Source: Alkalinema sp. FACHB-956 (lineage in GTDB: Bacteria; Cyanobacteriota; Cyanobacteriia; Leptolyngbyales; Leptolyngbyaceae). Taken from it: 64,000 nucleotides of DNA. The number at the start of each line of letters is the position of its first letter. The first letter of the stretch is position 1. The translations under genes were made by a program, and so were the position numbers. This document shows, in pieces, positions 1 through 64,000 of this stretch. The stretch spans positions 248,001 to 312,000 of the forward strand of contig NZ_JACJRC010000002.1 of assembly GCF_014697025.1 (NCBI RefSeq), read 5' to 3'. The notes below the pieces were generated by a model. That model was not told where the DNA came from. It worked only from the letters and a program-made list of their open reading frames with translations, and did no database searches.

Positions 1-2
1 CC

Positions 3-2027
3 GTCAGCGAAACCGGCGGCGTGATTACTGACAGTACTCCCTTCTTTGTGGCCTACAGCGAGGCCGAGGCTCGCCAGCAGGCGATCGAGAAATTCGGGGA
101 AGGAGTGCAGTTGGAACAGGATCCGGATGTGTTGGATACCTGGTTCTCGTCGGGTCTCTGGCCGTTTTCCACCCTGGGTTGGCCTAGTCCCGATGCAGAA
201 GATTTCCAGCGCTACTATCCCACCAGCACCCTGGTGACGGGCTTTGACATCATCTTTTTCTGGGTGGCGCGGATGACCCTGATGGCGGGCCACTTCACCG
301 GACAGATGCCGTTTAAGCATGTTTACATCCATGGTCTGGTACGGGACGAAAAAGGCCAGAAGATGTCCAAGTCGAAAAATAACGGCATTGACCCGCTGGT
401 GCTGATTGAGAAATACGGTACCGATGCCCTGCGCTACACCTTAATTAAGGAAGTGACGGGGGCAGGCCAGGACATTCGCTTGGAATACGATCGCAAAACC
501 GATGAGTCTCCCTCGGTGGAGGCCTCCCGCAACTTCACCAACAAGCTGTGGAACGCTTCACGCTTTGTGTTGATGAACCTGGATGGGCAAACGTCGGAGC
601 AATTGGGCGCACCGGATCCCGCTAGTCTGGAACTGAGCGATCGCTGGATTCTCTCCCGCTACAACCAAGTCACCCAAGCGGTGCGGCAATCCCTGGACAA
701 CTTCGGGTTAGGGGAAGCAGCTAAGTTGATCTATGAATTTTTCTGGGGTGATTTCTGCGACTGGTACATCGAACTGGTCAAGTCCCGCCTCCAGGGGGAA
801 AAGAATGATTCCCGCAGCGTGGCCCAGCAAACCCTGGCGCTAGTCCTGGAGGGCACCCTGAAGCTACTCCATCCCTTCATGCCTCACATCACCGAGGAAA
901 TTTGGCACACCGTTGTCCAGAAAGACCCGGCGACCGGGATCAGTCTGGCGTTGCAAGCCTATCCCACCGTTAACGCGACTTTGATTGATGCGGATTTGGA
1001 AGCGCAGTTCGAGTTAATCATTGGGGCGATTCGGACGGTGCGCAACCTGCGGGCTGAGGCAGGGATCAAACCCGGTGAAAAGATCGAAGCCATCCTGCAA
1101 TCGGAAAGCGATCGGGAACGGAAAATCCTCATTGCTGGTCAGAAGTACATCCGTGACTTGGCCAAGGTCAAGCAATTAACGATCGTAGATCCCCAGGCCG
1201 CCCCGGCGATCGCGGCAACGGAAGCCCCCAGCCCAGCACCAGCACCTAGCCCCCCCCCCCAGCCCACCGCTGCCCCCACCGCCCCCACCCTGCGAATCAC
1301 CAACCGCAAACCCTGGAGCGAAAAGACCTGGCAGGAAAAACTGGAAATCCGAGATGCCGTGGCCACCGTGACCGACTTCCTGGGTCAGCACCGTAAGTTC
1401 CTGTTGACGATCGGTTCTTTTGGATTGATTTACTTCACCCTCAGCGTCACCCTTGCCTCTATCCGGACGGTGTATCAGGTACCTTTACTGTCGGATCTTC
1501 TGGAAGTGCTGGGACTGGGCTATGCCGTGTTCTATACCAAGGACAACCTGCTGACCCGCGCCGATCGCCAACGCACCTTCGGTAAACTGCGGCAACTCAA
1601 GGATGATGTGTTGGGCAATGGTCTACTGTTACCCCAATCGGCGGTGGTGGAGACCGCTCCCGCAGCCCTAGCCCCAGAAGTTGCGCCGGAAGCCGCCCCA
1701 GCGACTGAAGCCACTGATCCCGCACCGGAATCCACCGAGCAATCCAGCGATCGGCTAACGTCTGATCGACAAATGTTCGCGGGCGTTGTGGGTACTGTGC
1801 AAGTTCTGATCCCCCTAGCGGGCCTCGTAGATATTGCAGCGCTCACTGCCAAACTGGAGAAGGATCTCAAAAAAGTAGAAGCGGAAATTCAGTCCCTTTC
1901 CGGGCGCTTGCAGAATCCCAAGTTTGTGGACAAAGCCCCGATCGAGGTGGTGCAGGGGGCAAAAGAGGCCCTCGCAGAGGCGGAGAAGCAAGCAGAACTC
2001 CTCAAGGCACGCTTAGCGCTGCTGTAA
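3..2027 (+). CDS. valS: Valyl-tRNA synthetase, 3' part, with inserted CAAD membrane domain
   Basis: Charges tRNA-Val with valine. The 5' part, including the HIGH motif, lies outside the window. The frame is open from base 3, so the apparent GTG at 21 is internal. Seen: the class I signature [14 protein letters not shown], the KMSKS loop at about 360-374, the alpha-helical anticodon-binding domain, then a Pro/Ala-rich linker (about 1200-1300). Next comes a CAAD domain at about 1312-1625 with two hydrophobic segments, a second Ala/Pro/Glu linker, and the ValRS C-terminal coiled coil (about 1770-2027). CAAD is a cyanobacterial appended domain known to anchor some aminoacyl-tRNA synthetases to thylakoid membranes and is homologous to the plastid CURT1 family. 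Its position between the anticodon domain and the coiled coil makes this an insertion, not a C-terminal fusion. The last codons form the first unit of a 16-bp tandem repeat that runs on past the stop. Confidence 0.96.
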
Positions 2028-2121
2028 ATTAGCGCTGTTGTAAGTTAGCGCTGCTGTAAGTTAGCGCTGCTGTAAGTTAGCCCTGTTGTAAGTTAGTGCT
2101 GCTGTAAGTCAGCGCTGCTTG
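2013..2121. repeat. 16-bp tandem repeat spanning the valS stop codon
   Basis: About seven copies of a 16-bp unit with consensus TTAGCGCTGCTGTAAG start at 2013, 2029, 2045, 2061, 2077, 2093 and 2109. The last is partial and diverged. The first copy contains the final valS codons and the TAA stop (2025-2027), so the repeat repeatedly duplicates the 3' end of the gene, stop codon included, into the downstream spacer. Confidence 0.95.
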
Positions 2122-2351
2122 AAAATCAATCTGTGAGGGGATTTCAGCCACGATCGATGAGGGTTGCTCCGGATCACGTTTCCAGGCAATTCTCATCGAT
2201 TAAGGCTCCCCGACCAATGCTCTCCGATCGAAGCTTGAGTTCATCTCTTTATCTGGCTGAGAGGCTTCCTTGTCTCTTCTTATCGATGACTGAGGTACCA
2301 TTGCACTGAGTTCTTAGATTGTGTTCATTCATCCTTATCTAAAAGCTAGCC
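2122..2351. other. Intergenic spacer, no gene seen
   Basis: No convincing ORF or RNA gene. It should hold the promoter of the coiled-coil gene starting at 2352. I see no clear terminator for valS. Confidence 0.5.
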
Positions 2352-2831
2352 ATGCTGTACCTTGCTCAAGTGGTCATTAGAGACTTGCCAGAAGAGACCT
2401 CTGGATTTCAGTTACTCGCTGTGCAGGAGTCAGAAGATGCTTGGGCACTTTTATCTGGCGAAACCTTACTCCCCAGTCCCCAGGCCACCAAGTTTGCACC
2501 AAATTTACTGGTTTTAGTAGAAACCTCTGGAAACAAAGAAATTCTGCGAATTTATGACGCCAAGACTTGGGTGTTGGAGTTTGTACAGCGCTATCTCACC
2601 TGTGGAATTACCCCCGAGTTTATTGCCCAGGAACGAGAACGGGCAGAACAGTGGCGACAATCTTTAACATTGCAAAGCCAAGAACTCGATCGCCGTGCCT
2701 TGGAACTTGAAGCCCGCCGGGAACAAATTCAAGCGTTAGAGGAAGAATTAAAGCGAGAAAAACGCCGCCTAGAGTCGGTTAAAGGTGAATCCCCGCAAGA
2801 AGCACCCTCTGGAGACAGCCCTGAATCCTAG
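2352..2831 (+). CDS. Conserved cyanobacterial protein with C-terminal coiled coil
   Basis: A 159-residue protein that I do not recognise as an enzyme. Residues 1-85 form a compact mixed alpha/beta domain starting MLYLAQVVIRDLPEE. Residues about 92-148 are strongly charged and heptad-like (many Glu, Arg, Leu, Gln), predicting a long coiled coil. The last ten residues are Ser/Glu/Pro-rich. There is no signal peptide or membrane segment, so it is probably cytoplasmic, perhaps a scaffold or oligomerising protein. It lies between valS and glgC on the same strand, but spacers of 324 and 281 bp argue against a tight operon. The stop codon lies inside a 14-bp direct repeat (2827-2840 and 2844-2857, 13 of 14 bases identical). 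Confidence 0.8.
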   Translation: MLYLAQVVIRDLPEETSGFQLLAVQESEDAWALLSGETLLPSPQATKFAPNLLVLVETSGNKEILRIYDAKTWVLEFVQRYLTCGITPEFIAQERERAEQWRQSLTLQSQELDRRALELEARREQIQALEEELKREKRRLESVKGESPQEAPSGDSPES

Positions 2832-2857
2832 TCAAGCATCGGCCCTAGTCCAGCATC
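2827..2857. repeat. 17-bp-period duplication spanning the stop of the 2352 gene
   Basis: CCTAGTCAAGCATC at 2827-2840 recurs as CCTAGTCCAGCATC at 2844-2857. The TAG stop at 2829-2831 is inside the first copy, so the 3' end of the gene has been copied downstream. Confidence 0.75.
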
Positions 2858-2948
2858 TGAGCGATCGCAAAGTGAGCGGGGCTAGCTGTAAAGGGGGCTA
2901 GCGAGAAAGACTGCAAAAATGTGCCACCCCGTAGCACCCCCTCCTAGT

Positions 2949-2998
2949 ACACAAAAATCAGCCTTGCACACAAAAATCAACCTTGCACACAAAAATCA
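2949..2998. repeat. 19-bp tandem repeat upstream of glgC
   Basis: ACACAAAAATCA occurs at 2949-2960, 2968-2979 and 2987-2998, separated by similar seven-base spacers (period 19). It lies in the glgC leader, about 115-165 bp before the start codon. A regulatory role is possible but nothing in the sequence proves it. Confidence 0.85.
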
Positions 2999-3112
2999 AC
3001 GATCGAACATTACAAAAATTGATCCCTGAAAGTATCCTAAACCCCTTGCAAACGGTCTCACACCGTTTGAAACTATTGGTGGGAGTTGATAGGCAAGTTT
3101 TAGAGGTTTCGC

Positions 3113-4408
3113 GTGAAAAAAGTTTTAGGGATTATTTTAGGTGGCGGTGCTGGCACACGGTTATACCCCCTGACCAAGCAGCGTGCGAAGCCTGCCGTGC
3201 CTTTGGCAGGTAAGTATCGGTTGATTGACATCCCCGTTAGTAACTGCATCAACTCAGACATCTACAAGATTTACGTTCTAACGCAATTCAACTCCGCCTC
3301 ATTAAACCGCCACATTTCTCGAACCTATAATGCTTCGGGTCTGGGAGCGAGTGAGGCATTCGTCGAGGTGCTCGCTGCCAACCAAACTCCGGAAAACCCC
3401 AACTGGTTCCAAGGCACAGCGGATGCAGTGCGGCAATACCTCTGGCTGTTCCAGGAGTGGGATGTGGATGAGTATGTCATCCTGTCTGGAGATCATCTCT
3501 ACCGCATGGACTACCGGGAGTTTGTCCAGCGCCACCGCGAAACCGGGGCCGATATCACCCTCTCAGTGGTGCCCATGGATGAGCGCCGCGCCTCCGAGTT
3601 TGGCTTGATGAAAATCGACAACTCCGGTCGCGTGGTTGACTTCTCTGAAAAGCCGAAGGGTGACGCTCTCAAAGCCATGGCTGTTGACACCACGGTGTTG
3701 GGGCTCAGTGCAGAGGAGGCCCAAGAGTCCCCCTACATTGCCTCCATGGGGATCTACGTCTTCAAGCGGGATGTGTTGATTAAACTGCTGCGACAAAATC
3801 CAGAGTTTACTGACTTCGGGAAAGAAATCATTCCCAATGCAGCCAAGGATCACAATATCCAAGCCTTCCTGTTCAACGACTATTGGGAAGACATTGGAAC
3901 GATCGAAGCTTTCTACAACTCCAACCTAGCCCTGACCCAACAGCCCCGCCCGCCCTTCAGCTTCTACGACGAAAACGCGCCGATTTACACCCGCCAGCGT
4001 TATTTGCCGCCCAGCAAGTTTTTGGATACCCAGGTGACGGAATCCATCATCGGTGAGGGTTGCATCCTGAAAAACTGCCGCATTCATCACTCCGTGGTGG
4101 GAGTACGATCGCGGATTGAAGCTGGCTGTGTCATTGAGGACACCATGATCATGGGGGCTGACTACTATCAGTCTTTCAGTGAGCAGTCTCAAGATTGTCA
4201 TACGGACTACATCCCCGTCGGCATTGGCAAAGATACGATCGTGCGCCGCGCCATTTTGGATAAAAACGTTCACATTGGCTGCAATGTCCAGATTGTGAAT
4301 AAGGATCGGGTAGAGGAAGCCAACCGGGAAAACCTTGGATTCTACATTCGCAGTGGCATTGTGGTCGTGCTGAAAAATGCCATTATTCCCGATGGCACGA
4401 TTATCTAG
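3113..4408 (+). CDS. glgC: Glucose-1-phosphate adenylyltransferase (ADP-glucose pyrophosphorylase)
   Basis: Makes ADP-glucose from glucose-1-phosphate and ATP, the committed step of cyanobacterial glycogen synthesis, in the cytosol. The 431-residue length is normal. N-terminal nucleotidyltransferase domain: [12 protein letters not shown] at residues 10-21 binds the nucleotide, [18 protein letters not shown] follows, and [14 protein letters not shown] and [12 protein letters not shown] line the active site. The C-terminal left-handed beta-helix ends DGTII and carries the allosteric (3-phosphoglycerate/phosphate) region around [20 protein letters not shown]. The start is GTG at 3113, matching the conserved family N-terminus MKKVL; a longer overlapping frame is not needed. 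It appears monocistronic. Confidence 0.98.
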
Positions 4409-4495
4409 CCTGCTACCTTTCCCAAACGGGGCTTGGATGGCTTGGCCCTAATTCTGATGGTTTGTCCCTAAGAATGGGTTGTGAATGGGCTGTGA

Positions 4496-5026
4496 ATGGG
4501 TTGTGGCGATCGGGACTGGATTTTCGACAGCGCCTCTGCGGAGCGTCCCCTGTTAGTGATACTGGTGGGGCTTCCGGGCAGCGGAAAATCGACGATCGCG
4601 CAACAATTTGTTGACCAAACGCCTAGCGTCCGGGTTATCTCCACCGATGGGATCCGGGCGCAGCTTTTTGGGGATGAAAGCATTCAAGGCCCCTGGCTGA
4701 AAATTTGGCTAGAGATCCGGCAGCAGTTTTTGCAAGCAACGGTGGAGATTCAGCAGGGAGGACGATCCTTTGCTGTGTTTGACGCGACCAACGCAGTACG
4801 CAAACACCGTCGCGCCGCGATTGCCTTAGCCCGCAAATGTGGCTTTGTGACGGTGGGGGGACTCTGGGTCGCAACGCCCTTGCCAGTTTGTTTAGACCGA
4901 AATCAAGCCCGATCGCGCCAAGTACCCGAAGCCGTGATCGAACGGATGACGCGCCGACTCTACGGTGCGCCTCCACAGTTAGAAGATGGGTTTGATCATC
5001 TTTGGGTAGAGAATGGCTTTGGGTAG
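4496..5026 (+). CDS. P-loop kinase of the AAA_33 / zeta-toxin-like type
   Basis: A 176-residue ATP-binding protein with Walker A motif GLPGSGKST at residues 25-33. A following ISTDGIRAQLFGD segment resembles the substrate-binding element of polynucleotide-kinase and zeta-type kinases. FAVFDATNAVRKHRR looks like the Walker B/DxT region, and a late Arg-rich stretch (NQARSRQVPEAVIERMTRR) is a probable lid. Similar small kinases in cyanobacteria have no assigned substrate; RNA ends, sugars or nucleotides are all possible. No antitoxin-like partner is adjacent, so a toxin role is not supported. The start ATG lies in an 11-bp repeat (GAATGGGYTGT, about 4473-4506), and the stop lies in a perfect 17-bp tandem duplication. 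Confidence 0.85.
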   Translation: MGCGDRDWIFDSASAERPLLVILVGLPGSGKSTIAQQFVDQTPSVRVISTDGIRAQLFGDESIQGPWLKIWLEIRQQFLQATVEIQQGGRSFAVFDATNAVRKHRRAAIALARKCGFVTVGGLWVATPLPVCLDRNQARSRQVPEAVIERMTRRLYGAPPQLEDGFDHLWVENGFG

Positions 5027-5039
5027 AGAATGGCTTTGG
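5001..5039. repeat. Perfect 17-bp tandem duplication at the kinase stop codon
   Basis: TTTGGGTAGAGAATGGC occurs at 5001-5017 and again at 5018-5034, with a third partial TTTGG at 5035-5039. Because 17 is not a multiple of three, the second copy is read in another frame and supplies the TAG stop. Without the duplication the frame would end in the same peptide using TAA, so the event leaves the protein unchanged. Confidence 0.93.
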
Positions 5040-5268
5040 ATAACTGGCTTTCACCCCGGAAATTCACCCCGGAAATTCACCCTGGACAGGCTGCTTGCTG
5101 TCCTCCGTAGGCCGTCTTAGACTGGGGTTGGCAAAAGTGGGGTTGATAGGTGGGGTTGACAGATGGAGTTGGCAAAGGCTGGGGCAGTGAACGCCCGATC
5201 CGCATCGCCCATTGGTATTCCTCCCTTGATATTCCTGTATTCCTCATCAGTTCAAGTTCAAACTCGCC

Positions 5269-5808
5269 GTGAATCCAGAGACCCAGGAAATTGTTCTAGC
5301 ATCCTTCCAAGCTGGCAAACAAGCGTTTGAAAGGGGAGAATATCGTGCCTCGATTCAAGCCTTAGAAAAAGCGCGATCGTTGTGTGATCGTGGCACAGCT
5401 TTGCAGGGCAGTGTGCAAATTTGGCTGATTACTGCCTACGAAGCCGCAGGAGAGCGATCGCAGGCGTTGGAGCTCTGTCAGCTGGTAAAGCAGCATCCGG
5501 ACTATGAAACCCGCAAGCAGGCCAAACGGTTACTCTATATTCTGGAAGCCCCCAAATTGCGCATGAAGTCCGAATGGCTGACGGAAATTCCCGATTTGGA
5601 AACGATCGACGGCAATGATGAGCGTAATTGGAGTGCTTCCAAGTTTGTGCCCACCACGCCCAAACCGCCTGCGGAAACCCCCGGCTACCAAATTCCCGAA
5701 CCTACGGATCCGAGCAAGGTTGAGATGGGAGATGAACGATCGCTTTGGTTAGCGCTAGCGATCGCTCTGGTTGTGGTGAGTAGTTTGCTGTGGCTAGGAG
5801 TGCAGTGA
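5269..5808 (+). CDS. TPR-containing tail-anchored membrane protein
   Basis: A 179-residue protein. Residues about 10-90 form two to three tetratricopeptide-like helix pairs (AFERGEYRASIQALEKARSL; AYEAAGERSQALELCQLV), normally a protein-protein interaction surface. A Pro-rich linker (about 120-150) leads to a single C-terminal transmembrane helix (about 158-177), so the TPR part should face the cytosol. The start is GTG at 5269 (VNPETQ). It precedes the DUF3153 lipoprotein gene on the same strand, and a functional link is plausible. The stop region carries degenerate TGAGGGGGTT-like repeats. Confidence 0.85.
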   Translation: MNPETQEIVLASFQAGKQAFERGEYRASIQALEKARSLCDRGTALQGSVQIWLITAYEAAGERSQALELCQLVKQHPDYETRKQAKRLLYILEAPKLRMKSEWLTEIPDLETIDGNDERNWSASKFVPTTPKPPAETPGYQIPEPTDPSKVEMGDERSLWLALAIALVVVSSLLWLGVQ

Positions 5809-5849
5809 GGGGGTTCGAGGGTGGCTGAGGGGTTGGGGTCAGTCAGCTC

Positions 5850-5927
5850 AATGGGTTAGGTTAGCTAATAGGTTAGGTTAGCCAATAGGTTAGCTTAGCT
5901 TAGGTGAGCTAATGGGTTAGGTTAGCT
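5850..5927. repeat. 17-bp tandem repeat in the TPR-DUF3153 spacer
   Basis: Units resembling AATGGGTTAGGTTAGCT begin at 5850, 5867, 5884 and, after a ten-base insertion, 5911. The period is 17 bp. No gene is encoded here. Confidence 0.85.
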
Positions 5928-6013
5928 TTAGTTGAGGGAAGCGGCGTATGTTTCGTTCTCCTGCTACCCTATTTCCTATAGATTCCCCTTGAATTACTGC
6001 CCGTCGGATAGTC

Positions 6014-6769
6014 ATGGTTTTGCAAATGTCTCGTTTAAAAGCTGCGATCGCACCTCTGTTGCGCCCCTTGCGTCTCCTCAGCACATTGTGTTTAATCGGT
6101 TTCTGTCTGACGGGCTGTGTGGACTATCAACTGGGCATTGCCTTTGACAGCCCCAACAAAGGTACGGTGACCCAAACCATTCATCTGGAGGGGTTGGGTA
6201 CGGCAGCAGCGCAATCATGGCTCAGCCAATTGGAGACCCAAACCCGAAACGTTCGGGGACAAATGAAGCGATTATCCCGCCAGGATGTGGCCATTTCCAT
6301 TCCGTTTAGTAGTGCCAAGGATCTGGAGCAAAAATTCAACCAATTTTTCACCCCTTTTGCTAACCCTGCGACCACCGCAGACCGTTCTGCACTGCCGGAA
6401 ATTGTGTCTAACTTGCAGGTGAAGCAAAGCAATTTGTTGTTATTTGAGCGCGATCGCTTGGCATTTGATGTCGATTTGACCGCCTTAAGCTTGCCAGAAA
6501 CGGGCAGTGAGACCTTACTCAACCCGGAACAAATGTTTGATCTATCGATCGGCGTTACCGGGCCTTGGGGAGCAGGGGGGCAAAAATCAACGCCCATTGC
6601 CCAGGGGGGGAAAGCGGGTGCCAAAGGTGCAACCTGGCAATTGCAATCTGGCAAAAAGAATCACATTGAAGCCGTCCTGTGGATGCCGATGCCCTTGGGC
6701 TGGGGAACGGTGCTGATTGCGGGATTAGTGGCCGGTGGCATTTACTATCGCAAGCAGCAGATTGGATAA
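6014..6769 (+). CDS. DUF3153 lipoprotein with C-terminal membrane helix
   Basis: A 251-residue protein of unknown function conserved in cyanobacteria. A type II signal peptide is clear: basic N-terminus, hydrophobic core LLSTLCLIGFCLTGC, and lipobox LTGC with the lipidated Cys at residue 35. The exported domain (about 36-220) is beta-rich and begins VDYQLGIAFDSPNKGT, as in DUF3153. A second hydrophobic segment near residues 226-244, followed by YYRKQQIG, suggests C-terminal membrane anchoring as well. It lies 39 bp before the AI-2E-family gene on the same strand, so co-transcription is likely. Confidence 0.88.
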   Translation: MVLQMSRLKAAIAPLLRPLRLLSTLCLIGFCLTGCVDYQLGIAFDSPNKGTVTQTIHLEGLGTAAAQSWLSQLETQTRNVRGQMKRLSRQDVAISIPFSSAKDLEQKFNQFFTPFANPATTADRSALPEIVSNLQVKQSNLLLFERDRLAFDVDLTALSLPETGSETLLNPEQMFDLSIGVTGPWGAGGQKSTPIAQGGKAGAKGATWQLQSGKKNHIEAVLWMPMPLGWGTVLIAGLVAGGIYYRKQQIG

Positions 6770-6808
6770 CCCCATTGCTGCCGTGCTCATTCGGAGAAGA
6801 AATCCACT

Positions 6809-7924
6809 ATGGCCAGTCCTTCCCGCGACTTGCAGCGATTATTATTTTTGGGGTTACTAATCCCGATCGGTGCATTAAACGTATTCATTTTGGGATGGCT
6901 GATCAATTACTTCCGCCACCTTGTTACCTTAGTCACCATCTCAGCGATTTTGGCCTTTCTGCTGGACTATCCCGTTCGTTTTTTTGAGCGAATTCGTATC
7001 CGGCGAGTGCCCGCTGTGCTGATTGTGCTGTTAATTGCGGTGGCCATCTTCGCGATCGTTGGGTTGACGCTGATTCCGATCGTCGTCAGCCAAATGAGCC
7101 AACTCTTCAAGAACATTCCGGATTGGCTCAATGCGAGTCGTCACAATGTGGAAATGCTCGATCTATGGGCCAAAAGTCGCAACTTGCCCATCGACCTGGA
7201 TGGTGTGAGTCTTCGGTTAAGCAGCCAGATTGAAAATCAGTTGAAGGACTTGGCCCCGCAAGCCCTAGGGCTTGCCCTGGGAACCGTCTCGGGGTTTATT
7301 GACACGATTTTAGTGATTGTTCTGGCCTCCTACATGCTGCTGTATGGGGAAGAATTATGGACAGGACTGATGAATTTGCTGCCGCCTAAATTTGCAACTC
7401 CCTTTAGTTCTTCTTTGCGGCTAAATTTCCATAATTTTTTTCTCAGTCAGGTCGCCCTCGCCCTGTTTATGGTGGTGACCTTGATTCCCATCTTTTTTGG
7501 ATTGCAAGTTCCTTTTGCATTGCTGTTTGCGTTGTTGATTGGAATTGCCGAGTTGATTCCATTTATTGGGGCTGCCTTAGGCATTGGGCTAGTGAGTTTA
7601 TTAGTGCTATTTCAAGATTTCTGGCTGGCTTTCTGGGTCGCTGTTTCAGCCACAATTTTGCAGCAAATTCGCGACAATTTAATTGCACCTAAATTGATGG
7701 GAGATTTTACGGGACTCAATCCCATTTGGATCATTATTTCTTTATTAATTGGCTTGCAAGTAGGGGGGCTGCTAGGGGTATTTATTGCAGTCCCGATCGC
7801 AGGAACCATTAAATGTACGATCGATGCCCTACTCGGTCTAAATGCACCCACAATTCTTGTAGATCGGCTGCAACCCACAGGAGAGATCGGGCAAGATCTC
7901 AATTCCATCGATGAAAGGTCATAA
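6809..7924 (+). CDS. AI-2E family (PerM/UPF0118) membrane transporter
   Basis: A 371-residue polytopic inner-membrane protein. Two or three N-terminal helices are followed by a soluble amphipathic segment (about 95-155, SQMSQLFKNIPDWLNASRHN) and a C-terminal block of four to five helices. The signature GIAELIPFIGAALG and the late NLIAPKLMGDFTGLNPIWIII segment are typical of the AI-2E exporter family (Pfam 01594). Members include TqsA and Na+/H+ antiporter-like proteins, so the transported substrate cannot be read from sequence. Probably transcribed with the DUF3153 gene. Confidence 0.92.
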   Translation: MASPSRDLQRLLFLGLLIPIGALNVFILGWLINYFRHLVTLVTISAILAFLLDYPVRFFERIRIRRVPAVLIVLLIAVAIFAIVGLTLIPIVVSQMSQLFKNIPDWLNASRHNVEMLDLWAKSRNLPIDLDGVSLRLSSQIENQLKDLAPQALGLALGTVSGFIDTILVIVLASYMLLYGEELWTGLMNLLPPKFATPFSSSLRLNFHNFFLSQVALALFMVVTLIPIFFGLQVPFALLFALLIGIAELIPFIGAALGIGLVSLLVLFQDFWLAFWVAVSATILQQIRDNLIAPKLMGDFTGLNPIWIIISLLIGLQVGGLLGVFIAVPIAGTIKCTIDALLGLNAPTILVDRLQPTGEIGQDLNSIDERS

Positions 7925-8102
7925 ATAAAAGACCCCAAAAAATCAAGGAACAAACAACGAAGGAAGCCCAATCAATGATTCCAGTCCACGGAATGAAGCA
8001 CAGTCTCTTGATAGGATAGACGGAGCTTTTGACTGGAGCTTTTGACTGGAGCTTTTGAATCCAGCTAGAAGCGCCCTTTCAGCCTTGTATGCTAGTGCAA
8101 TT

Positions 8103-9203
8103 GTGACTTTATTACCTTCTCGATCGACCCGACGAAACCTTCTACTGGCGAGTGCTGCCAGTCTGTTCCCCTTGGCTTTCCAGGGTTCAGCCCGTGCTAA
8201 CCTGACGCCTATGTTGAATCGCAGCAAAAGACCTCCCTATGTAGGTACGACCTTTAGCCAGTTGCAATGCAGCTACATGGGGTTGGATGTTCGGAAAACC
8301 TTTCAGGAAATTTGCAAACTTGGCCTCGATCGCATTCGTCTCTGTGCCTATTGGAATGAAATTCAACCCCAGGAAAATCAGTTGAACTTTTCCCAACTCG
8401 ACTGGTTTCTAGAACAATGCCACGATCGCAACATTGATGTAGTGTTAGCCGTGGGCATGAAAGTTCCCCGCTGGCCGGAGTTCCACTTTCCCCAATGGGT
8501 GAGCGATCGCTATGAAACGGGAGCTGGCAATCAACCGCTAGATCAACGGAGTCCCGCCGTAGCAGAATTGGCTCTGAACTTTGTGAATGCGGTGGTGAAT
8601 CACTGCCGCTATGCCCCTGCCATCAAATACTGGCAAGTGGAAAACGAGCCGTTTACCCAATTGGAAATTGCCGGAGGACGCTTCCTGAGTCCGGAATTTG
8701 TCAGTCGAGAAGTAGCCCTAGTACGATCGCGCCTCTGGGGTCAGCAACGCATTTTCCTCACAAACGCCATTCATCTCCCCAGCCCCAAGCGAGAGGAAGA
8801 TGAACCCGCGTTTCTCAACAGTCTGGTGACGGGAGACGCGATCGGGTTTAACGTCTACACCAAAGTGCCAGCAGGCAATTCGGGAGCCTATTTAGAGCCA
8901 ACCCCCGAATTTTGGCAGCAGTTGCAACAATGGCAAAATCGCATTCAAGCGTCCAACCGCGAAGCTTGGATTGCAGAAGCCCAGGCAGAACCCTGGGAAC
9001 CGCAGAAATTGGTTGCCATGGATCAGCCCCACTATCCCAGTGCAACCCCCAACCGGATGCGATCGTTGGTACATACCCTGGCCACCATGAACTACAACAC
9101 CGTTCTGCTGTGGGGCTGTGAATATTGGTATTGGCAACGGCTGAATAACCGCAATCTTTGGTGGTGGACCGTACAGCAAATTCTCCAGTCGCCGAAAGTT
9201 TGA
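8103..9203 (+). CDS. Tat-exported clan GH-A glycoside hydrolase-like protein
   Basis: A predicted TIM-barrel glycosidase or transglycosidase of about 366 residues. The N-terminus carries a twin-arginine signal (STRRNLLLASAASLFPLAF, cleavage near SARA), so the folded enzyme should be exported. DRIRLCAYWNEIQP is the early barrel strand. WQVENEP at about 8637-8657 has the Asn-Glu pair typical of the GH-A acid/base, and EAWIAEAQAEPW at about 8961-8996 holds the probable nucleophile Glu. Substrate unknown; GH5, GH42 or a beta-galactosidase-like assignment are all possible. Start is uncertain: GTG 8103 gives a compact Tat signal, while TTG 8055 is a longer option lying inside a 14-bp tandem repeat (about 8017-8056). 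Confidence 0.82.
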   Translation: MTLLPSRSTRRNLLLASAASLFPLAFQGSARANLTPMLNRSKRPPYVGTTFSQLQCSYMGLDVRKTFQEICKLGLDRIRLCAYWNEIQPQENQLNFSQLDWFLEQCHDRNIDVVLAVGMKVPRWPEFHFPQWVSDRYETGAGNQPLDQRSPAVAELALNFVNAVVNHCRYAPAIKYWQVENEPFTQLEIAGGRFLSPEFVSREVALVRSRLWGQQRIFLTNAIHLPSPKREEDEPAFLNSLVTGDAIGFNVYTKVPAGNSGAYLEPTPEFWQQLQQWQNRIQASNREAWIAEAQAEPWEPQKLVAMDQPHYPSATPNRMRSLVHTLATMNYNTVLLWGCEYWYWQRLNNRNLWWWTVQQILQSPKV

Positions 9204-9232
9204 CAAGCCCCCACAAACTCAGAACCCATAAA

Positions 9233-9265
9233 AAACAGAGTCCCCGTCCTTGGAGTACTCTGTTT
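9233..9265 (-). terminator. Rho-independent terminator for the NDH-2 gene
   Basis: Perfect 9-bp stem (AAACAGAGT 9233-9241 with ACTCTGTTT 9257-9265) and a 15-base loop. Read on the minus strand the stem is followed by a T-run (complement of 9229-9235), which suits the minus-strand gene ending at 9304. It may also stop the convergent glycosidase transcript. Confidence 0.8.
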
Positions 9266-9303
9266 ACAAAAAGAAGGATTAGACAAGACTGGACTGGAAT
9301 CAA

Positions 9304-10656
9304 TTACTTCCCAGACAGGGCAGGGACTTTCTCCTCCGTACGATCTACAGAATTATCCCCAGGGTCAGACACTGCTTGTAAATCGGTTCCGGTAATAATC
9401 CGTGCCCCACGGCTGCGGGTGAAGTAGTTCCAAGCCCACTGGGTCATTACAACAATCTTGTTATCGACTTCGATGAGGTAGTAAATGTGAACCACAACCC
9501 AGGCTAGCCAAGCAAAGAAGCCGGAGAACTTGATAAAGCCCATGTCTACTACCGCTTCGTTATCGCCAATGACGGCCATACTGCCCAAATCGGTGTACTT
9601 AAACGCGGGTAAAGTTGCTCCTTTCGCTTGGGCTTGCAATAGATCGGAGACATATTCGCCTTCCTGCATCGCCACCGCTGCCACACCCGGCAAAGGCTTC
9701 TCTCCTTGGTGGGAAAAATTAGCCAAGTCGCCAATCACATAAATATTGGGCTGGGACTCCAGACTGAGATCGGGCTGCACCATCACCCGCCCCACCCGAT
9801 CGAGGGTTGCGCCAGCCCGTTCTTCCAAGACTTTGCCGATCGGAGAGGCTTTCACGCCTGCGGCCCACAGGACTGTTTTGGCAGGAATTGTCTTGGAGGT
9901 TTCGCCTTGCAGAACCGTCACTGCGCCATCTTCAATATTGGTCACGCGGGTGCTGACTTGCACATTCACGCCCAAGCGATCCAACGCAACATGTGCCTTC
10001 TGAGACAATTCTGGCGGATAGGGCGGTAAGACTCGATCGAGCCCTTCCAGCAGAATCACTTGGGTTTCGGTCGGATCGATGTGGTGGAAGTCATCCTTCA
10101 TCGTCTTAAAGGCCAGATCGGCGATCGCTCCGGCCAGTTCCACCCCCGCAGGCCCCGCACCCACAATCACAAAGGTCAACCAAGCCCGCCGCAACGCTGG
10201 ATCAGTTTCCTTTTCCGCTGCTTCAAAGGCTGAAAAGATCCGCCGTCGCATTTCGATCGCATCTTCGATCGTCTTCAAGCCCGGTGCCACATCCTTCCAC
10301 TGATCATTACCAAAATAGTGGTGGCTGGCTCCTGTGGCCACAACCAGCTTGTCATACTCGATTTCTTGGCTTTGCAAGATCACCTTTTGGGCCACGGGGT
10401 CAATGTCGATCGCCTCATCCATCAATACCCGCACATTTTTGTGCTTGCTGACGATCGCCCGCAGCGGTGAAGAAATATCCGCTGGAGACAAGGTTCCCGT
10501 TGCCACTTGATAGAGCAGCGGTTGGAAAAGGTGAAAGTTCCGCTTATCAATCAGGGTGACTTCAAATTGGGTACTGCCCAGCGCTTTTGCGGTGTAGAGT
10601 CCCCCAAAGCCACCACCAATAATCACTACACGCTGCCGAGCTGGAGTGTCTGTCAT
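9304..10656 (-). CDS. Type II NAD(P)H dehydrogenase (NDH-2)
   Basis: Single-polypeptide, non-proton-pumping NAD(P)H:quinone oxidoreductase of 450 residues at the membrane face. An FAD Rossmann motif VVIIGGGFGGLYTAK is at about residues 10-24, the NAD(P)H Rossmann motif FVIVGAGPAGVELAG at about 161-175, and the second FAD-contact GDLAN in the C-terminal half (YVIGDLANF). The C-terminal amphipathic, aromatic region (FFAWLAWVVVHIYYLIEV) is the expected membrane and quinone contact. It belongs with the cyanobacterial Ndb proteins; NdbA, NdbB and NdbC cannot be told apart here. Convergent with the glycosidase gene. Confidence 0.94.
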   Translation of the reverse strand: MTDTPARQRVVIIGGGFGGLYTAKALGSTQFEVTLIDKRNFHLFQPLLYQVATGTLSPADISSPLRAIVSKHKNVRVLMDEAIDIDPVAQKVILQSQEIEYDKLVVATGASHHYFGNDQWKDVAPGLKTIEDAIEMRRRIFSAFEAAEKETDPALRRAWLTFVIVGAGPAGVELAGAIADLAFKTMKDDFHHIDPTETQVILLEGLDRVLPPYPPELSQKAHVALDRLGVNVQVSTRVTNIEDGAVTVLQGETSKTIPAKTVLWAAGVKASPIGKVLEERAGATLDRVGRVMVQPDLSLESQPNIYVIGDLANFSHQGEKPLPGVAAVAMQEGEYVSDLLQAQAKGATLPAFKYTDLGSMAVIGDNEAVVDMGFIKFSGFFAWLAWVVVHIYYLIEVDNKIVVMTQWAWNYFTRSRGARIITGTDLQAVSDPGDNSVDRTEEKVPALSGK

Positions 10657-11376
10657 GTTGACCTTCGCTGATGTAACTGTGAAACAGGAGGAGGAGACGG
10701 GTTATTGAGCTTAATCGATAATGTTACCTATTGTAATAATCAAGATATGTTTCTTTATCAACTTCGCTTGAACTTTATTTTGCAGGGATCGATCAAAATT
10801 GGTAAAGCGCGATCGACGAAAAGTTTCTAGAAGCACCCCTGATCGAGTTAATTCGAGCCAACTCGATCTAACTATGCTTGAGCTAAATACGTTCGAGCTC
10901 AATACGTTCAACCTAGGGACGTTCGAGCGAAAGGTATTTGAGCGAAAGGTATTCGAGCGAAAGGTATTCGAGCGAAAGGTATTCGAGCGAAATCTATGGG
11001 ATCTGCATATGCGATGTGCAGTTGATGTGCGGTCGTTGATATCCAATCATTGATATTCGATCAATGTGCTGTTGATGGGTATTAAAGCTGACGCACCCAG
11101 CCTGTGATTAGAAATAGCTATAGCATTGATAAGTTTTACAAAAAGCACAATCGATTACAGAACGATCGAGATGGAGATCGGGATTGCCCAAGCAATTTAA
11201 GAACCCCTTGCAATCAGTCCAGCAATCTCTACAAATCTCGATCGCTCATTCATCAATGCCTCAACAATTTCGCACCGATGCCCCAGCAACGAGGCTCCAA
11301 CAATAATAGGCAACCTCATAGATTGCATCGATTGCATCGTCTACAAGATTGCCCATTGGGTTGATTTCTGCGATCG
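10657..11376. other. Repeat-bearing intergenic region, no supported gene
   Basis: Seven hundred and twenty bases between two minus-strand genes. It holds a 15-bp tandem repeat (10876-10995) and AT-rich sequence. Overlapping open frames exist on both strands (84 codons plus, 111 codons minus) because the 15-bp period keeps several frames open. Neither has a recognisable domain, and I do not call them genes. Confidence 0.6.
10876..10995. repeat. 15-bp tandem repeat, eight units
   Basis: Eight 15-bp units start at 10876, 10891, 10906, 10921, 10936, 10951, 10966 and 10981. The core form is ATTCGAGCGAAAGGT. The left units are diverged and the right ones nearly identical, consistent with recent expansion at the right end. 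Confidence 0.95.
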
Positions 11377-12660
11377 TTACCGTCGGATCGGTGTTCCGCA
11401 GGGATAGGTTGCAACAGGTTTCTCAGGCACTTTGCCTAAAACAGGGTCTAAGATCGGTTTGTCTAAGACAGGTTTCTCTAGACCAGAGCTATCTGAGACG
11501 GATTTATCTATGACGGATTTGTCTATGATTGACAAGGCTGGAGCTTGAGATTTGAGCGTTGCAGCCGTTTTCTTCGCAGCATTGTAGTCTCGACGTAGCT
11601 CATCCATCATTGCATCCCGGCGATCGTAGAGCCGTTTTAAGGGCCGAGGTGCACTTTGGTTGAGGGTGTAAGCGGTCAAAATGGGCAGGGCGATGGTACT
11701 GTCGGTGTAGCACACGATCGCGCTGGGCAACTCTTCGGGATCAACCTTACCCCAACTGACCGCTTCACTGGGCGTGGCACCGGACAGCCCCCCCGTATCC
11801 GGTCGCGCATCAGTAATTTGGATAAAGAAATCATGGCCCCGTTCTTCCAATCCCAGGACTTCATGTAGTTGGGGCTGGGTTTGCAGAAGAAAGTTTTTGG
11901 GACTGCCACCCCCCAGGATAATGGCGGCACTTTTGCCCACGTCCCCAGACTCCGTTTGTCTCGCAGCATAGGCGATCGCTGCCGTTTCATTGACATCAAT
12001 CATGGGATCGATAAACAGATCATTGCCATCCAGCGCCACCGCTGCCACATTCATACCGATCGAACTGTCCCCTGGAGAAGAGGTGTAGATCGGCACGCCA
12101 CACTCATAGGCCGTGGACAGCAGCGACGGTTGTTGTACCCCCACCTGTTGCTCAATCTCGTAAACATACTTCCCTAAAAGGTAGTGAAACTCCGCTGTGC
12201 CCATGCGTTTCTGGAAGGGTTCTGCCTGGAGAATCTGACGCAAAAATGCATCGGTACTGAGCAGCACATCATAGTCAAACACAATGTCGTAAATGCGAAT
12301 GCGACCTTCTTGCCGGAGTTTCACATCATCCACAAAGGGATTGCTGGCATAGAGGGCCAAGCCGAGGCCATAGTGCATGTCATGGTAGAGGTTGGCCCCT
12401 GTGCTGATAATCCAGTCAATAAAGCCCGCTCGCATCAACGGCGCGATCGCGGACACCCCAAATCCCGCCGGGGTTAAAGCCCCTGACAAACTCAGCCCAA
12501 CCGTGACTCCTGGCTGAAAGACTTGCCGCGCTAACAACTGACAGGTTTCCCGGAGCCGTGCTGAGTTGTAAGCGGTGAAATAATGATCAACCAGATCCAC
12601 AACATTGATGCTTTCCGGCATGGGCATCGGGGTGATTTTTTGACTGTAAAACTTTGACAT
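11377..12660 (-). CDS. Deoxyhypusine-synthase-like enzyme (homospermidine biosynthesis type)
   Basis: A 427-residue member of the deoxyhypusine synthase family. Bacteria lack the eIF5A substrate, and cyanobacterial members are usually annotated as homospermidine biosynthesis proteins that transfer an aminobutyl group from spermidine using NAD. Seen: [13 protein letters not shown] (about 87-99) and [14 protein letters not shown] (about 194-207) in the NAD-binding core, and GGGSPKNF (250-257), whose Lys255 matches the catalytic lysine that forms the imine intermediate. Residues about 385-420 are a low-complexity tail (repeated DKSV/DKPI/EKPV) encoded by five 15-bp units at 11456-11530, so the gene appears to have grown at its 3' end. 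Polyamine product is inferred from family. Confidence 0.88.
11456..11530. repeat. 15-bp coding tandem repeat in the DHS-like C-terminus
   Basis: Five degenerate 15-bp units begin at 11456, 11471, 11486, 11501 and 11516, each resembling GATTTGTCTATGACG. Read on the minus strand they encode the pentapeptide-periodic tail ([25 protein letters not shown]). Confidence 0.88.
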
Positions 12661-15724
<3,064 letters not shown>

Positions 15725-15771
15725 TCCCTGGTGGTGTTGTCCGTCCCGTTAACGGCAACCTGTGAATCATA

Positions 15772-15815
15772 AAAAGCGCGATCGCTCTCTGATTTGAGGA
15801 AGCGATCGCGCTTTT
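15772..15815. terminator. Bidirectional terminator built on a HIP1 palindrome
   Basis: A perfect 15-bp stem, AAAAGCGCGATCGCT (15772-15786) with AGCGATCGCGCTTTT (15801-15815), and a 14-base loop. It has A/T runs on both sides and lies between convergent groEL2 and mscL. The stem core is the HIP1 octamer GCGATCGC. Confidence 0.88.
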
Positions 15816-15928
15816 CAGTATTGAGATTTATGGGATTGCCGGATGATCGACAAAATGATTGGGGCTATATACCGGGTATTTTTATAAAAGCTTGGGTATG
15901 AGCACATCGCTTGAGAGACTGAGGCAGA

Positions 15929-16333
15929 TTAACGCGATTCAACCGCGCGGGCAATGCGTTCCAACAATACAACTTGCGGATCAGGTGCTGCTGCTGCCTC
16001 GGCTTCTTCTAGAGCCTTCTGGCGTTGCAGTTTCTTCTTGGCGGCTTCCATCGTGCGAATCAAGATAAAGATTGAAAGCGCAATTACCAAGAAGCTGAGT
16101 ACCGCTGCCAGAAACTTACCGTAGAGGATGCCGTTGTAAGACAAAGCCTCTAGATTCTTGGCATTGATGGCGGTCAATGCAGGACTCAAAATTGCTGGCG
16201 TAATAATGTCTTCTACCAAGGAAGTAATAATTTTGCCAAATGCGCCCCCAATCACTACTGCAACTGCTAGGTCTACAACGTTTCCCTGCATGAGAAACGC
16301 CTTGAAATCATCCCAAAAGCTAGACCGTGCCAT
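15929..16333 (-). CDS. mscL: Large-conductance mechanosensitive channel MscL
   Basis: Homopentameric plasma-membrane channel that opens under hypo-osmotic shock. It has 134 residues, the usual length. The N-terminal amphipathic helix (SSFWDDFKAFLMQGNVVDLAVAVVIGGAFGKI) with the pore-lining Gly/Ala pattern is TM1. The periplasmic loop is about 45-68, and TM2 is YGKFLAAVLSFLVIALSIFILI. The charged C-terminal helix (AAKKKLQRQKALEEAEAAA) is typical of the cytoplasmic bundle. It is separated from groEL2 by the shared terminator and lies downstream of the photolyase-family gene on the same strand, 33 bp away. Confidence 0.97.
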   Translation of the reverse strand: MARSSFWDDFKAFLMQGNVVDLAVAVVIGGAFGKIITSLVEDIITPAILSPALTAINAKNLEALSYNGILYGKFLAAVLSFLVIALSIFILIRTMEAAKKKLQRQKALEEAEAAAAPDPQVVLLERIARAVESR

Positions 16334-16366
16334 AAAAAGCTGTGCCTTCCTAATATCGAAAATTTG

Positions 16367-17959
16367 CTATGGGCGTATTATAGGGGCTGTTTCACTTCTA
16401 TGAATCTCTTGCTTAGGGAGATTTTTATCTTTTTTTGGGAAATATCCTGTTTTTGGAGGAAACGCCGCTTCATAGCGTTGCTCGTTGGCCGTGGCAGATT
16501 TGAACAAATCAACGATCGGATGGGGATAATCCACGCCTACCCGTATCCCCCATTGTTTTTGCTCAGCGTTTGGTTTTTGCTCAGCGTTGCCCAATTTCCA
16601 GGGTTCATGCACTTGATTGACAGGTAATTTGGCCAGACAGGGCAACCAGTGTTTGACGTATTTTCCTTGGGGATCGTAATCCTTGGCCTGTTTCGTAATG
16701 TTGAAGAACCGGAAACCACGGGCATCATTCCCAACTCCGGCGGCGTAATTCCAATTCCCCCAGTTGCTGCACACATCGTAGTCAATCAGTTGGGACTCGA
16801 AATATTCCGCCCCCATCCGCCAATCGATCCCCAAATTTTTAGTCAGAAAACTCGCGACATTCTGCCGTCCTCGGTTGGACATAAAGCCCGTGGCCGCCAG
16901 TTCCTGCATATTGGCATCCACCAGCGGATATCCGGTTTGCCCCGCCTGCCATTGCTCAAAGCGTGGCCAATCCTGCTTCCAAGGAAAGCTCACGCCCCGT
17001 AAACCGTCTCGATAGAACACCCGATCGCCGTGCTTGGCGCAGACCCAGCGAAAATAATCGCGCCATAGAAGTTCAAAAATGAGCCAGTAGGTGGAGTCGT
17101 TGCGAATCCGTTGGGTTTCGTATTGGGCGACTTGCTCATAGAGATAGCGCGGCGATAGGCAGCCCAACGCTAACCAAGGGGAAAATTTGCTGGAGTCATC
17201 GGGATCCAACATGCCATTGCGGGTTTCTTTATAAATCCTCAGGCGATCGCGCTGCCAAATGTACGCTTGCACCCGGTTTATTCCCGCTGTTGCTCCACCT
17301 GTGAATTGAAATTGACACCGGGGATCCGCCGTAGGGCGGGTAACACCTAGGGTTTCTAAGGTTGGTAAGTCACCCCGATCGATCTGGGCGGGGAGGGTAG
17401 GAAGTGTGTTCGGGGTAGGGGCACAGGGGCGGATGGTTGCAGCCTTTTCGACTTGCTTGCGAAAGGTGGTGAACAGTTCTGGCAAGTCCGGCATCGCAAA
17501 GGGCAAGTCATCGGGATGGTACAGCGTAGCCCCCCAAGCCGTTTGCACTGGAATGTTCAACGCTTTGAGCGATCGTTGCAGGCCCTGTTCCACTTGCAGT
17601 TCCTCAGCGGTAACCTCTTGGTGAAAGGCGACCGCCTGGATCTCCAGACCATCTTCTGCACTCGAAAGCAGCTGCTGCACCAGCTTGGGGATTTCCACCT
17701 CTGGATACCCAACGCGGAGGATCAAATCACTTCCCAGCGTTTGCAACGATCGCCGCAGATCCGCCACGCTCTGCAACAAAAACTGCGATCGCCATGGCCC
17801 TGTTTTGGGAAACCCAAAGGAAGTTGTGCCAAACTGCCGCAGATCAAAACAGTAGACAGGGATCACCACAGCCCCGGACTGGGCAGCTTGGCTCAGCAAC
17901 CCATGATCGTGAATTCGGAGATCATTACGGAACCAAAGAATAACTGCTTGTCTAGCCAT
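16367..17959 (-). CDS. Cryptochrome/photolyase of the CRY-DASH type
   Basis: FAD-binding blue-light protein of about 530 residues. The N-terminal Rossmann-like antenna domain starts ARQAVILWFRNDLRIHDH. The helical FAD domain contains KFSPWLALGCLSPRY, ELLWRDYFRWVCAKHG, TGFMSNRGRQNVASFLTKN, and CSNWGNWNYAAGVGNDAR with FFNITKQAKDYDP, which are diagnostic for CRY-DASH. Members repair CPDs in single-stranded DNA and may act in signalling. The C-terminal tail has a tandem NAEQKPNAEQKQ duplication. ATG 17959 gives the conserved N-terminus; the longer TTG start at 17974 is less likely. Confidence 0.92.
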   Translation of the reverse strand: MARQAVILWFRNDLRIHDHGLLSQAAQSGAVVIPVYCFDLRQFGTTSFGFPKTGPWRSQFLLQSVADLRRSLQTLGSDLILRVGYPEVEIPKLVQQLLSSAEDGLEIQAVAFHQEVTAEELQVEQGLQRSLKALNIPVQTAWGATLYHPDDLPFAMPDLPELFTTFRKQVEKAATIRPCAPTPNTLPTLPAQIDRGDLPTLETLGVTRPTADPRCQFQFTGGATAGINRVQAYIWQRDRLRIYKETRNGMLDPDDSSKFSPWLALGCLSPRYLYEQVAQYETQRIRNDSTYWLIFELLWRDYFRWVCAKHGDRVFYRDGLRGVSFPWKQDWPRFEQWQAGQTGYPLVDANMQELAATGFMSNRGRQNVASFLTKNLGIDWRMGAEYFESQLIDYDVCSNWGNWNYAAGVGNDARGFRFFNITKQAKDYDPQGKYVKHWLPCLAKLPVNQVHEPWKLGNAEQKPNAEQKQWGIRVGVDYPHPIVDLFKSATANEQRYEAAFPPKTGYFPKKDKNLPKQEIHRSETAPIIRP

Positions 17960-18047
17960 AGTCCTTGTTCTCAACGTGAACTGACACCAGCTCGGTGCTC
18001 AAAGAGCTGCGCTTGAATCAACGGGCTGGCGATGCCATAAACCGCCA

Positions 18048-18076
18048 TAAAAAACAGCGATCGTTGCGATCGCTGT
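18048..18076 (-). terminator. Rho-independent terminator after yggT
   Basis: A 10-bp perfect stem, ACAGCGATCG (18054-18063) with CGATCGCTGT (18067-18076), and a 3-base loop. On the minus strand it is followed by a T-run (complement of 18049-18053). It suits the YggT gene ending at 18170 and again uses a HIP1 core. Confidence 0.82.
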
Positions 18077-18138
18077 CTCTTGAAAAGAGCTAAATAGATG
18101 GATGACTGCTAAGCGTAGCTTTTTAGCAGCATCATTTC

Positions 18139-18170
18139 GTAATCATTTCAAATCGTAATCATTTCGAATC
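18139..18170. repeat. 16-bp duplication abutting the yggT stop
   Basis: GTAATCATTTCAAATC (18139-18154) is followed directly by GTAATCATTTCGAATC (18155-18170), with a partial third copy at 18131-18138. The last base is part of the minus-strand TAG stop (18170-18172). Confidence 0.9.
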
Positions 18171-18481
18171 TATACCATGCCCAGCAGCGAACTACTCACA
18201 TACGCCATCGCGGGAGCCAATGCAGAAACAATTAACTGTCGAGCAACGCTAAGCGCAACAAAGGCCAGAATAGGAGAAAAATCCATGCCACCTAGGGGCG
18301 GAATAATCGATCGGAATAGGTTGAGATAGGGATCGGTTAGCTGTGACAGAATGGCCCAGGGTTGGTTATACCACTGAATGTTTGGGAACCAACTCAACAG
18401 CACTCGTAGCAACAGCAAGCCGTTGTAGATAGTTAAAAACGACAGAAGGGTCTGAATCAGAATGGCTGTGGCTGAGTTCAT
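18170..18481 (-). CDS. YggT family (Ycf19-like) membrane protein
   Basis: A 103-residue integral membrane protein with two YggT-type hydrophobic segments, LLSFLTIYNGLLLLRVLLSWFPNI and SPILAFVALSVARQLIVSALAPAM. The conserved short motif between them is DPYLNLFRSIIPPLGGMDFSPI. Family members (Ycf19, CCB3-like) take part in membrane complex assembly, nucleoid or septum behaviour, or cytochrome b6f heme attachment in plastid relatives. The exact role here cannot be read. It is followed by its own terminator. Confidence 0.92.
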   Translation of the reverse strand: MNSATAILIQTLLSFLTIYNGLLLLRVLLSWFPNIQWYNQPWAILSQLTDPYLNLFRSIIPPLGGMDFSPILAFVALSVARQLIVSALAPAMAYVSSSLLGMV

Positions 18482-18579
18482 AAATCTTGCGCTCCCAAAC
18501 GTTCGGCTAATCGCTCGAATGACTTGACTGCTTGACTGGACTTCTTTAGTTTACTGGATTTTTTAGCGTTACGTGGATG

Positions 18580-18978
18580 CTAGGAATCCTCACTTGTGCG
18601 GCTTTCAGGGCGCTCGGAGTGTAGGGTTAGCTCCTCCAATTGACCACTGCCGTTGACATGGCGTAATTGTTGCTGCACGCCATCGATCGCTTGATTCAAC
18701 TGAGCAATTTTTTCTTCCAAACTCTGCCGAGCCAGTTCGATCGTCTGCTCAGTAGAGACCGTATCCGTGGCAACCCTCAATGCGCGTTTGCGAGACCGAG
18801 GGGGCTTGGTCGTCTCATCGTCTGTTTGGCTGAGGTTAGAACTGCTGGAGCTAGACCCCTCAAGCTCCGCTTTGCCAGTCGAGCGATGGGCAAGCACAGC
18901 ACCCAGCACCCCACCGGCAAGGCCACCGATGATGGTACCCAAAATAAACCCACTGGAGAAATTGTCTTGCTGACTCAT
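18580..18978 (-). CDS. Small Gly-rich membrane protein, YtxH-like
   Basis: A 132-residue protein of unknown function. An N-terminal glycine-rich hydrophobic helix (SSGFILGTIIGGLAGGVLGAVLAH, about residues 8-31) resembles YtxH/gas-vesicle-protein-like anchors. It is followed by a Ser-rich linker, a basic patch (PRSRKRALRV), and a predicted amphipathic or coiled-coil helix (SLEEKIAQLNQAIDGVQQQLRHV). A single-pass anchor with a cytoplasmic coiled coil is inferred. It lies 98 bp upstream of yggT on the same strand. Confidence 0.78.
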   Translation of the reverse strand: MSQQDNFSSGFILGTIIGGLAGGVLGAVLAHRSTGKAELEGSSSSSSNLSQTDDETTKPPRSRKRALRVATDTVSTEQTIELARQSLEEKIAQLNQAIDGVQQQLRHVNGSGQLEELTLHSERPESRTSEDS

Positions 18979-19270
18979 GGCCCAATCTGCTCAAAACTGC
19001 CGATCCTGAATCTATCCTATTACGTCTCGATCCCACTCTTCTACCTTGCGTACTTTCCCTGGGGATCGAGTCCTGGAGATCTGGCCCTGGAGATCTGGGT
19101 TCATCCACAATAACTTGGGTTCGCCCAAAATCCCTTGGACTCGCCAAAAAGAACACTGAGTCATGTCATGGGGAACCAGCATGTCATGGGAAAACAGGGG
19201 ACAAGCCATCCCTCTCAGAACTGACTGCCCCGTTTATACAACCCTATTTCCCAAACCCCACAGGTCTCTG

Positions 19271-19305
19271 CTCAAGTCCCAAAGGTGCTCTAAGTCCCAA
19301 AGGTG
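19271..19305. repeat. 18-bp-period duplication across the upp stop
   Basis: AAGTCCCAAAGGTG occurs at 19274-19287 and 19292-19305. The right copy holds the last upp codons next to the TAG stop (19290-19292), and the left copy is a downstream duplicate in the 3' spacer. Confidence 0.85.
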
Positions 19306-19940
19306 CGATCGCCCGCATCCCCCAACCCTGGCACAATGTAGCCCTGATCGTTCAAGGTTTCATCGATTCCCGCCGTAAAGATATTGAGCATTGGGTAGGT
19401 CACACTAAGCTTCTGCAAAGCGGCATGGGCCGCTACGACAGCAATAATCCGCACATTGGCAGGATCAACCCCACGACTGGTCAACTCATCCATTGCCATG
19501 GTGGTGGTTCCCCCCGTTGCCAGCATCGGATCCGTAATCAGAACTTTCGTTTCGGGATTCAGACGTTCCGGGAGTTTGTTGAGATAGCAGCTGGCTTCTA
19601 AGGTCTCCTCGTTGCGTACAATTCCCAAATGGTAAATCGAGGCCAAAGGCAATAATGCCTGGGCTCCATCCAGCAAAGCCAAGCCAGCCCGTAAAATTGG
19701 CACTACCACGACGGGGACTTCTGGATTAATAAAAGTCGCTGGACAACTCGCCAAGGGCGTCTCAATCGTTGTATCGGTTGTGGGCAGCCAATCCCGTACT
19801 GCTTCATAGGTCAGCCATCGTCCCAGCTCGGTCATGGCGCTACGGAACAAAGCTGGTGGGGTTCCCGCATCACGGGCAACGCCCAACCAATGCTTGATGA
19901 GCGGGTGGGGTGGCACATAGACACGCAGCTGAACAGTCAT
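19290..19940 (-). CDS. upp: Uracil phosphoribosyltransferase
   Basis: Salvages uracil to UMP with PRPP in the cytosol. The 216-residue length is typical. Seen: VVVVPILRAGLALLDG (substrate region), the PRPP-binding loop VLITDPMLATGGTTTMAM (about 132-149), and the C-terminal uracil-recognition stretch GYIVPGLGDAGDRTFGT. Two ATGAATCCTA units lie just upstream of the start (about 19942-19962). The stop codon falls inside a short duplication. Confidence 0.96.
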   Translation of the reverse strand: MTVQLRVYVPPHPLIKHWLGVARDAGTPPALFRSAMTELGRWLTYEAVRDWLPTTDTTIETPLASCPATFINPEVPVVVVPILRAGLALLDGAQALLPLASIYHLGIVRNEETLEASCYLNKLPERLNPETKVLITDPMLATGGTTTMAMDELTSRGVDPANVRIIAVVAAHAALQKLSVTYPMLNIFTAGIDETLNDQGYIVPGLGDAGDRTFGT

Positions 19941-20434
19941 ATGAATCCTAATGAATCCTATTTCAGGGGTAAGACAGGTTTAAGTCTGCCCTATCATACT
20001 CTGTCCCCGTCTCTAGATCAGGGAAACCCTAAAATCTCACAGAATAAAATTTACGATTGGCCTGAAATTTGCTACTGGCCTGAGATGAGCGGTTCACTAT
20101 CGGCCTAGCGTCGCCGCAATGAATCCCAATTAATTCAGCACGATCGCAAATCCGATAAATGCAACTAGCTCTCAATAGTATTGACATTAAATTTCAATAG
20201 AGCTACAGTACTCTACAGTGTTCTCCTCTCTAGAGGATCGGTAGGTGGGGCCCAACGGCAGCGACGGCAGCGATCGTGTCCCCCCTCTTTTTTTGTCATT
20301 TTTGCCACCCGATCGATCCAACTCAATCTTTTGGCCGCAGCTCTGTTTTTAGTCGCAGTCTGATAGGACTGTGCAACAAACCGTTACACTAAGTTACGTG
20401 CTTTGAAATACGTGGTTTTTGGAATGGGGGTTCC
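19941..20434. other. Divergent promoter region between upp and crtH
   Basis: Four hundred and ninety-four bases separating divergent genes. A 60-codon plus frame here has no family features. I see no RNA gene or strong palindrome. Confidence 0.55.
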
Positions 20435-21997
20435 ATGGCAGTGGTGTCTCAAACAGATTTAACGGACGATCGCTCTGTAGCGCTACGATCTCAGGCGATT
20501 GATCCCCAGACTTACGATGCCATTGTCATTGGCTCCGGGATTGGTGGATTAGTAACAGCGACACAGCTTGCGGCTAAGGGCGCTAAGGTTTTAGTGCTGG
20601 AACGCTATTTGATCCCCGGAGGGAGTGCGGGCTATTTTGAGCGCCAGGGCTATCGGTTTGATGTGGGGGCCTCCATGATCTTTGGCTTTGGCAAAGAAGG
20701 CACCACGAATTTACTGACCCGTGCCTTAGAAGCCGTTGGCATGGAAATTGAAACGATCCCCGACCCTGTACAAATCCATTACCATCTTCCCAACGGTCTT
20801 GATCCCAAAGTTCATCGAGACTACGAAGCGTTTTTGCAAGAACTGATCCAGCGATTTCCCAAAGAAGCAGTGGGGATCCGTAAGTTCTATGACGAGTGCT
20901 GGACGGTCTTTAACTGCCTAAATGCGATGGAACTGCTGTCCCTAGAAGAGCCTCGCTACCTAATGCGTGTGTTTTTCCAGCATCCCTTGGCCTGTCTGGG
21001 GTTGGTCAAATATCTACCGCAAAATGTTGGCGATATTGCCCGCCGCTATATTCAGGATCCCGAACTCCTCAAGTTTATCGACATGGAATGTTATTGCTGG
21101 TCAGTGGTGCCAGCGGACCTAACCCCCATGATTAATGCAGGCATGGTGTTTAGCGATCGCCACTATGGCGGGATCAATTATCCCAAGGGCGGTGTGGGTG
21201 CGATCGCCCAGAAATTAGTGGAAGGGCTAGAAAAAGCAGGCGGCAAAATCCTCTACAAGGCAAGGGTAACAGAGATTGTCACGGAAAATAATCGCGCTGT
21301 AGGGGTCAAGCTGGTTTCTGGAGAAACGATTCTTGCGAAACGGATTGTTTCCAATGCAACCCGATGGGATACCTTTGAAAACCTTTTGCCTACCGCCAAG
21401 ATGCCAGCTAGTGAGAAACGATGGCAACAACGCTATCAGCAGTCTCCCAGTTTTCTCAGTTTGCATCTGGGGGTAAAAGCAGCAGCCCTACCGGAAGGAA
21501 CGGATTGTCACCATATCTTGCTAGAAGACTGGGCCACCATGGAAGCTGAGCAAGGAACCATTTTTGTCTCCATCCCCACCTTGCTTGATCCCAGCCTTGC
21601 GCCCGCAGGTCATCACATCATCCATGCCTTTACGCCCAGTACGATCGATCAGTGGAAAAATCTCACCCCCCAAGCCTACGAAGCGAAAAAAGAAGCCGCC
21701 GCTGCGCAGTTAATCTCCCGGCTCAGCCAAGTTTTCCCAAACCTGGAAGCGAATTTGGATTATCAGGAAGTGGGGACCGCTCGCACCCACCGTCGTTTTC
21801 TAGGCCGAGATAACGGCACCTATGGCCCGATCCCCAGTAAAAAGTTGCTGGGACTTTTAGGCATGCCGTTCAATCGCACATCGATCCCCGGTTTGTATTG
21901 TGTTGGAGATAGTACGTTTCCGGGACAAGGCTTAAATGCTGTTGCCTTTTCGGGTTTTGCCTGCGCTCACCGAATTGCGGTGGATTTAGGGCTGTAG
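20435..21997 (+). CDS. crtH: Carotene cis-trans isomerase CrtISO
   Basis: FAD-dependent prolycopene (7,9,9',7'-tetra-cis-lycopene) isomerase giving all-trans lycopene for carotenoid synthesis. It has 520 residues. The N-terminal FAD Rossmann motif is DAIVIGSGIGGLVTATQLA (about 28-46), followed by LVLERYLIPGGSAGYFERQG and RFDVGASMIFGFG, and the C-terminal FAD motif GLYCVGDSTFPGQGLNAVAFSG is characteristic of CrtISO. Membrane-associated. It appears monocistronic. Confidence 0.96.
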   Translation: MAVVSQTDLTDDRSVALRSQAIDPQTYDAIVIGSGIGGLVTATQLAAKGAKVLVLERYLIPGGSAGYFERQGYRFDVGASMIFGFGKEGTTNLLTRALEAVGMEIETIPDPVQIHYHLPNGLDPKVHRDYEAFLQELIQRFPKEAVGIRKFYDECWTVFNCLNAMELLSLEEPRYLMRVFFQHPLACLGLVKYLPQNVGDIARRYIQDPELLKFIDMECYCWSVVPADLTPMINAGMVFSDRHYGGINYPKGGVGAIAQKLVEGLEKAGGKILYKARVTEIVTENNRAVGVKLVSGETILAKRIVSNATRWDTFENLLPTAKMPASEKRWQQRYQQSPSFLSLHLGVKAAALPEGTDCHHILLEDWATMEAEQGTIFVSIPTLLDPSLAPAGHHIIHAFTPSTIDQWKNLTPQAYEAKKEAAAAQLISRLSQVFPNLEANLDYQEVGTARTHRRFLGRDNGTYGPIPSKKLLGLLGMPFNRTSIPGLYCVGDSTFPGQGLNAVAFSGFACAHRIAVDLGL

Positions 21998-23184
21998 CGT
22001 CAGAAAAGAAGCCATATAAAAAACCAACATTAGGTAATTACTGCAATTAATCATTGCCTGAATTTGCCGATTTCCTCCGGAGCGGATCTGCATAACTGGC
22101 TAGATTAATTGGGTATGACTATCGTTGAGATCAAAAATCCCGATCTCCGATCGAGGAATTGATCCCCTATCATCGATCTCAAGACAGGAATCTGAACAGG
22201 TATCTAAACAGAAATCTGCACAGAGCACCGATCCCGTAGGTAGGTCAGCTCCACAGCAGCCAATCCAAGTGGATTTTGCAAGTGAATTTTGCAAGTGGAT
22301 TTTTGCAATACGTCGATCGCCATCACAATGTTTCTAGTGGCAATTAAGGTATTGCAGCAAATGCAGTCAGTGGTCTGCAATTTCACAAATTTATTTGTTG
22401 AAATTAAAAAAGAGGGAAAAATTTTCCGAATTTTTACGGAGCTAACTTACTAAAAGCTCTGTCATCTTAATCAACAGCAACCCCTCACATCGGGAGGTGT
22501 AGTCAATGCTACGGAATTGGTTTTGGTTATTGAATCCGTTAATCAGCGCATTAAAGAGAATCATGGCGTTGTGATTATTGAATAATGACCCTTTGTGCAG
22601 ATTATTCCGATCTGTTTTTCTATCCTTCCTTGCCATTCTTCGCACTACACGAGAGTCCTGACCCGGTTTCTTCAGTCCGATCTTCGCTTTTGATACTGCG
22701 TGCGCTTGCAATCTGACCCCATACCGACGATTCCTACTAGCTCAGTTCACTTGCTCAGCCCAGTCTAGAACGTATCAATTTCAGATCTCGTCAACTTTAA
22801 GAGGTTACTCAGCCTACATTGACTAATGTCTAATCTGAATAAATGACAAATCTTATCTCATTCATTCATCTTAGAGATGTCATTTACAAGACAAAGAAAT
22901 CATTAAATTTGTAGCGAAAACTACAGAAAACCAAGAGGTGACTAAACCTTGAAAGATGCACTAGGAGCCAATCTGCTGATTCTTGACAATTCTTTCTACT
23001 GAACTGATATTTTCACTATCTCTTCTCATAAATGGCTGACTTTCTGCTGTTAGCTTTACGGAATTTAAAGCTTTGCATGGGTATCTTAGGGACAGGAAGG
23101 CAATCAGACGCATATTCCTCCCCGGCAAAGTGACTGAATCCTTCACAACGATCGATAGCTTCAGGTTCGAAAAGGTGATGTGTT
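21998..23184. other. 1.2-kb gene-free region
   Basis: No supported gene. There are three tandem GAATTTTGCAAGTG-like units around 22264-22308 and AT-rich sequence with many stops. An 89-codon minus frame (22442-22711) is charged but shows no domain. The right end should hold the promoter of the 23185 gene. Confidence 0.55.
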
Positions 23185-23490
23185 ATGTCTCAAATGAATT
23201 TAGCTTCTCAACTCCAACCCCCAACCCCAACCCTTCTGGATCATTTGCTGAACCCCGTTCGGAATTGGCTAGACTCGATCGAAATTACCGATCGTGCAAC
23301 CGCCCACCGCATCTGCAAGTTGATCCCCGCGCAATGTCCGTTTGAACGGGATGTAGTGCTCTTTGGTCGTAAGGTGGCGCACATTCCACCGATGTGTAAG
23401 TTGAACCCCCTGTACGACCAATTTGTCGGTTTACGGTTTCGTTCTCTCTGCTACCTAGTGGATGTCTGCGGCGAAACGATCTCCTTCTGA
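23185..23490 (+). CDS. Mo-dependent nitrogenase C-terminal domain-like protein
   Basis: A 101-residue protein matching the Mo-nitro_C family (Pfam 06967) as recalled from cyanobacterial homologues: ITDRATAHRICKLIPAQCPFERDV, then IPPMCKLNPLYDQFVGLRFRSLCYL. Despite the family name it is common in cyanobacteria without nif genes, and its function is unknown. Conserved Cys residues lie in the two core motifs and near the end (VDVCGE). ATG 23185 matches the homologous N-terminus. The last 40 bp overlap the convergent CobW-family gene. Confidence 0.88.
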   Translation: MSQMNLASQLQPPTPTLLDHLLNPVRNWLDSIEITDRATAHRICKLIPAQCPFERDVVLFGRKVAHIPPMCKLNPLYDQFVGLRFRSLCYLVDVCGETISF

Positions 23491-24530
23491 ATCAGCTCCG
23501 GATTCAAACTGCGACCGATAAAAACGAGTTTAGTCTGTCTCGGTTCTTCAGGTTGCCAACGGCGATCGTAGAACTGTTCAAACCGGGTTCCAACACCTTG
23601 CACCACCAGTCGCATAGGTTTGTTGGGAACGGCTACAAATCCTTTAATTCGATAAATTTCCTGTTGTCTAACGAGGGCTTCTAGTCGCTGCCGAAGCACC
23701 TCTGGCTCAAAGGTTTGATCCAAAATGACGTGGGTCGAGTCGATTTCATCATCATGATCATGTTCCTCTTCAAAATCATGGTGGCTGGGACGACTCGCTA
23801 AATTATCTTCTACGGCTGCATTAAAGCCCAGCAATAAGTCCGCTGGCAGCGCTTCAGCCTGGGAGCGCCCATTGGTCACAATTTTGACCGATCGGGGTAG
23901 TTCCTGCTGGACTAGCGTTTGTACTTGGGTAATCTCTGAGGCGCTTACTAAATCCGTCTTGTTCAAAATCACCAAATCCGCGCAGGCCAGTTGATCCTCA
24001 AAGAGTTCCTGTAACGGCGTTTCGTGATCCAAGTTAGGGTCAGCTTGACGCTGGGCTTCTAGTGCTTGGAGATCTTGGGCTAGGGTACCGCGCGAAACGG
24101 CTTCGCAGTCTACAACGGTAATAACCCCATCGACGGTGACTGCATGGCGAATATCCTGCCAACTAAAAGCTTTAATTAATGGTTTCGGTAATGCTAAGCC
24201 CGATGTTTCAATCAAAATACAATCAATACTGTCCCGCCGTTTAATTAATTCCTGCATTGTGGGATAAAACTCTTCCTGCACCGTGCAGCAAAGGCAACCA
24301 TTATTGAGTTCTACAATATTGCTGACGGGTTCTTGGGCGATCGCGACACCATCGTCGTCGCAAATCTGGCAATCTCGCAGGAGATCCCCATCGATCCCCA
24401 GTTCGCCAAATTCATTCACTAAAACCGCAATGCGACGGCCTTGGCTATTTTGCAAAAGATGACGAATCAAGCTGGTTTTACCACTGCCGAGAAAGCCAGT
24501 GATGATGGTAACGGGAATTTTGGCTGCCAT
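23451..24530 (-). CDS. CobW/COG0523 family GTP-dependent metallochaperone
   Basis: G3E GTPase of about 359 residues thought to insert or traffic metal ions (Zn, Co or others). Seen: Walker A GFLGSGKTSLI near the N-terminus; NEFGELGIDGDLL; the signature NNGCLCC with three-cysteine metal site; the ETSG switch; the NKTD guanine-specificity motif; an acidic His-rich loop (HHDFEEEHDHDDE) that probably binds metal; and the C-terminal CobW_C domain (IYRIKGFVAV to FIGRSL). ATG 24530 yields the family start; a TTG at 24557 is less likely. No adjacent cobalamin genes and no B12 riboswitch are visible, so zinc or general metal homeostasis is as likely as cobalt. Confidence 0.93.
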   Translation of the reverse strand: MAAKIPVTIITGFLGSGKTSLIRHLLQNSQGRRIAVLVNEFGELGIDGDLLRDCQICDDDGVAIAQEPVSNIVELNNGCLCCTVQEEFYPTMQELIKRRDSIDCILIETSGLALPKPLIKAFSWQDIRHAVTVDGVITVVDCEAVSRGTLAQDLQALEAQRQADPNLDHETPLQELFEDQLACADLVILNKTDLVSASEITQVQTLVQQELPRSVKIVTNGRSQAEALPADLLLGFNAAVEDNLASRPSHHDFEEEHDHDDEIDSTHVILDQTFEPEVLRQRLEALVRQQEIYRIKGFVAVPNKPMRLVVQGVGTRFEQFYDRRWQPEEPRQTKLVFIGRSLNPELIQKEIVSPQTSTR

Positions 24531-25269
24531 GCTTCGGGAACCCAATAAATCAAACAAATGAACTAGACAATCGATTATCCTACGCGATCGTGGGAATTCC
24601 AGCTATCCCCCCCGGAGGAATGGCTTGAGTAGAGCGGGCAAAGCAGCGATCGTCACCTCCGACACTTTGTCACCTCCGACACTTTGTCACCTCTGACACT
24701 TTATAGGGTGCCGATGTATTCAAATTGTTTATTTGAAAAGCAGCAAAGGTGACGTTTGGGATTACAAATCCTGATCAGAGTGGGCGAACCTCAAAAAAAT
24801 TGTTAAGCTTTGTGAAAGTGACGTGCAAATCCACCTGACTACCTAAGTTCTCCAAACACATCCTATAGAGTCCATCGGGTCAAGTGGCCTGCTCCGCACA
24901 ATCTAGTGACCTTGAGAGTCAACGAAAGGCAACGAAAGGCAACGAGAATACAAGAAATACAACTGACTCGGCTAACTTCATCCAAAAGAAAAATACCTGT
25001 AAAAATCTCTTTTGGATACTAAAAACGCAAATGTAGAAACCCTTATGTTTCTTTTGTGTAATTGCTTGAAGAAGATAGAGTCGATCGCTGTCGGAGACAG
25101 AATAAATCTCGAATAAATTTCAGAGTAAAGAAATGATCACGGAAATTTGGGAGTGATCCCTCTCCTGATGATGCAAGCTTGATTTTGATGGTTGATGAAA
25201 CGCTTAGAAGACTTCACCTGTTTCGGTTTGGACTTTGCACGTCCCTATGCAGTTTGAGAGGTCTAAATC
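24531..25269. other. Divergent intergenic region upstream of the SDR gene
   Basis: About 740 bases with no supported gene. It contains the 17-bp repeat at 24652-24702 and AACGAAAGGC duplications near 24919-24942. The promoters of the CobW-like and SDR genes must lie here. I looked for a cobalamin box and a Zur-like palindrome and saw neither. Confidence 0.55.
24652..24702. repeat. 17-bp tandem repeat, three copies
   Basis: GTCACCTCCGACACTTT at 24652-24668 and 24669-24685 is identical; the third copy at 24686-24702 has one substitution. Confidence 0.93.
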
Positions 25270-26178
25270 ATGCAAATCAATGGTAAACAAGCCCTGATTA
25301 CTGGGGCATCCCGTGGTATTGGTCGAGCGATCGCGCTGGAGTTTGCGCAGCAAGGAGCTAGCCGATTATTACTGGTGGCGCGGAACGGCGATCGGTTACA
25401 ACAAGTCGCGACTGAAGTGAGAAACCTGGGAGCCGAGGCCAGCGTTTTACCGCTGGATTTAACAGACACACTATCGGTCAATCAAGCCATTACCCGAGCA
25501 TGGCAGACCCAAGGGCCGATCGACATTCTGGTTAACTGTGCAGGAGTTGCCTACCAAGCACCTTTCCTGCAATCCCAACTAGTCAACGTGCAACAGGAAA
25601 TTTCCACCAACTACCTGGGAGCCTATTCCATTACCCAAGTCATCGCTCGTTTGATGGCCGATCGTCGCAGTGGCGCGATCGTCAATGTGGGTAGTCTGAT
25701 GAGTAAAGTGGCGGCACCTACGCTAACGGGTTACTCAGCCTCCAAGTTTGCTTTGCTAGGCTTTACCCAAGCCCTTCGCCATGAATTAGCGCCCTACAAT
25801 ATTCAAGTTATGGCACTCCTTCCCACCTTGACCGACACCGATATGGCTGAGCAGATTCACAGCTTTCGGGGCGTCACTGCCATCTCAGCCCAGCACGTCG
25901 CCAAGGCGCTAGTGAAAGGGCTGCAACAGGCCCGATCGGAACTGGCGGTGGGCTGGCAGGGGCATTTACTGATTTTGGGGAATCGCATCAGTCCTACCCT
26001 GGTGGAATGGGTCGTGCATCAGTCGAGCCGCCATTTAATTTGGGCGTCAACCCATGCAGATTGCTGGACTCAAATTGCCCAGAGATTTGTGCAGCAGTTG
26101 CCTGGGCGACGGAGTGGAGTGCTGTTGCGGCGTTTACGATCGCGGCTATCTTGGCGGTTAGCGGCCCTCAAGGGCTAA
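25270..26178 (+). CDS. Short-chain dehydrogenase/reductase
   Basis: Classical SDR of 302 residues. The cofactor motif TGASRGIG is at residues 11-18, LVNCAG near 87-92, and the YSASK catalytic Tyr/Lys motif at about 156-160 with the upstream Ser in NVGSLMS. After the core (about 235 residues) a basic, amphipathic C-terminal extension (SSRHLIWASTH to LRRLRSRLSWRLAALKG) could contact membrane. The substrate cannot be inferred; many such SDRs act on lipids or 3-oxoacyl groups. Confidence 0.92.
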   Translation: MQINGKQALITGASRGIGRAIALEFAQQGASRLLLVARNGDRLQQVATEVRNLGAEASVLPLDLTDTLSVNQAITRAWQTQGPIDILVNCAGVAYQAPFLQSQLVNVQQEISTNYLGAYSITQVIARLMADRRSGAIVNVGSLMSKVAAPTLTGYSASKFALLGFTQALRHELAPYNIQVMALLPTLTDTDMAEQIHSFRGVTAISAQHVAKALVKGLQQARSELAVGWQGHLLILGNRISPTLVEWVVHQSSRHLIWASTHADCWTQIAQRFVQQLPGRRSGVLLRRLRSRLSWRLAALKG

Positions 26179-26391
26179 GCGATCGCGAAGTGGATAGCAC
26201 GCTTTGGATACGCTCAAAGGATACGCTCAAAGCAAGAGGAGCCATTCCCAGGCTTCACCTCTCAGGTTTCACCATGTCAAGGTTTCACTATTCTAAGGTG
26301 GCACTATCTAGAACAATGCAATGAGTGGAAAAATCACAAGTTTTGGCGACAACCGATTGCTAATAGGATTTATTCATTTACTAATATAAGA

Positions 26392-27378
26392 TCACATTGG
26401 ATGATGGTGTTCAAATCCCCGTGGATTGCATCGAGTTTCGCAACGATGTAATGCATCTCCATCCCCCATTTCAATTTGAATGGTCGGGTGATCAATCCCA
26501 AATGAGCTGTGTAGGTGATGGTAAAGATCCGCTAGGAATGCATCGCCGGGATTACCGCTAGGAATAACTAAATGGGCTGTTAGGGCTGTTTCTGTGGAGC
26601 TCATGGCCCAAATGTGTAAATCATGCACCCGTTCCACGATCGGTAGTTCCGCTAAATAGTGGTAGACCGCCTTGGCATCAATTTGTTTAGGCACCCCATC
26701 GACTGCTAAATGCAAGGAGTCATTCAACAAATCCCATGCTCCCCAAATGATGCCCATGGTGACTAGTAAGCTCGCGATCGGATCAATCCAGTTCCAATGG
26801 GTAATCGCGATTAGCAACCCTGCTAACACCACACCCACAGAGGCGATCGCATCAGCGGCTAAATGTAAAAAAGCTCCTCGCAAATTTACATCGGTATGCC
26901 GACCTTTGAAAAAGAGCAGTGCACTGCCGCCATTAATCAAAATCCCGATCGCAGCGATAACCATCATGGTGCCACTGGCCACGGCCTCAGGATGCTGAAA
27001 GCGCTGGATCGCCTCCCAAATAATGCCGCCAGAGGCAATGAGTAGTAAAACGGCGTTGGCTAAGGGGGCCAGAATGGATGCTTTCCGCAAACCGTAGGTA
27101 CGCTTGAGGCTGGCACGCCGCCGCACCAACCAACTGGCCCCCCATGCCAACAGTAGACCTAACACATCACTGAGATTATGGCCTGCGTCTGCAATCAAGG
27201 CTAGGGAGTTACCCAGCAGGCCATAGGTGACTTCGATGAGGGTAAATGCAATGTTTAGCCCAACGCTGAGCAGAAATGCGCGATCGAAACGATCGGGCAA
27301 GGAATGGTGAGAATGGGAATGATTATGGGAATGGGAACGATTATGGGAATGGGAATGATTATGATGGGAGTGAGTCAT
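26392..27378 (-). CDS. CDF-family divalent cation exporter (CzcD/ZitB type)
   Basis: A 328-residue plasma-membrane Zn2+ (or Co2+/Cd2+)/H+ antiporter. The His-rich N-terminus (alternating HSH/HNH over residues 3-26) is a probable metal-binding segment encoded by 18-bp repeats (about 27311-27368). There are six transmembrane helices. TM2 carries DAGHNLSD and TM5 carries HLAADAIAS, the two His/Asp pairs of the transport site. The C-terminal cytoplasmic domain (VHDLHIWAMSSTETALTAHLVI) has the ferredoxin-like fold that dimerises. Metal preference is inferred from the HD-HD pattern as zinc. Confidence 0.95.
   Translation of the reverse strand: MTHSHHNHSHSHNRSHSHNHSHSHHSLPDRFDRAFLLSVGLNIAFTLIEVTYGLLGNSLALIADAGHNLSDVLGLLLAWGASWLVRRRASLKRTYGLRKASILAPLANAVLLLIASGGIIWEAIQRFQHPEAVASGTMMVIAAIGILINGGSALLFFKGRHTDVNLRGAFLHLAADAIASVGVVLAGLLIAITHWNWIDPIASLLVTMGIIWGAWDLLNDSLHLAVDGVPKQIDAKAVYHYLAELPIVERVHDLHIWAMSSTETALTAHLVIPSGNPGDAFLADLYHHLHSSFGIDHPTIQIEMGDGDALHRCETRCNPRGFEHHHPM
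27311..27368. repeat. 18-bp coding repeat in the His-rich CDF N-terminus
   Basis: Units of about 18 bp (GGGAATGGGAATGATTAT and one-base variants) repeat three times. On the minus strand they encode alternating His, Asn and Ser. Confidence 0.85.
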
Positions 27379-27555
27379 GGAGAGTCGTGAGCAAACGCAT
27401 CACTTGAAGATTGGACTTTGCCCAATTGTGACACTTCCTGGGCCTACTGAGGCAATCCCTTGCAGCCATCCCATCTCCTCTAATTCAGAGAAGAACTCGC
27501 TAGACGGAAAAACAGCCTCACTATTTCACCCAAATAGGAATTCAACAAACAATTA

Positions 27556-27579
27556 AAGGACGCCCTATTGAGCGTCCTT
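27556..27579 (-). terminator. Terminator after ho1
   Basis: An 8-bp stem, AAGGACGC (27556-27563) with GCGTCCTT (27572-27579), and an 8-base loop. On the minus strand it is followed by TTAATTGTTTG. It lies about 105 bp past the ho1 stop. Confidence 0.65.
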
Positions 27580-27684
27580 ACACGGCATAGAAACAATTTG
27601 AGGATAGTAGACCAATCAACCTAGATTGTGGTCTAGGTTATTCCATGGCCAGTCCTAGCTATCAGCGGGGTTTCCCGCTTAAGC

Positions 27685-28410
27685 TTAGTTTTCTGCGGTT
27701 GCGAGGGTTTCTTCGGTGCTACCGCGACGAGTCCGACGGGTCAACAGGTTGAAGAGTTGAACTCCGATCGCCTTGATGAGGTTCCCTTCCAGTTCCTTAA
27801 ACATGTTCATGTTGTGATGGAAGGCATCATTTGCCTCGTTAACGATTTGATCGACGGTAGCTTCATCGATCGCCAGACTGTCCAGGGTTTCCCGGTACAT
27901 CTTTTTGAAGGCTTTCTCGTCGTCAATATGCTGGAATTCGTAGAAGTTGGTGCCTTCGCCTTCGTTGAGGTTCATGGCGTTGACCGCAATCTTCTTAAGA
28001 ATTTGCCCACCAGACAGGTCACCGATGTAGCGAGTGTAAAGGTGTGCCACCATCAACTCAGGCTGCTCAGTCCCGACTTTTTTAATCTGGTCGATGTAAG
28101 CTTGGGTTGCGGAAGAGGGCGAAATTTCCGATCGCCAGTTGGAGCCGTAGTAGTACTCCAAATCTTTCTCTAGACTACCCTTGCGATCGAGTTCCGGGAA
28201 ATACATTTTGCCCATCACGGGGTGATTCTTGAGCTTGTGCATTTCCTCTTCCATCGTCGAATAGACGTAGTAAAGGTTGGCAACTAGCTTGCGGTAAGAG
28301 CTTTTTTCAACGGTGCCTCTCAAAAAGCAAGCGATAAACCCCGTATTCTCCGCCATGGTATGAGCTTTCTTAGTGCCCTCGCGGAGTTTCAATGCTAAAT
28401 TGCTGCTCAT
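27685..28410 (-). CDS. ho1: Heme oxygenase (biliverdin-producing)
   Basis: Ferredoxin-dependent heme oxygenase of 241 residues that opens heme to biliverdin IX-alpha, CO and Fe2+, the first step of phycobilin synthesis, in the cytosol. Seen: REGTKKAHTMAE with the proximal heme ligand His17, the distal-helix motif YIGDLSGGQILKKIA, and YVYSTMEEEM. The length and C-terminus match cyanobacterial HO1. The adjacent minus-strand CDF gene is separate. Confidence 0.97.
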   Translation of the reverse strand: MSSNLALKLREGTKKAHTMAENTGFIACFLRGTVEKSSYRKLVANLYYVYSTMEEEMHKLKNHPVMGKMYFPELDRKGSLEKDLEYYYGSNWRSEISPSSATQAYIDQIKKVGTEQPELMVAHLYTRYIGDLSGGQILKKIAVNAMNLNEGEGTNFYEFQHIDDEKAFKKMYRETLDSLAIDEATVDQIVNEANDAFHHNMNMFKELEGNLIKAIGVQLFNLLTRRTRRGSTEETLATAEN

Positions 28411-29025
28411 TTTAACTTTCCCAACACTTTTAAGGTTCCCAATGGCTTCAGTGTTCCAGGGGTTTAGGTGTCCCAGTGGCCCACAACCGCGCGATTGACT
28501 TGTTTTTCAAACACTCTAGCAAAAAATTTTCGTCAAAACTTTTTGCTGTAGAGGGCGAGTCTAATTTGACCTGCCATTGTTAAATTAATCTGATTTGATG
28601 AGCGTTTTTATTACGAATCTTTAAATTCGTTAGGCTCGTTACATTTTTACTTGTGGTTGCTAGGGGCTGACCGGACTGCCTATCTTAGCGAACTCTTGGC
28701 TTCCTTGGCCTGGAAAAAGTGCCTGGAAAAAGTTGAGACCCCCTTGATTCGTGTGGAATGAGTTATTTTGTCAACAATTGCGGTGGTCGGTTCGGGACAT
28801 ACCTTGAAGTCCCGTCTGAGTCGCGCAAGGACTGGGAGGGGATGGCGGAACAACAGGTATCCGAGCATGAATGCGTGGAACTTTCAGGACAAAAAATCTG
28901 TCGTTACAATCGACTTGGTTTAATTGTTCTGGCAAGTTGTTCTGGCAAGTTGGTCTGAGAAGATTGGTCTAACAAGTTAGTTTGATTGTTCTAGCAAGCG
29001 TGTGACGCAGAAGGAAGAAGCACCC
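28411..29025. other. Divergent spacer between ho1 and the DUF1400 hydrolase
   Basis: About 615 bases holding both promoters. Close to 29000 are GTTCTGGCAAGTT-like 13-bp repeats (28927-28995), and near 28714-28736 a doubled GCCTGGAAAAAGT. A 66-codon plus frame (28758-28958) has no family features and is not called. Confidence 0.55.
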
Positions 29026-30627
29026 ATGGGAAGCAGCGGATGGAGATGTTGGAGCCTGGGGGTTCTCGCCAGTGGGGCGATCGGCTGGGCTGGGGGATCT
29101 CCGGCTCAGGCAGCGGAGCAAGTAACGCTGCGCTTTGGCCCCTTTGAACAGGTGGTCAGCGTGGCGGAGGTAGAAGCCTATGCCAAAACAGGTAAACTCT
29201 CGCCGAGTCTGCAATTTTTCTCTGTCGTGCTGACGCCGGAAACCCGCAAGGCGTTAAATACCAGGCTGGATCTGGATCCCAAGGTCAGTAGCCAAGTCGT
29301 GGGCGATTTATTGAAGTCCCCGGCTGGGCAACAGTTGATGCAAAATTTGCAATCGGCGGCACCGGGTTTGACCGTAGAGGCGATCCAAGCCGGGGTGACG
29401 ATCGCGGCAAAGCAGTTCGGGGGACTGGATGCGATCGGGGTGCTCAAGGCCATTCCCCAAAAGAATATTACGATCGACCTGTCGGAAGCGGCGGCACTGG
29501 GTTCCAAGTTGAATTTGACCTATTGGCAAAGTCAGGCAACGAGTACGTTGTTGCAGCGCAGTTTGGCTGTGGAGAAAACGAACTTTTCTGCGTCGTTCGA
29601 TCCCAGTTTGCCGGGAAAAGGGACCGTCAGTCAGCAAACGATCGTGCTAACCGACTCTCGCCGCCAGCGATCGCTCCCGGTGGATTTGTATTTACCGGAA
29701 ACCGTACAAGGGCCGATCGTCGTGATTTCTCCGGGATTTGAATCGAGTAAGCAATTCCTAACCTATGTGGCACAGCATTTGGCGTCCCATGGGTTTAGTG
29801 TGGTCGCCATTGATCACCCCTCTGTGTTTCAAAACCAAACCCGACCGACGTTGAATCCCGAAAAGCTTTTACCCCCGCAGGAGTTACTCGATCGTCCAAA
29901 GGATGTTTCCTTTGTCTTGGATGAGTTAGCCAAGCGAACGGAGTTGTCCGGGAAGGTGAATGCGCAAAAGGCAATCGTCATGGGCCATTCCCTGGGTGGC
30001 TATGGGGCGTTGGCACTCGCAGGGGGTGAAATTCAGTTGGATGAGTTGCGCCAGTTTTGTCAAAAGAGCAAAATTATTCAGCGTACCCCGGCGGATTGGT
30101 TGCAATGTTCGGGGACGGAACTGGCGGGAAACCGGATTAACCTGCGGGATAGCCGAGTGGTGGGCACGATCGCGCTCAATCCTGCGGTGGGCAAAATCTT
30201 TGGTAAATCGGGACTCTCGCAGGTGAAAACGCCAACGGTAATGCTGGCCAGTACGGATGATAGTTTGACGCCACCATTGACGCAGCAGTTACAGCCGTTT
30301 ATGCAATTGCCAACACCTAAGTATTTGATGACGGCGATCGGGGCGACCCATTTGAGTGTGAGCGATCGGGAGCGCTTCCAAGTCGGGGCCGCAGCGCGAA
30401 CCTTGGTGAAGGAAAAGGTGGGTGCGGAGGTTGATCCATTGCGGCGGGCTGTGCTGGGCGTGAGTTTGGCGTTTGTCAAGCAGCAGACCCCGGAGGCGGA
30501 GAAATATAAGCCGTTTTTGAGCGCGGGCTATGTGCAGTCGATCGCGACGGCGGGAATGCCGCTACGCATGAATTCGGAGTTACCTACTGGGGTGACGCGG
30601 TTACTGAAGTTAGCGGGGATGGTTTAG
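29026..30627 (+). CDS. Exported alpha/beta hydrolase with N-terminal DUF1400 domain
   Basis: About 533 residues. Signal peptide (CWSLGVLASGAIGWAGGSPAQA) with cleavage near AQA-AEQ. Residues about 30-150 match the DUF1400 region found before cyanobacterial lipase-like domains. The C-terminal alpha/beta hydrolase has IVVISPGFESSKQF (oxyanion region), nucleophile elbow GHSLGGYG, a late acid in VMLASTDDSLTPP and the catalytic His in GATHLSV. Predicted periplasmic or secreted esterase/lipase; substrate unknown. ATG 29026 has a purine-rich AAGGAAG sequence upstream; the GTG at 29002 is the longer alternative. Confidence 0.9.
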   Translation: MGSSGWRCWSLGVLASGAIGWAGGSPAQAAEQVTLRFGPFEQVVSVAEVEAYAKTGKLSPSLQFFSVVLTPETRKALNTRLDLDPKVSSQVVGDLLKSPAGQQLMQNLQSAAPGLTVEAIQAGVTIAAKQFGGLDAIGVLKAIPQKNITIDLSEAAALGSKLNLTYWQSQATSTLLQRSLAVEKTNFSASFDPSLPGKGTVSQQTIVLTDSRRQRSLPVDLYLPETVQGPIVVISPGFESSKQFLTYVAQHLASHGFSVVAIDHPSVFQNQTRPTLNPEKLLPPQELLDRPKDVSFVLDELAKRTELSGKVNAQKAIVMGHSLGGYGALALAGGEIQLDELRQFCQKSKIIQRTPADWLQCSGTELAGNRINLRDSRVVGTIALNPAVGKIFGKSGLSQVKTPTVMLASTDDSLTPPLTQQLQPFMQLPTPKYLMTAIGATHLSVSDRERFQVGAAARTLVKEKVGAEVDPLRRAVLGVSLAFVKQQTPEAEKYKPFLSAGYVQSIATAGMPLRMNSELPTGVTRLLKLAGMV

Positions 30628-30735
30628 ATAAATCAACTAGGCCAGTCAGTTAGGCAAATCAGTGCGTGCAATGCGCGGCTGGGCGGACGAATCTCGGTAA
30701 GATAGAGAATCGTTGTCAATGGGAGCGCGATCGCA

Positions 30736-31671
30736 ATGCGAGTTTTGGTCATGGGCGGAACCCGGTTTATCGGGGTATATCTGACGCGGTTACTGGTGGA
30801 GCAAGGCCATGAGGTCGTGTTATTCAACCGAGGCAAAAAGCCCGCGCCCGTGGAAGGGTTGCGGGTGATTATTGGCGATCGCACCCAGCCGGAAGCCATC
30901 CAACAACTGGCGGGGGAATCCTTTGACGCCATTTTTGACAACAATGGGCGGGAATTGAGCGATACGAAGCCTTTGGCCGATTTGTTCAACGGTAAAGTCA
31001 AGCATTTTGTCTATATGAGTTCGGCAGGGGTGTACCTCAAGTCCGACCAAATGCCCCACATTGAAGGCGATGCAGTGGATCCCAAAAGTCGCCACAAGGG
31101 AAAAAATGATACGGAAGCCTACTTGGCTGCCCAAGGGTTACCCTTTACGTCCATCCGTCCAACCTACATTTACGGGCCGCAGAACTATAACGATTTAGAA
31201 GCTTGGTTTTTTGATCGAATTCTCCGCGATCGCCCCATTCCCATTCCCGGCCACGGTCAACACTTTACCCAATTTGGCCACTGTGCCGACCTCGCTGCGG
31301 CCATGGCGAACGTGTTGGGCAACGATCGGGCGATCGGGCAAATTTACAACGTTTCTGGGGAGCGGGAAGTCACCTTCGATGGGCTCGCCAAAGCCTGTGC
31401 GGTGGCGGCAGGGAAGGATCCCGATAGCCTGAAAATCGTTCACTTTGACCCCAAAGCCTTTGATTTTGGTAAGCGCAAAGCCTTCCCCATGCGGGCCCAG
31501 CATTTCTTCTGTTCGATCGAAAAGGCCAAGGCGGAACTGAACTGGCAGCCACAATTTGATCTCGTTTCTGGTCTGAAAGACTCGTTACAGAATGATTACT
31601 TAGCCTCTGGGCGCGATCGGGCGGAGATTGATTTTGCGATCGACGATGAAATTCTGGCAGCGGTTGGTTAG
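30736..31671 (+). CDS. NAD-dependent epimerase/dehydratase-like protein (CSP41 type)
   Basis: An atypical extended SDR of 311 residues. The Rossmann motif GGTRFIG is at residues 8-14. YMSSAGVYLKSDQMPHIEGD and the later RPTYIYGPQNYNDLEAWFFDRI resemble plant CSP41 (chloroplast stem-loop RNA-binding protein) and its cyanobacterial homologues, which stabilise RNAs rather than act as clear epimerases. Either an RNA-binding or a sugar-nucleotide role is possible; the similarity is recalled, not computed. Confidence 0.85.
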   Translation: MRVLVMGGTRFIGVYLTRLLVEQGHEVVLFNRGKKPAPVEGLRVIIGDRTQPEAIQQLAGESFDAIFDNNGRELSDTKPLADLFNGKVKHFVYMSSAGVYLKSDQMPHIEGDAVDPKSRHKGKNDTEAYLAAQGLPFTSIRPTYIYGPQNYNDLEAWFFDRILRDRPIPIPGHGQHFTQFGHCADLAAAMANVLGNDRAIGQIYNVSGEREVTFDGLAKACAVAAGKDPDSLKIVHFDPKAFDFGKRKAFPMRAQHFFCSIEKAKAELNWQPQFDLVSGLKDSLQNDYLASGRDRAEIDFAIDDEILAAVG

Positions 31672-31807
31672 GTTTCAGCACCACTAGGCGCGATCTCATC
31701 AGATTTTCCAATCCCAGGAGTCAGTTTTTTGTTGATGCAGGTGCTGACACTGGAAGGGATAATAGAGACTCTGAATCCAATTGATTGATCGCTGCTACAG
31801 ATCCGAT

Positions 31808-31881
31808 CCCCCTTAATCCTCCTTAATCCTTAATAAGGGGGACTTTGAAGCTCTAGTTCCCCCCTTATTAAGGGGGGCTAG
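31808..31881. repeat. Inverted repeat TTAATAAGGGGG type, intergenic palindrome
   Basis: CCTTAATAAGGGGGA (31828-31842) pairs with TCCCCCCTTATTAAGG (about 31858-31873, one extra C). The right arm is itself a near-perfect palindrome (31859-31877). Two CCTTAAT direct copies lie to the left. I recall CCCCCTTAATAAGGGGG-type palindromes as dispersed repeats in many cyanobacterial genomes. Here it may also terminate the epimerase transcript. Confidence 0.75.
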
Positions 31882-32018
31882 GGAAGATCGAAGCCCAGGC
31901 TATCAACGATATTTTCAATTGAATGAAGCCAAATCTATTCCGCATTTAGACGTTCGATCGTTTCTCAACTCGTTTTCTCTACCATTCCCCAATCCTTCCC
32001 TAACCTTTTGTCTTTGCT

Positions 32019-33308
32019 ATGGCTTTTTACATTGCTCCCCGCTTTCTAGAAAAATTAGCCGTTCACATCACTAAGAATTACCTGGACTTACCCAACGTCA
32101 AAGTGCCGCTGATTTTGGGTGTCCATGGCCGCAAGGGGGAAGGCAAGTCGTTCCAGTGCGACCTCGTGTTCCAAAAGATGGGCATTGAGGTGGTTTACAT
32201 GTCTGCGGGGGAACTGGAAAGCCCCGATGCAGGCGATCCAGCCCGACTGATTCGCCTACGCTATCGGGAAGCGGGGGAACTGGTCAAGGTGCGGGGCAAA
32301 ATGGCGGTGTTGATGATTAATGACATCGACGCGGGGATTGGCCGGGTTGATCAGTTAACGCAATACACCGTCAACACGCAATTAGTCCACGGCACGTTGA
32401 TGAACATTGCGGATAATCCGACGAATGTGCAGCTACCGGGAAGTTACGACAGCGAACCGACGAAACGCATTCCGATTATCGTGACGGGCAATGATTTTGC
32501 AACGCTATATGCACCGCTGATTCGCGATGGGCGGATGGAGAAGTTCTATTGGGAACCCGATCGAGCCGATCGCGTGGGCATCGTCAGCGGTATTTTTGAA
32601 GTCGATCACGTTGCTCGTCGGGATATCGAAACGCTAGTTGATACCTTTCCCGATCAGTCGATCGATTTCTACGGGGCACTACGGGCGAGACTGTACGACG
32701 AACAGGTTGCGAAATTAATTAGTTCGATCGGGTTTGAAAATATTTCCGCCCGTGTAGTTAACAGCAAGGAAGCGCCACCGGAGTTCCATCGTCCCGATTT
32801 TAGCTTGCCGCACTTGATCGAAGTGGGCCATGCCATGGTGCGGGAGCAAAACCGCATTCAGGAACTGCGCCTAGTACAAGCCTATAACCAAAGCATCAAC
32901 CCGAACGTTAATCCAAGCATTCACTCAAGCATTAATCCGAGTATTACCCCAAACACCCAGCGATCGACCCAGGACACCGATCGACCCGCATCATCCCCAG
33001 CACCCCAGAGCTATCCCGGTATGCCTTCATCCACCCGACTCGATCCGGCGATGGTGGGTGAGATTAACCGCATTATTGGTATGGGCGATCGTATCGGTAT
33101 TGAATACGCCGATCCTCGCCGTTTTCGGACGGGTTCCTGGACTTGCTACGGTACCTTTGAGCAGGATCCCAGAACCGCGATCGCGGCCTTGGAGACGTGC
33201 TTGGACGAGAAGTCTGGGAATTACATTCGCCTAGTAGGGATTGGCAAACGCGATCGTAATCGGCTGACGGAAATGATGGTTAATCGTCCAGTAGGATTGA
33301 TGCCCTAG
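32019..33308 (+). CDS. rca: Rubisco activase with C-terminal SSUL domain
   Basis: AAA+ chaperone of 429 residues that removes inhibitory sugar phosphates from rubisco. AAA+ core at about 1-290: Walker A GRKGEGKS (37-44), Walker B region VLMINDIDAG, and an Arg-rich GRMEKFYWEPDRADR sensor/arginine-finger area. A disordered Asn/Pro/Ser linker (about 290-344) contains 15-bp-encoded NPS repeats. The C-terminal domain (345-425, MVGEINRIIGMGDRIGIEYAD onward) is a rubisco small-subunit-like (SSUL) module like those of CcmM, which recruit activase into carboxysomes. Two cysteines (376 and 394) could form a redox-controlled disulfide as known for SSUL modules. No rbcL/S genes are nearby. Confidence 0.95.
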   Translation: MAFYIAPRFLEKLAVHITKNYLDLPNVKVPLILGVHGRKGEGKSFQCDLVFQKMGIEVVYMSAGELESPDAGDPARLIRLRYREAGELVKVRGKMAVLMINDIDAGIGRVDQLTQYTVNTQLVHGTLMNIADNPTNVQLPGSYDSEPTKRIPIIVTGNDFATLYAPLIRDGRMEKFYWEPDRADRVGIVSGIFEVDHVARRDIETLVDTFPDQSIDFYGALRARLYDEQVAKLISSIGFENISARVVNSKEAPPEFHRPDFSLPHLIEVGHAMVREQNRIQELRLVQAYNQSINPNVNPSIHSSINPSITPNTQRSTQDTDRPASSPAPQSYPGMPSSTRLDPAMVGEINRIIGMGDRIGIEYADPRRFRTGSWTCYGTFEQDPRTAIAALETCLDEKSGNYIRLVGIGKRDRNRLTEMMVNRPVGLMP

Positions 33309-34906
33309 GGGTTATATCCAAAGGGTTTAATCGCATTCCAGACCCAATTACCAGACTCAACTAATGGGTGATTGAAACCTGTGGTGATTGAAACCGATAT
33401 TGCAACCGATCACGAACCCACTAAATCTCCGGATAAAAACTCGACCTCCCTGCCACAAGCACAGGAAGGCCGAATCTTTATAGTTGCGCTTAATTTAGTC
33501 TAACCTGTATAACCTCCTCTCAGACCGAGTTGGTCGTTTTTAGGTCAATAACATCGAGAACGTTAGCTACAGAACTCCCTGAAACAGATCGCGTTCCATA
33601 AGGAGACTAACTAACCGAAAGACTAACTAACCGATAAACTACAGTATCTAACAACGATCTAACAGAATTACGTTCCTCAGATTTAGCGAGTTTGGTTAGA
33701 GATGCCCTAACGATGAACCTTCATGACGGCATGAAAATTCGGGAAGTTAGAAGAGACATTGCTCTCATGTGAATTGTGGAGGAATTACTGTGATCCAGTT
33801 GCGATACTGTCTGAACCCAAACTAGAAAAGTTCAACATGGCGTCAGTAGAGAGCGCCAGCTATGAACATCAAACGTACAACTTGACAGAAAACTATACTC
33901 AGTATCCCTTCGCCACACTCTTCCCTCTTATAGGTTGAGCGTTCTAAGAGTTGGGCTGAATTTGCTGACATTGCAGCGTTAGGCTTTTTAGGGATATTCA
34001 GCGCCGATTCTCTTTAAGCAGCAGAGGAGGAAATCGGGGGAATAGATTTGAGTAGTTTTGAGAAACGAGCCAAAATGCTCTTGTAGAGATTAATTTTGAC
34101 CTCCTATTTAATTTGTGAAGTGAACGATTGGACTGTTTGGGTAGAAGCGATGGTGTGTTTGCTTCTTGATTACTAAGATAGCCCCAATAAGAGGTAAATG
34201 GGAAGATGTAGGAACAAATGTTTACGATCGAGTGAGTGGATACCTCTTGTAGATACCTCTTACAAAGCGGCAGATTCCTGGAACGCAACTAACGCAACCG
34301 ATTCCTAGAAGACAGCAGATTCTCGGCAAGCAGAGACTGGCACCAGCAAAGAAAGGATCCATTCGATGTCTAGCCCTGGTGTGTTGAGTCATTCTCCGTT
34401 AAGATATCTGCCTGGGTAGCATGATCTGTACAGTCAAGTGGGCTGGTGTCCCAAGACCAGTAGCCGAATTCAGTGAATTTAGGTATAACTAACAAGATTT
34501 ACTAAATCTAAAGAGTTTTTAGCTCACAGGGGAAATTCATCCTAGGTTGTCCATTATGGACAGCGATTGTCCATTTTTGATTCTTTCCAATCATGATTCA
34601 ACTGCAAACCAACTCATAGCTCGATCACAGCCGCCAATGCCAAGTCTTCAGGGTGTCTAGGTGGCATAGCGTTCATACTTCACTAGCTGCGTCCTACGAC
34701 AGCTCTTGTTAGCCTGAATATCTTGTTTTTTCTAAGTTCGATTAGGATTTTTCTCAATAATTCAGGCGTGTGACAAATACTACACTCGATCGGATTGTCC
34801 TGAAAGCTATACGCCGGGACGCAATTTAGTAGTAAGATCCAGCCCTGTCTAGGTTCCCCCGGTCGCGATCGATCTGCGATCGTGTGTTGAGTTCTGGTAA
34901 TTCTGA
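33309..34906. other. 1.6-kb gene-free region between rca and the SGNH gene
   Basis: No supported gene in either strand; the longest frame (96 codons, minus, 33998-34288) shows no family pattern. Features seen are an imperfect hairpin at 33445-33469 (possible rca terminator), a GACTAACTAACCGA doublet near 33604-33634, and stop-rich AT sequence. I looked for tRNA-like TTCGAATC arms and found none. It could hide a small RNA. Confidence 0.55.
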
Positions 34907-36298
34907 ATGTTTAATCTTCGTCGTCGCACATCTTCTTCCTATTCCAGTTCTTACTACGGATCCCGTAAGAAGAAACAGCGCATTCCCAAGTTGTGGATTA
35001 TTGCAGCTATCCCCCTAGGAATTTTGGCTCTTGAAATTCTTCTACGGATGGGAACCAGTATTTTAGGCAAAAGTGATGAGTTGACGGCCTATGTGGGCGA
35101 GCCTGAAATTGCCGCAAATTATCACCTCAAACCCCTCAATCAAGCGGGCCAGTCCATGCAAGGGATCTCCGGCCATGGGAGCCTAGCCATTCAAGAAACC
35201 CCCCTCACTGGCTTCAAATTAGTTGGCAACCAAAAAAATGATGCGGTTCAAATTAATGCCCAAGGGTTTCGCAGCGGGGACGCTGTTAACTTAACTAAAC
35301 CTAAAAATGAAGTCCGGATTTTTGTTTTGGGGGGATCGTCTGCCTTTGGGCAGTTTAATAGCAGCAATCAATCCACCTTTGCTACGCTGCTAGAAGCTCG
35401 CCTAAATCAGCAAGTCCAGGAACAAAAGAGTAATACGAAGAAATTCCGGCCAGATGTCTTGCCCTACTATGCGGACGAACTGGAAAAAGCGCTGAAGTTA
35501 CCCCCCAAAATTCGGGATGGGCAGTATCGCGTGATTAATGCAGCCGTACCGGGCTATACCTCCGGCAATACCTTAACGCAGGTGGCTTCGCAGATCCTCG
35601 CTTACCAGCCCGATGTTTTAGTGGTGATGAATGGCTATGGAGATTTACTGCTGCCCAGTTCCCAGGAAGCGGCCAGCATTGAAGTCACCGATCGACTCTT
35701 ATCCGATGCCTCTGGACATTTCATAGCAAGTTTGTCCCAGGGCATGGGTGACTTTTTCTCCAGCCTTTACTTGGTCAAAAGTGTGCAGTATTGGTTGCTA
35801 AAGCCCCAATCTTCGATCGAGCAGTTGGTTGATCCATTGTCGAGTTCCACGCAAGGATTGGGCGATCGTCTAGCGGCCAAGCCGGAGGAACTTAATCTTC
35901 GAGTCGATCGCTATGGTAAGTATTTACTGCAACTGGCGCGTCTGTCGGGGGCGTCCAAAGCTTCATTGGTGGTGGCATTACAACCCGAAGTGACCCAGCG
36001 AGAGTCTCTCACAACCAAAGAGAAGCAGTTGGTCGATCGCTTGGGAAGCAACTATCAGCAGCGGGTTCAAGCAGGGTACCAACAGCTACAAAAGACCGTT
36101 GAACAGGTCAATAAACAGGTTCCTGGGCTGACCACTGCTAAATTGCAAGATGCCCTCAATCAGGTTCAAGGCGATGCCTTCCAAGATCCGATTCACCTGA
36201 CGGATTCTGCCAATCAAGCCATTGCCGATCGGTTATATGACACGATCGTGACGCAACTACAGGTACAACCTAAACCCTTTACAGGGGGGCAACCCTAG
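34907..36298 (+). CDS. Membrane-anchored SGNH/GDSL hydrolase-like protein
   Basis: A 463-residue protein. The Ser/Tyr/Arg-rich N-terminus precedes one transmembrane helix (LWIIAAIPLGILALEILL, about 28-45); the rest should be periplasmic. SGNH-family blocks: GGSSAFGQF (nucleophile Ser), GYTSGN (Gly/Asn oxyanion block), VVMNGYGDLL (Asn block) and DPIHLTDSAN near the C-terminus with the Asp-x-x-His pair. Relatives act as acyl-esterases or O-acetyltransferase partners on polysaccharides. The substrate is not determinable here. Confidence 0.85.
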   Translation: MFNLRRRTSSSYSSSYYGSRKKKQRIPKLWIIAAIPLGILALEILLRMGTSILGKSDELTAYVGEPEIAANYHLKPLNQAGQSMQGISGHGSLAIQETPLTGFKLVGNQKNDAVQINAQGFRSGDAVNLTKPKNEVRIFVLGGSSAFGQFNSSNQSTFATLLEARLNQQVQEQKSNTKKFRPDVLPYYADELEKALKLPPKIRDGQYRVINAAVPGYTSGNTLTQVASQILAYQPDVLVVMNGYGDLLLPSSQEAASIEVTDRLLSDASGHFIASLSQGMGDFFSSLYLVKSVQYWLLKPQSSIEQLVDPLSSSTQGLGDRLAAKPEELNLRVDRYGKYLLQLARLSGASKASLVVALQPEVTQRESLTTKEKQLVDRLGSNYQQRVQAGYQQLQKTVEQVNKQVPGLTTAKLQDALNQVQGDAFQDPIHLTDSANQAIADRLYDTIVTQLQVQPKPFTGGQP

Positions 36299-36588
36299 GC
36301 CAAACGTTCAATCAGCCATCCTGCCCAACCAGCCAGCCCAGCCAGCCCCATCAACATCCACCATCTAGAAGATCGGATGGACATCTAGAAGAGAGGACGG
36401 ATCAAGCTGGCTGTTCTGTGGCTTGGGTTTGAGGCTGATTGTCAGCGTTGCTGGAGCCTCGTAATTAAAATTTATCCTCTCCGAAATTTAGATATGGCAG
36501 GCTGTTATTAACTAGAGAACACAAAATGGGAATTCTGAGATTGTCTGCACGATCGCAGAATTTCCAGCCTTCTCCAACATTCATCCCT

Positions 36589-37134
36589 ATGCCACAGTTG
36601 CCTCGCTCCATTTTTGCTGTCACTGCGCTAGTGACCCTCGGGATCGCTCCTGCGGTTCAAGCAGGCCCAGCCGTTCCTAGGGTTCAATCGGATACAGCCG
36701 TCCCCATTACGCGAATTTCCTTTAACAGTGCAGCCGGTGATTTTACCCATCGGACAGCCATTTTTACGGTACCCGATCGGGATACGACCGTTTCCGCCTA
36801 TGGGGGCAAACTACGGCGCTACGATGTCCACATTGCCAAAATGATCGAAATTACCCATACCCAATGGTGCAGCGATCGGCCCAAGTTTGAAGGCGTGTAT
36901 TGGAACTATCGAGCCGATGATGGCAACATCGAGATGGGGAAATTTTACGTCACTTGTAAATTGGCCAAACAGATGGTCTCGGCCTATGGGCTAGGGCGAT
37001 CGGAGCGAACAGTGATGTATTTCAATCCTGGGGATGTCAAAGATACCGCTGATATTCCAGTTCTCAATCTGAATGGCGACAAAATTCCTAAATTTATCCA
37101 ATGGGTGAAAAACTTTAAACCCCAATCCAGCTAA
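36589..37134 (+). CDS. Exported protein of unknown function
   Basis: About 181 residues from ATG 36589. A signal peptide (PRSIFAVTALVTLGIAPAVQA, cleavage near VQA-GPA) is followed by a beta-rich domain of roughly 150 residues with two conserved-looking cysteines (TQWCSDR and YVTCKLA) that could form a disulfide in the periplasm. I do not recognise the family. ATG 36526 would add 21 residues before the signal. The last codons and the TAA belong to a 16-bp tandem repeat that continues downstream. Confidence 0.72.
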   Translation: MPQLPRSIFAVTALVTLGIAPAVQAGPAVPRVQSDTAVPITRISFNSAAGDFTHRTAIFTVPDRDTTVSAYGGKLRRYDVHIAKMIEITHTQWCSDRPKFEGVYWNYRADDGNIEMGKFYVTCKLAKQMVSAYGLGRSERTVMYFNPGDVKDTADIPVLNLNGDKIPKFIQWVKNFKPQSS

Positions 37135-37167
37135 GCCTCAATCTAGCTAAGCCTCAATCTAGCTAAG
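37120..37167. repeat. 16-bp tandem repeat spanning a stop codon
   Basis: CCCCAATCCAGCTAAG (37120-37135), CCTCAATCTAGCTAAG (37136-37151) and CCTCAATCTAGCTAAG (37152-37167). The stop TAA (37132-37134) is in the first copy. A different repeat, CCAGACCCGTTAAACT, is doubled near 37268-37300 in the same spacer. Confidence 0.93.
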
Positions 37168-37346
37168 CCTCAATCAGCCCCCCTTGGAGCTTAGCTCTAG
37201 TTCCAGCCCAATTCAAGTTCTAGCCCAATTCAGCTCCAACCCAGTGAAGTTTCAATCCAGTGAAGCTCCAGACCCGTTAAACTCCAGACCCGTTAAACCT
37301 CAGTCAGTGGCCCATACTTTTTTGCGATTTCGGGAGTAGATGCTCT

Positions 37347-37931
37347 ATGCAAGAAATTCGTCTATCTGTTCCTCACTATTACCAAATCGATAATGCCGAA
37401 GAATTTTTCGGGCCCGGTTGGCGGCAGTGTAACCTGACGGCCCATGCGATGGCGCTCAATTATCTTCTGAAGGGATTACTCAGTCAGAAAGCCGCAGAAA
37501 TGGGCTATGAGCAACCCGAAAGTTACTACGGCTACCTCCTCAATTCCTATGGGGATACCACCAACCACGATGCCCATACCGCCTGCATCAAACAGGAATT
37601 TGGCCTTGATTCCGAATGGCGTATGGATTTGACCCGAGAGATCATCACTGAACAACTCCAAAAATCAATTCCAGTACCCGCAGGCATGGCCTACAAAAGT
37701 TCGGGTCACATCATTTGCATTGTAGGGGTCAATGATAAAGGATTTCTGATCCATGATCCCTATGGAACGCGGTTGGGAGCCAATGATGAATACGACGTGG
37801 GAGTCGGTGGAGAATACGATTTCTATTCCTGGAGCTTACTCGATCGGATTTTCTTTGTGGATGGCCCGCAAAGTGCCTGGGGGCGAATCTTCAAGATACC
37901 TTCTACTGCAACCAGTGCCGCTTCAGCGTAA
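37347..37931 (+). CDS. Peptidase C39-like (papain-fold) protein
   Basis: A 194-residue protein with the C39_2 pattern. Catalytic Cys28 in [16 protein letters not shown], His121 in [13 protein letters not shown] and Asp137 in LIHDPYG give a plausible Cys-His-Asp triad. No signal peptide is visible, so it may act in the cytosol or be exported by a nonstandard route. The substrate is unknown; no bacteriocin precursor or ABC exporter is adjacent, arguing against a bacteriocin-leader peptidase. Confidence 0.87.
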
Positions 37932-37964
37932 GATGAACAGGTTTACGCCTGTTGTCTCTTGTTC

Positions 37965-39488
37965 ATGTCTGAAGCCTTTTACGGGTCGGTTGACTCCTGC
38001 AATCACCCATTGCCTCCCGATCGCACGTCCATGCCCTTAGTGGAGCAGTTACAGCAGTGCGCAGGCCGGAGCTACGCCCCCTTCCATACACCGGGTCATA
38101 AGCGGGGGAAGGGGGTTTCGGCTGAATTTCGATCGTTGCTGGGAGAGGCGGCTTTCTGTGCCGATCTGCCCGAACTGCCAGAACTGGATAATCTGTTTAA
38201 CCCAGAAGGGGTTATTCAACAGGCCCAAGCGTTAGCGGCTGAAGCCTTTGGAGCCGATCGCACCTATTTTCTAGCCAATGGTTCAACGGCGGGATTGCTG
38301 GCTGCGATTTTGGCAACCTGCCGACCAGGGGACAAAGTAATTCTGCCGCGCAATGTCCATAGATCGGTGATTTCTGGATTGATTTTGGCGGGAGCTGTTC
38401 CGGTCTTTGTGTTACCGGACTACGACAGTGCCGTAGACATTGCCCATGGTGTTGCCCCTAGCACGATCGCGCAAGCTCTGGCAGCCCATCCCGATAGTCA
38501 GGCGGTTTTACTCGTTTCCCCCACCTACTACGGCACCTGTAGCGATGTGGCAGCCATTGCCCAACTGGTTCATCAATGGGGCTTACCGTTGATTGTTGAC
38601 GAAGCCCATGGAGCCCATTTTGCATTCCATCCAGCGTTACCCATTGCAGCATTACGGGCAGGGGCCGATCTGGTTGTTCAGTCCACCCACAAAACCCTAG
38701 CTGCCCTGACTCAGGCTTCCATGCTGCATTTGCAGGGTGATCGCGTGTCGCCCGATCGGATTGCCCAAGCGTTGCAACTCGTGCAGTCCACCAGCCCAAA
38801 CTATCTCCTGCTGGCCTCCTTGGATGCAGCCCGAATGCAGATGGCAACCCAAGGGCAAGCGCTGCTCGATCGCACCCTTCACCTCGCCAATGATGCCCGA
38901 TCGCGAATTGCCCAAATTCCTGGACTACAAGTCCTGGGGATTGATCGGGCCACTACGCCGGGATTTGTTGCCCTTGATGCCACACGATTAACCGTTATCG
39001 TGACAGGCTTAGGCATTGACGGATTTGCGGCGGATGAAATTCTACATCAGGAACTGGGGGTGACCTGTGAGCTTCCTTCGATGCATCACCTCACGTTCAT
39101 CATTACCCCTGGCAATTCCCAGGCGGATCTCGATCGCCTCGTCACCGCGTTAGACACTTTGTCCCAACGATGTCGCGCTGCTGCCCAGGTGACCTCAGCC
39201 CGATCGCTACCAACCTTTCCCACAACAAATTTGCAGCACCCAACTGCCTATTCCCCACGGGATGCATTTTTCGCACCGAGCCAAAAATGTGCCATCGCCG
39301 AAGCGATCGGATACCCCAGTGCGGAACTGGTTTGTCCCTATCCACCGGGAATTCCTGTTCTAATGCCAGGGGAAATGATTACTACAGCGGCGATCGAATA
39401 TTTACAACATATTCAAGCGATCGGTGGATTTATCACAGGTAACAGTGATCCCGAATTAAATTATTTACAAGTAATTATGGAAAAATAA
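37965..39488 (+). CDS. Orn/Lys/Arg decarboxylase-family PLP enzyme
   Basis: A fold-type I PLP enzyme of 507 residues, related to the short arginine/lysine decarboxylases (SpeA-type of Gram-positives). FHTPGHKRGKG, LANGSTAGLLAAILA (cofactor phosphate), IVDEAHGAHFAFHP (PLP Asp) and STHKTLAALTQASML (Schiff-base Lys) are seen, followed by the C-terminal decarboxylase domain ending CPYPPGIPVLMPGE. Likely reaction: decarboxylation of a basic amino acid for polyamine synthesis, which could feed the homospermidine-type enzyme at 11.4 kb. Start is uncertain: ATG 37965 or ATG 38031. Confidence 0.9.
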   Translation: MSEAFYGSVDSCNHPLPPDRTSMPLVEQLQQCAGRSYAPFHTPGHKRGKGVSAEFRSLLGEAAFCADLPELPELDNLFNPEGVIQQAQALAAEAFGADRTYFLANGSTAGLLAAILATCRPGDKVILPRNVHRSVISGLILAGAVPVFVLPDYDSAVDIAHGVAPSTIAQALAAHPDSQAVLLVSPTYYGTCSDVAAIAQLVHQWGLPLIVDEAHGAHFAFHPALPIAALRAGADLVVQSTHKTLAALTQASMLHLQGDRVSPDRIAQALQLVQSTSPNYLLLASLDAARMQMATQGQALLDRTLHLANDARSRIAQIPGLQVLGIDRATTPGFVALDATRLTVIVTGLGIDGFAADEILHQELGVTCELPSMHHLTFIITPGNSQADLDRLVTALDTLSQRCRAAAQVTSARSLPTFPTTNLQHPTAYSPRDAFFAPSQKCAIAEAIGYPSAELVCPYPPGIPVLMPGEMITTAAIEYLQHIQAIGGFITGNSDPELNYLQVIMEK

Positions 39489-39601
39489 TTGCTCGTCCTT
39501 CATCATAGTCCTTCATCATGGTTCCTCATCATAGTCAATTCTGGATCCCGCAGTGATGGACTGGCAAGCGTCAAGCAGCGGTCGATCGTTGATTGAACTA
39601 C

Positions 39602-39639
39602 AAAAAACCTAGCATTCTCAATAGCTGGAGAATACTAGG
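39602..39639 (-). terminator. Rho-independent terminator for the 39710 gene
   Basis: An imperfect 12-bp stem, CCTAGCATTCTC (39608-39619) with GAGAATACTAGG (39628-39639), one mismatch, 8-base loop. On the minus strand it is followed by a T-run (complement of 39602-39607). Confidence 0.78.
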
Positions 39640-39709
39640 TCTGATTGTCGGATGATTAGCGATCAGATGCTATTCGGTTGGGCTGACCTGTGAGTGATTC
39701 TATCGTGCC

Positions 39710-40558
39710 TTACTTCACAACAACAGTGCCGTTCGCTACAGCCGATCGACTCACTTGATTGGTCATCAGAACTTCGAGCCCTTCAATCCGCTCACTCATC
39801 AGGTTGAGAGCCTGCTGCAAACTATCTCCTTGGGCTGCAACGGGAGCCATCCGCCCAGGATCAACCCCTGGATTGCGGGTCAGCAGGGCTGGATTTTCTT
39901 GGATTTGACGCAGCAAATCGGGATCCAACTCCAAGAGATCCGGCGAGAGGATGGGGGGACGACCGATCGGGAAGTTGATCTGGGCTAGCGTGATTTGGGA
40001 ACCGCCAGTGGCCGTGGGTAACCCATAGGCCAGTTGGTCGAAGTCCTCGCGGGTGCGGGCGGCAGGGGCAGGGGGGACCGGGGGAACGGTGTAACCCTTG
40101 GGTAGAAAGGTGCCCCGTTGTTGTGGCGTGACCAGTAGGTTAAAGCTATTGGAACCAAAGGGGGATGCCAGAGACAGCGTGGCATAGCCTCGAACTTCCA
40201 CATTGGCATTTTCTACGACACTTTTTTGGGTGACGTCCGGTTGCAGGATAAATAATCCCGTGTCACCGGGTTCGATCGTAAAGGTATAGGTCCGGCTCGT
40301 TGCCCCCGATAGGGTTGGGATGAGCAAGCTATTTGTGCCATTGGCATCCAGAAAGGCTAATAGAGGTTGGCTATTTAAATCAACCGATTGGGCTCGGAAA
40401 TTAAGCCGTAAGCGAGCTGCAACGCTAGTATTGAGGTTCGTAATCGTTAAAAAATAGCCTTGAACGATCGTCCGACCTGCACCCAAAATATCGGCTTCAG
40501 GTTGTACGAGGGGCTTAACGAGCAATTCATAGTTGGATACAACTGAGGAAATAGCCAT
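39710..40558 (-). CDS. Lineage-specific protein of unknown function
   Basis: 282 residues from ATG 40558, which has GGAG upstream. There is no signal peptide or membrane segment. Residues 1-140 look beta-rich, with a repeated jelly-roll-like pattern (GYFLTITNLNTSVAARLRLNFRA; GYATLSLASPFGSNSFNLLVTP). The middle is Pro-rich (about 160-225), and a short C-terminal amphipathic helix (LQQALNLMSERIEGLEVLMTNQV) could oligomerise. I do not recognise the family; a structural or adhesin-like role is possible. Confidence 0.7.
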   Translation of the reverse strand: MAISSVVSNYELLVKPLVQPEADILGAGRTIVQGYFLTITNLNTSVAARLRLNFRAQSVDLNSQPLLAFLDANGTNSLLIPTLSGATSRTYTFTIEPGDTGLFILQPDVTQKSVVENANVEVRGYATLSLASPFGSNSFNLLVTPQQRGTFLPKGYTVPPVPPAPAARTREDFDQLAYGLPTATGGSQITLAQINFPIGRPPILSPDLLELDPDLLRQIQENPALLTRNPGVDPGRMAPVAAQGDSLQQALNLMSERIEGLEVLMTNQVSRSAVANGTVVVK

Positions 40559-40752
40559 TCTTGTCAATCTCCAGGATTAAATAAATGGATGGATTGTCGT
40601 TCGATTGGGGTAATGCCATCCGGGATGTTTTTAGTGTCGTCGCCGATCGAACCCTTTGACAGTACCCGCGTGGGTGATTCCTTAAATTTTTATGAATGTC
40701 AATATGGAGAAATCTTTCCGATGCATAAGCTGCGTAACGTTGCTATATAACG

Positions 40753-41760
40753 ATGATGGATAACGCTGTATCGATCGAACCACAATTTCAACGGCTTTCT
40801 TCTAGCTGGGTTGCGATTCATCCCCATCCTAAGGGAATTATTCAATTTATTGGTGGTGCATTCTTTGGTTCGTTTCCAACCTTGAGTTACCAGTATTTTC
40901 TAAAGCAGCTTTTTCAAGCAGGATATACAATCATTTCTCTGCCCTTTCGGTTTACGTTTAACCATTGGTCAGTGGCTCTGGATTTGTTGGAAGAACACTA
41001 TGCGGTTCGCTTGGGAATCATTGAACAGTTGGCAGAACTACCGGATAAACCCGATCGGGCTTACGACTACCGCCCCTATTTAGCAGCGTCCAATTATTGT
41101 TGGGTTGGGCATAGTCTAGGCTGTAAATACATTGCCTTGCTGGAATTGCTCAATGATGGTTCGGATCAGGTTTTGCAGGATATGGCAGCGATCGCGGATG
41201 CCCAATCTGAAACCCAAATGATCCAGTACCGCTTACAACAGATGGGCGAGCGGTTAGAACAACGGTTACAAAGTTTGCCAATTTGCGCAACGTTATCGGT
41301 CGCAGCGATGCCCGTGGGAATTACCGACCAAGCGTCATTACTCCTCGCGCCTGTCATCCAGGACTTAAACGCGGCTATTCCCCTACCCTTTCTCCAGCGG
41401 GCTTTCCAGAATGTCGGCTTGCAAGTTTTGCCCACCGTGGAACAAACCTATCAACTCATCGATCGCAGTCAGTCATTTAATCTGACTCGGTTGATTACCT
41501 TTGATGCCGATAAACTCGCGATCGAAACCTGCGATCGCTTGCTCCAGAGACATCCCAACGCACTCTTTCAGGCCCTAAAAGGGAAACATTTGGAACCCGT
41601 TGGCATTCAGTTAGGGCGTTCCATCGTGGATTTTAATCCGCTGGATAAATGGAGTGAACCGATCGTCGATCGGGCATTGGAACCCGTTGTCATAGGTGCT
41701 CTGGAAGCACTACAGCAGATCCAAACTCAAGTCATCCAGCCGACCCTCATTAGACAGTGA
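40753..41760 (+). CDS. DUF1350 family alpha/beta-hydrolase-like protein
   Basis: A 335-residue cyanobacterial and plastid-conserved protein. IHPHPKGIIQFIGGAFFGSFPTLSY opens the hydrolase-like core, and a GHSLGCKYIALLE nucleophile-elbow-like motif is present with Ser. A conserved central insert (about 130-175) is predicted helical. DUF1350 relatives are found in chloroplasts; enzymatic activity has not been established to my knowledge. The terminator at 41783-41829 separates it from the convergent gene. Confidence 0.88.
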   Translation: MMDNAVSIEPQFQRLSSSWVAIHPHPKGIIQFIGGAFFGSFPTLSYQYFLKQLFQAGYTIISLPFRFTFNHWSVALDLLEEHYAVRLGIIEQLAELPDKPDRAYDYRPYLAASNYCWVGHSLGCKYIALLELLNDGSDQVLQDMAAIADAQSETQMIQYRLQQMGERLEQRLQSLPICATLSVAAMPVGITDQASLLLAPVIQDLNAAIPLPFLQRAFQNVGLQVLPTVEQTYQLIDRSQSFNLTRLITFDADKLAIETCDRLLQRHPNALFQALKGKHLEPVGIQLGRSIVDFNPLDKWSEPIVDRALEPVVIGALEALQQIQTQVIQPTLIRQ

Positions 41761-41782
41761 GGAGGTTTGATGGATAACCATC

Positions 41783-41829
41783 AAAAAGCTGTTGTCGCAG
41801 GCATTGACTCAACCCCCAACGACAACAGC
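41783..41829 (-). terminator. Terminator for the 41936 gene
   Basis: A perfect 10-bp stem, GCTGTTGTCG (41788-41797) with CGACAACAGC (41820-41829). On the minus strand it is followed by a T-run (complement of 41783-41787). The loop is long (22 bases), which lowers confidence. Confidence 0.65.
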
Positions 41830-41935
41830 CATCCTTTCTACAGACTATAGACCTGCATTTGCCAATCCAGCGTGAGCTTGGTCACCCCCATAGGCTATGC
41901 CGTCGATCAACGTTCTCGCCAATCCACTGGCTGGC

Positions 41936-42940
41936 CTAAAACGGAATCTGACTCAAATTCGGTTGCATTTTCGATGGCAGAGACTTGAGATATTTCAAAA
42001 ACGCAAACAACTCTGCCTCGGTCAACTCCGCCCGCGTCCGCTTGCCATAGGTTTCTTGAAGATAGGCGCTTCCCTGCTTCTTCGTCCAACCGATCCGATC
42101 GATCTCCGCCCCAATTTGCGCGATCGCATCCGACAAATCCATCGGGGGTTCCGCAGGCTCCGCAGCCATAAACGCTGGCTCCTCCTCCGGAATATATTCA
42201 TACTCCATTGGTTCAAACGCCTCCACCGGCAAATCCATCGGTAAATCCATGGCGCTCGCGCCTGGGATGGCAGCCACGAGCGGGGATACTGAACTCGCAA
42301 CAGTGACCTCCGCCTCCCGATCCAACACGGCTACCGACGCGATCGGATCCTCTGGATTCCCCTTCTCCAGCTTGGCCTTCTCCGCCTTGGTCTTGCGCTT
42401 CGGCGTCGCAGAATTGGCCCCCGGTTCAGCATTCACCCCGCTATCCCCACTGGCAGCTCGGCTAGTAACTCCACTGGTTGCTCCACTAGCAACCCCAGGG
42501 ATCCCCTTGGCAACCGAGACATCCACCCCTGGCCTTGCGATCGAACCTGCGATCGGCCCAGCAACCTCGGCGATATCTGCCATGGGAACCGCCATCGATG
42601 ACATATTCGATGACACATTCGATGATACATAGGGAGCCGTCGCCGAAATGCCCAACACCGCCAACACCCGAATCCGGGCCCGATCCTCCGCCGCCTCCAC
42701 CGTAGACGCACTCGCCAGGGCAGAGGCCAAAGCACGCCCCTCCACTTCCACGATCGCCTTCACAATAAACTGGTCACCCTGGGCTTGCACCAGATCCGAC
42801 AGCAAGCAGCCCGTTGCGTAATGGGCCCGGAGTTGATTCAACAGCGCTTGACTGGATAAAACCGCACGGAAATTGGAAACGGATTCAGCGGAACTTGCAG
42901 CCGCTAACGGCGTTGTGGGAGCAGTTGCCAACATATTCAT
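41936..42940 (-). CDS. Conserved cyanobacterial protein, low-complexity middle
   Basis: About 334 residues from ATG 42940. The N-terminal domain (about 20-100, SQALLNQLRAHYATGCLLSDLVQ to AEDRARIRVLAVLGI) resembles a double-stranded RNA-binding-like alpha/beta unit seen in conserved cyanobacterial proteins. A long Ala/Ser/Val/Pro-rich disordered middle (about 105-260) includes a basic patch (PKRKTKAEKAKLEK). The C-terminal domain (about 275-330, IGWTKKQGSAYLQETYGKRTRAELTEAELFAFLKYL) looks like a small helical recognition module. Function unknown. The frame remains open to 43156, but those 72 codons lack similarity to relatives I recall. Confidence 0.75.
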   Translation of the reverse strand: MNMLATAPTTPLAAASSAESVSNFRAVLSSQALLNQLRAHYATGCLLSDLVQAQGDQFIVKAIVEVEGRALASALASASTVEAAEDRARIRVLAVLGISATAPYVSSNVSSNMSSMAVPMADIAEVAGPIAGSIARPGVDVSVAKGIPGVASGATSGVTSRAASGDSGVNAEPGANSATPKRKTKAEKAKLEKGNPEDPIASVAVLDREAEVTVASSVSPLVAAIPGASAMDLPMDLPVEAFEPMEYEYIPEEEPAFMAAEPAEPPMDLSDAIAQIGAEIDRIGWTKKQGSAYLQETYGKRTRAELTEAELFAFLKYLKSLPSKMQPNLSQIPF

Positions 42941-43499
42941 ACTGTTTGTGGTAGGTAAGGACAGACAGTTTCTGCGATCGCAGTTCGCGGGAAGATTTGA
43001 ATCAGAACGATCGGACTCAATAGCCAACCCCAAAATTGATCCCAGAAAATGATCAGTTATTTTAGGCTCAAGCGTAACGGATCTTAGCGCCTTTAAAACA
43101 ATTTCCTGAAAAATCTCCGAATCCTGATCCCATCCTCGTAATCCATTCGCCATCACAGCTGGGGCCTAATCGCCTCGATCGTCCCCAGATCCCATTCCAT
43201 AGCCCGACCCGTCATTCTCCCTACCCCATTCAGGAGGTTCTTGAGGGATCCATGACTTAGTTGCCTGTTTCTTGGCCCATGATCTTGGCCCATGATCTTG
43301 GCCTACTGTCTCAGCCCATTGCCACCGATTTGGCATCTTTGGCGTCTTTGGCATTGACTTGTCATCGACTTGTCATCGACTTGTCATCGACTTGTCATCG
43401 ATAAGGTTGTTCACGCTACCCGCACAATCCGGTCACAGTTGTTATAGTTAAGGCTTAAAGATTTTCTTAATAAAATCCGGGGGCGAGAGATAAAGCAAA
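42941..43499. other. Spacer upstream of phoU with tandem repeats
   Basis: Contains an 11-bp repeat (43352-43406), TTGGCCCATGATC duplications near 43272-43304, and, close to phoU, TTAA-bearing words at 43448-43470 that weakly resemble a Pho box. No gene is called, though the upstream gene's frame runs open to 43156. Confidence 0.5.
43352..43406. repeat. 11-bp tandem repeat upstream of phoU
   Basis: CATCGACTTGT occurs at 43363-43373, 43374-43384 and 43385-43395, with diverged copies at 43352-43362 and 43396-43406. Confidence 0.93.
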
Positions 43500-44174
43500 A
43501 TGGTGTTTAAAAATGCATCGATGGCAGGTCAAGAACCAATGCGGGTTAACTTTGAGCGGCAGCTCAAGCGGGTTCAGCGAGACGTTCTCAAAATGGGTGC
43601 GCTGGTGGAGAACTCCTGTTGTCTGGCACGGCAAGCCCTATTTGATGGCGACTTAGATGCTGCTGACCAGATTAATCTTCAAGATAAAGAAATCGATAGT
43701 CTATATAAGCAGATTGAACTTGACTGTGTAAACTTGATCGCCCTCCAGTCTCCGGTTGCCCAGGATCTCCGCCTCCTGAGTGCCATGATGCAACTGGTGC
43801 GTGATTTGGAAAGAATTGGGGACTATGCCAAGAATCTGGGCGAAGTTGCCGTTCGCCTGTTCCCCTACGAAAATCCACCCCACCTGGATCAAGTCCAAGT
43901 CATGTTCGATCGCTGTCGCGCGATGCTAGCCATGAGCTTGGCGGCCCTTTCGGATCTGGATGCTGAATCTGCCCAAGAAATGAAGCTCAAGGACGACACG
44001 ATCGATTCAGATTACGAGATGCTCTATAACCTACTGACCTATCGCACTGAGGTTCAGGGAGTGATTGAGCCGATCGTCCTCCTTGTCCTAGCGATCCGTC
44101 ACCTCGAACGCATTGCTGACCATGCCACCAACATCGGCAAGCGGGTGTCCTACATCGTTACCGGGCAGCGCTAA
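43500..44174 (+). CDS. phoU: Phosphate signalling complex protein PhoU
   Basis: A 224-residue cytosolic adaptor linking the PstSCAB transporter to the PhoR-type sensor (SphS in cyanobacteria) and repressing the Pho response when phosphate is plentiful. Two PhoU three-helix repeats are clear: DLDAADQINLQDKEIDSLY in the first and DAESAQEMKLKDDTIDSDYE in the second, each with the acidic metal-binding motif, and each followed by RDLERIGDYAKNLGE or RHLERIADHATNIGK. No pst genes are in the window, so it is a stand-alone phoU. A degenerate repeat (GGGCAGCG) flanks the stop. Confidence 0.96.
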   Translation: MVFKNASMAGQEPMRVNFERQLKRVQRDVLKMGALVENSCCLARQALFDGDLDAADQINLQDKEIDSLYKQIELDCVNLIALQSPVAQDLRLLSAMMQLVRDLERIGDYAKNLGEVAVRLFPYENPPHLDQVQVMFDRCRAMLAMSLAALSDLDAESAQEMKLKDDTIDSDYEMLYNLLTYRTEVQGVIEPIVLLVLAIRHLERIADHATNIGKRVSYIVTGQR

Positions 44175-44777
44175 GCCTGTGTCACTGGGCAGCGTGATAA
44201 AGCCCGTTGTAGAGGCTGAGGGCAGCTGAGGGGGTGCTGGAGGGTGCTGGGGGTAACTAGACAGCGCTAGACAGCGCAGCACCTGCGAAGACGGCGTTAG
44301 GCCCCTCTCAGCTCTCTGCTCGGCCTTCTTTCAGCCTGATCTTCTTTCAGCCTGAGTTCATCTCGGTCAATCAACATTTCCAGAGATCCAACAGACCCGT
44401 CTTGGATCTTTTGTGGCGATCGGGTTGACAGAGCGATCGGGTCTGAGGAACGATTATATAGACAGTGCGGAAGCTCCGGATCCGTGAGTATCCGCTTCTG
44501 CTGGACAGGAATATTGTGTTGTTCTGCCCTAGGCAAAGCATAATATTTGGGATTGCAGAAGCACTGCTGGGGAAGATGCTTCAGTGAGCGTGTAGCCCAA
44601 TCGGCTTGGATGTTGTGCCGCCAATAGTTTGCAGAGAGTTGCAACCGCCAAACTCCTATGCAATCTAGAACTGGATGGGTGTTTTCTAACCGAGGTGATC
44701 GCTTGCCGACTGTGCTGAAGTGCCCCGGACTAGGGTGATGCCGCAAGCAAACCATCAACTAAGGACAGATCGCTACA
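44175..44777. other. Spacer between phoU and the RNase gene
   Basis: About 600 bases with no supported gene. A 153-codon minus frame (44297-44758) has no recognisable domain and is probably chance. G-rich GGGTGCTGG repeats occur near 44232-44252, and AGACAGCGC is doubled near 44260-44277. Confidence 0.5.
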
Positions 44778-47141
44778 ATGGATTTTTCGATCGCCGAACT
44801 CTTGGCCAATCTGGATGAGGACAAACTCGTTGCCCCAAAAACCCTAGAGAATAAGCTGGAGTGTCAAACGGACAACGATATTCGCAAGTTACAGATTGCA
44901 CTGGATGCCCTAGAGAAAATAGGCGTTGTTGAGAAAGAACGAGGCAAATATCGTCGGCTGGCGGAAGAGGGGGTCGTAGAAGGAAAGCTACGGTGCTCCA
45001 GTAAAGGCTTCTGTTTTGCCATTCAAAACTCGGAAGAGTCCGAGGATGTCTACATTCGTGAAAGCCAACTCAACACCGCCTGGAACGGCGATCGGGTCCT
45101 AGTACGTGTCACCAAAGAAGGTAGCCGCCGTCGCAGTCCTGAAGGCGAAGTGCGTTTGATTCTGGAACGGGCCAATCCCTCCATTTTGGCGCGGCTGAAA
45201 AAATTAGAAGACGGATCCTTTAGGGCCGTTCCCCTGGACGATCGGCTGTTGTTTGAAGTCATTTTGGAAGAAAGCGACTTCGACCTTGACGAAGCTCTCG
45301 ATCAACTGGTGCATGTGGAAGTTCTGCGCTATCCCCTCGGTAGTACAGGCCCGATCGGTCAGGTGGCGGAACTCCTTGGTACCGACGACGAAGCCGACGA
45401 CATCAAAATTGTTTGCTGCAAGCATGACCTGCCCCGCAGCTTCCCCGATCATGTCCTAGCTGCGGCCAAAGCCCTGCCTAACAAAATTGCTAAGGCTGAA
45501 CTCAAACAGCGCATTGACTATCGCGACGTGCCGACGATCACCATCAAGGCCCATAGCGAAGACAGCGCCGATGATGCCATCACCCTAGAAGAACTGGAAG
45601 ATGATACCTGGCAATTGGGGATCCACATTGCCGATGTGGCCCACTACGTCCAACCGGGGACGCCCCTCGATCGGGTGGCCCAGCGGCGCGGGGTGTCGAT
45701 CTACCTGGGCGAGACCGTCATTCCCATGCTGCCGGAAGCCATTACGGATAACCTCTGCTCCTTGCAACCGGGCAAAGATCGCCTAGCGGTCTCCGTCCTG
45801 CTCAACCTGAATGATGAAGGGGAAGTGCTGGAGTACGAAATTCAGCCCACGGTGATTCAAGTCGATTACCAGTTGAGCTACGAGCAAGCCGAGGCCATTC
45901 TTGCGGAGGAAGAGTCCAAGGAACTGGAAGCCTTTGAACCGATCGCGGATATGCTAGTCAACCTCGATCGCCTCAGCCATGCCATTAAGGAACAGCGGCG
46001 ATCGCGGGGAGCCTTTGAACTGAACCTGCCCGAGAAAATCTACGCCCGTGCCGACGCGATCGAGACCCCGGAGGAAGCCGCGAAATACACCTTCAGCAAA
46101 TTCCACTACGACGACGAAGGGGCCTTGGGGGCAGTCGTTCTTTCCCCCAGCTTGCCCATCCACTCCATGGTGGTGGAACTGATGCTGTTGGCCAACCAAA
46201 CCGTGGCCCAACATCTGCAAGCGTTGGAGTTGCCAGCGGTCTATCGCGTCCATCCTTCACCGGACTTAAATGCGGTTCAAGACTTGATGAAATTAGTTGC
46301 GGGCATGGGCATCAATCTCACTTTGGAGAATGACGAAGAAGTCTCTCCCCTCGACTTCCAAAACTTCACCCGGCGCTTTGCTGAATCGGGGTCGGAGCGG
46401 GTGCTCACCTACCTGTTGCTGTCCACCCTCAAACCGGCCTTCTACAGCACTACGGCCAAGCCTCACTTTGGGCTGGCCCTAGAACAGGGGTACGTGCACT
46501 TCACATCCCCGGTACGGCGGTATCCTGACCTGCTGATCCATCGCACTCTCCATGCCATGTTCGAGGAAGGTCGCGATCGCAAATCGGCGCGATCGAAGGA
46601 GGGCGTGGATATTCGCCACAGTTCCTGCCATGGTGAAATCACCTGGAACGTGCTTCCAGACAAGTTGCAACAGGAACTGGCTTCCCACTTTGAACTCGTT
46701 GTGGCCCACCTCAGCGAGCGGGAAAAGGTGGCCCAGGATGCCGAGAACGACCTGGAAGGCTTGAAAAAAGCGGAGCTGATGAAGGAACGCACGGGAGAAA
46801 TCTTCCACGGCGTCATCACAGGCGTTCAGTCCTACGGGTTGTTTGTGGAAATTGAGGAATTACTGGTGGAGGGCTTAGTCCATGTCAGTTCCCTCAAGGA
46901 TGACTGGTATGAATTCCGATCGCGCCAGCAAACCTTGGTAGGTCGCAAAAACCGCAAGCAGTTCCGCCTCGGCGATCGCATCGAAGTCCAAGTCAAGAGC
47001 GTAGACTACTACCGTCAACAGATAGATTTGGTGGCAGTCAGTGGTGGTAGCACGGCCAGCGAAGATATCTTCCTTTCGCCTGATGATGATGACGACGATC
47101 GGGGGAGTTTTGACAATGATTTCGATGGGGATGATGAATAA
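44778..47141 (+). CDS. RNase R/RNase II-family 3'-5' exoribonuclease (VacB/Zam type)
   Basis: A processive exoribonuclease of 787 residues. N-terminal helix-turn-helix-like region (about 1-62), cold-shock-type OB fold (about 66-130, GKLRCSSKGFCFAIQN), the catalytic RNB domain (about 245-600) with the acidic cluster DDAITLEELEDDTWQLGIHIADVAHYV and late SPVRRYPDLLIHR, then an S1 domain (about 675-755, GVITGVQSYGLFVEIEELLVEGLVHVS) and an Asp-rich tail. Length and N-terminus resemble the Synechocystis Zam (acetazolamide-resistance) RNase as I recall it. Acts in RNA turnover in the cytosol. Confidence 0.95.
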   Translation: MDFSIAELLANLDEDKLVAPKTLENKLECQTDNDIRKLQIALDALEKIGVVEKERGKYRRLAEEGVVEGKLRCSSKGFCFAIQNSEESEDVYIRESQLNTAWNGDRVLVRVTKEGSRRRSPEGEVRLILERANPSILARLKKLEDGSFRAVPLDDRLLFEVILEESDFDLDEALDQLVHVEVLRYPLGSTGPIGQVAELLGTDDEADDIKIVCCKHDLPRSFPDHVLAAAKALPNKIAKAELKQRIDYRDVPTITIKAHSEDSADDAITLEELEDDTWQLGIHIADVAHYVQPGTPLDRVAQRRGVSIYLGETVIPMLPEAITDNLCSLQPGKDRLAVSVLLNLNDEGEVLEYEIQPTVIQVDYQLSYEQAEAILAEEESKELEAFEPIADMLVNLDRLSHAIKEQRRSRGAFELNLPEKIYARADAIETPEEAAKYTFSKFHYDDEGALGAVVLSPSLPIHSMVVELMLLANQTVAQHLQALELPAVYRVHPSPDLNAVQDLMKLVAGMGINLTLENDEEVSPLDFQNFTRRFAESGSERVLTYLLLSTLKPAFYSTTAKPHFGLALEQGYVHFTSPVRRYPDLLIHRTLHAMFEEGRDRKSARSKEGVDIRHSSCHGEITWNVLPDKLQQELASHFELVVAHLSEREKVAQDAENDLEGLKKAELMKERTGEIFHGVITGVQSYGLFVEIEELLVEGLVHVSSLKDDWYEFRSRQQTLVGRKNRKQFRLGDRIEVQVKSVDYYRQQIDLVAVSGGSTASEDIFLSPDDDDDDRGSFDNDFDGDDE

Positions 47142-47225
47142 ACCAACTCCTCCGAGGGATTTTGGGTCCGTCCATTTTGACTGGCTTAAACCCCTCTGGT
47201 AGACTGCTGGAAATTCATCACATTA

Positions 47226-47246
47226 GGGCACAGCACGTCTGTGCCC
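47226..47246 (+). terminator. Hairpin between the RNase gene and ubiX
   Basis: A perfect 8-bp GC-rich stem, GGGCACAG (47226-47233) with CTGTGCCC (47239-47246), and a 5-base loop, followed by TTCTGC rather than a strong T-run. It could terminate the RNase transcript or form a 5' leader hairpin 26 bp before ubiX. Confidence 0.55.
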
Positions 47247-47272
47247 TTCTGCATCACAGGGAATAGCAAACC

Positions 47273-47902
47273 ATGGCGCGACCTTTGATTTTGGGTGTTT
47301 CTGGAGCTTCAGGGTTAATTTACGCTGTTCGAGCGCTCAAATTTTTGTTAGAAGCTGACTGGCAAATTGAATTAGTGGCCTCTAAGGCTGTCTACATGGT
47401 CTGGTTGGAGGAGGAAGGGATTAAAATGCCCGCCGATCCGTGGCATCAAGAAACTTTCTGGCGGGAAAAATGCGGAGTGATGCACAGCGGAAAACTGACC
47501 TGTCACCCCTTTGGTAACGTGGGTGCCAATATTGCCAGCGGATCCTTTCGGACGGTGGGGATGTTGGTCATGCCCTGTAGCATGAGCACCGTGGGAAAAT
47601 TGGCGGCGGGCCTCAGTTCCGATTTGTTGGAACGGGCAGCGGATGTGCAACTAAAGGAAGGTCGCAAACTGGTGATTGTGCCCCGGGAAACGCCCTTTAA
47701 CCTGATTCATTTACGCAATCTGACCACCTTGGCGGAAGCCGGTGCCAAGATTGTTCCGGCCATTCCGGCTTGGTATAACCATCCTAAAACGATCGAGGAT
47801 TTGGTTGACTTTGTTGTTGCCCGTGCCTTTGATCAACTGGATATCGACTGTGTTCCGATCGAACGTTGGAAAGAAGATCCAACATCCCCTGTCCCTTCCT
47901 AA
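47273..47902 (+). CDS. ubiX: Flavin prenyltransferase UbiX (Pad1 type)
   Basis: Makes prenylated FMN from FMN and dimethylallyl phosphate for UbiD-family decarboxylases, needed for plastoquinone-type quinone synthesis. 209 residues. Seen: LILGVSGASGLIYAVRALKFLL (FMN-binding N-terminus), ASGSFRTVGMLVMPCSMSTVGKLAAGLS and LVIVPRETPFNLIHLRNL, all family hallmarks. Cytosolic dodecamer in characterised members. Confidence 0.96.
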   Translation: MARPLILGVSGASGLIYAVRALKFLLEADWQIELVASKAVYMVWLEEEGIKMPADPWHQETFWREKCGVMHSGKLTCHPFGNVGANIASGSFRTVGMLVMPCSMSTVGKLAAGLSSDLLERAADVQLKEGRKLVIVPRETPFNLIHLRNLTTLAEAGAKIVPAIPAWYNHPKTIEDLVDFVVARAFDQLDIDCVPIERWKEDPTSPVPS

Positions 47903-48026
47903 AAGCATCAGCTAGCAATCCAGAAAACAATTACGAATTTAACAAATGACCAATTTAAAAAATCACTAATTTAAAAAGTCACGAACTCAAAAATTGCAAT
48001 GTGAGTACAATGCGAGGCGTGGAACA

Positions 48027-48287
48027 ATGGGAATGCCCTGCCAGGTGAATAGTATTGTGAAACTGAAGGCGGACGAGTTTCCCATGTCCCTGACCCAGGA
48101 AACGGTTCACACTGCCCAGAAAAGCGGATACCGCATTTATCCGATCGATGTTCCGTTGCAACTGGTAGATGACCAATGGCAAGCCCAGGGAGAAGTGATC
48201 ATTCAACAACTCACCTGGGAAAGCCAGAGAACCACGATCGTCTATCGTATCCATCGCTGCTACGAGGTTCCCTTCGCAGTTAAGTAA
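48027..48287 (+). CDS. DUF2584 protein
   Basis: A short cyanobacterial protein of 86 residues, starting MGMPCQVNSIVKLKADEF, as in DUF2584 family members. It has an alternating beta pattern (YRIYPIDVPLQLVDDQWQAQGEV; TTIVYRIHRCYEVPF) and no signal or membrane segment. Function unknown. ATG 48027 is chosen because it gives the conserved MGMPCQVNSI; the open frame extends to 47994 without conserved sequence. Confidence 0.88.
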   Translation: MGMPCQVNSIVKLKADEFPMSLTQETVHTAQKSGYRIYPIDVPLQLVDDQWQAQGEVIIQQLTWESQRTTIVYRIHRCYEVPFAVK

Positions 48288-48327
48288 AGTTCTCCTCCTA
48301 GGTCTGCAATTTCCTCAAAATGCGCGA

Positions 48328-49146
48328 TCAAGAAGCATTGAGGACATCGTTGGCGTAGATCACCGTTGTGGGATGACTATGGCGCGATCGGCTGTCTACA
48401 AACTGACTAGCAGAAATGTGGTTACCAGAAATCTGGCTATCAGAAAGCTGGCTAGCATCGCCTTCTTTTTGGGCATAGGCCAGTAACTCATCAGTCCATG
48501 CTGTGAAAATATCAAATACTTTTTCGACTAACTCGATCGCGAACCTTTGCTCCGCTTCTGTCAATACAAGTGATTCCAGTAATTGCTCGCTTTCGCAGGA
48601 TTTTGCAGCATGGCCATTTTCTAGATTGAAGTGAAATTGACCAAAGTATTGATATTCCTGTTGATTCAGAGCCTGGAGCTCTTGGGCCACTTTGGACGTT
48701 AAGCTAAACAAAATATTTCCCGTAGCTTCGATCGCTTCGATGACAGCAACTTTATAAATGGGCTCAGCATTGAACGTATAAGCTGCTAATTGATAGGACA
48801 ATTGCCTTGTGATGGGTGTATCATCGCCCCAGAGAAATCGTAATGTATCAACAAATCCCTTAGAAGTATTGAATCCCAACTTATTCAAATCGGTTAAAAA
48901 CCAAGGATAGTGGTGATCATCTTCATAGGTATGTTCATTGACTAGTTGTTGTACTGAACGGGTATCGGCATTGTTCCGAAATACATATTTATTCAGATCT
49001 CCAAAACTCATGATGAAATGGGCCATACAAGGCGCAAAGGCCAGCCGTTTTCTGGGATCAAGGCTGGTATCTGCCATGAAGGTAAAGAGCGGTAGTTGCG
49101 CATAGATTTGCTTTTTCCGTTCAATCAATTCCAGGATACTTTTCAT
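48328..49146 (-). CDS. Heme-oxygenase-fold protein, possible diiron/redox enzyme
   Basis: About 272 residues, all-helical. PLFTFMADTSLDPRKRLAFAPCMAHFIMSFGDLNKYV is the family N-terminal region. EHTYEDDHHYPWFLTDLNKLGF and YFGQFHFNLENGHAA carry clustered Glu, Asp and His that could form a diiron site as in heme-oxygenase-like diiron oxidases (UndA/CADD-like fold). No proximal heme His comparable to HO1 is seen. ATG 49146 is preceded by an AGAGG Shine-Dalgarno. The last 45 residues are a polar tail from repeat DNA (SDSQISGNHISASQFVDS). Downstream of the MddA-like gene (31-bp gap), probably one transcript. Confidence 0.8.
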   Translation of the reverse strand: MKSILELIERKKQIYAQLPLFTFMADTSLDPRKRLAFAPCMAHFIMSFGDLNKYVFRNNADTRSVQQLVNEHTYEDDHHYPWFLTDLNKLGFNTSKGFVDTLRFLWGDDTPITRQLSYQLAAYTFNAEPIYKVAVIEAIEATGNILFSLTSKVAQELQALNQQEYQYFGQFHFNLENGHAAKSCESEQLLESLVLTEAEQRFAIELVEKVFDIFTAWTDELLAYAQKEGDASQLSDSQISGNHISASQFVDSRSRHSHPTTVIYANDVLNAS

Positions 49147-49177
49147 GGAAACCTCTGAGAGAGTTGCTACATCGGAA

Positions 49178-49930
49178 TTACACATTTTTCGACAGAGCCT
49201 TATGCAGGAAGGGCAATGGAATCAGCATGGGAACCCGCGATCGATAGTTCGCGTAAACTTCGCCATGGACGTGAATTAAATCCCGTTCTTCAAATTGAAT
49301 GGCAACAAGGATGTAAACAGTTGTCACAACGGCAAAGAAGAGATGGGCCGCAGTCATTTGGGGCGTCGCCCAGAAGGCCAATAGCCAGCCGAGATAGAGG
49401 GGATGGCGAACGTGCTGATAGGGGCCTGGGGTTTTGAAGGCGATCGGGGTATAGGACTGGTTACGCCAATACAAATAGACCTGCCGCAATCCAAAAAGAT
49501 CAAAGTGATGAATCACAAACGTGCTACCCAGTACAATCAGCCAGCCGAGGGCACAGAGCAGGTAGAGGAATGCATGCCCGAGGGGATGGTTGACCTGCCA
49601 GATCATGCCCCCCATGGGTTGCCATTGCCAGAATAGGAGCAATAACGCGGCACTCGATGCCAGGACATAGGTACTGCGCTCGATCGGGTCTGGAATCACC
49701 CGCCGCCACTGTTGCTTAAAGGCCGGACGCGCCATGACACTATGCTGGATCGCAAACAAACCTAACAGTAGGAAATTGATCAGACAAGCTTCTGGGAACG
49801 ATCGAGTTAGGCCAGAGTCTAGCGTTTTGGGAACCAGAAAATTGCCAACGAACCCGATCGCGTACAAGAACGTGAATAGAAAAATCAGATAGGTGACAAT
49901 GCCGTAGATCAATGTAATGAAACGGCCCAT
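49178..49930 (-). CDS. Membrane methyltransferase, MddA/NnrU-like (isoprenylcysteine-methyltransferase fold)
   Basis: About 250 residues with five to six transmembrane helices. The C-terminal SAM-binding region PGPYQHVRHPLYLGWLLAFWATPQMTAAHLFFA and FEERDLIHVHGEVYANYRSRVP are characteristic of the family now called methanethiol S-methyltransferase (MddA), which makes dimethyl sulfide, and of NnrU-like proteins. HHFDLFGLRQVYLYWRNQ is also typical. ATG 49930 has a GGAG upstream. Substrate is inferred from family; other small thiols or phenols are possible. Confidence 0.85.
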   Translation of the reverse strand: MGRFITLIYGIVTYLIFLFTFLYAIGFVGNFLVPKTLDSGLTRSFPEACLINFLLLGLFAIQHSVMARPAFKQQWRRVIPDPIERSTYVLASSAALLLLFWQWQPMGGMIWQVNHPLGHAFLYLLCALGWLIVLGSTFVIHHFDLFGLRQVYLYWRNQSYTPIAFKTPGPYQHVRHPLYLGWLLAFWATPQMTAAHLFFAVVTTVYILVAIQFEERDLIHVHGEVYANYRSRVPMLIPLPFLHKALSKNV

Positions 49931-49978
49931 GATGAATTGCTCCCGGTCGATTGCAGAAATGAAATGATGACGCTCCAT

Positions 49979-50401
49979 TTATTGCCCTCCTTCGTCTGGA
50001 TCGTCGATTAAGTTAATTTGGGCTTCTTGGGATAACACCTTGATCGATCGGGTACCCGGTGCAAACTTCTGAGTTTTGCGAAATTCCGCCAAGGAAGCAG
50101 CTTTTTCAGGTAAGGGGATAATCACTGTTTCAAAGCCTGGAAGACTCTGGCTTGGATAGATGTAGTTGGGGTACAAAAACCAATATTCAGAATAGCGATC
50201 GGCCTTGACACTGCGGTCAGGAACATAAATTCGTCCTACTTCCTTCCCATTCTGAAAAATGCCCATAATCCCGCGTTCCATCTGCGCAGAAACGGGGGCA
50301 GAGAAGAAGTTCATCAGAATCACGAACAGCATCAAAACGCAGGGGATGAGTAAAAATCTACGATCGAGCCCTAGGAAACGAACTTGCTTGCGTGAATGCA
50401 T
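49979..50401 (-). CDS. Small exported protein of unknown function
   Basis: A 140-residue protein with a basic N-terminus (HSRKQVRFLGLDRRF) and one hydrophobic helix (LLIPCVLMLFVILMNFF) ending APVSA, a signal peptide or anchor. The mature part is beta-rich (EVGRIYVPDRSVKADRYSEYWFLYPNYIYPSQSLPGFETVIIPLP) and ends in an acidic tail. No family recognised. It is the first gene of a three-gene minus-strand cluster with the MddA-like and HO-fold genes (48-bp and 31-bp gaps), so a shared, unknown pathway is inferred. Confidence 0.75.
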   Translation of the reverse strand: MHSRKQVRFLGLDRRFLLIPCVLMLFVILMNFFSAPVSAQMERGIMGIFQNGKEVGRIYVPDRSVKADRYSEYWFLYPNYIYPSQSLPGFETVIIPLPEKAASLAEFRKTQKFAPGTRSIKVLSQEAQINLIDDPDEGGQ

Positions 50402-50447
50402 AACTTTAGCTCACTCATGGAATAAACAATGGTTTATGTCGAAGACT

Positions 50448-50498
50448 ATGCAGATTTCACAGAAATGCAGATTTCACAGAAATGCAAATCTTACAGAA
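50448..50498. repeat. 17-bp tandem repeat, three copies
   Basis: ATGCAGATTTCACAGAA at 50448-50464 and 50465-50481; ATGCAAATCTTACAGAA at 50482-50498. It lies in the leader of the three-gene minus-strand cluster. Confidence 0.94.
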
Positions 50499-50643
50499 GA
50501 AAACTGAGTTAATATTGGCTGCTATCGAACTATAGAAGTTGCTCAGTAAAAGCTCTATTCATACAACAGCCAATATTGAGATATGGCTAACACACAGCTA
50601 ACACATGACTAGCACAGCACTAAAAATTACTGTGATTGAACAC

Positions 50644-51165
50644 TTATCGACAACCGGGGCAATCCTCGTAGAATGCTTTGACCATGGCGTCCAGTTCTTT
50701 CCCGTGGTTGACATATTCCGCCCACAGATCATCGTAACTGGTCACAAACGTCTGCCACTCGCTCTTGACCGTATTCATTTCAGAATCGGGACTGGAGCCG
50801 ACATCCTTCAGCTTGGAACCTAAAATACCGATCGCCACTCGAGTGCGTTTCAGGTTTTCCACCACGGCATTCTTTTTGGGAGCCCAAGCCCAATTCCGAT
50901 CTTTCTCATGCAAGCGTTGTCCTGTGGCCTCCAGTTTTTCCTGTACATAGTCTAGATTGAGGCGCAATTCCCCGGTAAGGTTGTAGGCATCTCGCAGCCG
51001 CTGAGTAGCCACCGCATCCATCAACATAGGATAAAGTTTCTTGGCATTTTCCCAATTCACTTTGCGAGACTCATCCAGTTTGGCATGGCTAGCTGGGACA
51101 TGGGCCAGCAACATAGCCGCAGACATCCCGATTGCAACCAAGGGGGACAAAGATTTCAGTTTCAT
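50644..51165 (-). CDS. Exported helical protein with C-terminal CPGC
   Basis: A 173-residue protein with signal peptide SLSPLVAIGMSAAMLLAHVPASHA. The mature 145 residues are predicted all-helical, resembling a four-helix bundle (LYPMLMDAVATQRLRDAYNLTGELRLNLDYVQEKLEATGQRL; EWQTFVTSYDDLWAEYVNH). It ends EDCPGCR, a CxxC pair without the His of a c-type heme motif. A periplasmic metal- or redox-linked role is plausible given the CxxC and the iron-uptake genes nearby, but this is inference; the family is not recognised. Confidence 0.75.
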   Translation of the reverse strand: MKLKSLSPLVAIGMSAAMLLAHVPASHAKLDESRKVNWENAKKLYPMLMDAVATQRLRDAYNLTGELRLNLDYVQEKLEATGQRLHEKDRNWAWAPKKNAVVENLKRTRVAIGILGSKLKDVGSSPDSEMNTVKSEWQTFVTSYDDLWAEYVNHGKELDAMVKAFYEDCPGCR

Positions 51166-51341
51166 GATGTTCTCCTAGAGAAGAGTCAGTTGTAAAAATA
51201 GACAGAGAGAAATTGTTGGACTAGCCAAATCATCAACTAGCCAAGTCATCAACAAGTACGGCAGTCTGGCCGCATTACAGCCAAGCTGCTACAGAAAAGA
51301 ACTACAGTAAAGACACCGTTCACGACTGCGATCGCGGGAAG

Positions 51342-51524
51342 CTAGAAATCACCTTTTTTGCATTTCTGGCATTTTTCAACACCAGCACTCACATTTTTCA
51401 AGGGATCCTGGTGTTTAGCGTTACCTTGTTCCCAATAGGTAATCAATTGAGTGGCAATCACTTTGATGTCTGGATTGCTTTCGCTCTTTGCTTTGTCGAT
51501 CGCATCCTTGAATGCTTTTTGCAC
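51342..51524 (-). CDS. Short CxxC-ended protein or 3' gene remnant
   Basis: A 60-codon frame (start GTG) ending VEKCQKCKKGDF with CxxC. The same frame stays open upstream to about 51608 (CESHKFNDLKEIDIRIAKG and on) without a standard start codon or signal peptide. It may therefore be the 3' fragment of a truncated exported gene rather than an intact protein. The helical character and CxxC ending recall the 50644 product, suggesting distant paralogy, but identity is low by eye. Confidence 0.4.
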   Translation of the reverse strand: MQKAFKDAIDKAKSESNPDIKVIATQLITYWEQGNAKHQDPLKNVSAGVEKCQKCKKGDF

Positions 51525-51825
51525 TGCAAGGCGGGTATTAAGACAGCTTGTGCCTTTAGCAATTCGAATATCAATCTCTTTGAGATCATTAAACTTATGC
51601 GATTCACATTATTGATTCAGCATGGTCAACCTCAGACTGTATGTTGCTTTTGCCTATTTATAGTTATAGGAATATAGAGGGCTAATACAAAACTACCCAT
51701 AAGGGTAGTCTTCAGTAAATTCACCTTTAAAGTGAATCAAAATCCAGTTTTTATCTATCCAATACTCGATTTAAATATTGACTAAATTGAATGCCTTGTA
51801 GTTTGAATTATTTAAATAAAAATAA
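51525..51825. other. Spacer, mostly AT-rich
   Basis: Includes the upstream open part of the 51342 frame (to about 51608). The rest is AT-rich and without a gene. Confidence 0.45.
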
Positions 51826-52458
51826 TCAGGAATTGAGCGATCGCTGATGGCAGTGGATTTCAGTTTGTAAATTGTGGCGGGCTGCTTGTTCAAGGTCGGC
51901 AAAGAGTCGATTGGTGTGGTAAATTCGATCGCGCTGGAGAAAGTTTTGTAAAACCGCAATGCGACCCTGTTGATACTCGGCCAGAGAAACCCAGTCATAT
52001 TCCCGACGGATGGCCGCAGCATAGCGATCGTAGTCCTGAGGCGCACTCCCTAAGATCGCCAAGTCAGCGTCTAGGAGTAAAGCCGCATCGGGTAAATCAT
52101 CCGGAATACGATGGTCTTGGGTGGCCAGAATTAATCGCTTAATTGTGTGGATGCGATCGCGATCGATCGACCAAGCTTCTAAATAACCTTGAGCGACGGC
52201 AGCACTTTCGGCTTCGTTTGTCCTTTGGGTGGGATCGTAGACGATATCATGAAACCACGCCGCACACTGTAACGCGAGCCAATCTTGAGCCTTGGGACGG
52301 AGGGTTTCCAAGGTGTCTAATACATGGGCAATGTGTGGGAGGGTGTGGTAGTGGCGATGGCTTTCTGAATAGGCGTTGACAATTTCTTGATAGGTTTTCG
52401 TAATTTCGCGGTCCTTGACTGCCCAGGATTTTAACAGGGTATACCATCGCATCTTCAT
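51826..52458 (-). CDS. HD-domain metal-dependent phosphohydrolase
   Basis: A 210-residue HD-superfamily protein. HRHYHTLPHIAHVLDTLETL supplies the first His ligands, AAWFHDIVYDPTQRTNEAES the HD doublet, and DADLAILGSAPQDY the distal Asp. Similar small HD proteins hydrolyse nucleotides or act on unknown phosphoesters. No partner domain is present. Cytosolic. Confidence 0.88.
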   Translation of the reverse strand: MKMRWYTLLKSWAVKDREITKTYQEIVNAYSESHRHYHTLPHIAHVLDTLETLRPKAQDWLALQCAAWFHDIVYDPTQRTNEAESAAVAQGYLEAWSIDRDRIHTIKRLILATQDHRIPDDLPDAALLLDADLAILGSAPQDYDRYAAAIRREYDWVSLAEYQQGRIAVLQNFLQRDRIYHTNRLFADLEQAARHNLQTEIHCHQRSLNS

Positions 52459-52513
52459 TGGGGTTTATCCAAGCAATACTGCAATAAATTTCTAAAATTG
52501 CTAGTCTAAAATT

Positions 52514-52700
52514 ACGTGAGTTCGATAATTCGTGGTGAGGCTCGATCGTCGGGGCTGCTCCGCAGCGAAGATCGGGGAACGTCTCCCCGCCCCCCTGCGA
52601 TGTCAGGGGACTCTACTCCCCCGACACCCCCCGAAAGTGAATTCTCCATTTTTAAGGACAGGAGATCTGTGAGGGACACTTTGGCTTGTCGAACTCACGT
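52514..52700. mobile_element. MITE-like element with terminal inverted repeats and cloverleaf-like interior
   Basis: A 187-bp element. The 12-bp perfect terminal inverted repeats are ACGTGAGTTCGA (52514-52525) and TCGAACTCACGT (52689-52700). It is flanked directly by TAAAATT on both sides (52507-52513 and 52701-52707), a probable 7-bp target duplication. It encodes no transposase. The interior 52548-52625 can form a closing stem (GTCGGGG with CCCCGAC) around three hairpins: GCTGC/GCAGC, CGGGGA/TCCCCG and CCCCTG/CAGGGG. A 76-codon frame crossing it is not a gene. Confidence 0.8.
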
Positions 52701-52789
52701 TAAAATTGCTAGAAAGATGGCTAAAAAATTTAAGGGATCTGAGTAACAGCCCAGATCCCCATACTCAAACCATTTAGTTTGCCAAGCCG

Positions 52790-53746
52790 TTAACCTCTCG
52801 TCGAAATCCGGGCCATCTTCTTGAACGGTAGACTCACTTTACCCGTCAAACTCTGAAAATAAATGCCGCCAACCGTGATCAAAAACACCCCGTAGGCGAC
52901 ACCCTGCACCATGAATAGCCGTTGCGTATACCCAAACAACGCACTCAAAATCACCCCAGGAAAGCGATCGTCCGGTAACACCTTACTGAAGTTCCAGACC
53001 ATCGGCCCCAGAATGCAAGCCCGATTTTCCGCCTTGACAAAGCGCTCTTGGAAGAAACACAAGGCCGCAGACTTGCGATCGAGACTGGCTAACGCATTCA
53101 ACGCCACATCAAAATGCCCCAGGGCTGTCACCACCAATCCCGCCACAATCAGCAGCAGCAACACCCCCATCATCATAAAAAACTTACGCAGATTCAAGCG
53201 AATGCCCAGCTTGAACAACATGACCCCGATCGCTACAGCACCCGCTAGACCAGCTAGAGCTCCCAACGCAGGTACCAACCCCTGCTGAAACTTCGCTGAA
53301 ATAAATAGTACCGTTTCAAAGCCCTCGCGAATCACCGCAAAAAAGATGAGCGCAAATACGCCCCAACCGGCCTTGGCCTGATTTAGGGCTGCATGAATCG
53401 CGCCTTCCACATCGGTCTTGAGCGTGCGGGCATTTTGCGTCATCCAAATCAACATCCAGCTCAACAGCCCGATCGCCATCAGACTGAAGACCCCTTCCAG
53501 CAATGGCTCAAACACCGGGCCATACTTCTCATTGGATTGCCCCAAATTTTGCACAAACCAACTGAGCAGCACGCCCACCAAGCCACTCGCCGCCAATCCC
53601 ACGCCTACACCGCTATAGACCCAAGGTGTTAGATGGGATTGGCGTGCTTTTTTGAGATAGGCCAAAACAATGCCAACGACCAATGCCGCTTCCACCCCTT
53701 CCCGCAGGGTAATAACAAACGTGGGTAATGCAGAACTCAAGTCCAT
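52790..53746 (-). CDS. FTR1-family high-affinity iron permease
   Basis: About 318 residues with seven transmembrane helices. The two REGxE iron-translocation motifs are present: REGVEAALVVG in the first helix and REGFETVLFISAKF mid-protein. FTR1 permeases carry iron across the plasma membrane, usually after oxidation by a partner ferroxidase. ATG 53746 gives the conserved start LSSALPTFVITLREG. It is downstream of the HhH lipoprotein (53850-54860) and the multicopper oxidase on the same strand, a Fet3/Ftr1-like set. Confidence 0.94.
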   Translation of the reverse strand: MDLSSALPTFVITLREGVEAALVVGIVLAYLKKARQSHLTPWVYSGVGVGLAASGLVGVLLSWFVQNLGQSNEKYGPVFEPLLEGVFSLMAIGLLSWMLIWMTQNARTLKTDVEGAIHAALNQAKAGWGVFALIFFAVIREGFETVLFISAKFQQGLVPALGALAGLAGAVAIGVMLFKLGIRLNLRKFFMMMGVLLLLIVAGLVVTALGHFDVALNALASLDRKSAALCFFQERFVKAENRACILGPMVWNFSKVLPDDRFPGVILSALFGYTQRLFMVQGVAYGVFLITVGGIYFQSLTGKVSLPFKKMARISTRG

Positions 53747-53849
53747 AAAATACAATTCCCAATGCGAGTAAAGAAGAACATTCAATCGCTAGACAGATAT
53801 GGCTAGACAAGTATTGCTAGACGAAATTTCAGCCTCGATAAATCGCAAC

Positions 53850-54860
53850 CTAGGATGCCTTTTTCGTTTCCGTTTCAATTTGTTTGATCAGCGTACCCAC
53901 CTCTTCCGGTGTTTTTACGGATTGCTGGGGAGGAATGGCTGTAGGCCACACCTTCAACAGATCCGCCATCATCGCAATAATCTTTTTGTGACTGTCGGGA
54001 TATTCTTTCTGAATCTGATTCGCAATGCCTTTGTACAACTCATCGGCGTACATCACAAAACCGCGAGAGTCCTGATATTCGATCGCTTCCTTCACTTTGC
54101 CATCGGCGATCGCCGATGTATATTCTGAATTCGCCGTATCGAGCAAACCATTAATCACTTGCAGCACAAAATCGTGATCCTTGTGTTGGGTCTCCGGTAG
54201 CGCCGCGATCGCACCATCGATCGACTGCATAGATGCTTTGTATTCTTCAGCAGTTTTATTAGCATCCTTCGCACCTGCCTTCACCCGATCCTGAAGCGCA
54301 ATCAACTCATTCTTAAAGGCTTTTACATTGCGTTCATTCAGCTGATCTTCCACATCGGCATAAATTTCTTCCACCGGGTGGCCAATGTGGGGTTCGGCTT
54401 GATCTGGCTTACCCAAATCTAGTAATTCCTTGGCTACCATCATGTGGCCTTTCATCAGGCTCAACTTCACCATGTAATCGACATCCTTCGCCTCTCCCGT
54501 TAGCTGAATATCTTCGATCGTCACCATATCCTTGATCTGATCGAACTGCGCCTGGGTAATGACGTTTTTGGACACCAATTCTTCAACTTTGCCGTAGGGA
54601 CGACTGGCCTGGATTTTATTGGAAAGCGCCGGTACGCCCAGCTTAGCCTCCAGCTTATCCAGTTCTGACAAAATCGCAGCGTTGATATTAATTCTCTTGC
54701 TATGGCCCATATCCGCATGGGTTGCTTGCTCAGTGGGAGCAGTACTGGCAGCAGAGGTATTTTGGGAGGTGGATGTCGAGGGTGCTTGATTATTGCAAGC
54801 CACTAGGACGACTAGCCCACAGGAAGCAATCCATAGCCCGAAAAACTTCAAAAATTTCAT
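53850..54860 (-). CDS. Lipoprotein with ComEA-like HhH region and helical EfeO-like domain
   Basis: 336 residues. A signal peptide with lipobox LVAC (Cys22) is followed by a Ser/Thr-rich linker. Residues about 55-115 (RININAAILSELDKLEAKLGVPALSNKI to FDQIKDMV) match the ININ-type helix-hairpin-helix of ComEA/competence-like proteins. The remainder is an all-helical domain (GHMMVAKELLDLGKPDQAEPHIGHPVEEIY and later repeats) reminiscent of the periplasmic EfeO-type iron-handling bundle. It lies 103 bp upstream of ftr1 and is probably its periplasmic partner. The EfeO comparison is by pattern only. Confidence 0.82.
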   Translation of the reverse strand: MKFLKFFGLWIASCGLVVLVACNNQAPSTSTSQNTSAASTAPTEQATHADMGHSKRININAAILSELDKLEAKLGVPALSNKIQASRPYGKVEELVSKNVITQAQFDQIKDMVTIEDIQLTGEAKDVDYMVKLSLMKGHMMVAKELLDLGKPDQAEPHIGHPVEEIYADVEDQLNERNVKAFKNELIALQDRVKAGAKDANKTAEEYKASMQSIDGAIAALPETQHKDHDFVLQVINGLLDTANSEYTSAIADGKVKEAIEYQDSRGFVMYADELYKGIANQIQKEYPDSHKKIIAMMADLLKVWPTAIPPQQSVKTPEEVGTLIKQIETETKKAS

Positions 54861-55140
54861 CCTTCAAACCTTAGTGGTAATTTTTGACAAAAAGCTGACA
54901 TGATTAATGCTTGTATTTGATGGAGGGTGAGGTGAATCGGGAGATTTCTCCTCGGGCAGCATCCTCGAAATAAGTCCCTAAAAACTGCGTCAGACAAGGA
55001 ATCTAGAGTGCCCTAGGACTCAAAATTTGGAGAAAGGGGGATTTAACACGATCGAGACTCCTAGATTAATAGAGAGAATTTGATGAGAATAATTAGCTTT
55101 AACTGATTGAAAGCTATTCTGACGGTTTGTCGTAGGCATG

Positions 55141-56169
55141 TCAACTAGGCAATCCAGAAATCACATCGAAATAGCCCATGCACCCTGCTTCTGCGATCGC
55201 GTCTTGGTGAGGATGGAACATGAATTTCCCCGTTTCCTTAAAGCTGAATTCTAGAATGTGCCGTTCCGCTGTGCCCATGGTGATCACGTCGGTTTCGTAG
55301 GATGGCTCTAGCAATCGCCCCGTTGGGTTGACCCGAAATAAATTGGCGTGGAGGTGGAAGGTGGCCACGGGATCAAACTCAATCAAGTTCAGCACATACA
55401 GCCGAATCAGTTGATTTTGCTGAATTGGGATCGGCTGATGCATATAGGCGTGGGGCAGACCATTAAAGGCATACAGTTCATTTTTGTTGTCGTTATTAGT
55501 GTCATAGCCCGCCATGATGAGCACCATTTCATCCGCTGGGGGACGCGGTTGGGGGGGATCGATGATGAACATCCCGTAGAGTCCTTTGCCAATGTGGCGC
55601 GTGACGGGGGCCACGTGGCAATGGTAAAGATGGACACCGTAGGGTTCGGCATCAAATTCATAGATAAAGACATTGCCATTGCGCACGGGTTTTACGCCAT
55701 CCATGGCCGCAGGGTGAGTTCCATGGAAATGCAGGGAGTGGGAGTGGCCCGCTTTGTTGTAAAAAATGACCCGAATGCGATCGCCCTCAGTGGCGCGAAA
55801 GGTGGGGCCAGGAACCCGACCGTTGAGATTCCAGGTAATAAATTTAGTGCTTTTATTGAGTTGCAGTTCTCCCGTTTGGGCTTCGACGCGAAATTCCCGC
55901 ACAGTGCGCCCGTTTTCTTGGGTAACGGTACCGTAGTCAAACTCCCGCAAAATTTTTAATGGACTGATGCCAGACCCGTGGTGCATGGCCTCCTGGGGCA
56001 AGGGGGGAATGGTCACAGTTGCCGATCGTCCCCGCGATCGCCACAGTTGCGAGAGGCCGATCGTGGCACCCCCTGCCGCCCCCAGAAGCAGCCCAGCTTG
56101 CAGCAGTTGTCGTCGATTGAATAAGGGTTGCTTGATGTCCACGGTCTTGCTCGCAGGATCAATTCCCAC
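55141..56169 (-). CDS. Two-domain multicopper oxidase with type 1 copper in domain 1
   Basis: About 342 residues, Tat-exported (NRRQLLQAGLLLG). Domain 1 has SHSLHFHGTHP and LYHCHVAPVTRHIGKGLYGMF, which carries the Cys/His/Met type 1 copper ligands. Domain 2 has TFHLHANLF and FMFHPHQDAIAEAGCMGYF, whose HPH lacks the type 1 Cys. This pattern (T1 in domain 1 only) corresponds to type C two-domain oxidases, which form trimers. Upstream of the HhH lipoprotein and ftr1; the likely role is ferroxidase supplying Fe3+ to FTR1, though copper or phenol oxidation is possible. GTG 56169 has an AGGGA upstream; TTG 56187 is a longer alternative. Confidence 0.88.
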   Translation of the reverse strand: MGIDPASKTVDIKQPLFNRRQLLQAGLLLGAAGGATIGLSQLWRSRGRSATVTIPPLPQEAMHHGSGISPLKILREFDYGTVTQENGRTVREFRVEAQTGELQLNKSTKFITWNLNGRVPGPTFRATEGDRIRVIFYNKAGHSHSLHFHGTHPAAMDGVKPVRNGNVFIYEFDAEPYGVHLYHCHVAPVTRHIGKGLYGMFIIDPPQPRPPADEMVLIMAGYDTNNDNKNELYAFNGLPHAYMHQPIPIQQNQLIRLYVLNLIEFDPVATFHLHANLFRVNPTGRLLEPSYETDVITMGTAERHILEFSFKETGKFMFHPHQDAIAEAGCMGYFDVISGLPS

Positions 56170-56477
56170 CGTAATTTCCCTAGTCAATTGGAACGAGTCA
56201 ATTGGAACGAGTCAATTGGGAGATTTTAATGAGAAAAGGTATTGTCTAGGGTATCATCGCATTTTTTCAACCGAGTGCATAGAGGATTCGTTAGGTTAGC
56301 CCAATCTCTCCTGCCGGAAAACCGATGAAACGAGGGTCGGGAATCCGCTCAATGCCCTACTCTGACTGCATGGAAGTCTTAAACGGGTGGAGTGCTTTGC
56401 CCAGGGTAGAGCGATCGAGGATCAAATCACAGAGGGCTCTTCAGTAAAAATTATTGCAACTATCTGTCATTTATGAA
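56170..56477. other. Divergent spacer with 14-bp repeats
   Basis: Just upstream of the oxidase start, GAGTCAATTGGAAC-like units repeat about three times (56181-56218). No gene. It should hold the oxidase promoter. Confidence 0.55.
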
Positions 56478-56507
56478 ATTTATCTGCTAAGGTGAAAGCA
56501 GATAAAT
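56478..56507. promoter_or_regulatory. Perfect 11-bp inverted repeat, candidate operator
   Basis: ATTTATCTGCT (56478-56488), an 8-base spacer, AGCAGATAAAT (56497-56507). It ends 74 bp before the ferredoxin-like GTG and about 310 bp from the oxidase start. AT-rich arms suit a dimeric repressor (Fur-like by context) or a hairpin leader; the regulator is not identified. Confidence 0.6.
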
Positions 56508-56581
56508 GATTATGGGTCTCAATAAGATTTTTCGTTTTCAACCATCCCAAAACCGCAACTAGGTCAACCAGAGGTCACACC

Positions 56582-57301
56582 GTGGGTAAGCAAGCCGCTC
56601 TCAAACGTCATCAAGAAACGCAATGTCGCCTTGCAGGACAGTTTCTCGGGTTTTGGTACAAGCGAGATGGCCAAATCAAAGGACTCCGGCTGCAAACATC
56701 GCTGGGTGAACAGGAGATCAAGCTGAGTAAACCCCTGCGCAGCCAACTGGCAACGATGCTGACCCCAGGAAGCTGGGTGGAAACCATTTGCGATCGTCGA
56801 ATCGATTTCACAACGGGGATGGTCGTTCTTAAGGTGCAGTCCATTGAATCCATCAGCCTGCATCGTTCAACGCTCAATAAAGCTCTAGATAAAGCTCTAG
56901 ATAAAGCTCTCAATCAAACTCTAGACAAAGCTCTAGATAAAGCCTTAGATCAAACCCCAGATCAAGCCCCTAGCGCTCAGCCAGTTGCTGCCGTTACGCC
57001 TTTTGCTGCTGTTACGCCTTTTGTGCAACCTGCATCCCCCTGCAAAAAAATGAAGATTTTGATGTGCCAAAAATCCGATTGCATGAAGCGGCAGGGCAAA
57101 GCGGTGTGTCGAGCCTTGGAAGCGGCTTTGGACGATCGGCAATTAACGGAATTTGTCCAAGTCAAGGGAACCGGGTGTCTGAAGCATTGTAAGTCTGGGC
57201 CGAACTTAGTGGTGGATAAGGTGCGCTACAGCAAAGTCAAGCCGGAGGAAGTGCCGGACTTAATCGATCAGCACTTCGTTGCACAACTAGCCGCCAGTTA
57301 G
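56582..57301 (+). CDS. (2Fe-2S) thioredoxin-like ferredoxin-domain protein
   Basis: 239 residues. Residues 1-98 form an unknown N-terminal domain (LGFWYKRDGQIKGLRLQT). A linker of about 55 residues is built from tetrapeptide repeats (LDKA/LNQT/LDQT) and a doubled AAVTPF. The C-terminal 80 residues match the thioredoxin-fold 2Fe-2S ferredoxin: ILMCQKSDCMKRQGKAVCRAL, then VKGTGCLKHCKSGPNLVV, with the expected cluster cysteines, though the first pair sits in CQKSDC. GTG 56582 has AGAGGTC upstream. Electron carrier or cluster sensor are options. Confidence 0.88.
   Translation: MGKQAALKRHQETQCRLAGQFLGFWYKRDGQIKGLRLQTSLGEQEIKLSKPLRSQLATMLTPGSWVETICDRRIDFTTGMVVLKVQSIESISLHRSTLNKALDKALDKALNQTLDKALDKALDQTPDQAPSAQPVAAVTPFAAVTPFVQPASPCKKMKILMCQKSDCMKRQGKAVCRALEAALDDRQLTEFVQVKGTGCLKHCKSGPNLVVDKVRYSKVKPEEVPDLIDQHFVAQLAAS
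56877..56966. repeat. 12-bp coding repeat in the ferredoxin-like linker
   Basis: About seven to eight units resembling AAAGCTCTAGAT encode LDKA/LNQT/LDQT tetrapeptides. The frame is kept because 12 is a multiple of three. Confidence 0.88.
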
Positions 57302-57376
57302 GGAACCGTATCCCCATCAAAATCCCCATCAAAATCCCAATCAAAATCCCAGTCAAATTTTTGGGAAATCTTTCAA

Positions 57377-58888
57377 CTATTGCATCTGCTCAATTAAATG
57401 ATCACCGACGCGCAAGGCATTGGCGATGATGGTCAATGCAGGACTCACACTAGCATTGGATGGGAAAAAACTGCTATCGACAACGTAGAGATTATCGATG
57501 TCATGGCTGCGGCAATTCAGATCTAACACTGATGTTTGCGGATCTGTGCCAAAGCGACAGGTTCCACACTGATTTGCCATTACTTGAATCGGAATTTCAC
57601 CGCGCGGATGGATAAACCCCCGTTGAAACCCGTCCAGTTCTTTCTCCACGGTTTTGAGCACGTCCGTCCAGCGATAAATTAAGCGATCGTGGGCTTCAAT
57701 GTTGTTGGGGGTGTAGTCAATAGTCAGTTTGTTGCCGTCTAGGTGCACCCGGTTGTTGGAATCAGGTAAATCCTCCGTTTGTGCCCACCAACCGATCGAT
57801 CGTGTGGCTAACTGCTTCAGGCCAAACCCTGGCAGAAATTTTGCTAACACTGAAAACATGGGGGGCGCTTCCGCAAAGATGATATCCGTGAGTAAGCCTC
57901 CCGCGTTTTGAATATGTCCCATGGGATAGGGAAAATCGCGATCGCTGCCATAGAAATCATTGACACAAACGGTTTTGGGAAACGCGCCGGAATTAGTCTG
58001 GGTACTCAGTTGCACCACGACCGTCATCAAGCTTTTCATCAGGTTGCGTCCGACTAAGCCGGAACTATTGGCCAAACCGTTGGGGTGGCAGTCATTGCGC
58101 GATCGCAAAAGCAGCGCAGCGGAGTTCACTGCTCCGCAGGCCAGCACCACCAGATCGGCCAGAAACAGATAGGATTGGCCAGCGATTTCTGCTTCTACCC
58201 CTTTGACAGCGCGACCCGAGGGATTGGTGTGCAAGCAAACCACCTTTGCCCCCGTTTTTAGGGTGACATTGGGATGCTGCAAGGCGGGGACAATGCCACT
58301 CACTTCGGAATCATTGGTGGGATCATCCGTTTGCCGGGTTAATCCCAGCGGCAGCGGAGCCGGGTGCAAATTTTGCTGGGTGAGAGTTTCTACAATGGCT
58401 GCCATCTGGGGATCGTGGTCGATCGCGGGGAAGGGATAGTCCTGGCTGTGGGGTGGTTCAGTCGGATCGGCCCCCACCTGCCCATGCACTTTATACAGCC
58501 GCTCGGCTTCGGTGTAGTAAGGTTCAAAGTCCGCATACTTGACGCCCCACTCCGGAGAGACGCCTGACTGATGCTTGACCGCTTCAAAGTCCTGGGCCCG
58601 AAATCGCGTTAGCACGGCACCATAGATTTTGGTGTTGCCCCCGATCGCGTAATTCATCTGCGGGGAAAACGGTTCCCCATAGTTGTCGTACCACTGCTCG
58701 GGGGCATGGTAGCGTTCCCGCTTAAAGATATCGACGTTGCTGCGGTTTTGCTCTTCCAGGGGCATGAAATCCCCCCGTTCTAGGATCAAAATCTTTTTGC
58801 CCGTGGGAGCCAGCTTTGCAGCCAGGGTGCCGCCCCCCGCCCCTGTGCCAACAATAATTAGATCGTAAATTTGGTCATCGATAATCAT
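57377..58888 (-). CDS. GMC-family FAD oxidoreductase
   Basis: 503 residues. N-terminal FAD motif DLIIVGTGAGGGTLAAKLA (about 9-27), the GMC signature region NYAIGGNTKIYGAVLTRF, and the C-terminal GMC_oxred_C domain with NQCGTCRFGTDP and NLYVVDSSFFPSNASVSPALTIIANALRV. Members oxidise alcohols, sugars or sterols with various acceptors. No signal peptide, so cytosolic or peripheral. Convergent with the ferredoxin-like gene, and 137 bp past the oxidase operon on the same strand, so read-through from ctaE is possible. Confidence 0.92.
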   Translation of the reverse strand: MIIDDQIYDLIIVGTGAGGGTLAAKLAPTGKKILILERGDFMPLEEQNRSNVDIFKRERYHAPEQWYDNYGEPFSPQMNYAIGGNTKIYGAVLTRFRAQDFEAVKHQSGVSPEWGVKYADFEPYYTEAERLYKVHGQVGADPTEPPHSQDYPFPAIDHDPQMAAIVETLTQQNLHPAPLPLGLTRQTDDPTNDSEVSGIVPALQHPNVTLKTGAKVVCLHTNPSGRAVKGVEAEIAGQSYLFLADLVVLACGAVNSAALLLRSRNDCHPNGLANSSGLVGRNLMKSLMTVVVQLSTQTNSGAFPKTVCVNDFYGSDRDFPYPMGHIQNAGGLLTDIIFAEAPPMFSVLAKFLPGFGLKQLATRSIGWWAQTEDLPDSNNRVHLDGNKLTIDYTPNNIEAHDRLIYRWTDVLKTVEKELDGFQRGFIHPRGEIPIQVMANQCGTCRFGTDPQTSVLDLNCRSHDIDNLYVVDSSFFPSNASVSPALTIIANALRVGDHLIEQMQ

Positions 58889-58975
58889 GGGTTTACCTCT
58901 CTACCACACCATTACGGCCATCCTGTAGTTGCAATACTGTTACAGCAACAGTACTACTGACTGCAACAGTCTTAA

Positions 58976-59002
58976 TTACAGTGATAGTCTGAATCACTGT
59001 AA
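58976..59002 (-). terminator. Hairpin after ctaE
   Basis: A perfect 9-bp stem, TTACAGTGA (58976-58984) with TCACTGTAA (58994-59002), and a 9-base loop. No strong T-run follows, so its role as a terminator for the oxidase operon is uncertain. Confidence 0.35.
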
Positions 59003-59025
59003 TAGTCTGAATTACTACAACCCTA

Positions 59026-59661
59026 TTACTGCCACAGATAAATCAGCACAAATAAAATAATCCAGATGACATCGACAAAGTGCCAAAACAGAGAGGTGGC
59101 TACCACCCCAAACTCACCCCGATCGTAATTACCAGGGATAAACGATCGCAGCAACATCATCCCCTGCAATAAAATTCCGGTTAGCACATGCAAGCCGTGA
59201 AATCCCGTCAGGAGATAAAAGGTTCCCCCGAACAACCCATCGGTACACCCAAAGGGTAGGCCGCGCCATTCCACCGCCTGGCCGTAGAGGAAATAGCTGC
59301 CCATGGCCATCGTCAGCAACCAGAACACCCGAAATCCCCAAAGATTTTTGGCATGGAGAAACCGTTCAGCAATGTAGATGACAAAACTACTGGAAACTAA
59401 AACCACCGTGTTAATTGCGGGTTCCCGGACTGCCAAGCCCGTGACGCCGGGAGGCAACCAGTCCAAAGCAGTGGTTTTGTAGACGATATATCCGGCAAAA
59501 AAGCTGAGGAAAATGACACTTTCCGACAACAGAAAGACGATGAAGCCAAACAGACGGTTGCCTGCGTCGTCGTGGGTGTGCTCTGGGTGGGTGTGTGGGT
59601 CTAGAGCCGGATTTGTGGGACTTTCTGGGTTGAGTGAGGCATCAATTTCAAGGGGATTCAT
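59026..59661 (-). CDS. ctaE: Terminal oxidase subunit III (ARTO type)
   Basis: Heme-copper oxidase subunit III, 211 residues from ATG 59661 (MNPLEIDASLN), which overlaps ctaD by 14 bp; the longer upstream frame is a shadow of ctaD. Five to seven membrane helices; FYLLTGFHGLHVLTGILLQG and FGVVATSLFWHFVDVIWIILF are the family signatures. It is the last gene of the operon and supports subunit I stability. Confidence 0.94.
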   Translation of the reverse strand: MNPLEIDASLNPESPTNPALDPHTHPEHTHDDAGNRLFGFIVFLLSESVIFLSFFAGYIVYKTTALDWLPPGVTGLAVREPAINTVVLVSSSFVIYIAERFLHAKNLWGFRVFWLLTMAMGSYFLYGQAVEWRGLPFGCTDGLFGGTFYLLTGFHGLHVLTGILLQGMMLLRSFIPGNYDRGEFGVVATSLFWHFVDVIWIILFVLIYLWQ

Positions 59662-61330
59662 GGGCGACCTCCAGCCGATCGGGATTGGCAACCAACGGCT
59701 CTGTCTTACCGTAGCCGTAGGGTTCTGAGATGACGATCGGGAGTTCTTCAAAGTTTTCAACGGTGGGGGGCGAAGAAACCAGCCATTCCAACCCGATCGC
59801 CCGCCAGGGGTTCTTGGACGCCGTTTCCCCCTGCACCCAGGAGCCAATCATGTTCAAAATAAAGGGCAACGTAGACATCCCCAACAGAAATGCGCCCAGA
59901 CTGGCAATGACATTCCAAAAGGCGAATTCTGGATCGTAGGAGGCCACCCGTCGGGGCATGCCCTGCAAGCCTAGGGGATGCATGGGAAAGAAGTTCAGAT
60001 TCGTGCCAATCAAGGTCAACACAAAATGCAACTTACCCAACCCTTCTGAATACATCCGTCCCGTCATTTTGGGGAACCAGTGATAGAAGGCAGCATACAG
60101 GCCCATGACCACCGCACCGTAAATCACATAGTGAAAGTGACCGACAACAAAATAGGTATTGTTGACGTGAATATCAACGGGAACCGCTGCCAGCATGATC
60201 CCCGTCACGCCTGAAAAAACAAACATCACCAGTCCGCCTAGGGCGAAGAGCATGGGGGTATTCAGGCGCAGTTTGCCACCCCAGATCGTTGCAACCCAGG
60301 CAAACACTTTAATGCCCGTCGGCACGGAAATCAGCATTGTCGTGGCCATAAACAGCATCCGCATCCAGCCGGGAGTCCCACTGGCAAACATGTGGTGCAC
60401 CCAGACAATGCCACTCAAGCCGGTGATGACTAAGGAAGAAATCGCGACCACTTTGTAGCCAAAGAGCGGTTTGCGGGCGTAGACCGGGAAAATTTCTGAA
60501 AAGATGCCAAAAATGGGCAGGATGATCACGTAGACGGCAGGGTGGGAGTAGAACCAGAAAAAGTGCTGAAACAACACCGGGTCGCCCCCTTTCGCGGGAT
60601 CAAAAAAGCTGGTGCCAACGGTGAGATCGAGCAGCAGCATGACGGCCCCCGCAGTCAGCGCGGGTAAGCCAAAGAGTTGAATCATTTGTGCGGCAAACAC
60701 CGTCCAGACAAACACCGGCATCCGAAACCAGGTCATGCCCGGTGCCCGCATCCGCGCGATCGTGGTGATAAAGTTCACAGCCCCCATGATCGAGGAGACC
60801 CCCGAGATCGCAACGGCGACCAGCCACAGCACTTGACCGTTGATCAGATGACCCGTTGGATTCTGAAGGCTCACCGGAGGATAGGCCCACCAGCCCGATT
60901 GGGAGGGGCCACCGGGCACCCAAAAGCTGGCCATCAAGATCACCCCAAATACGGGCACCATCCAAAAGGCCACGGCGTTCAGGCGTGGGAAGGCCATATC
61001 CTTAGCCCCAATCATCAGCGGCACTAAATAATTGGATAGCCCTACAAGGGAAGGAAACGTCCAGAGAAACAGCATGATGGTGCCATGCATGGTGAACATG
61101 GCGTTGTAGACCGATCGATCGAGGAGATCGGCTTCTGGGGTAATCAGTTCCCCTCGAATGATCATGGCGAAGATGCCGCCAATCAAGAAGAAGAAAAAGG
61201 AGGTGACCAGATATTGAATCCCAATCACCTTGTGATCTGTGCTGAAACTAAAGAACCGCTGCCAGTTGTTCGGCGCACCGGGGAGCGGTTGTTCAATTTG
61301 AGCTAGCTCGTCAACCGAAAGATTGGTCAT
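59648..61330 (-). CDS. ctaD: Terminal oxidase subunit I, A2-type heme-copper oxidase
   Basis: 560 residues, twelve predicted helices. Catalytic heme a3/CuB ligands: WFYSHPAVYVIILP (His and cross-linking Tyr), VHHMF (two CuB His), and GHFHYVIYGAVV (heme ligands). The YS preceding HPAVY marks the A2 subfamily, which uses the YS pair in place of the D-channel glutamate. Reduces O2 to water and pumps protons. Ctac, ctaD and ctaE form one operon; the electron donor is set by subunit II (see ctaC). Confidence 0.96.
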   Translation of the reverse strand: MTNLSVDELAQIEQPLPGAPNNWQRFFSFSTDHKVIGIQYLVTSFFFFLIGGIFAMIIRGELITPEADLLDRSVYNAMFTMHGTIMLFLWTFPSLVGLSNYLVPLMIGAKDMAFPRLNAVAFWMVPVFGVILMASFWVPGGPSQSGWWAYPPVSLQNPTGHLINGQVLWLVAVAISGVSSIMGAVNFITTIARMRAPGMTWFRMPVFVWTVFAAQMIQLFGLPALTAGAVMLLLDLTVGTSFFDPAKGGDPVLFQHFFWFYSHPAVYVIILPIFGIFSEIFPVYARKPLFGYKVVAISSLVITGLSGIVWVHHMFASGTPGWMRMLFMATTMLISVPTGIKVFAWVATIWGGKLRLNTPMLFALGGLVMFVFSGVTGIMLAAVPVDIHVNNTYFVVGHFHYVIYGAVVMGLYAAFYHWFPKMTGRMYSEGLGKLHFVLTLIGTNLNFFPMHPLGLQGMPRRVASYDPEFAFWNVIASLGAFLLGMSTLPFILNMIGSWVQGETASKNPWRAIGLEWLVSSPPTVENFEELPIVISEPYGYGKTEPLVANPDRLEVAHESP

Positions 61331-62283
61331 GGGTTACTCCCTTTCAAACTGGGTACGTTTACGGTGGGGGGAGGTGCTGGTTCAACAATTTTCCAGCCCG
61401 TACTAATGGGGTTGTGGGCGCGATGGTATTCATCAAAGGCCCGGTTATAGGCAGGAACCGGAGGCTGAGTGGAGGCGGTTTCTAACCACTGCTGGTAGGC
61501 TTGGGGCGACTCCACCACCACATCGGTTTGCATAGCTGCAAAGTAGGTGCCGCTGTACTGGGAATCCCGCAGCCGATAGCGTCCTTCCCGGATGGGGGTA
61601 AATTCCAACTCAATCACCTGACCGGGGATGATGTCTTGCTTGACGCGGAAGGCAGGGACAAAGAAACCATGCAGCACGTCTTCAGAATGTAGGGCCAACT
61701 GGATGCGCTGGCGGTTGGGCAAATGCAATTCGGTACTGGTAACGACTGGCTGGGGATAATGGAACTCCCAGGCCCATTGCCGCGCATATACGTCAATGTG
61801 TTCTACGGGCGGACGATCGGAGGGCCGATCGGAGGCTGGGTCGGCAGATGCCACGGGCGGGGCGGCCTCCGCTGCGGCGATGCCGGACATCCCGGACATT
61901 CCCAGGTGGACATGCTCCATGGGCCCTAGAATCGACATTTGGTCGTAAATCTGGTAGCTGTAACCTGCAATCCAGATGACTAAAACAAAGGGAATGATCG
62001 TCCAGACGACTTCCAGGGTGATATTACCTTCAATAGGTGGCCCATCACTGGCGTCATACTTCCCAGCCCGCTGGAACAGGACGGCATAGGTCAGCGTTCC
62101 GACCACACCCAGAAAAATAAAGGTTCCTAGGGTGACTAGGAAACTAAAGAGTTGATCCACCAGTACCGATTCCGCAGATGCCTGGGGTGGGAACCAGGCG
62201 TAGGACTGTTGCCCCATCCAGAGACTGATAAGGGCAAGAACGATCGCCACGATTCCGAGTTTTAAGATTGTGCCTCTACTCAT
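61327..62283 (-). CDS. ctaC: Terminal oxidase subunit II lacking CuA (ARTO quinol oxidase type)
   Basis: About 318 residues: an N-terminal signal-like helix, two transmembrane helices, and a periplasmic cupredoxin domain. The CuA loop, normally CSxxCGxxHxxM, reads DSQYSGTYFAAM, so both Cys, the bridging Glu and the loop His are gone and only the Met remains. The upstream VLHGFFVPAFRVKQDIIPG is kept. This is the hallmark of CuA-less ARTO (alternative respiratory terminal oxidase) proteins, so electrons should come from plastoquinol. ATG 62283 has AAGGG upstream; GTG 62295 is the alternative. A Met/Pro/Ala-rich insert (about 127-160) is unusual. Confidence 0.92.
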   Translation of the reverse strand: MSRGTILKLGIVAIVLALISLWMGQQSYAWFPPQASAESVLVDQLFSFLVTLGTFIFLGVVGTLTYAVLFQRAGKYDASDGPPIEGNITLEVVWTIIPFVLVIWIAGYSYQIYDQMSILGPMEHVHLGMSGMSGIAAAEAAPPVASADPASDRPSDRPPVEHIDVYARQWAWEFHYPQPVVTSTELHLPNRQRIQLALHSEDVLHGFFVPAFRVKQDIIPGQVIELEFTPIREGRYRLRDSQYSGTYFAAMQTDVVVESPQAYQQWLETASTQPPVPAYNRAFDEYHRAHNPISTGWKIVEPAPPPTVNVPSLKGSNP

Positions 62284-62291
62284 GCCACCCT

Positions 62292-62897
62292 TCACCGCAA
62301 CAGCAAATTGGGATCTTCACCGATGCGCAACAGGCGATCGGCGGTGATATGCACGCCAAATTCCGCGGCCAGTTGCGCCCCTAGCGTCCCATGGACAAAC
62401 ATCAACGCAAAGATCCCTATCCCTGCCAGGAGGTAACTCCACTGCACTTGCTGGGCTTGGTCTTTGCGCCAGAGAAACCGCTGAAACCCTCTCCAGACGG
62501 TCATTGCTACAATCAGCAATAACAGGATCACCCCGCCCACTCCATGCCAGAGCATGGTTTCCATGGCCTGTAACCCCCAGGCACTCGTAACATCGGTGGG
62601 CGGTGTTGCTAGCAAGATCTCGTAGAACCCAGCGGCAACGGTAAAAAAGGTAATGATGGCTGCCGCAACGATGTTGTACCATCCCACATCAAAGAAGCTC
62701 GATCGGGTGGCAGGAATCGCCAAAAACTTGAAGACAGGTTTTTCCAGGGGAAAGAACACGCCAACGATATCAAAAGCGATCGCGGCGATAAACAGCCCCA
62801 GGGTCAAGTGAACGAGATTGGGGTGAATGGGAATGGCGTAGGGCAGGCCGTTCTGACCCAGGTGATCCTTCAGCTGATCGATTAAGTTCAGATCCAT
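62292..62897 (-). CDS. DUF2231 membrane protein, operon gene 2
   Basis: 201 residues, ATG 62897 overlapping the upstream stop by one base (TAATG), so translationally coupled. Four to five helices. IHPNLVHLTLGLFIAAIAFDIVGVFF is the DUF2231 start with paired His; AMETMLWHGVGGVILLLLIVAMTVW carries another His. The paired His on helices could bind heme, but no spectrum or structure is implied. A conserved neighbour of cyanobacterial CuA-less oxidases as recalled. The ctaC ATG lies 8 bp beyond its stop. Confidence 0.88.
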   Translation of the reverse strand: MDLNLIDQLKDHLGQNGLPYAIPIHPNLVHLTLGLFIAAIAFDIVGVFFPLEKPVFKFLAIPATRSSFFDVGWYNIVAAAIITFFTVAAGFYEILLATPPTDVTSAWGLQAMETMLWHGVGGVILLLLIVAMTVWRGFQRFLWRKDQAQQVQWSYLLAGIGIFALMFVHGTLGAQLAAEFGVHITADRLLRIGEDPNLLLR

Positions 62898-63394
62898 TAC
62901 AGAATCCCCTCCTTCACGGCTTCCACAACGGGGACTGTATGCAGTCCATAGACCCAAACCAGAATATCTCCGAGATAAACCTGAACGCAAACTAACCCAA
63001 CTAACACAATTCCCACCCCCAGGAATGGGACGGGTAATTCCTTAGGATTGCCGGAGCGCAGGATATATCGCCACGCCGTAATCGCTGCAATAATGCCAGA
63101 CAGTGACCAACCCAGTAGGGTATGCAAATTCAGCGTGGATTCTGCGGCGGTGTAGGGTTCTGCCAATCCCGCTTCAACTTGTCCAAAAATAATGGCAATA
63201 AAAATAGAAATGGTTGCAAAAAATAAATTCCACCAACTCACTTCATACAAACGAACATTACGTGTGAAATAGCCGAGGACATCACAAAACACCGCAAATA
63301 ATACCATGGCAATCACAAAATGCACGACGATCGGGTGAATGGTATCGGGATAGGGCAAATTGTGATCATTGAGCGGGGGAAGATACTCCAGCAT
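62897..63394 (-). CDS. DUF2231 membrane protein, operon gene 1
   Basis: 165 residues with four transmembrane helices. IHPIVVHFVIAMVLFAVFCDVLGYFTR and LHTLLGWSLSGIIAAITAWRYIL mark the DUF2231 family, with His residues in helices 1 and 3. It is the first gene of the five-gene oxidase operon. A paralogue of the next gene. Possible quinone- or heme-handling accessory, inferred from context only. Confidence 0.88.
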   Translation of the reverse strand: MLEYLPPLNDHNLPYPDTIHPIVVHFVIAMVLFAVFCDVLGYFTRNVRLYEVSWWNLFFATISIFIAIIFGQVEAGLAEPYTAAESTLNLHTLLGWSLSGIIAAITAWRYILRSGNPKELPVPFLGVGIVLVGLVCVQVYLGDILVWVYGLHTVPVVEAVKEGIL

Positions 63395-64000
63395 AATTCA
63401 AATTAAATTTAAACTAAGAATGAGAAGAGTCTGCCGATCGAGTTTTCTGATATCGGGCTAGCTGAGGAAGCTAGTCAATTAAGTTAAAACCCGCAGCAGA
63501 CATCTGTCTGTATCATTGAGAGCAACTCCACAAAAATGACAAAAATCCAGCGTGGCAATGGCTAGAATGATACAAACCTGCTCATTGACAATATTTTCCA
63601 TAGTCGCTTTTTCCATAGTCGTTTTTCCATAGTCGCTATCGCTTCCTATTTCTCGTCCTTTCTGCGTGTGAACACCGATCGGACAAGAACCCTATTATTT
63701 GGCAGAGAATCAATCACGGCGATCGACTAATCACCAGGCTACAATCACCGGAATCTATGTTGCAACATGTTGCAACAGTCCATTGGGAGAGTCTAGCGTG
63801 GTTTCACTCTTTCGTAGCTTACCGAGGAAATCTCCTCTCTGGTGGGGTTTGTAGGATTTTTTTAAGACTCATCGGCTAACCTATCCTTGAGTTACAAGTG
63901 CGACACGCTGTCTTAGAATTATCTAAACTTTAGAATTGCCTTAACTTTAGACTTGTCCTAGATTAAGCTTGATGGACTATCCTTGACCATTGCCCTTTAA
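63395..64000. other. Oxidase-operon upstream region, no gene seen
   Basis: About 600 bases to the window edge. TTCCATAGTCG-type 13-bp units repeat three times near 63597-63634. The palindrome at 63758-63777 is the only strong operator-like element. Confidence 0.55.
63758..63777. promoter_or_regulatory. Perfect 20-bp palindrome, doubled TGTTGCAACA
   Basis: TGTTGCAACA occurs twice back-to-back (63758-63767 and 63768-63777). Each unit is itself a palindrome, so the whole 20 bp is a perfect palindrome and could bind one or two repressor dimers. It lies 364 bp upstream of the oxidase operon and may instead serve a gene beyond the window edge. Confidence 0.6.

Follow-up and report, generated by a model that had tools for sequence, protein, structure and literature searches.

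The MITE analysed here, from the cyanobacterium Alkalinema sp. FACHB-956, is probably an element of IS982 type that is moved in trans and contains a captured cassette, kept as structured nucleic acid. It lies in a window, i.e. the whole stretch of 64,000 nucleotides that was analysed, which forms part of the 6.16-Mb genome (59 contigs; G000 in the following). In the mechanism that we propose, the transposase of an IS982-family IS would act in trans on the ends that this IS has in common with the 187-bp MITE, insertion would leave 7-bp target duplications, and the interior would be a captured copy of a cassette of 66-69 nt that is shared by the family and contains palindromic and mirror repeats. 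Related genera carry this cassette on MITEs with other ends or in frame in genes. The cassette would be kept for its structure, which consists of the two hairpins H1 and H2b and a C run after each, and each C run could lie as a third strand on the 3' arm of its hairpin. The features are listed in Table 1.

Table 1. Features of the MITE and its surroundings (positions in the window)
Feature	Position	Strand	Basis or remark
Target duplication TAAAATT, left copy	52507..52513	.	Read directly at the element edge
MITE, 187 bp	52514..52700	+	31 BLAST matches in the own genome; both ends present in 9
Left terminal inverted repeat, ACGTGAGTTCGA	52514..52525	+	The IS982-family IS (G000:C17:63941-64957) has this sequence at its two ends
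Small hairpin GCTGC-TCC-GCAGC	52554..52566	+	Left part of own-genome copies; alignment and folds; not found in the aligned rows of relatives
Conserved core cassette, 69-nt form	52570..52638	+	Model R1: 18 copies in own genome; family 24/42; class 26/291
Hairpin H1, CGGGGA-ACGTC-TCCCCG	52573..52589	+	Folds; pair counts
Turn between H1 and C run	52589..52591	+	Site of extra hairpin X in long copies; X absent here
C run CCCCT, putative third strand T1	52592..52596	+	Mirror of H1 3' arm TCCCC; columns 8/14/26 co-change between clades
Hairpin H2b, TGTCAGGGG-ACTCTACT-CCCCCGACA	52601..52626	+	Both-sided changes at 4/7 pairs in 73 cores; in best fold
C run CCCCCC, putative third strand T2	52627..52632	+	Columns 37/60/64 co-change in G017
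Right terminal inverted repeat, TCGAACTCACGT	52689..52700	-	Pairs with left repeat in inverted-repeat comparison
Target duplication TAAAATT, right copy	52701..52707	.	Read directly at the element edge
Intrinsic-terminator-like site	52733..52760	-	Directly past the FTR1-family permease gene, between this gene and the MITE

The borders of the element agree with the first-pass annotation, which had been made from the sequence alone. The terminal inverted repeats are identical over 12 bp, as annotated, and the inverted match of the ends extends over 15 nt at 93%. Likewise, the 7-bp duplication reported there directly adjoins the MITE on the left and on the right. Joining the flanks without the MITE gives two tandem 14-bp units of TCTAAAATTGCTAG, so that the target site was a short repeat before the insertion; the 7-bp duplication is nevertheless required to account for the flank sequence. 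The statement that the element contains no transposase is borne out as well, as the sole frame of at least 60 aa that starts within the MITE (76 aa) has no Pfam match. The MITE is located between two minus-strand ORFs, a gene for an FTR1-family permease (PF03239; 52790-53785) and an ORF (51826-52458) for which a Pfam search gave no match. It is 55 bases (52459-52513) away from the start of the latter ORF and could affect its promoter.

The annotation as a MITE is supported by copies, terminal inverted repeats, target duplications and a candidate parent IS, all of which were found. The proposed BLAST search for other copies revealed 31 matching places in the own genome; the element has terminal inverted repeats and is present in multiple copies without a transposase. 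Nine copies have both ends, and six of these nine are flanked by exact 7-bp repeats, i.e. by a target duplication of constant size. The number of matching places and the exact repeats exceed what a chance resemblance would give. The flanking 7-mers of the other three differ at 2, 4 and 5 of 7 positions, and these copies without an exact duplication count against the proposed mechanism. The search for a parent IS with matching ends was successful, too: With at most one mismatch allowed, the end sequence occurs at 52 sites, among them one perfect pair 1017 bp apart, and this pair delimits one intact copy of an IS that agrees with the MITE in all 12 bases of either end (G000:C17:63941-64957). The 303-aa transposase of this resident IS matches the IS982 model NF033520 (5.9e-75, passing the cut-off) and PF13612; the genome contains a single other match to this transposase, which is 51% identical and has a stop. 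Since an intact IS with the same ends is present in the genome, it is likely that its transposase moves the MITE in trans. Two observations speak against this idea: the flanking repeat of the IS is 8 bp rather than 7 bp and lies within a tandem array, and the identity between MITE and IS is limited to the ends (12-13 bp). No common sequence past the ends was found when the two were compared by eye, and the MITE is therefore not apparently a deletion derivative of the IS. According to PMC7335449, IS982 elements have AC ends and a length of about 1 kb, and their direct repeats vary in length. The parent candidate, with AC ends, 1017 bp, its 303-aa transposase and its 8-bp repeat, resembles this family, whereas the MITE shares with the IS only its ends and has a 7-bp target duplication. 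The MITE also resembles other MITEs mobilised by ISs, such as Nezha of cyanobacteria: it is short, free of transposase and multicopy, with terminal inverted repeats, a target duplication and the ends of a resident IS. It differs from them by its IS982-type ends and by an interior cassette that is also present in MITEs with other ends. Three copies of ACCTGAGTTCGA, which resemble the MITE end sequence, are present at 16-bp spacing at G000:C48:16715-16758.

The core of the MITE is far more widespread than the IS982-type MITE itself. When the MITE was compared with 39 genomes including its own, matches were found in seven, and those in the six other genomes span only positions 56-132 of the query and have flanks unlike the MITE. 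A covariance model of the core (R1) detects 18 copies of this 66-69-nt sequence in the own genome. At E 0.001, 24 of the 42 family genomes contain it; at E 1e-5, it is present in 26 of the 291 genomes from the class, of which 16 belong to the own family and 10 to four other families. All copy numbers of the core are lower bounds because a limited number of candidates was scored per genome (124 in the family search, 17 in the class search). The exact core pattern occurs in a collection of named species in 39 stretches from 10 organisms, all of them cyanobacteria, including Stenomitos, Leptolyngbya, Tildeniella and Oculatellaceae. The core is probably older than its carrier MITE and recurs across related cyanobacteria.

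The other genera have the core without the IS982 ends. In genome G014, it is combined with an inverted, diverged relative, termed B, within a MITE of 323-324 bp with the ends CTACYGTGTACACAC. This MITE has exact 11-bp direct repeats at L254, L256 and L259 (the latter a 167-bp deleted form) and 11-bp repeats with one mismatch at L253, L257 and L261; the copies L258 and L260 have no flanking direct repeats. Genome G009 contains a 360-bp relative of the G014 MITE with no clear repeat (L262), and the core copies of G017 sit within a further, different conserved sequence. The core is therefore one passenger common to carriers without visible kinship, and a single structured passenger is found on MITEs with different ends. 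Elements of 1.65-2.08 kb in G014 were considered as autonomous parents, but they were rejected and read as other ISs, of presumed families, inserted in the MITE. Such other insertion sequences are apparently present inside the 323-bp core-carrying MITE at L253, L254 and L255. Two 167-bp copies in G014 (708330-708720, L259; 2597390-2597790, L261) resemble deletions in which the G run of the core is fused to the inverted B, suggesting recombination between core and B modules. A description of the cassette was not found among the titles and abstract openings listed in the literature searches; the small mobile cyanobacterial repeats of Elhai et al. (2008) could overlap with it. According to PMC3733652, the palindrome of REPs is tagged on one side by a conserved tetranucleotide (GTAG or CGTC); the core has no such tag, as the three bases before H1, inspected by eye, differ between genera.

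In some relatives, the core has entered coding sequences. In the genus designated g4, the first linker of CobN (PF02514; TIGR02257) contains the core in frame in all seven genomes, and it is absent from 23 aligned CobN loci of other genera. The second linker contains an inverted core that is complete in five of the seven alignment rows and truncated in one; the seventh row stops at a contig edge, and a separate contig, which matches the part of CobN that follows, contains a core. Other CCCCC-rich repeats are present in frame in the second CobN linker of the own genome (G000:C2:355818-358178; L177) and in both linkers of CobN from G007 (L176). Since these repeats occur at the linkers that contain the core in g4, the CobN linkers look like recurrent landing places. 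Moreover, six of the seven g4 genomes have the core in a protein that we loosely call SoxA-like (sarcosine-oxidase-alpha-like; its TIGR01372 score is under the cut-off); the seventh yielded no more than a short, partial homolog. At the site of the core, the query has about 80 residues between the aligned blocks versus fewer than 30 in sarcosine oxidase 1vrq. The in-frame cores in CobN and the SoxA-like protein are found in both orientations and in several frames. A 2-kb transposon between inverted cores, suspected from their spacing at L122-L124, was rejected: L122 is a cobN gene with two in-frame cores, and the same gene is present at L123 and L124.

The presence in frame in unrelated genes, observed in other genera and not in the window, is reminiscent of the Rickettsia palindromic elements, which are characterized in the consulted part of PMC10969869 as palindromic repeats of about 150 bp that lie in frame in unrelated genes. 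The core would then be a selfish, protein-compatible insertion that is selected for open frames and not for a nucleic-acid fold. The CobN and SoxA-like cores as well as a 42-nt nested hairpin that preserves the frame in coding core copies are in agreement with this idea, but other results are difficult to reconcile with it. First, the mean number of open frames per core is 3.88 of 6 (88 cores) as compared to 4.12 in dinucleotide shuffles; there is no excess, and selection for open frames was rejected. Second, frames of at least 400 aa contain 19 of the 108 distinct core places, a set that is enriched by the CobN query and includes two doubtful cases (L083 and L141), and 89 of 108 places are outside such frames. 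These genic counts are biased as some loci were fetched with CobN as the query. The 533-aa frame at L141 was rejected as an in-frame insertion because it spans two genes (GT2 and TPS domains). Finally, the variation of H2b (see below) is better explained by compensatory changes in a stem. We regard selection for open frames as a rather unlikely explanation of the core. As judged by description, the core also differs from the Rickettsia elements in its length of 66 nt and its presence within MITEs. It provides a case outside Rickettsia of palindromic repeats that are tolerated within conserved proteins.

The first-pass annotation had described a 78-nt interior segment (52548-52625) as a tRNA-sized cloverleaf with a closing stem (52548-52554/52619-52625) and three hairpins, which might be a structured RNA or aid single-strand transposition. 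The excised segment indeed has this structure as its best fold (-37.3 kcal/mol; 4 of 200 shuffles are as good), but the cloverleaf is not supported as the fold of the whole element. The complete 187 nt fold better than all but one of 200 shuffles, and their best fold has none of the seven pairs of the closing stem and none of the six pairs of the third hairpin (H2a). Two hairpins of the cloverleaf, GCTGC/GCAGC and H1 (6 of 6 pairs), are retained, together with 7 of 9 pairs of an alternative stem, H2b (TGTCAGGGG/CCCCCGACA). An extension of the 78 nt by 15 bases at the 3' side is already sufficient for H2b to be formed (-40.0). The left arm of the closing stem is found upstream of the core at 19 of 19 places in the own genome versus 1 of 90 in other genomes. 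No tRNA was detected in the window, and the element has no match to tRNA-type or other Rfam families even at E 10. A role in single-strand transposition is unlikely since both the ends and the target duplications point to a DDE element of the IS982 family. The cloverleaf was rejected on these grounds and because H2a is not compensated: H2a pairs in 63.6% of the cells as compared to 92.6% if slid by one base, neither with any both-sided change, and it was also rejected as a conserved form. It is thus highly improbable that the interior is a tRNA-like structured RNA or an aid to single-strand transposition.

The annotation had suggested covariation across copies as a test. Compensatory changes are present across genera, above all in H2b, but none was detected in five stems among the 14 own-genome copies; since the stems hardly vary in these copies, they are uninformative in this respect. 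The stems were evaluated in 73 distinct 66-nt cores out of 88, after four with a 7-nt loop insert had been left out and 11 of the 69-nt form had been handled apart. For H2b, 92.4% of the cells are paired, and both-sided changes occur at four of seven pairs (24 cells). Among 500 shuffles, none reaches the percentage or the cell count, three reach the number of pairs, and 335 the extra pair types; moreover, H2b exceeds all six slid versions. H1 hardly varies and, taken by itself, has no excess of covariation, as 152 of 500 shuffles attain its percentage of paired cells; this weighs against the proposed mechanism. Taken together, the data support the idea that a structured interior, other than the one annotated first, has been maintained by compensatory change, with the signal confined to comparisons across genera. 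A long closing stem between the G run of H1 and the tail C run was rejected, as it pairs in 80.4% of the cells but in 97.9% if slid by one, neither with both-sided changes. In a long form of the core, the turn that follows H1 contains an additional hairpin, X, which adds 41 nt in the own genome and 42 nt in the g4 genes. The position of X within the core is identical in different genera (L172, L174, L241 and L015, L016, L020). Its lower stem mostly pairs although the sequences are largely different between genera; of seven distinct X sequences, six are alike in the apex GGCA..GCGTC, and the apex of the remaining one is close to it.

The strong GC hairpins of the core and the mutually exclusive H2a and H2b pairings are also what one may expect if the MITE carries a terminator or attenuator of transcription. 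However, a terminator scan of positions 52300-52900 found two terminator-like sites, both outside the MITE, and a terminator within the element was therefore rejected. Moreover, the portion of PMC4666352 that we used refers to an earlier study in which E. coli motifs had no promoter or terminator activity. Such a regulatory function seems quite improbable to us.

The core is less divergent than its surroundings. In eight full-length copies, 13 of 552 core sites (2.4%) differ from the consensus as compared to 45 of 368 sites (12.2%) in the adjacent spacer (Fisher p 2.5e-9); in six copies with decayed ends, it is 8 of 414 (1.9%) versus 58 of 276 (21.0%; p 3e-17), with sites taken as independent in both tests. 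This low divergence reflects either constraint after insertion or homogenisation. The core copies are numerous and dispersed within one genome, which makes gene conversion possible; recent bursts or conversion among GC-rich copies, rather than selection, could thus have homogenised a core without function, and this possibility counts against our preferred reading. But within these copies, the divergence of the neighbouring spacer exceeds that of the core by a factor of 5-11, and H2b and hairpin X still pair across genera that have different sequences. An origin of the conservation without function is, in our judgment, unlikely. Selection on the fold of the captured cassette would account for these observations.

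It is tempting to speculate that the C runs contribute to this fold as third strands. The runs after the two hairpins have mean column identities of 98.4% and 94.5%, and the turns that precede them of 60.7% and 83.1%. The hairpin loops, which would be outside a triplex, are conserved too (mean column identity 97.0% for loop 1 and 88.5% for loop 2), so that conservation alone cannot single out the C runs. Each C run is, however, the mirror of the 3' arm of its hairpin. In a comparison between clades, based on columns with a consensus that is at least 97% identical in the remaining cores, the 69-nt form (own genome and G007) differs from the rest by fixed changes in three of 20 columns: columns 8, 14 and 26 change from G-C,C to A-T,T in all 11 rows. 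This comparison was limited to columns 0-33 since the second half is shifted by a 3-nt insert. Similarly, G017 differs from the other 66-nt cores in three of 32 columns, 37, 60 and 64, which change from G-C,C to A-T,A in all 14 G017 rows; the next strongest change, at column 2, is present in 13 of 14 G017 rows, and this column is 93% identical in the other cores. We take both A-T,T and A-T,A to be canonical triads of the purine motif. Given a change of the pair, the odds to hit the mirror base by chance are about 1 in 18 and 1 in 30, calculated post hoc. The joint change of one stem pair and the mirror base of the next C run, as predicted for three-strand pairing, is suggestive. In the purine reading, a mirror run after a short turn fits in 357 of 364 cells for T1 and 278 of 292 cells for T2 in the 73 66-nt cores, and in 55 of 55 and 42 of 54 cells, respectively, in the 11 cores of the 69-nt form.

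Several points weaken this interpretation. The co-changes are two clade-level events that were sought after the alignment had been seen, and the T at 52596 (column 26) could instead reflect pairing with the A at 52605 in H2a. Moreover, one T2 triplet (ACC) does not fit in the own-genome form (11 of 11). Finally, the search rule for triplexes given in the part of Holder et al. (2015; PMC4666352) available to us demands a stem of at least six triplets and loops of 1-6 nt, whereas T1 has five triplets and T2 has four with a loop of about 8 nt. Alternatively, the C and G runs might be kept for a putative minus-strand G-quadruplex or another G-run element, as the minus strand of the core contains four G runs of at least four. 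This idea predicts neither the compensatory changes of H2b outside the G/C run nor that the A/T substitutions lie at mirror positions, and we consider it very unlikely. It is possible, though less likely than not, that the core is a mobile cassette with selected three-strand pairing that would have left co-changes of stem and third strand and would move into different MITE families and protein linkers.

According to the same part of PMC4666352, G/C-rich intrastrand triplex motifs are frequent in cyanobacteria, and in vivo data did not support a stable triplex. The core resembles these motifs in the order of GC-rich hairpin, short turn and mirror run; it differs from them by the presence of two such units in tandem, by the R-Y-Y order on the C-rich strand and by shorter stems. 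The motif TMECO is stated there to be always intergenic and not on mobile elements, whereas the core is found inside MITEs and genes. Whether GC-rich intrastrand triplexes form in bacterial cells is also left open there; the core family provides matched natural variants for this question, since its diverged copies are numerous, some of them have natural three-way substitutions and some lie within conserved enzymes. If the three-strand reading is correct, bacterial intrastrand triplexes would have a comparative (genetic) signature in these co-changes.

Mirror runs with a T within the run were also seen in B modules: of 59 stretches, 8 have TCCCCC/CCCCCT and 5 have TCCCCTC/CTCCCCT. These stretches are a mix of second halves of cores, B modules and a few unrelated sequences, counted without a shuffle control. 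The pattern G5-N-C5-N-C5 has zero matches in either order in the own genome. In other genomes of the family, it outnumbers its reversed control in G017 (68 versus 0), G009 (99 versus 11) and G016 (179 versus 9), and the reverse order prevails in G040 (3 versus 386), G047 (0 versus 289) and G020 (14 versus 115).
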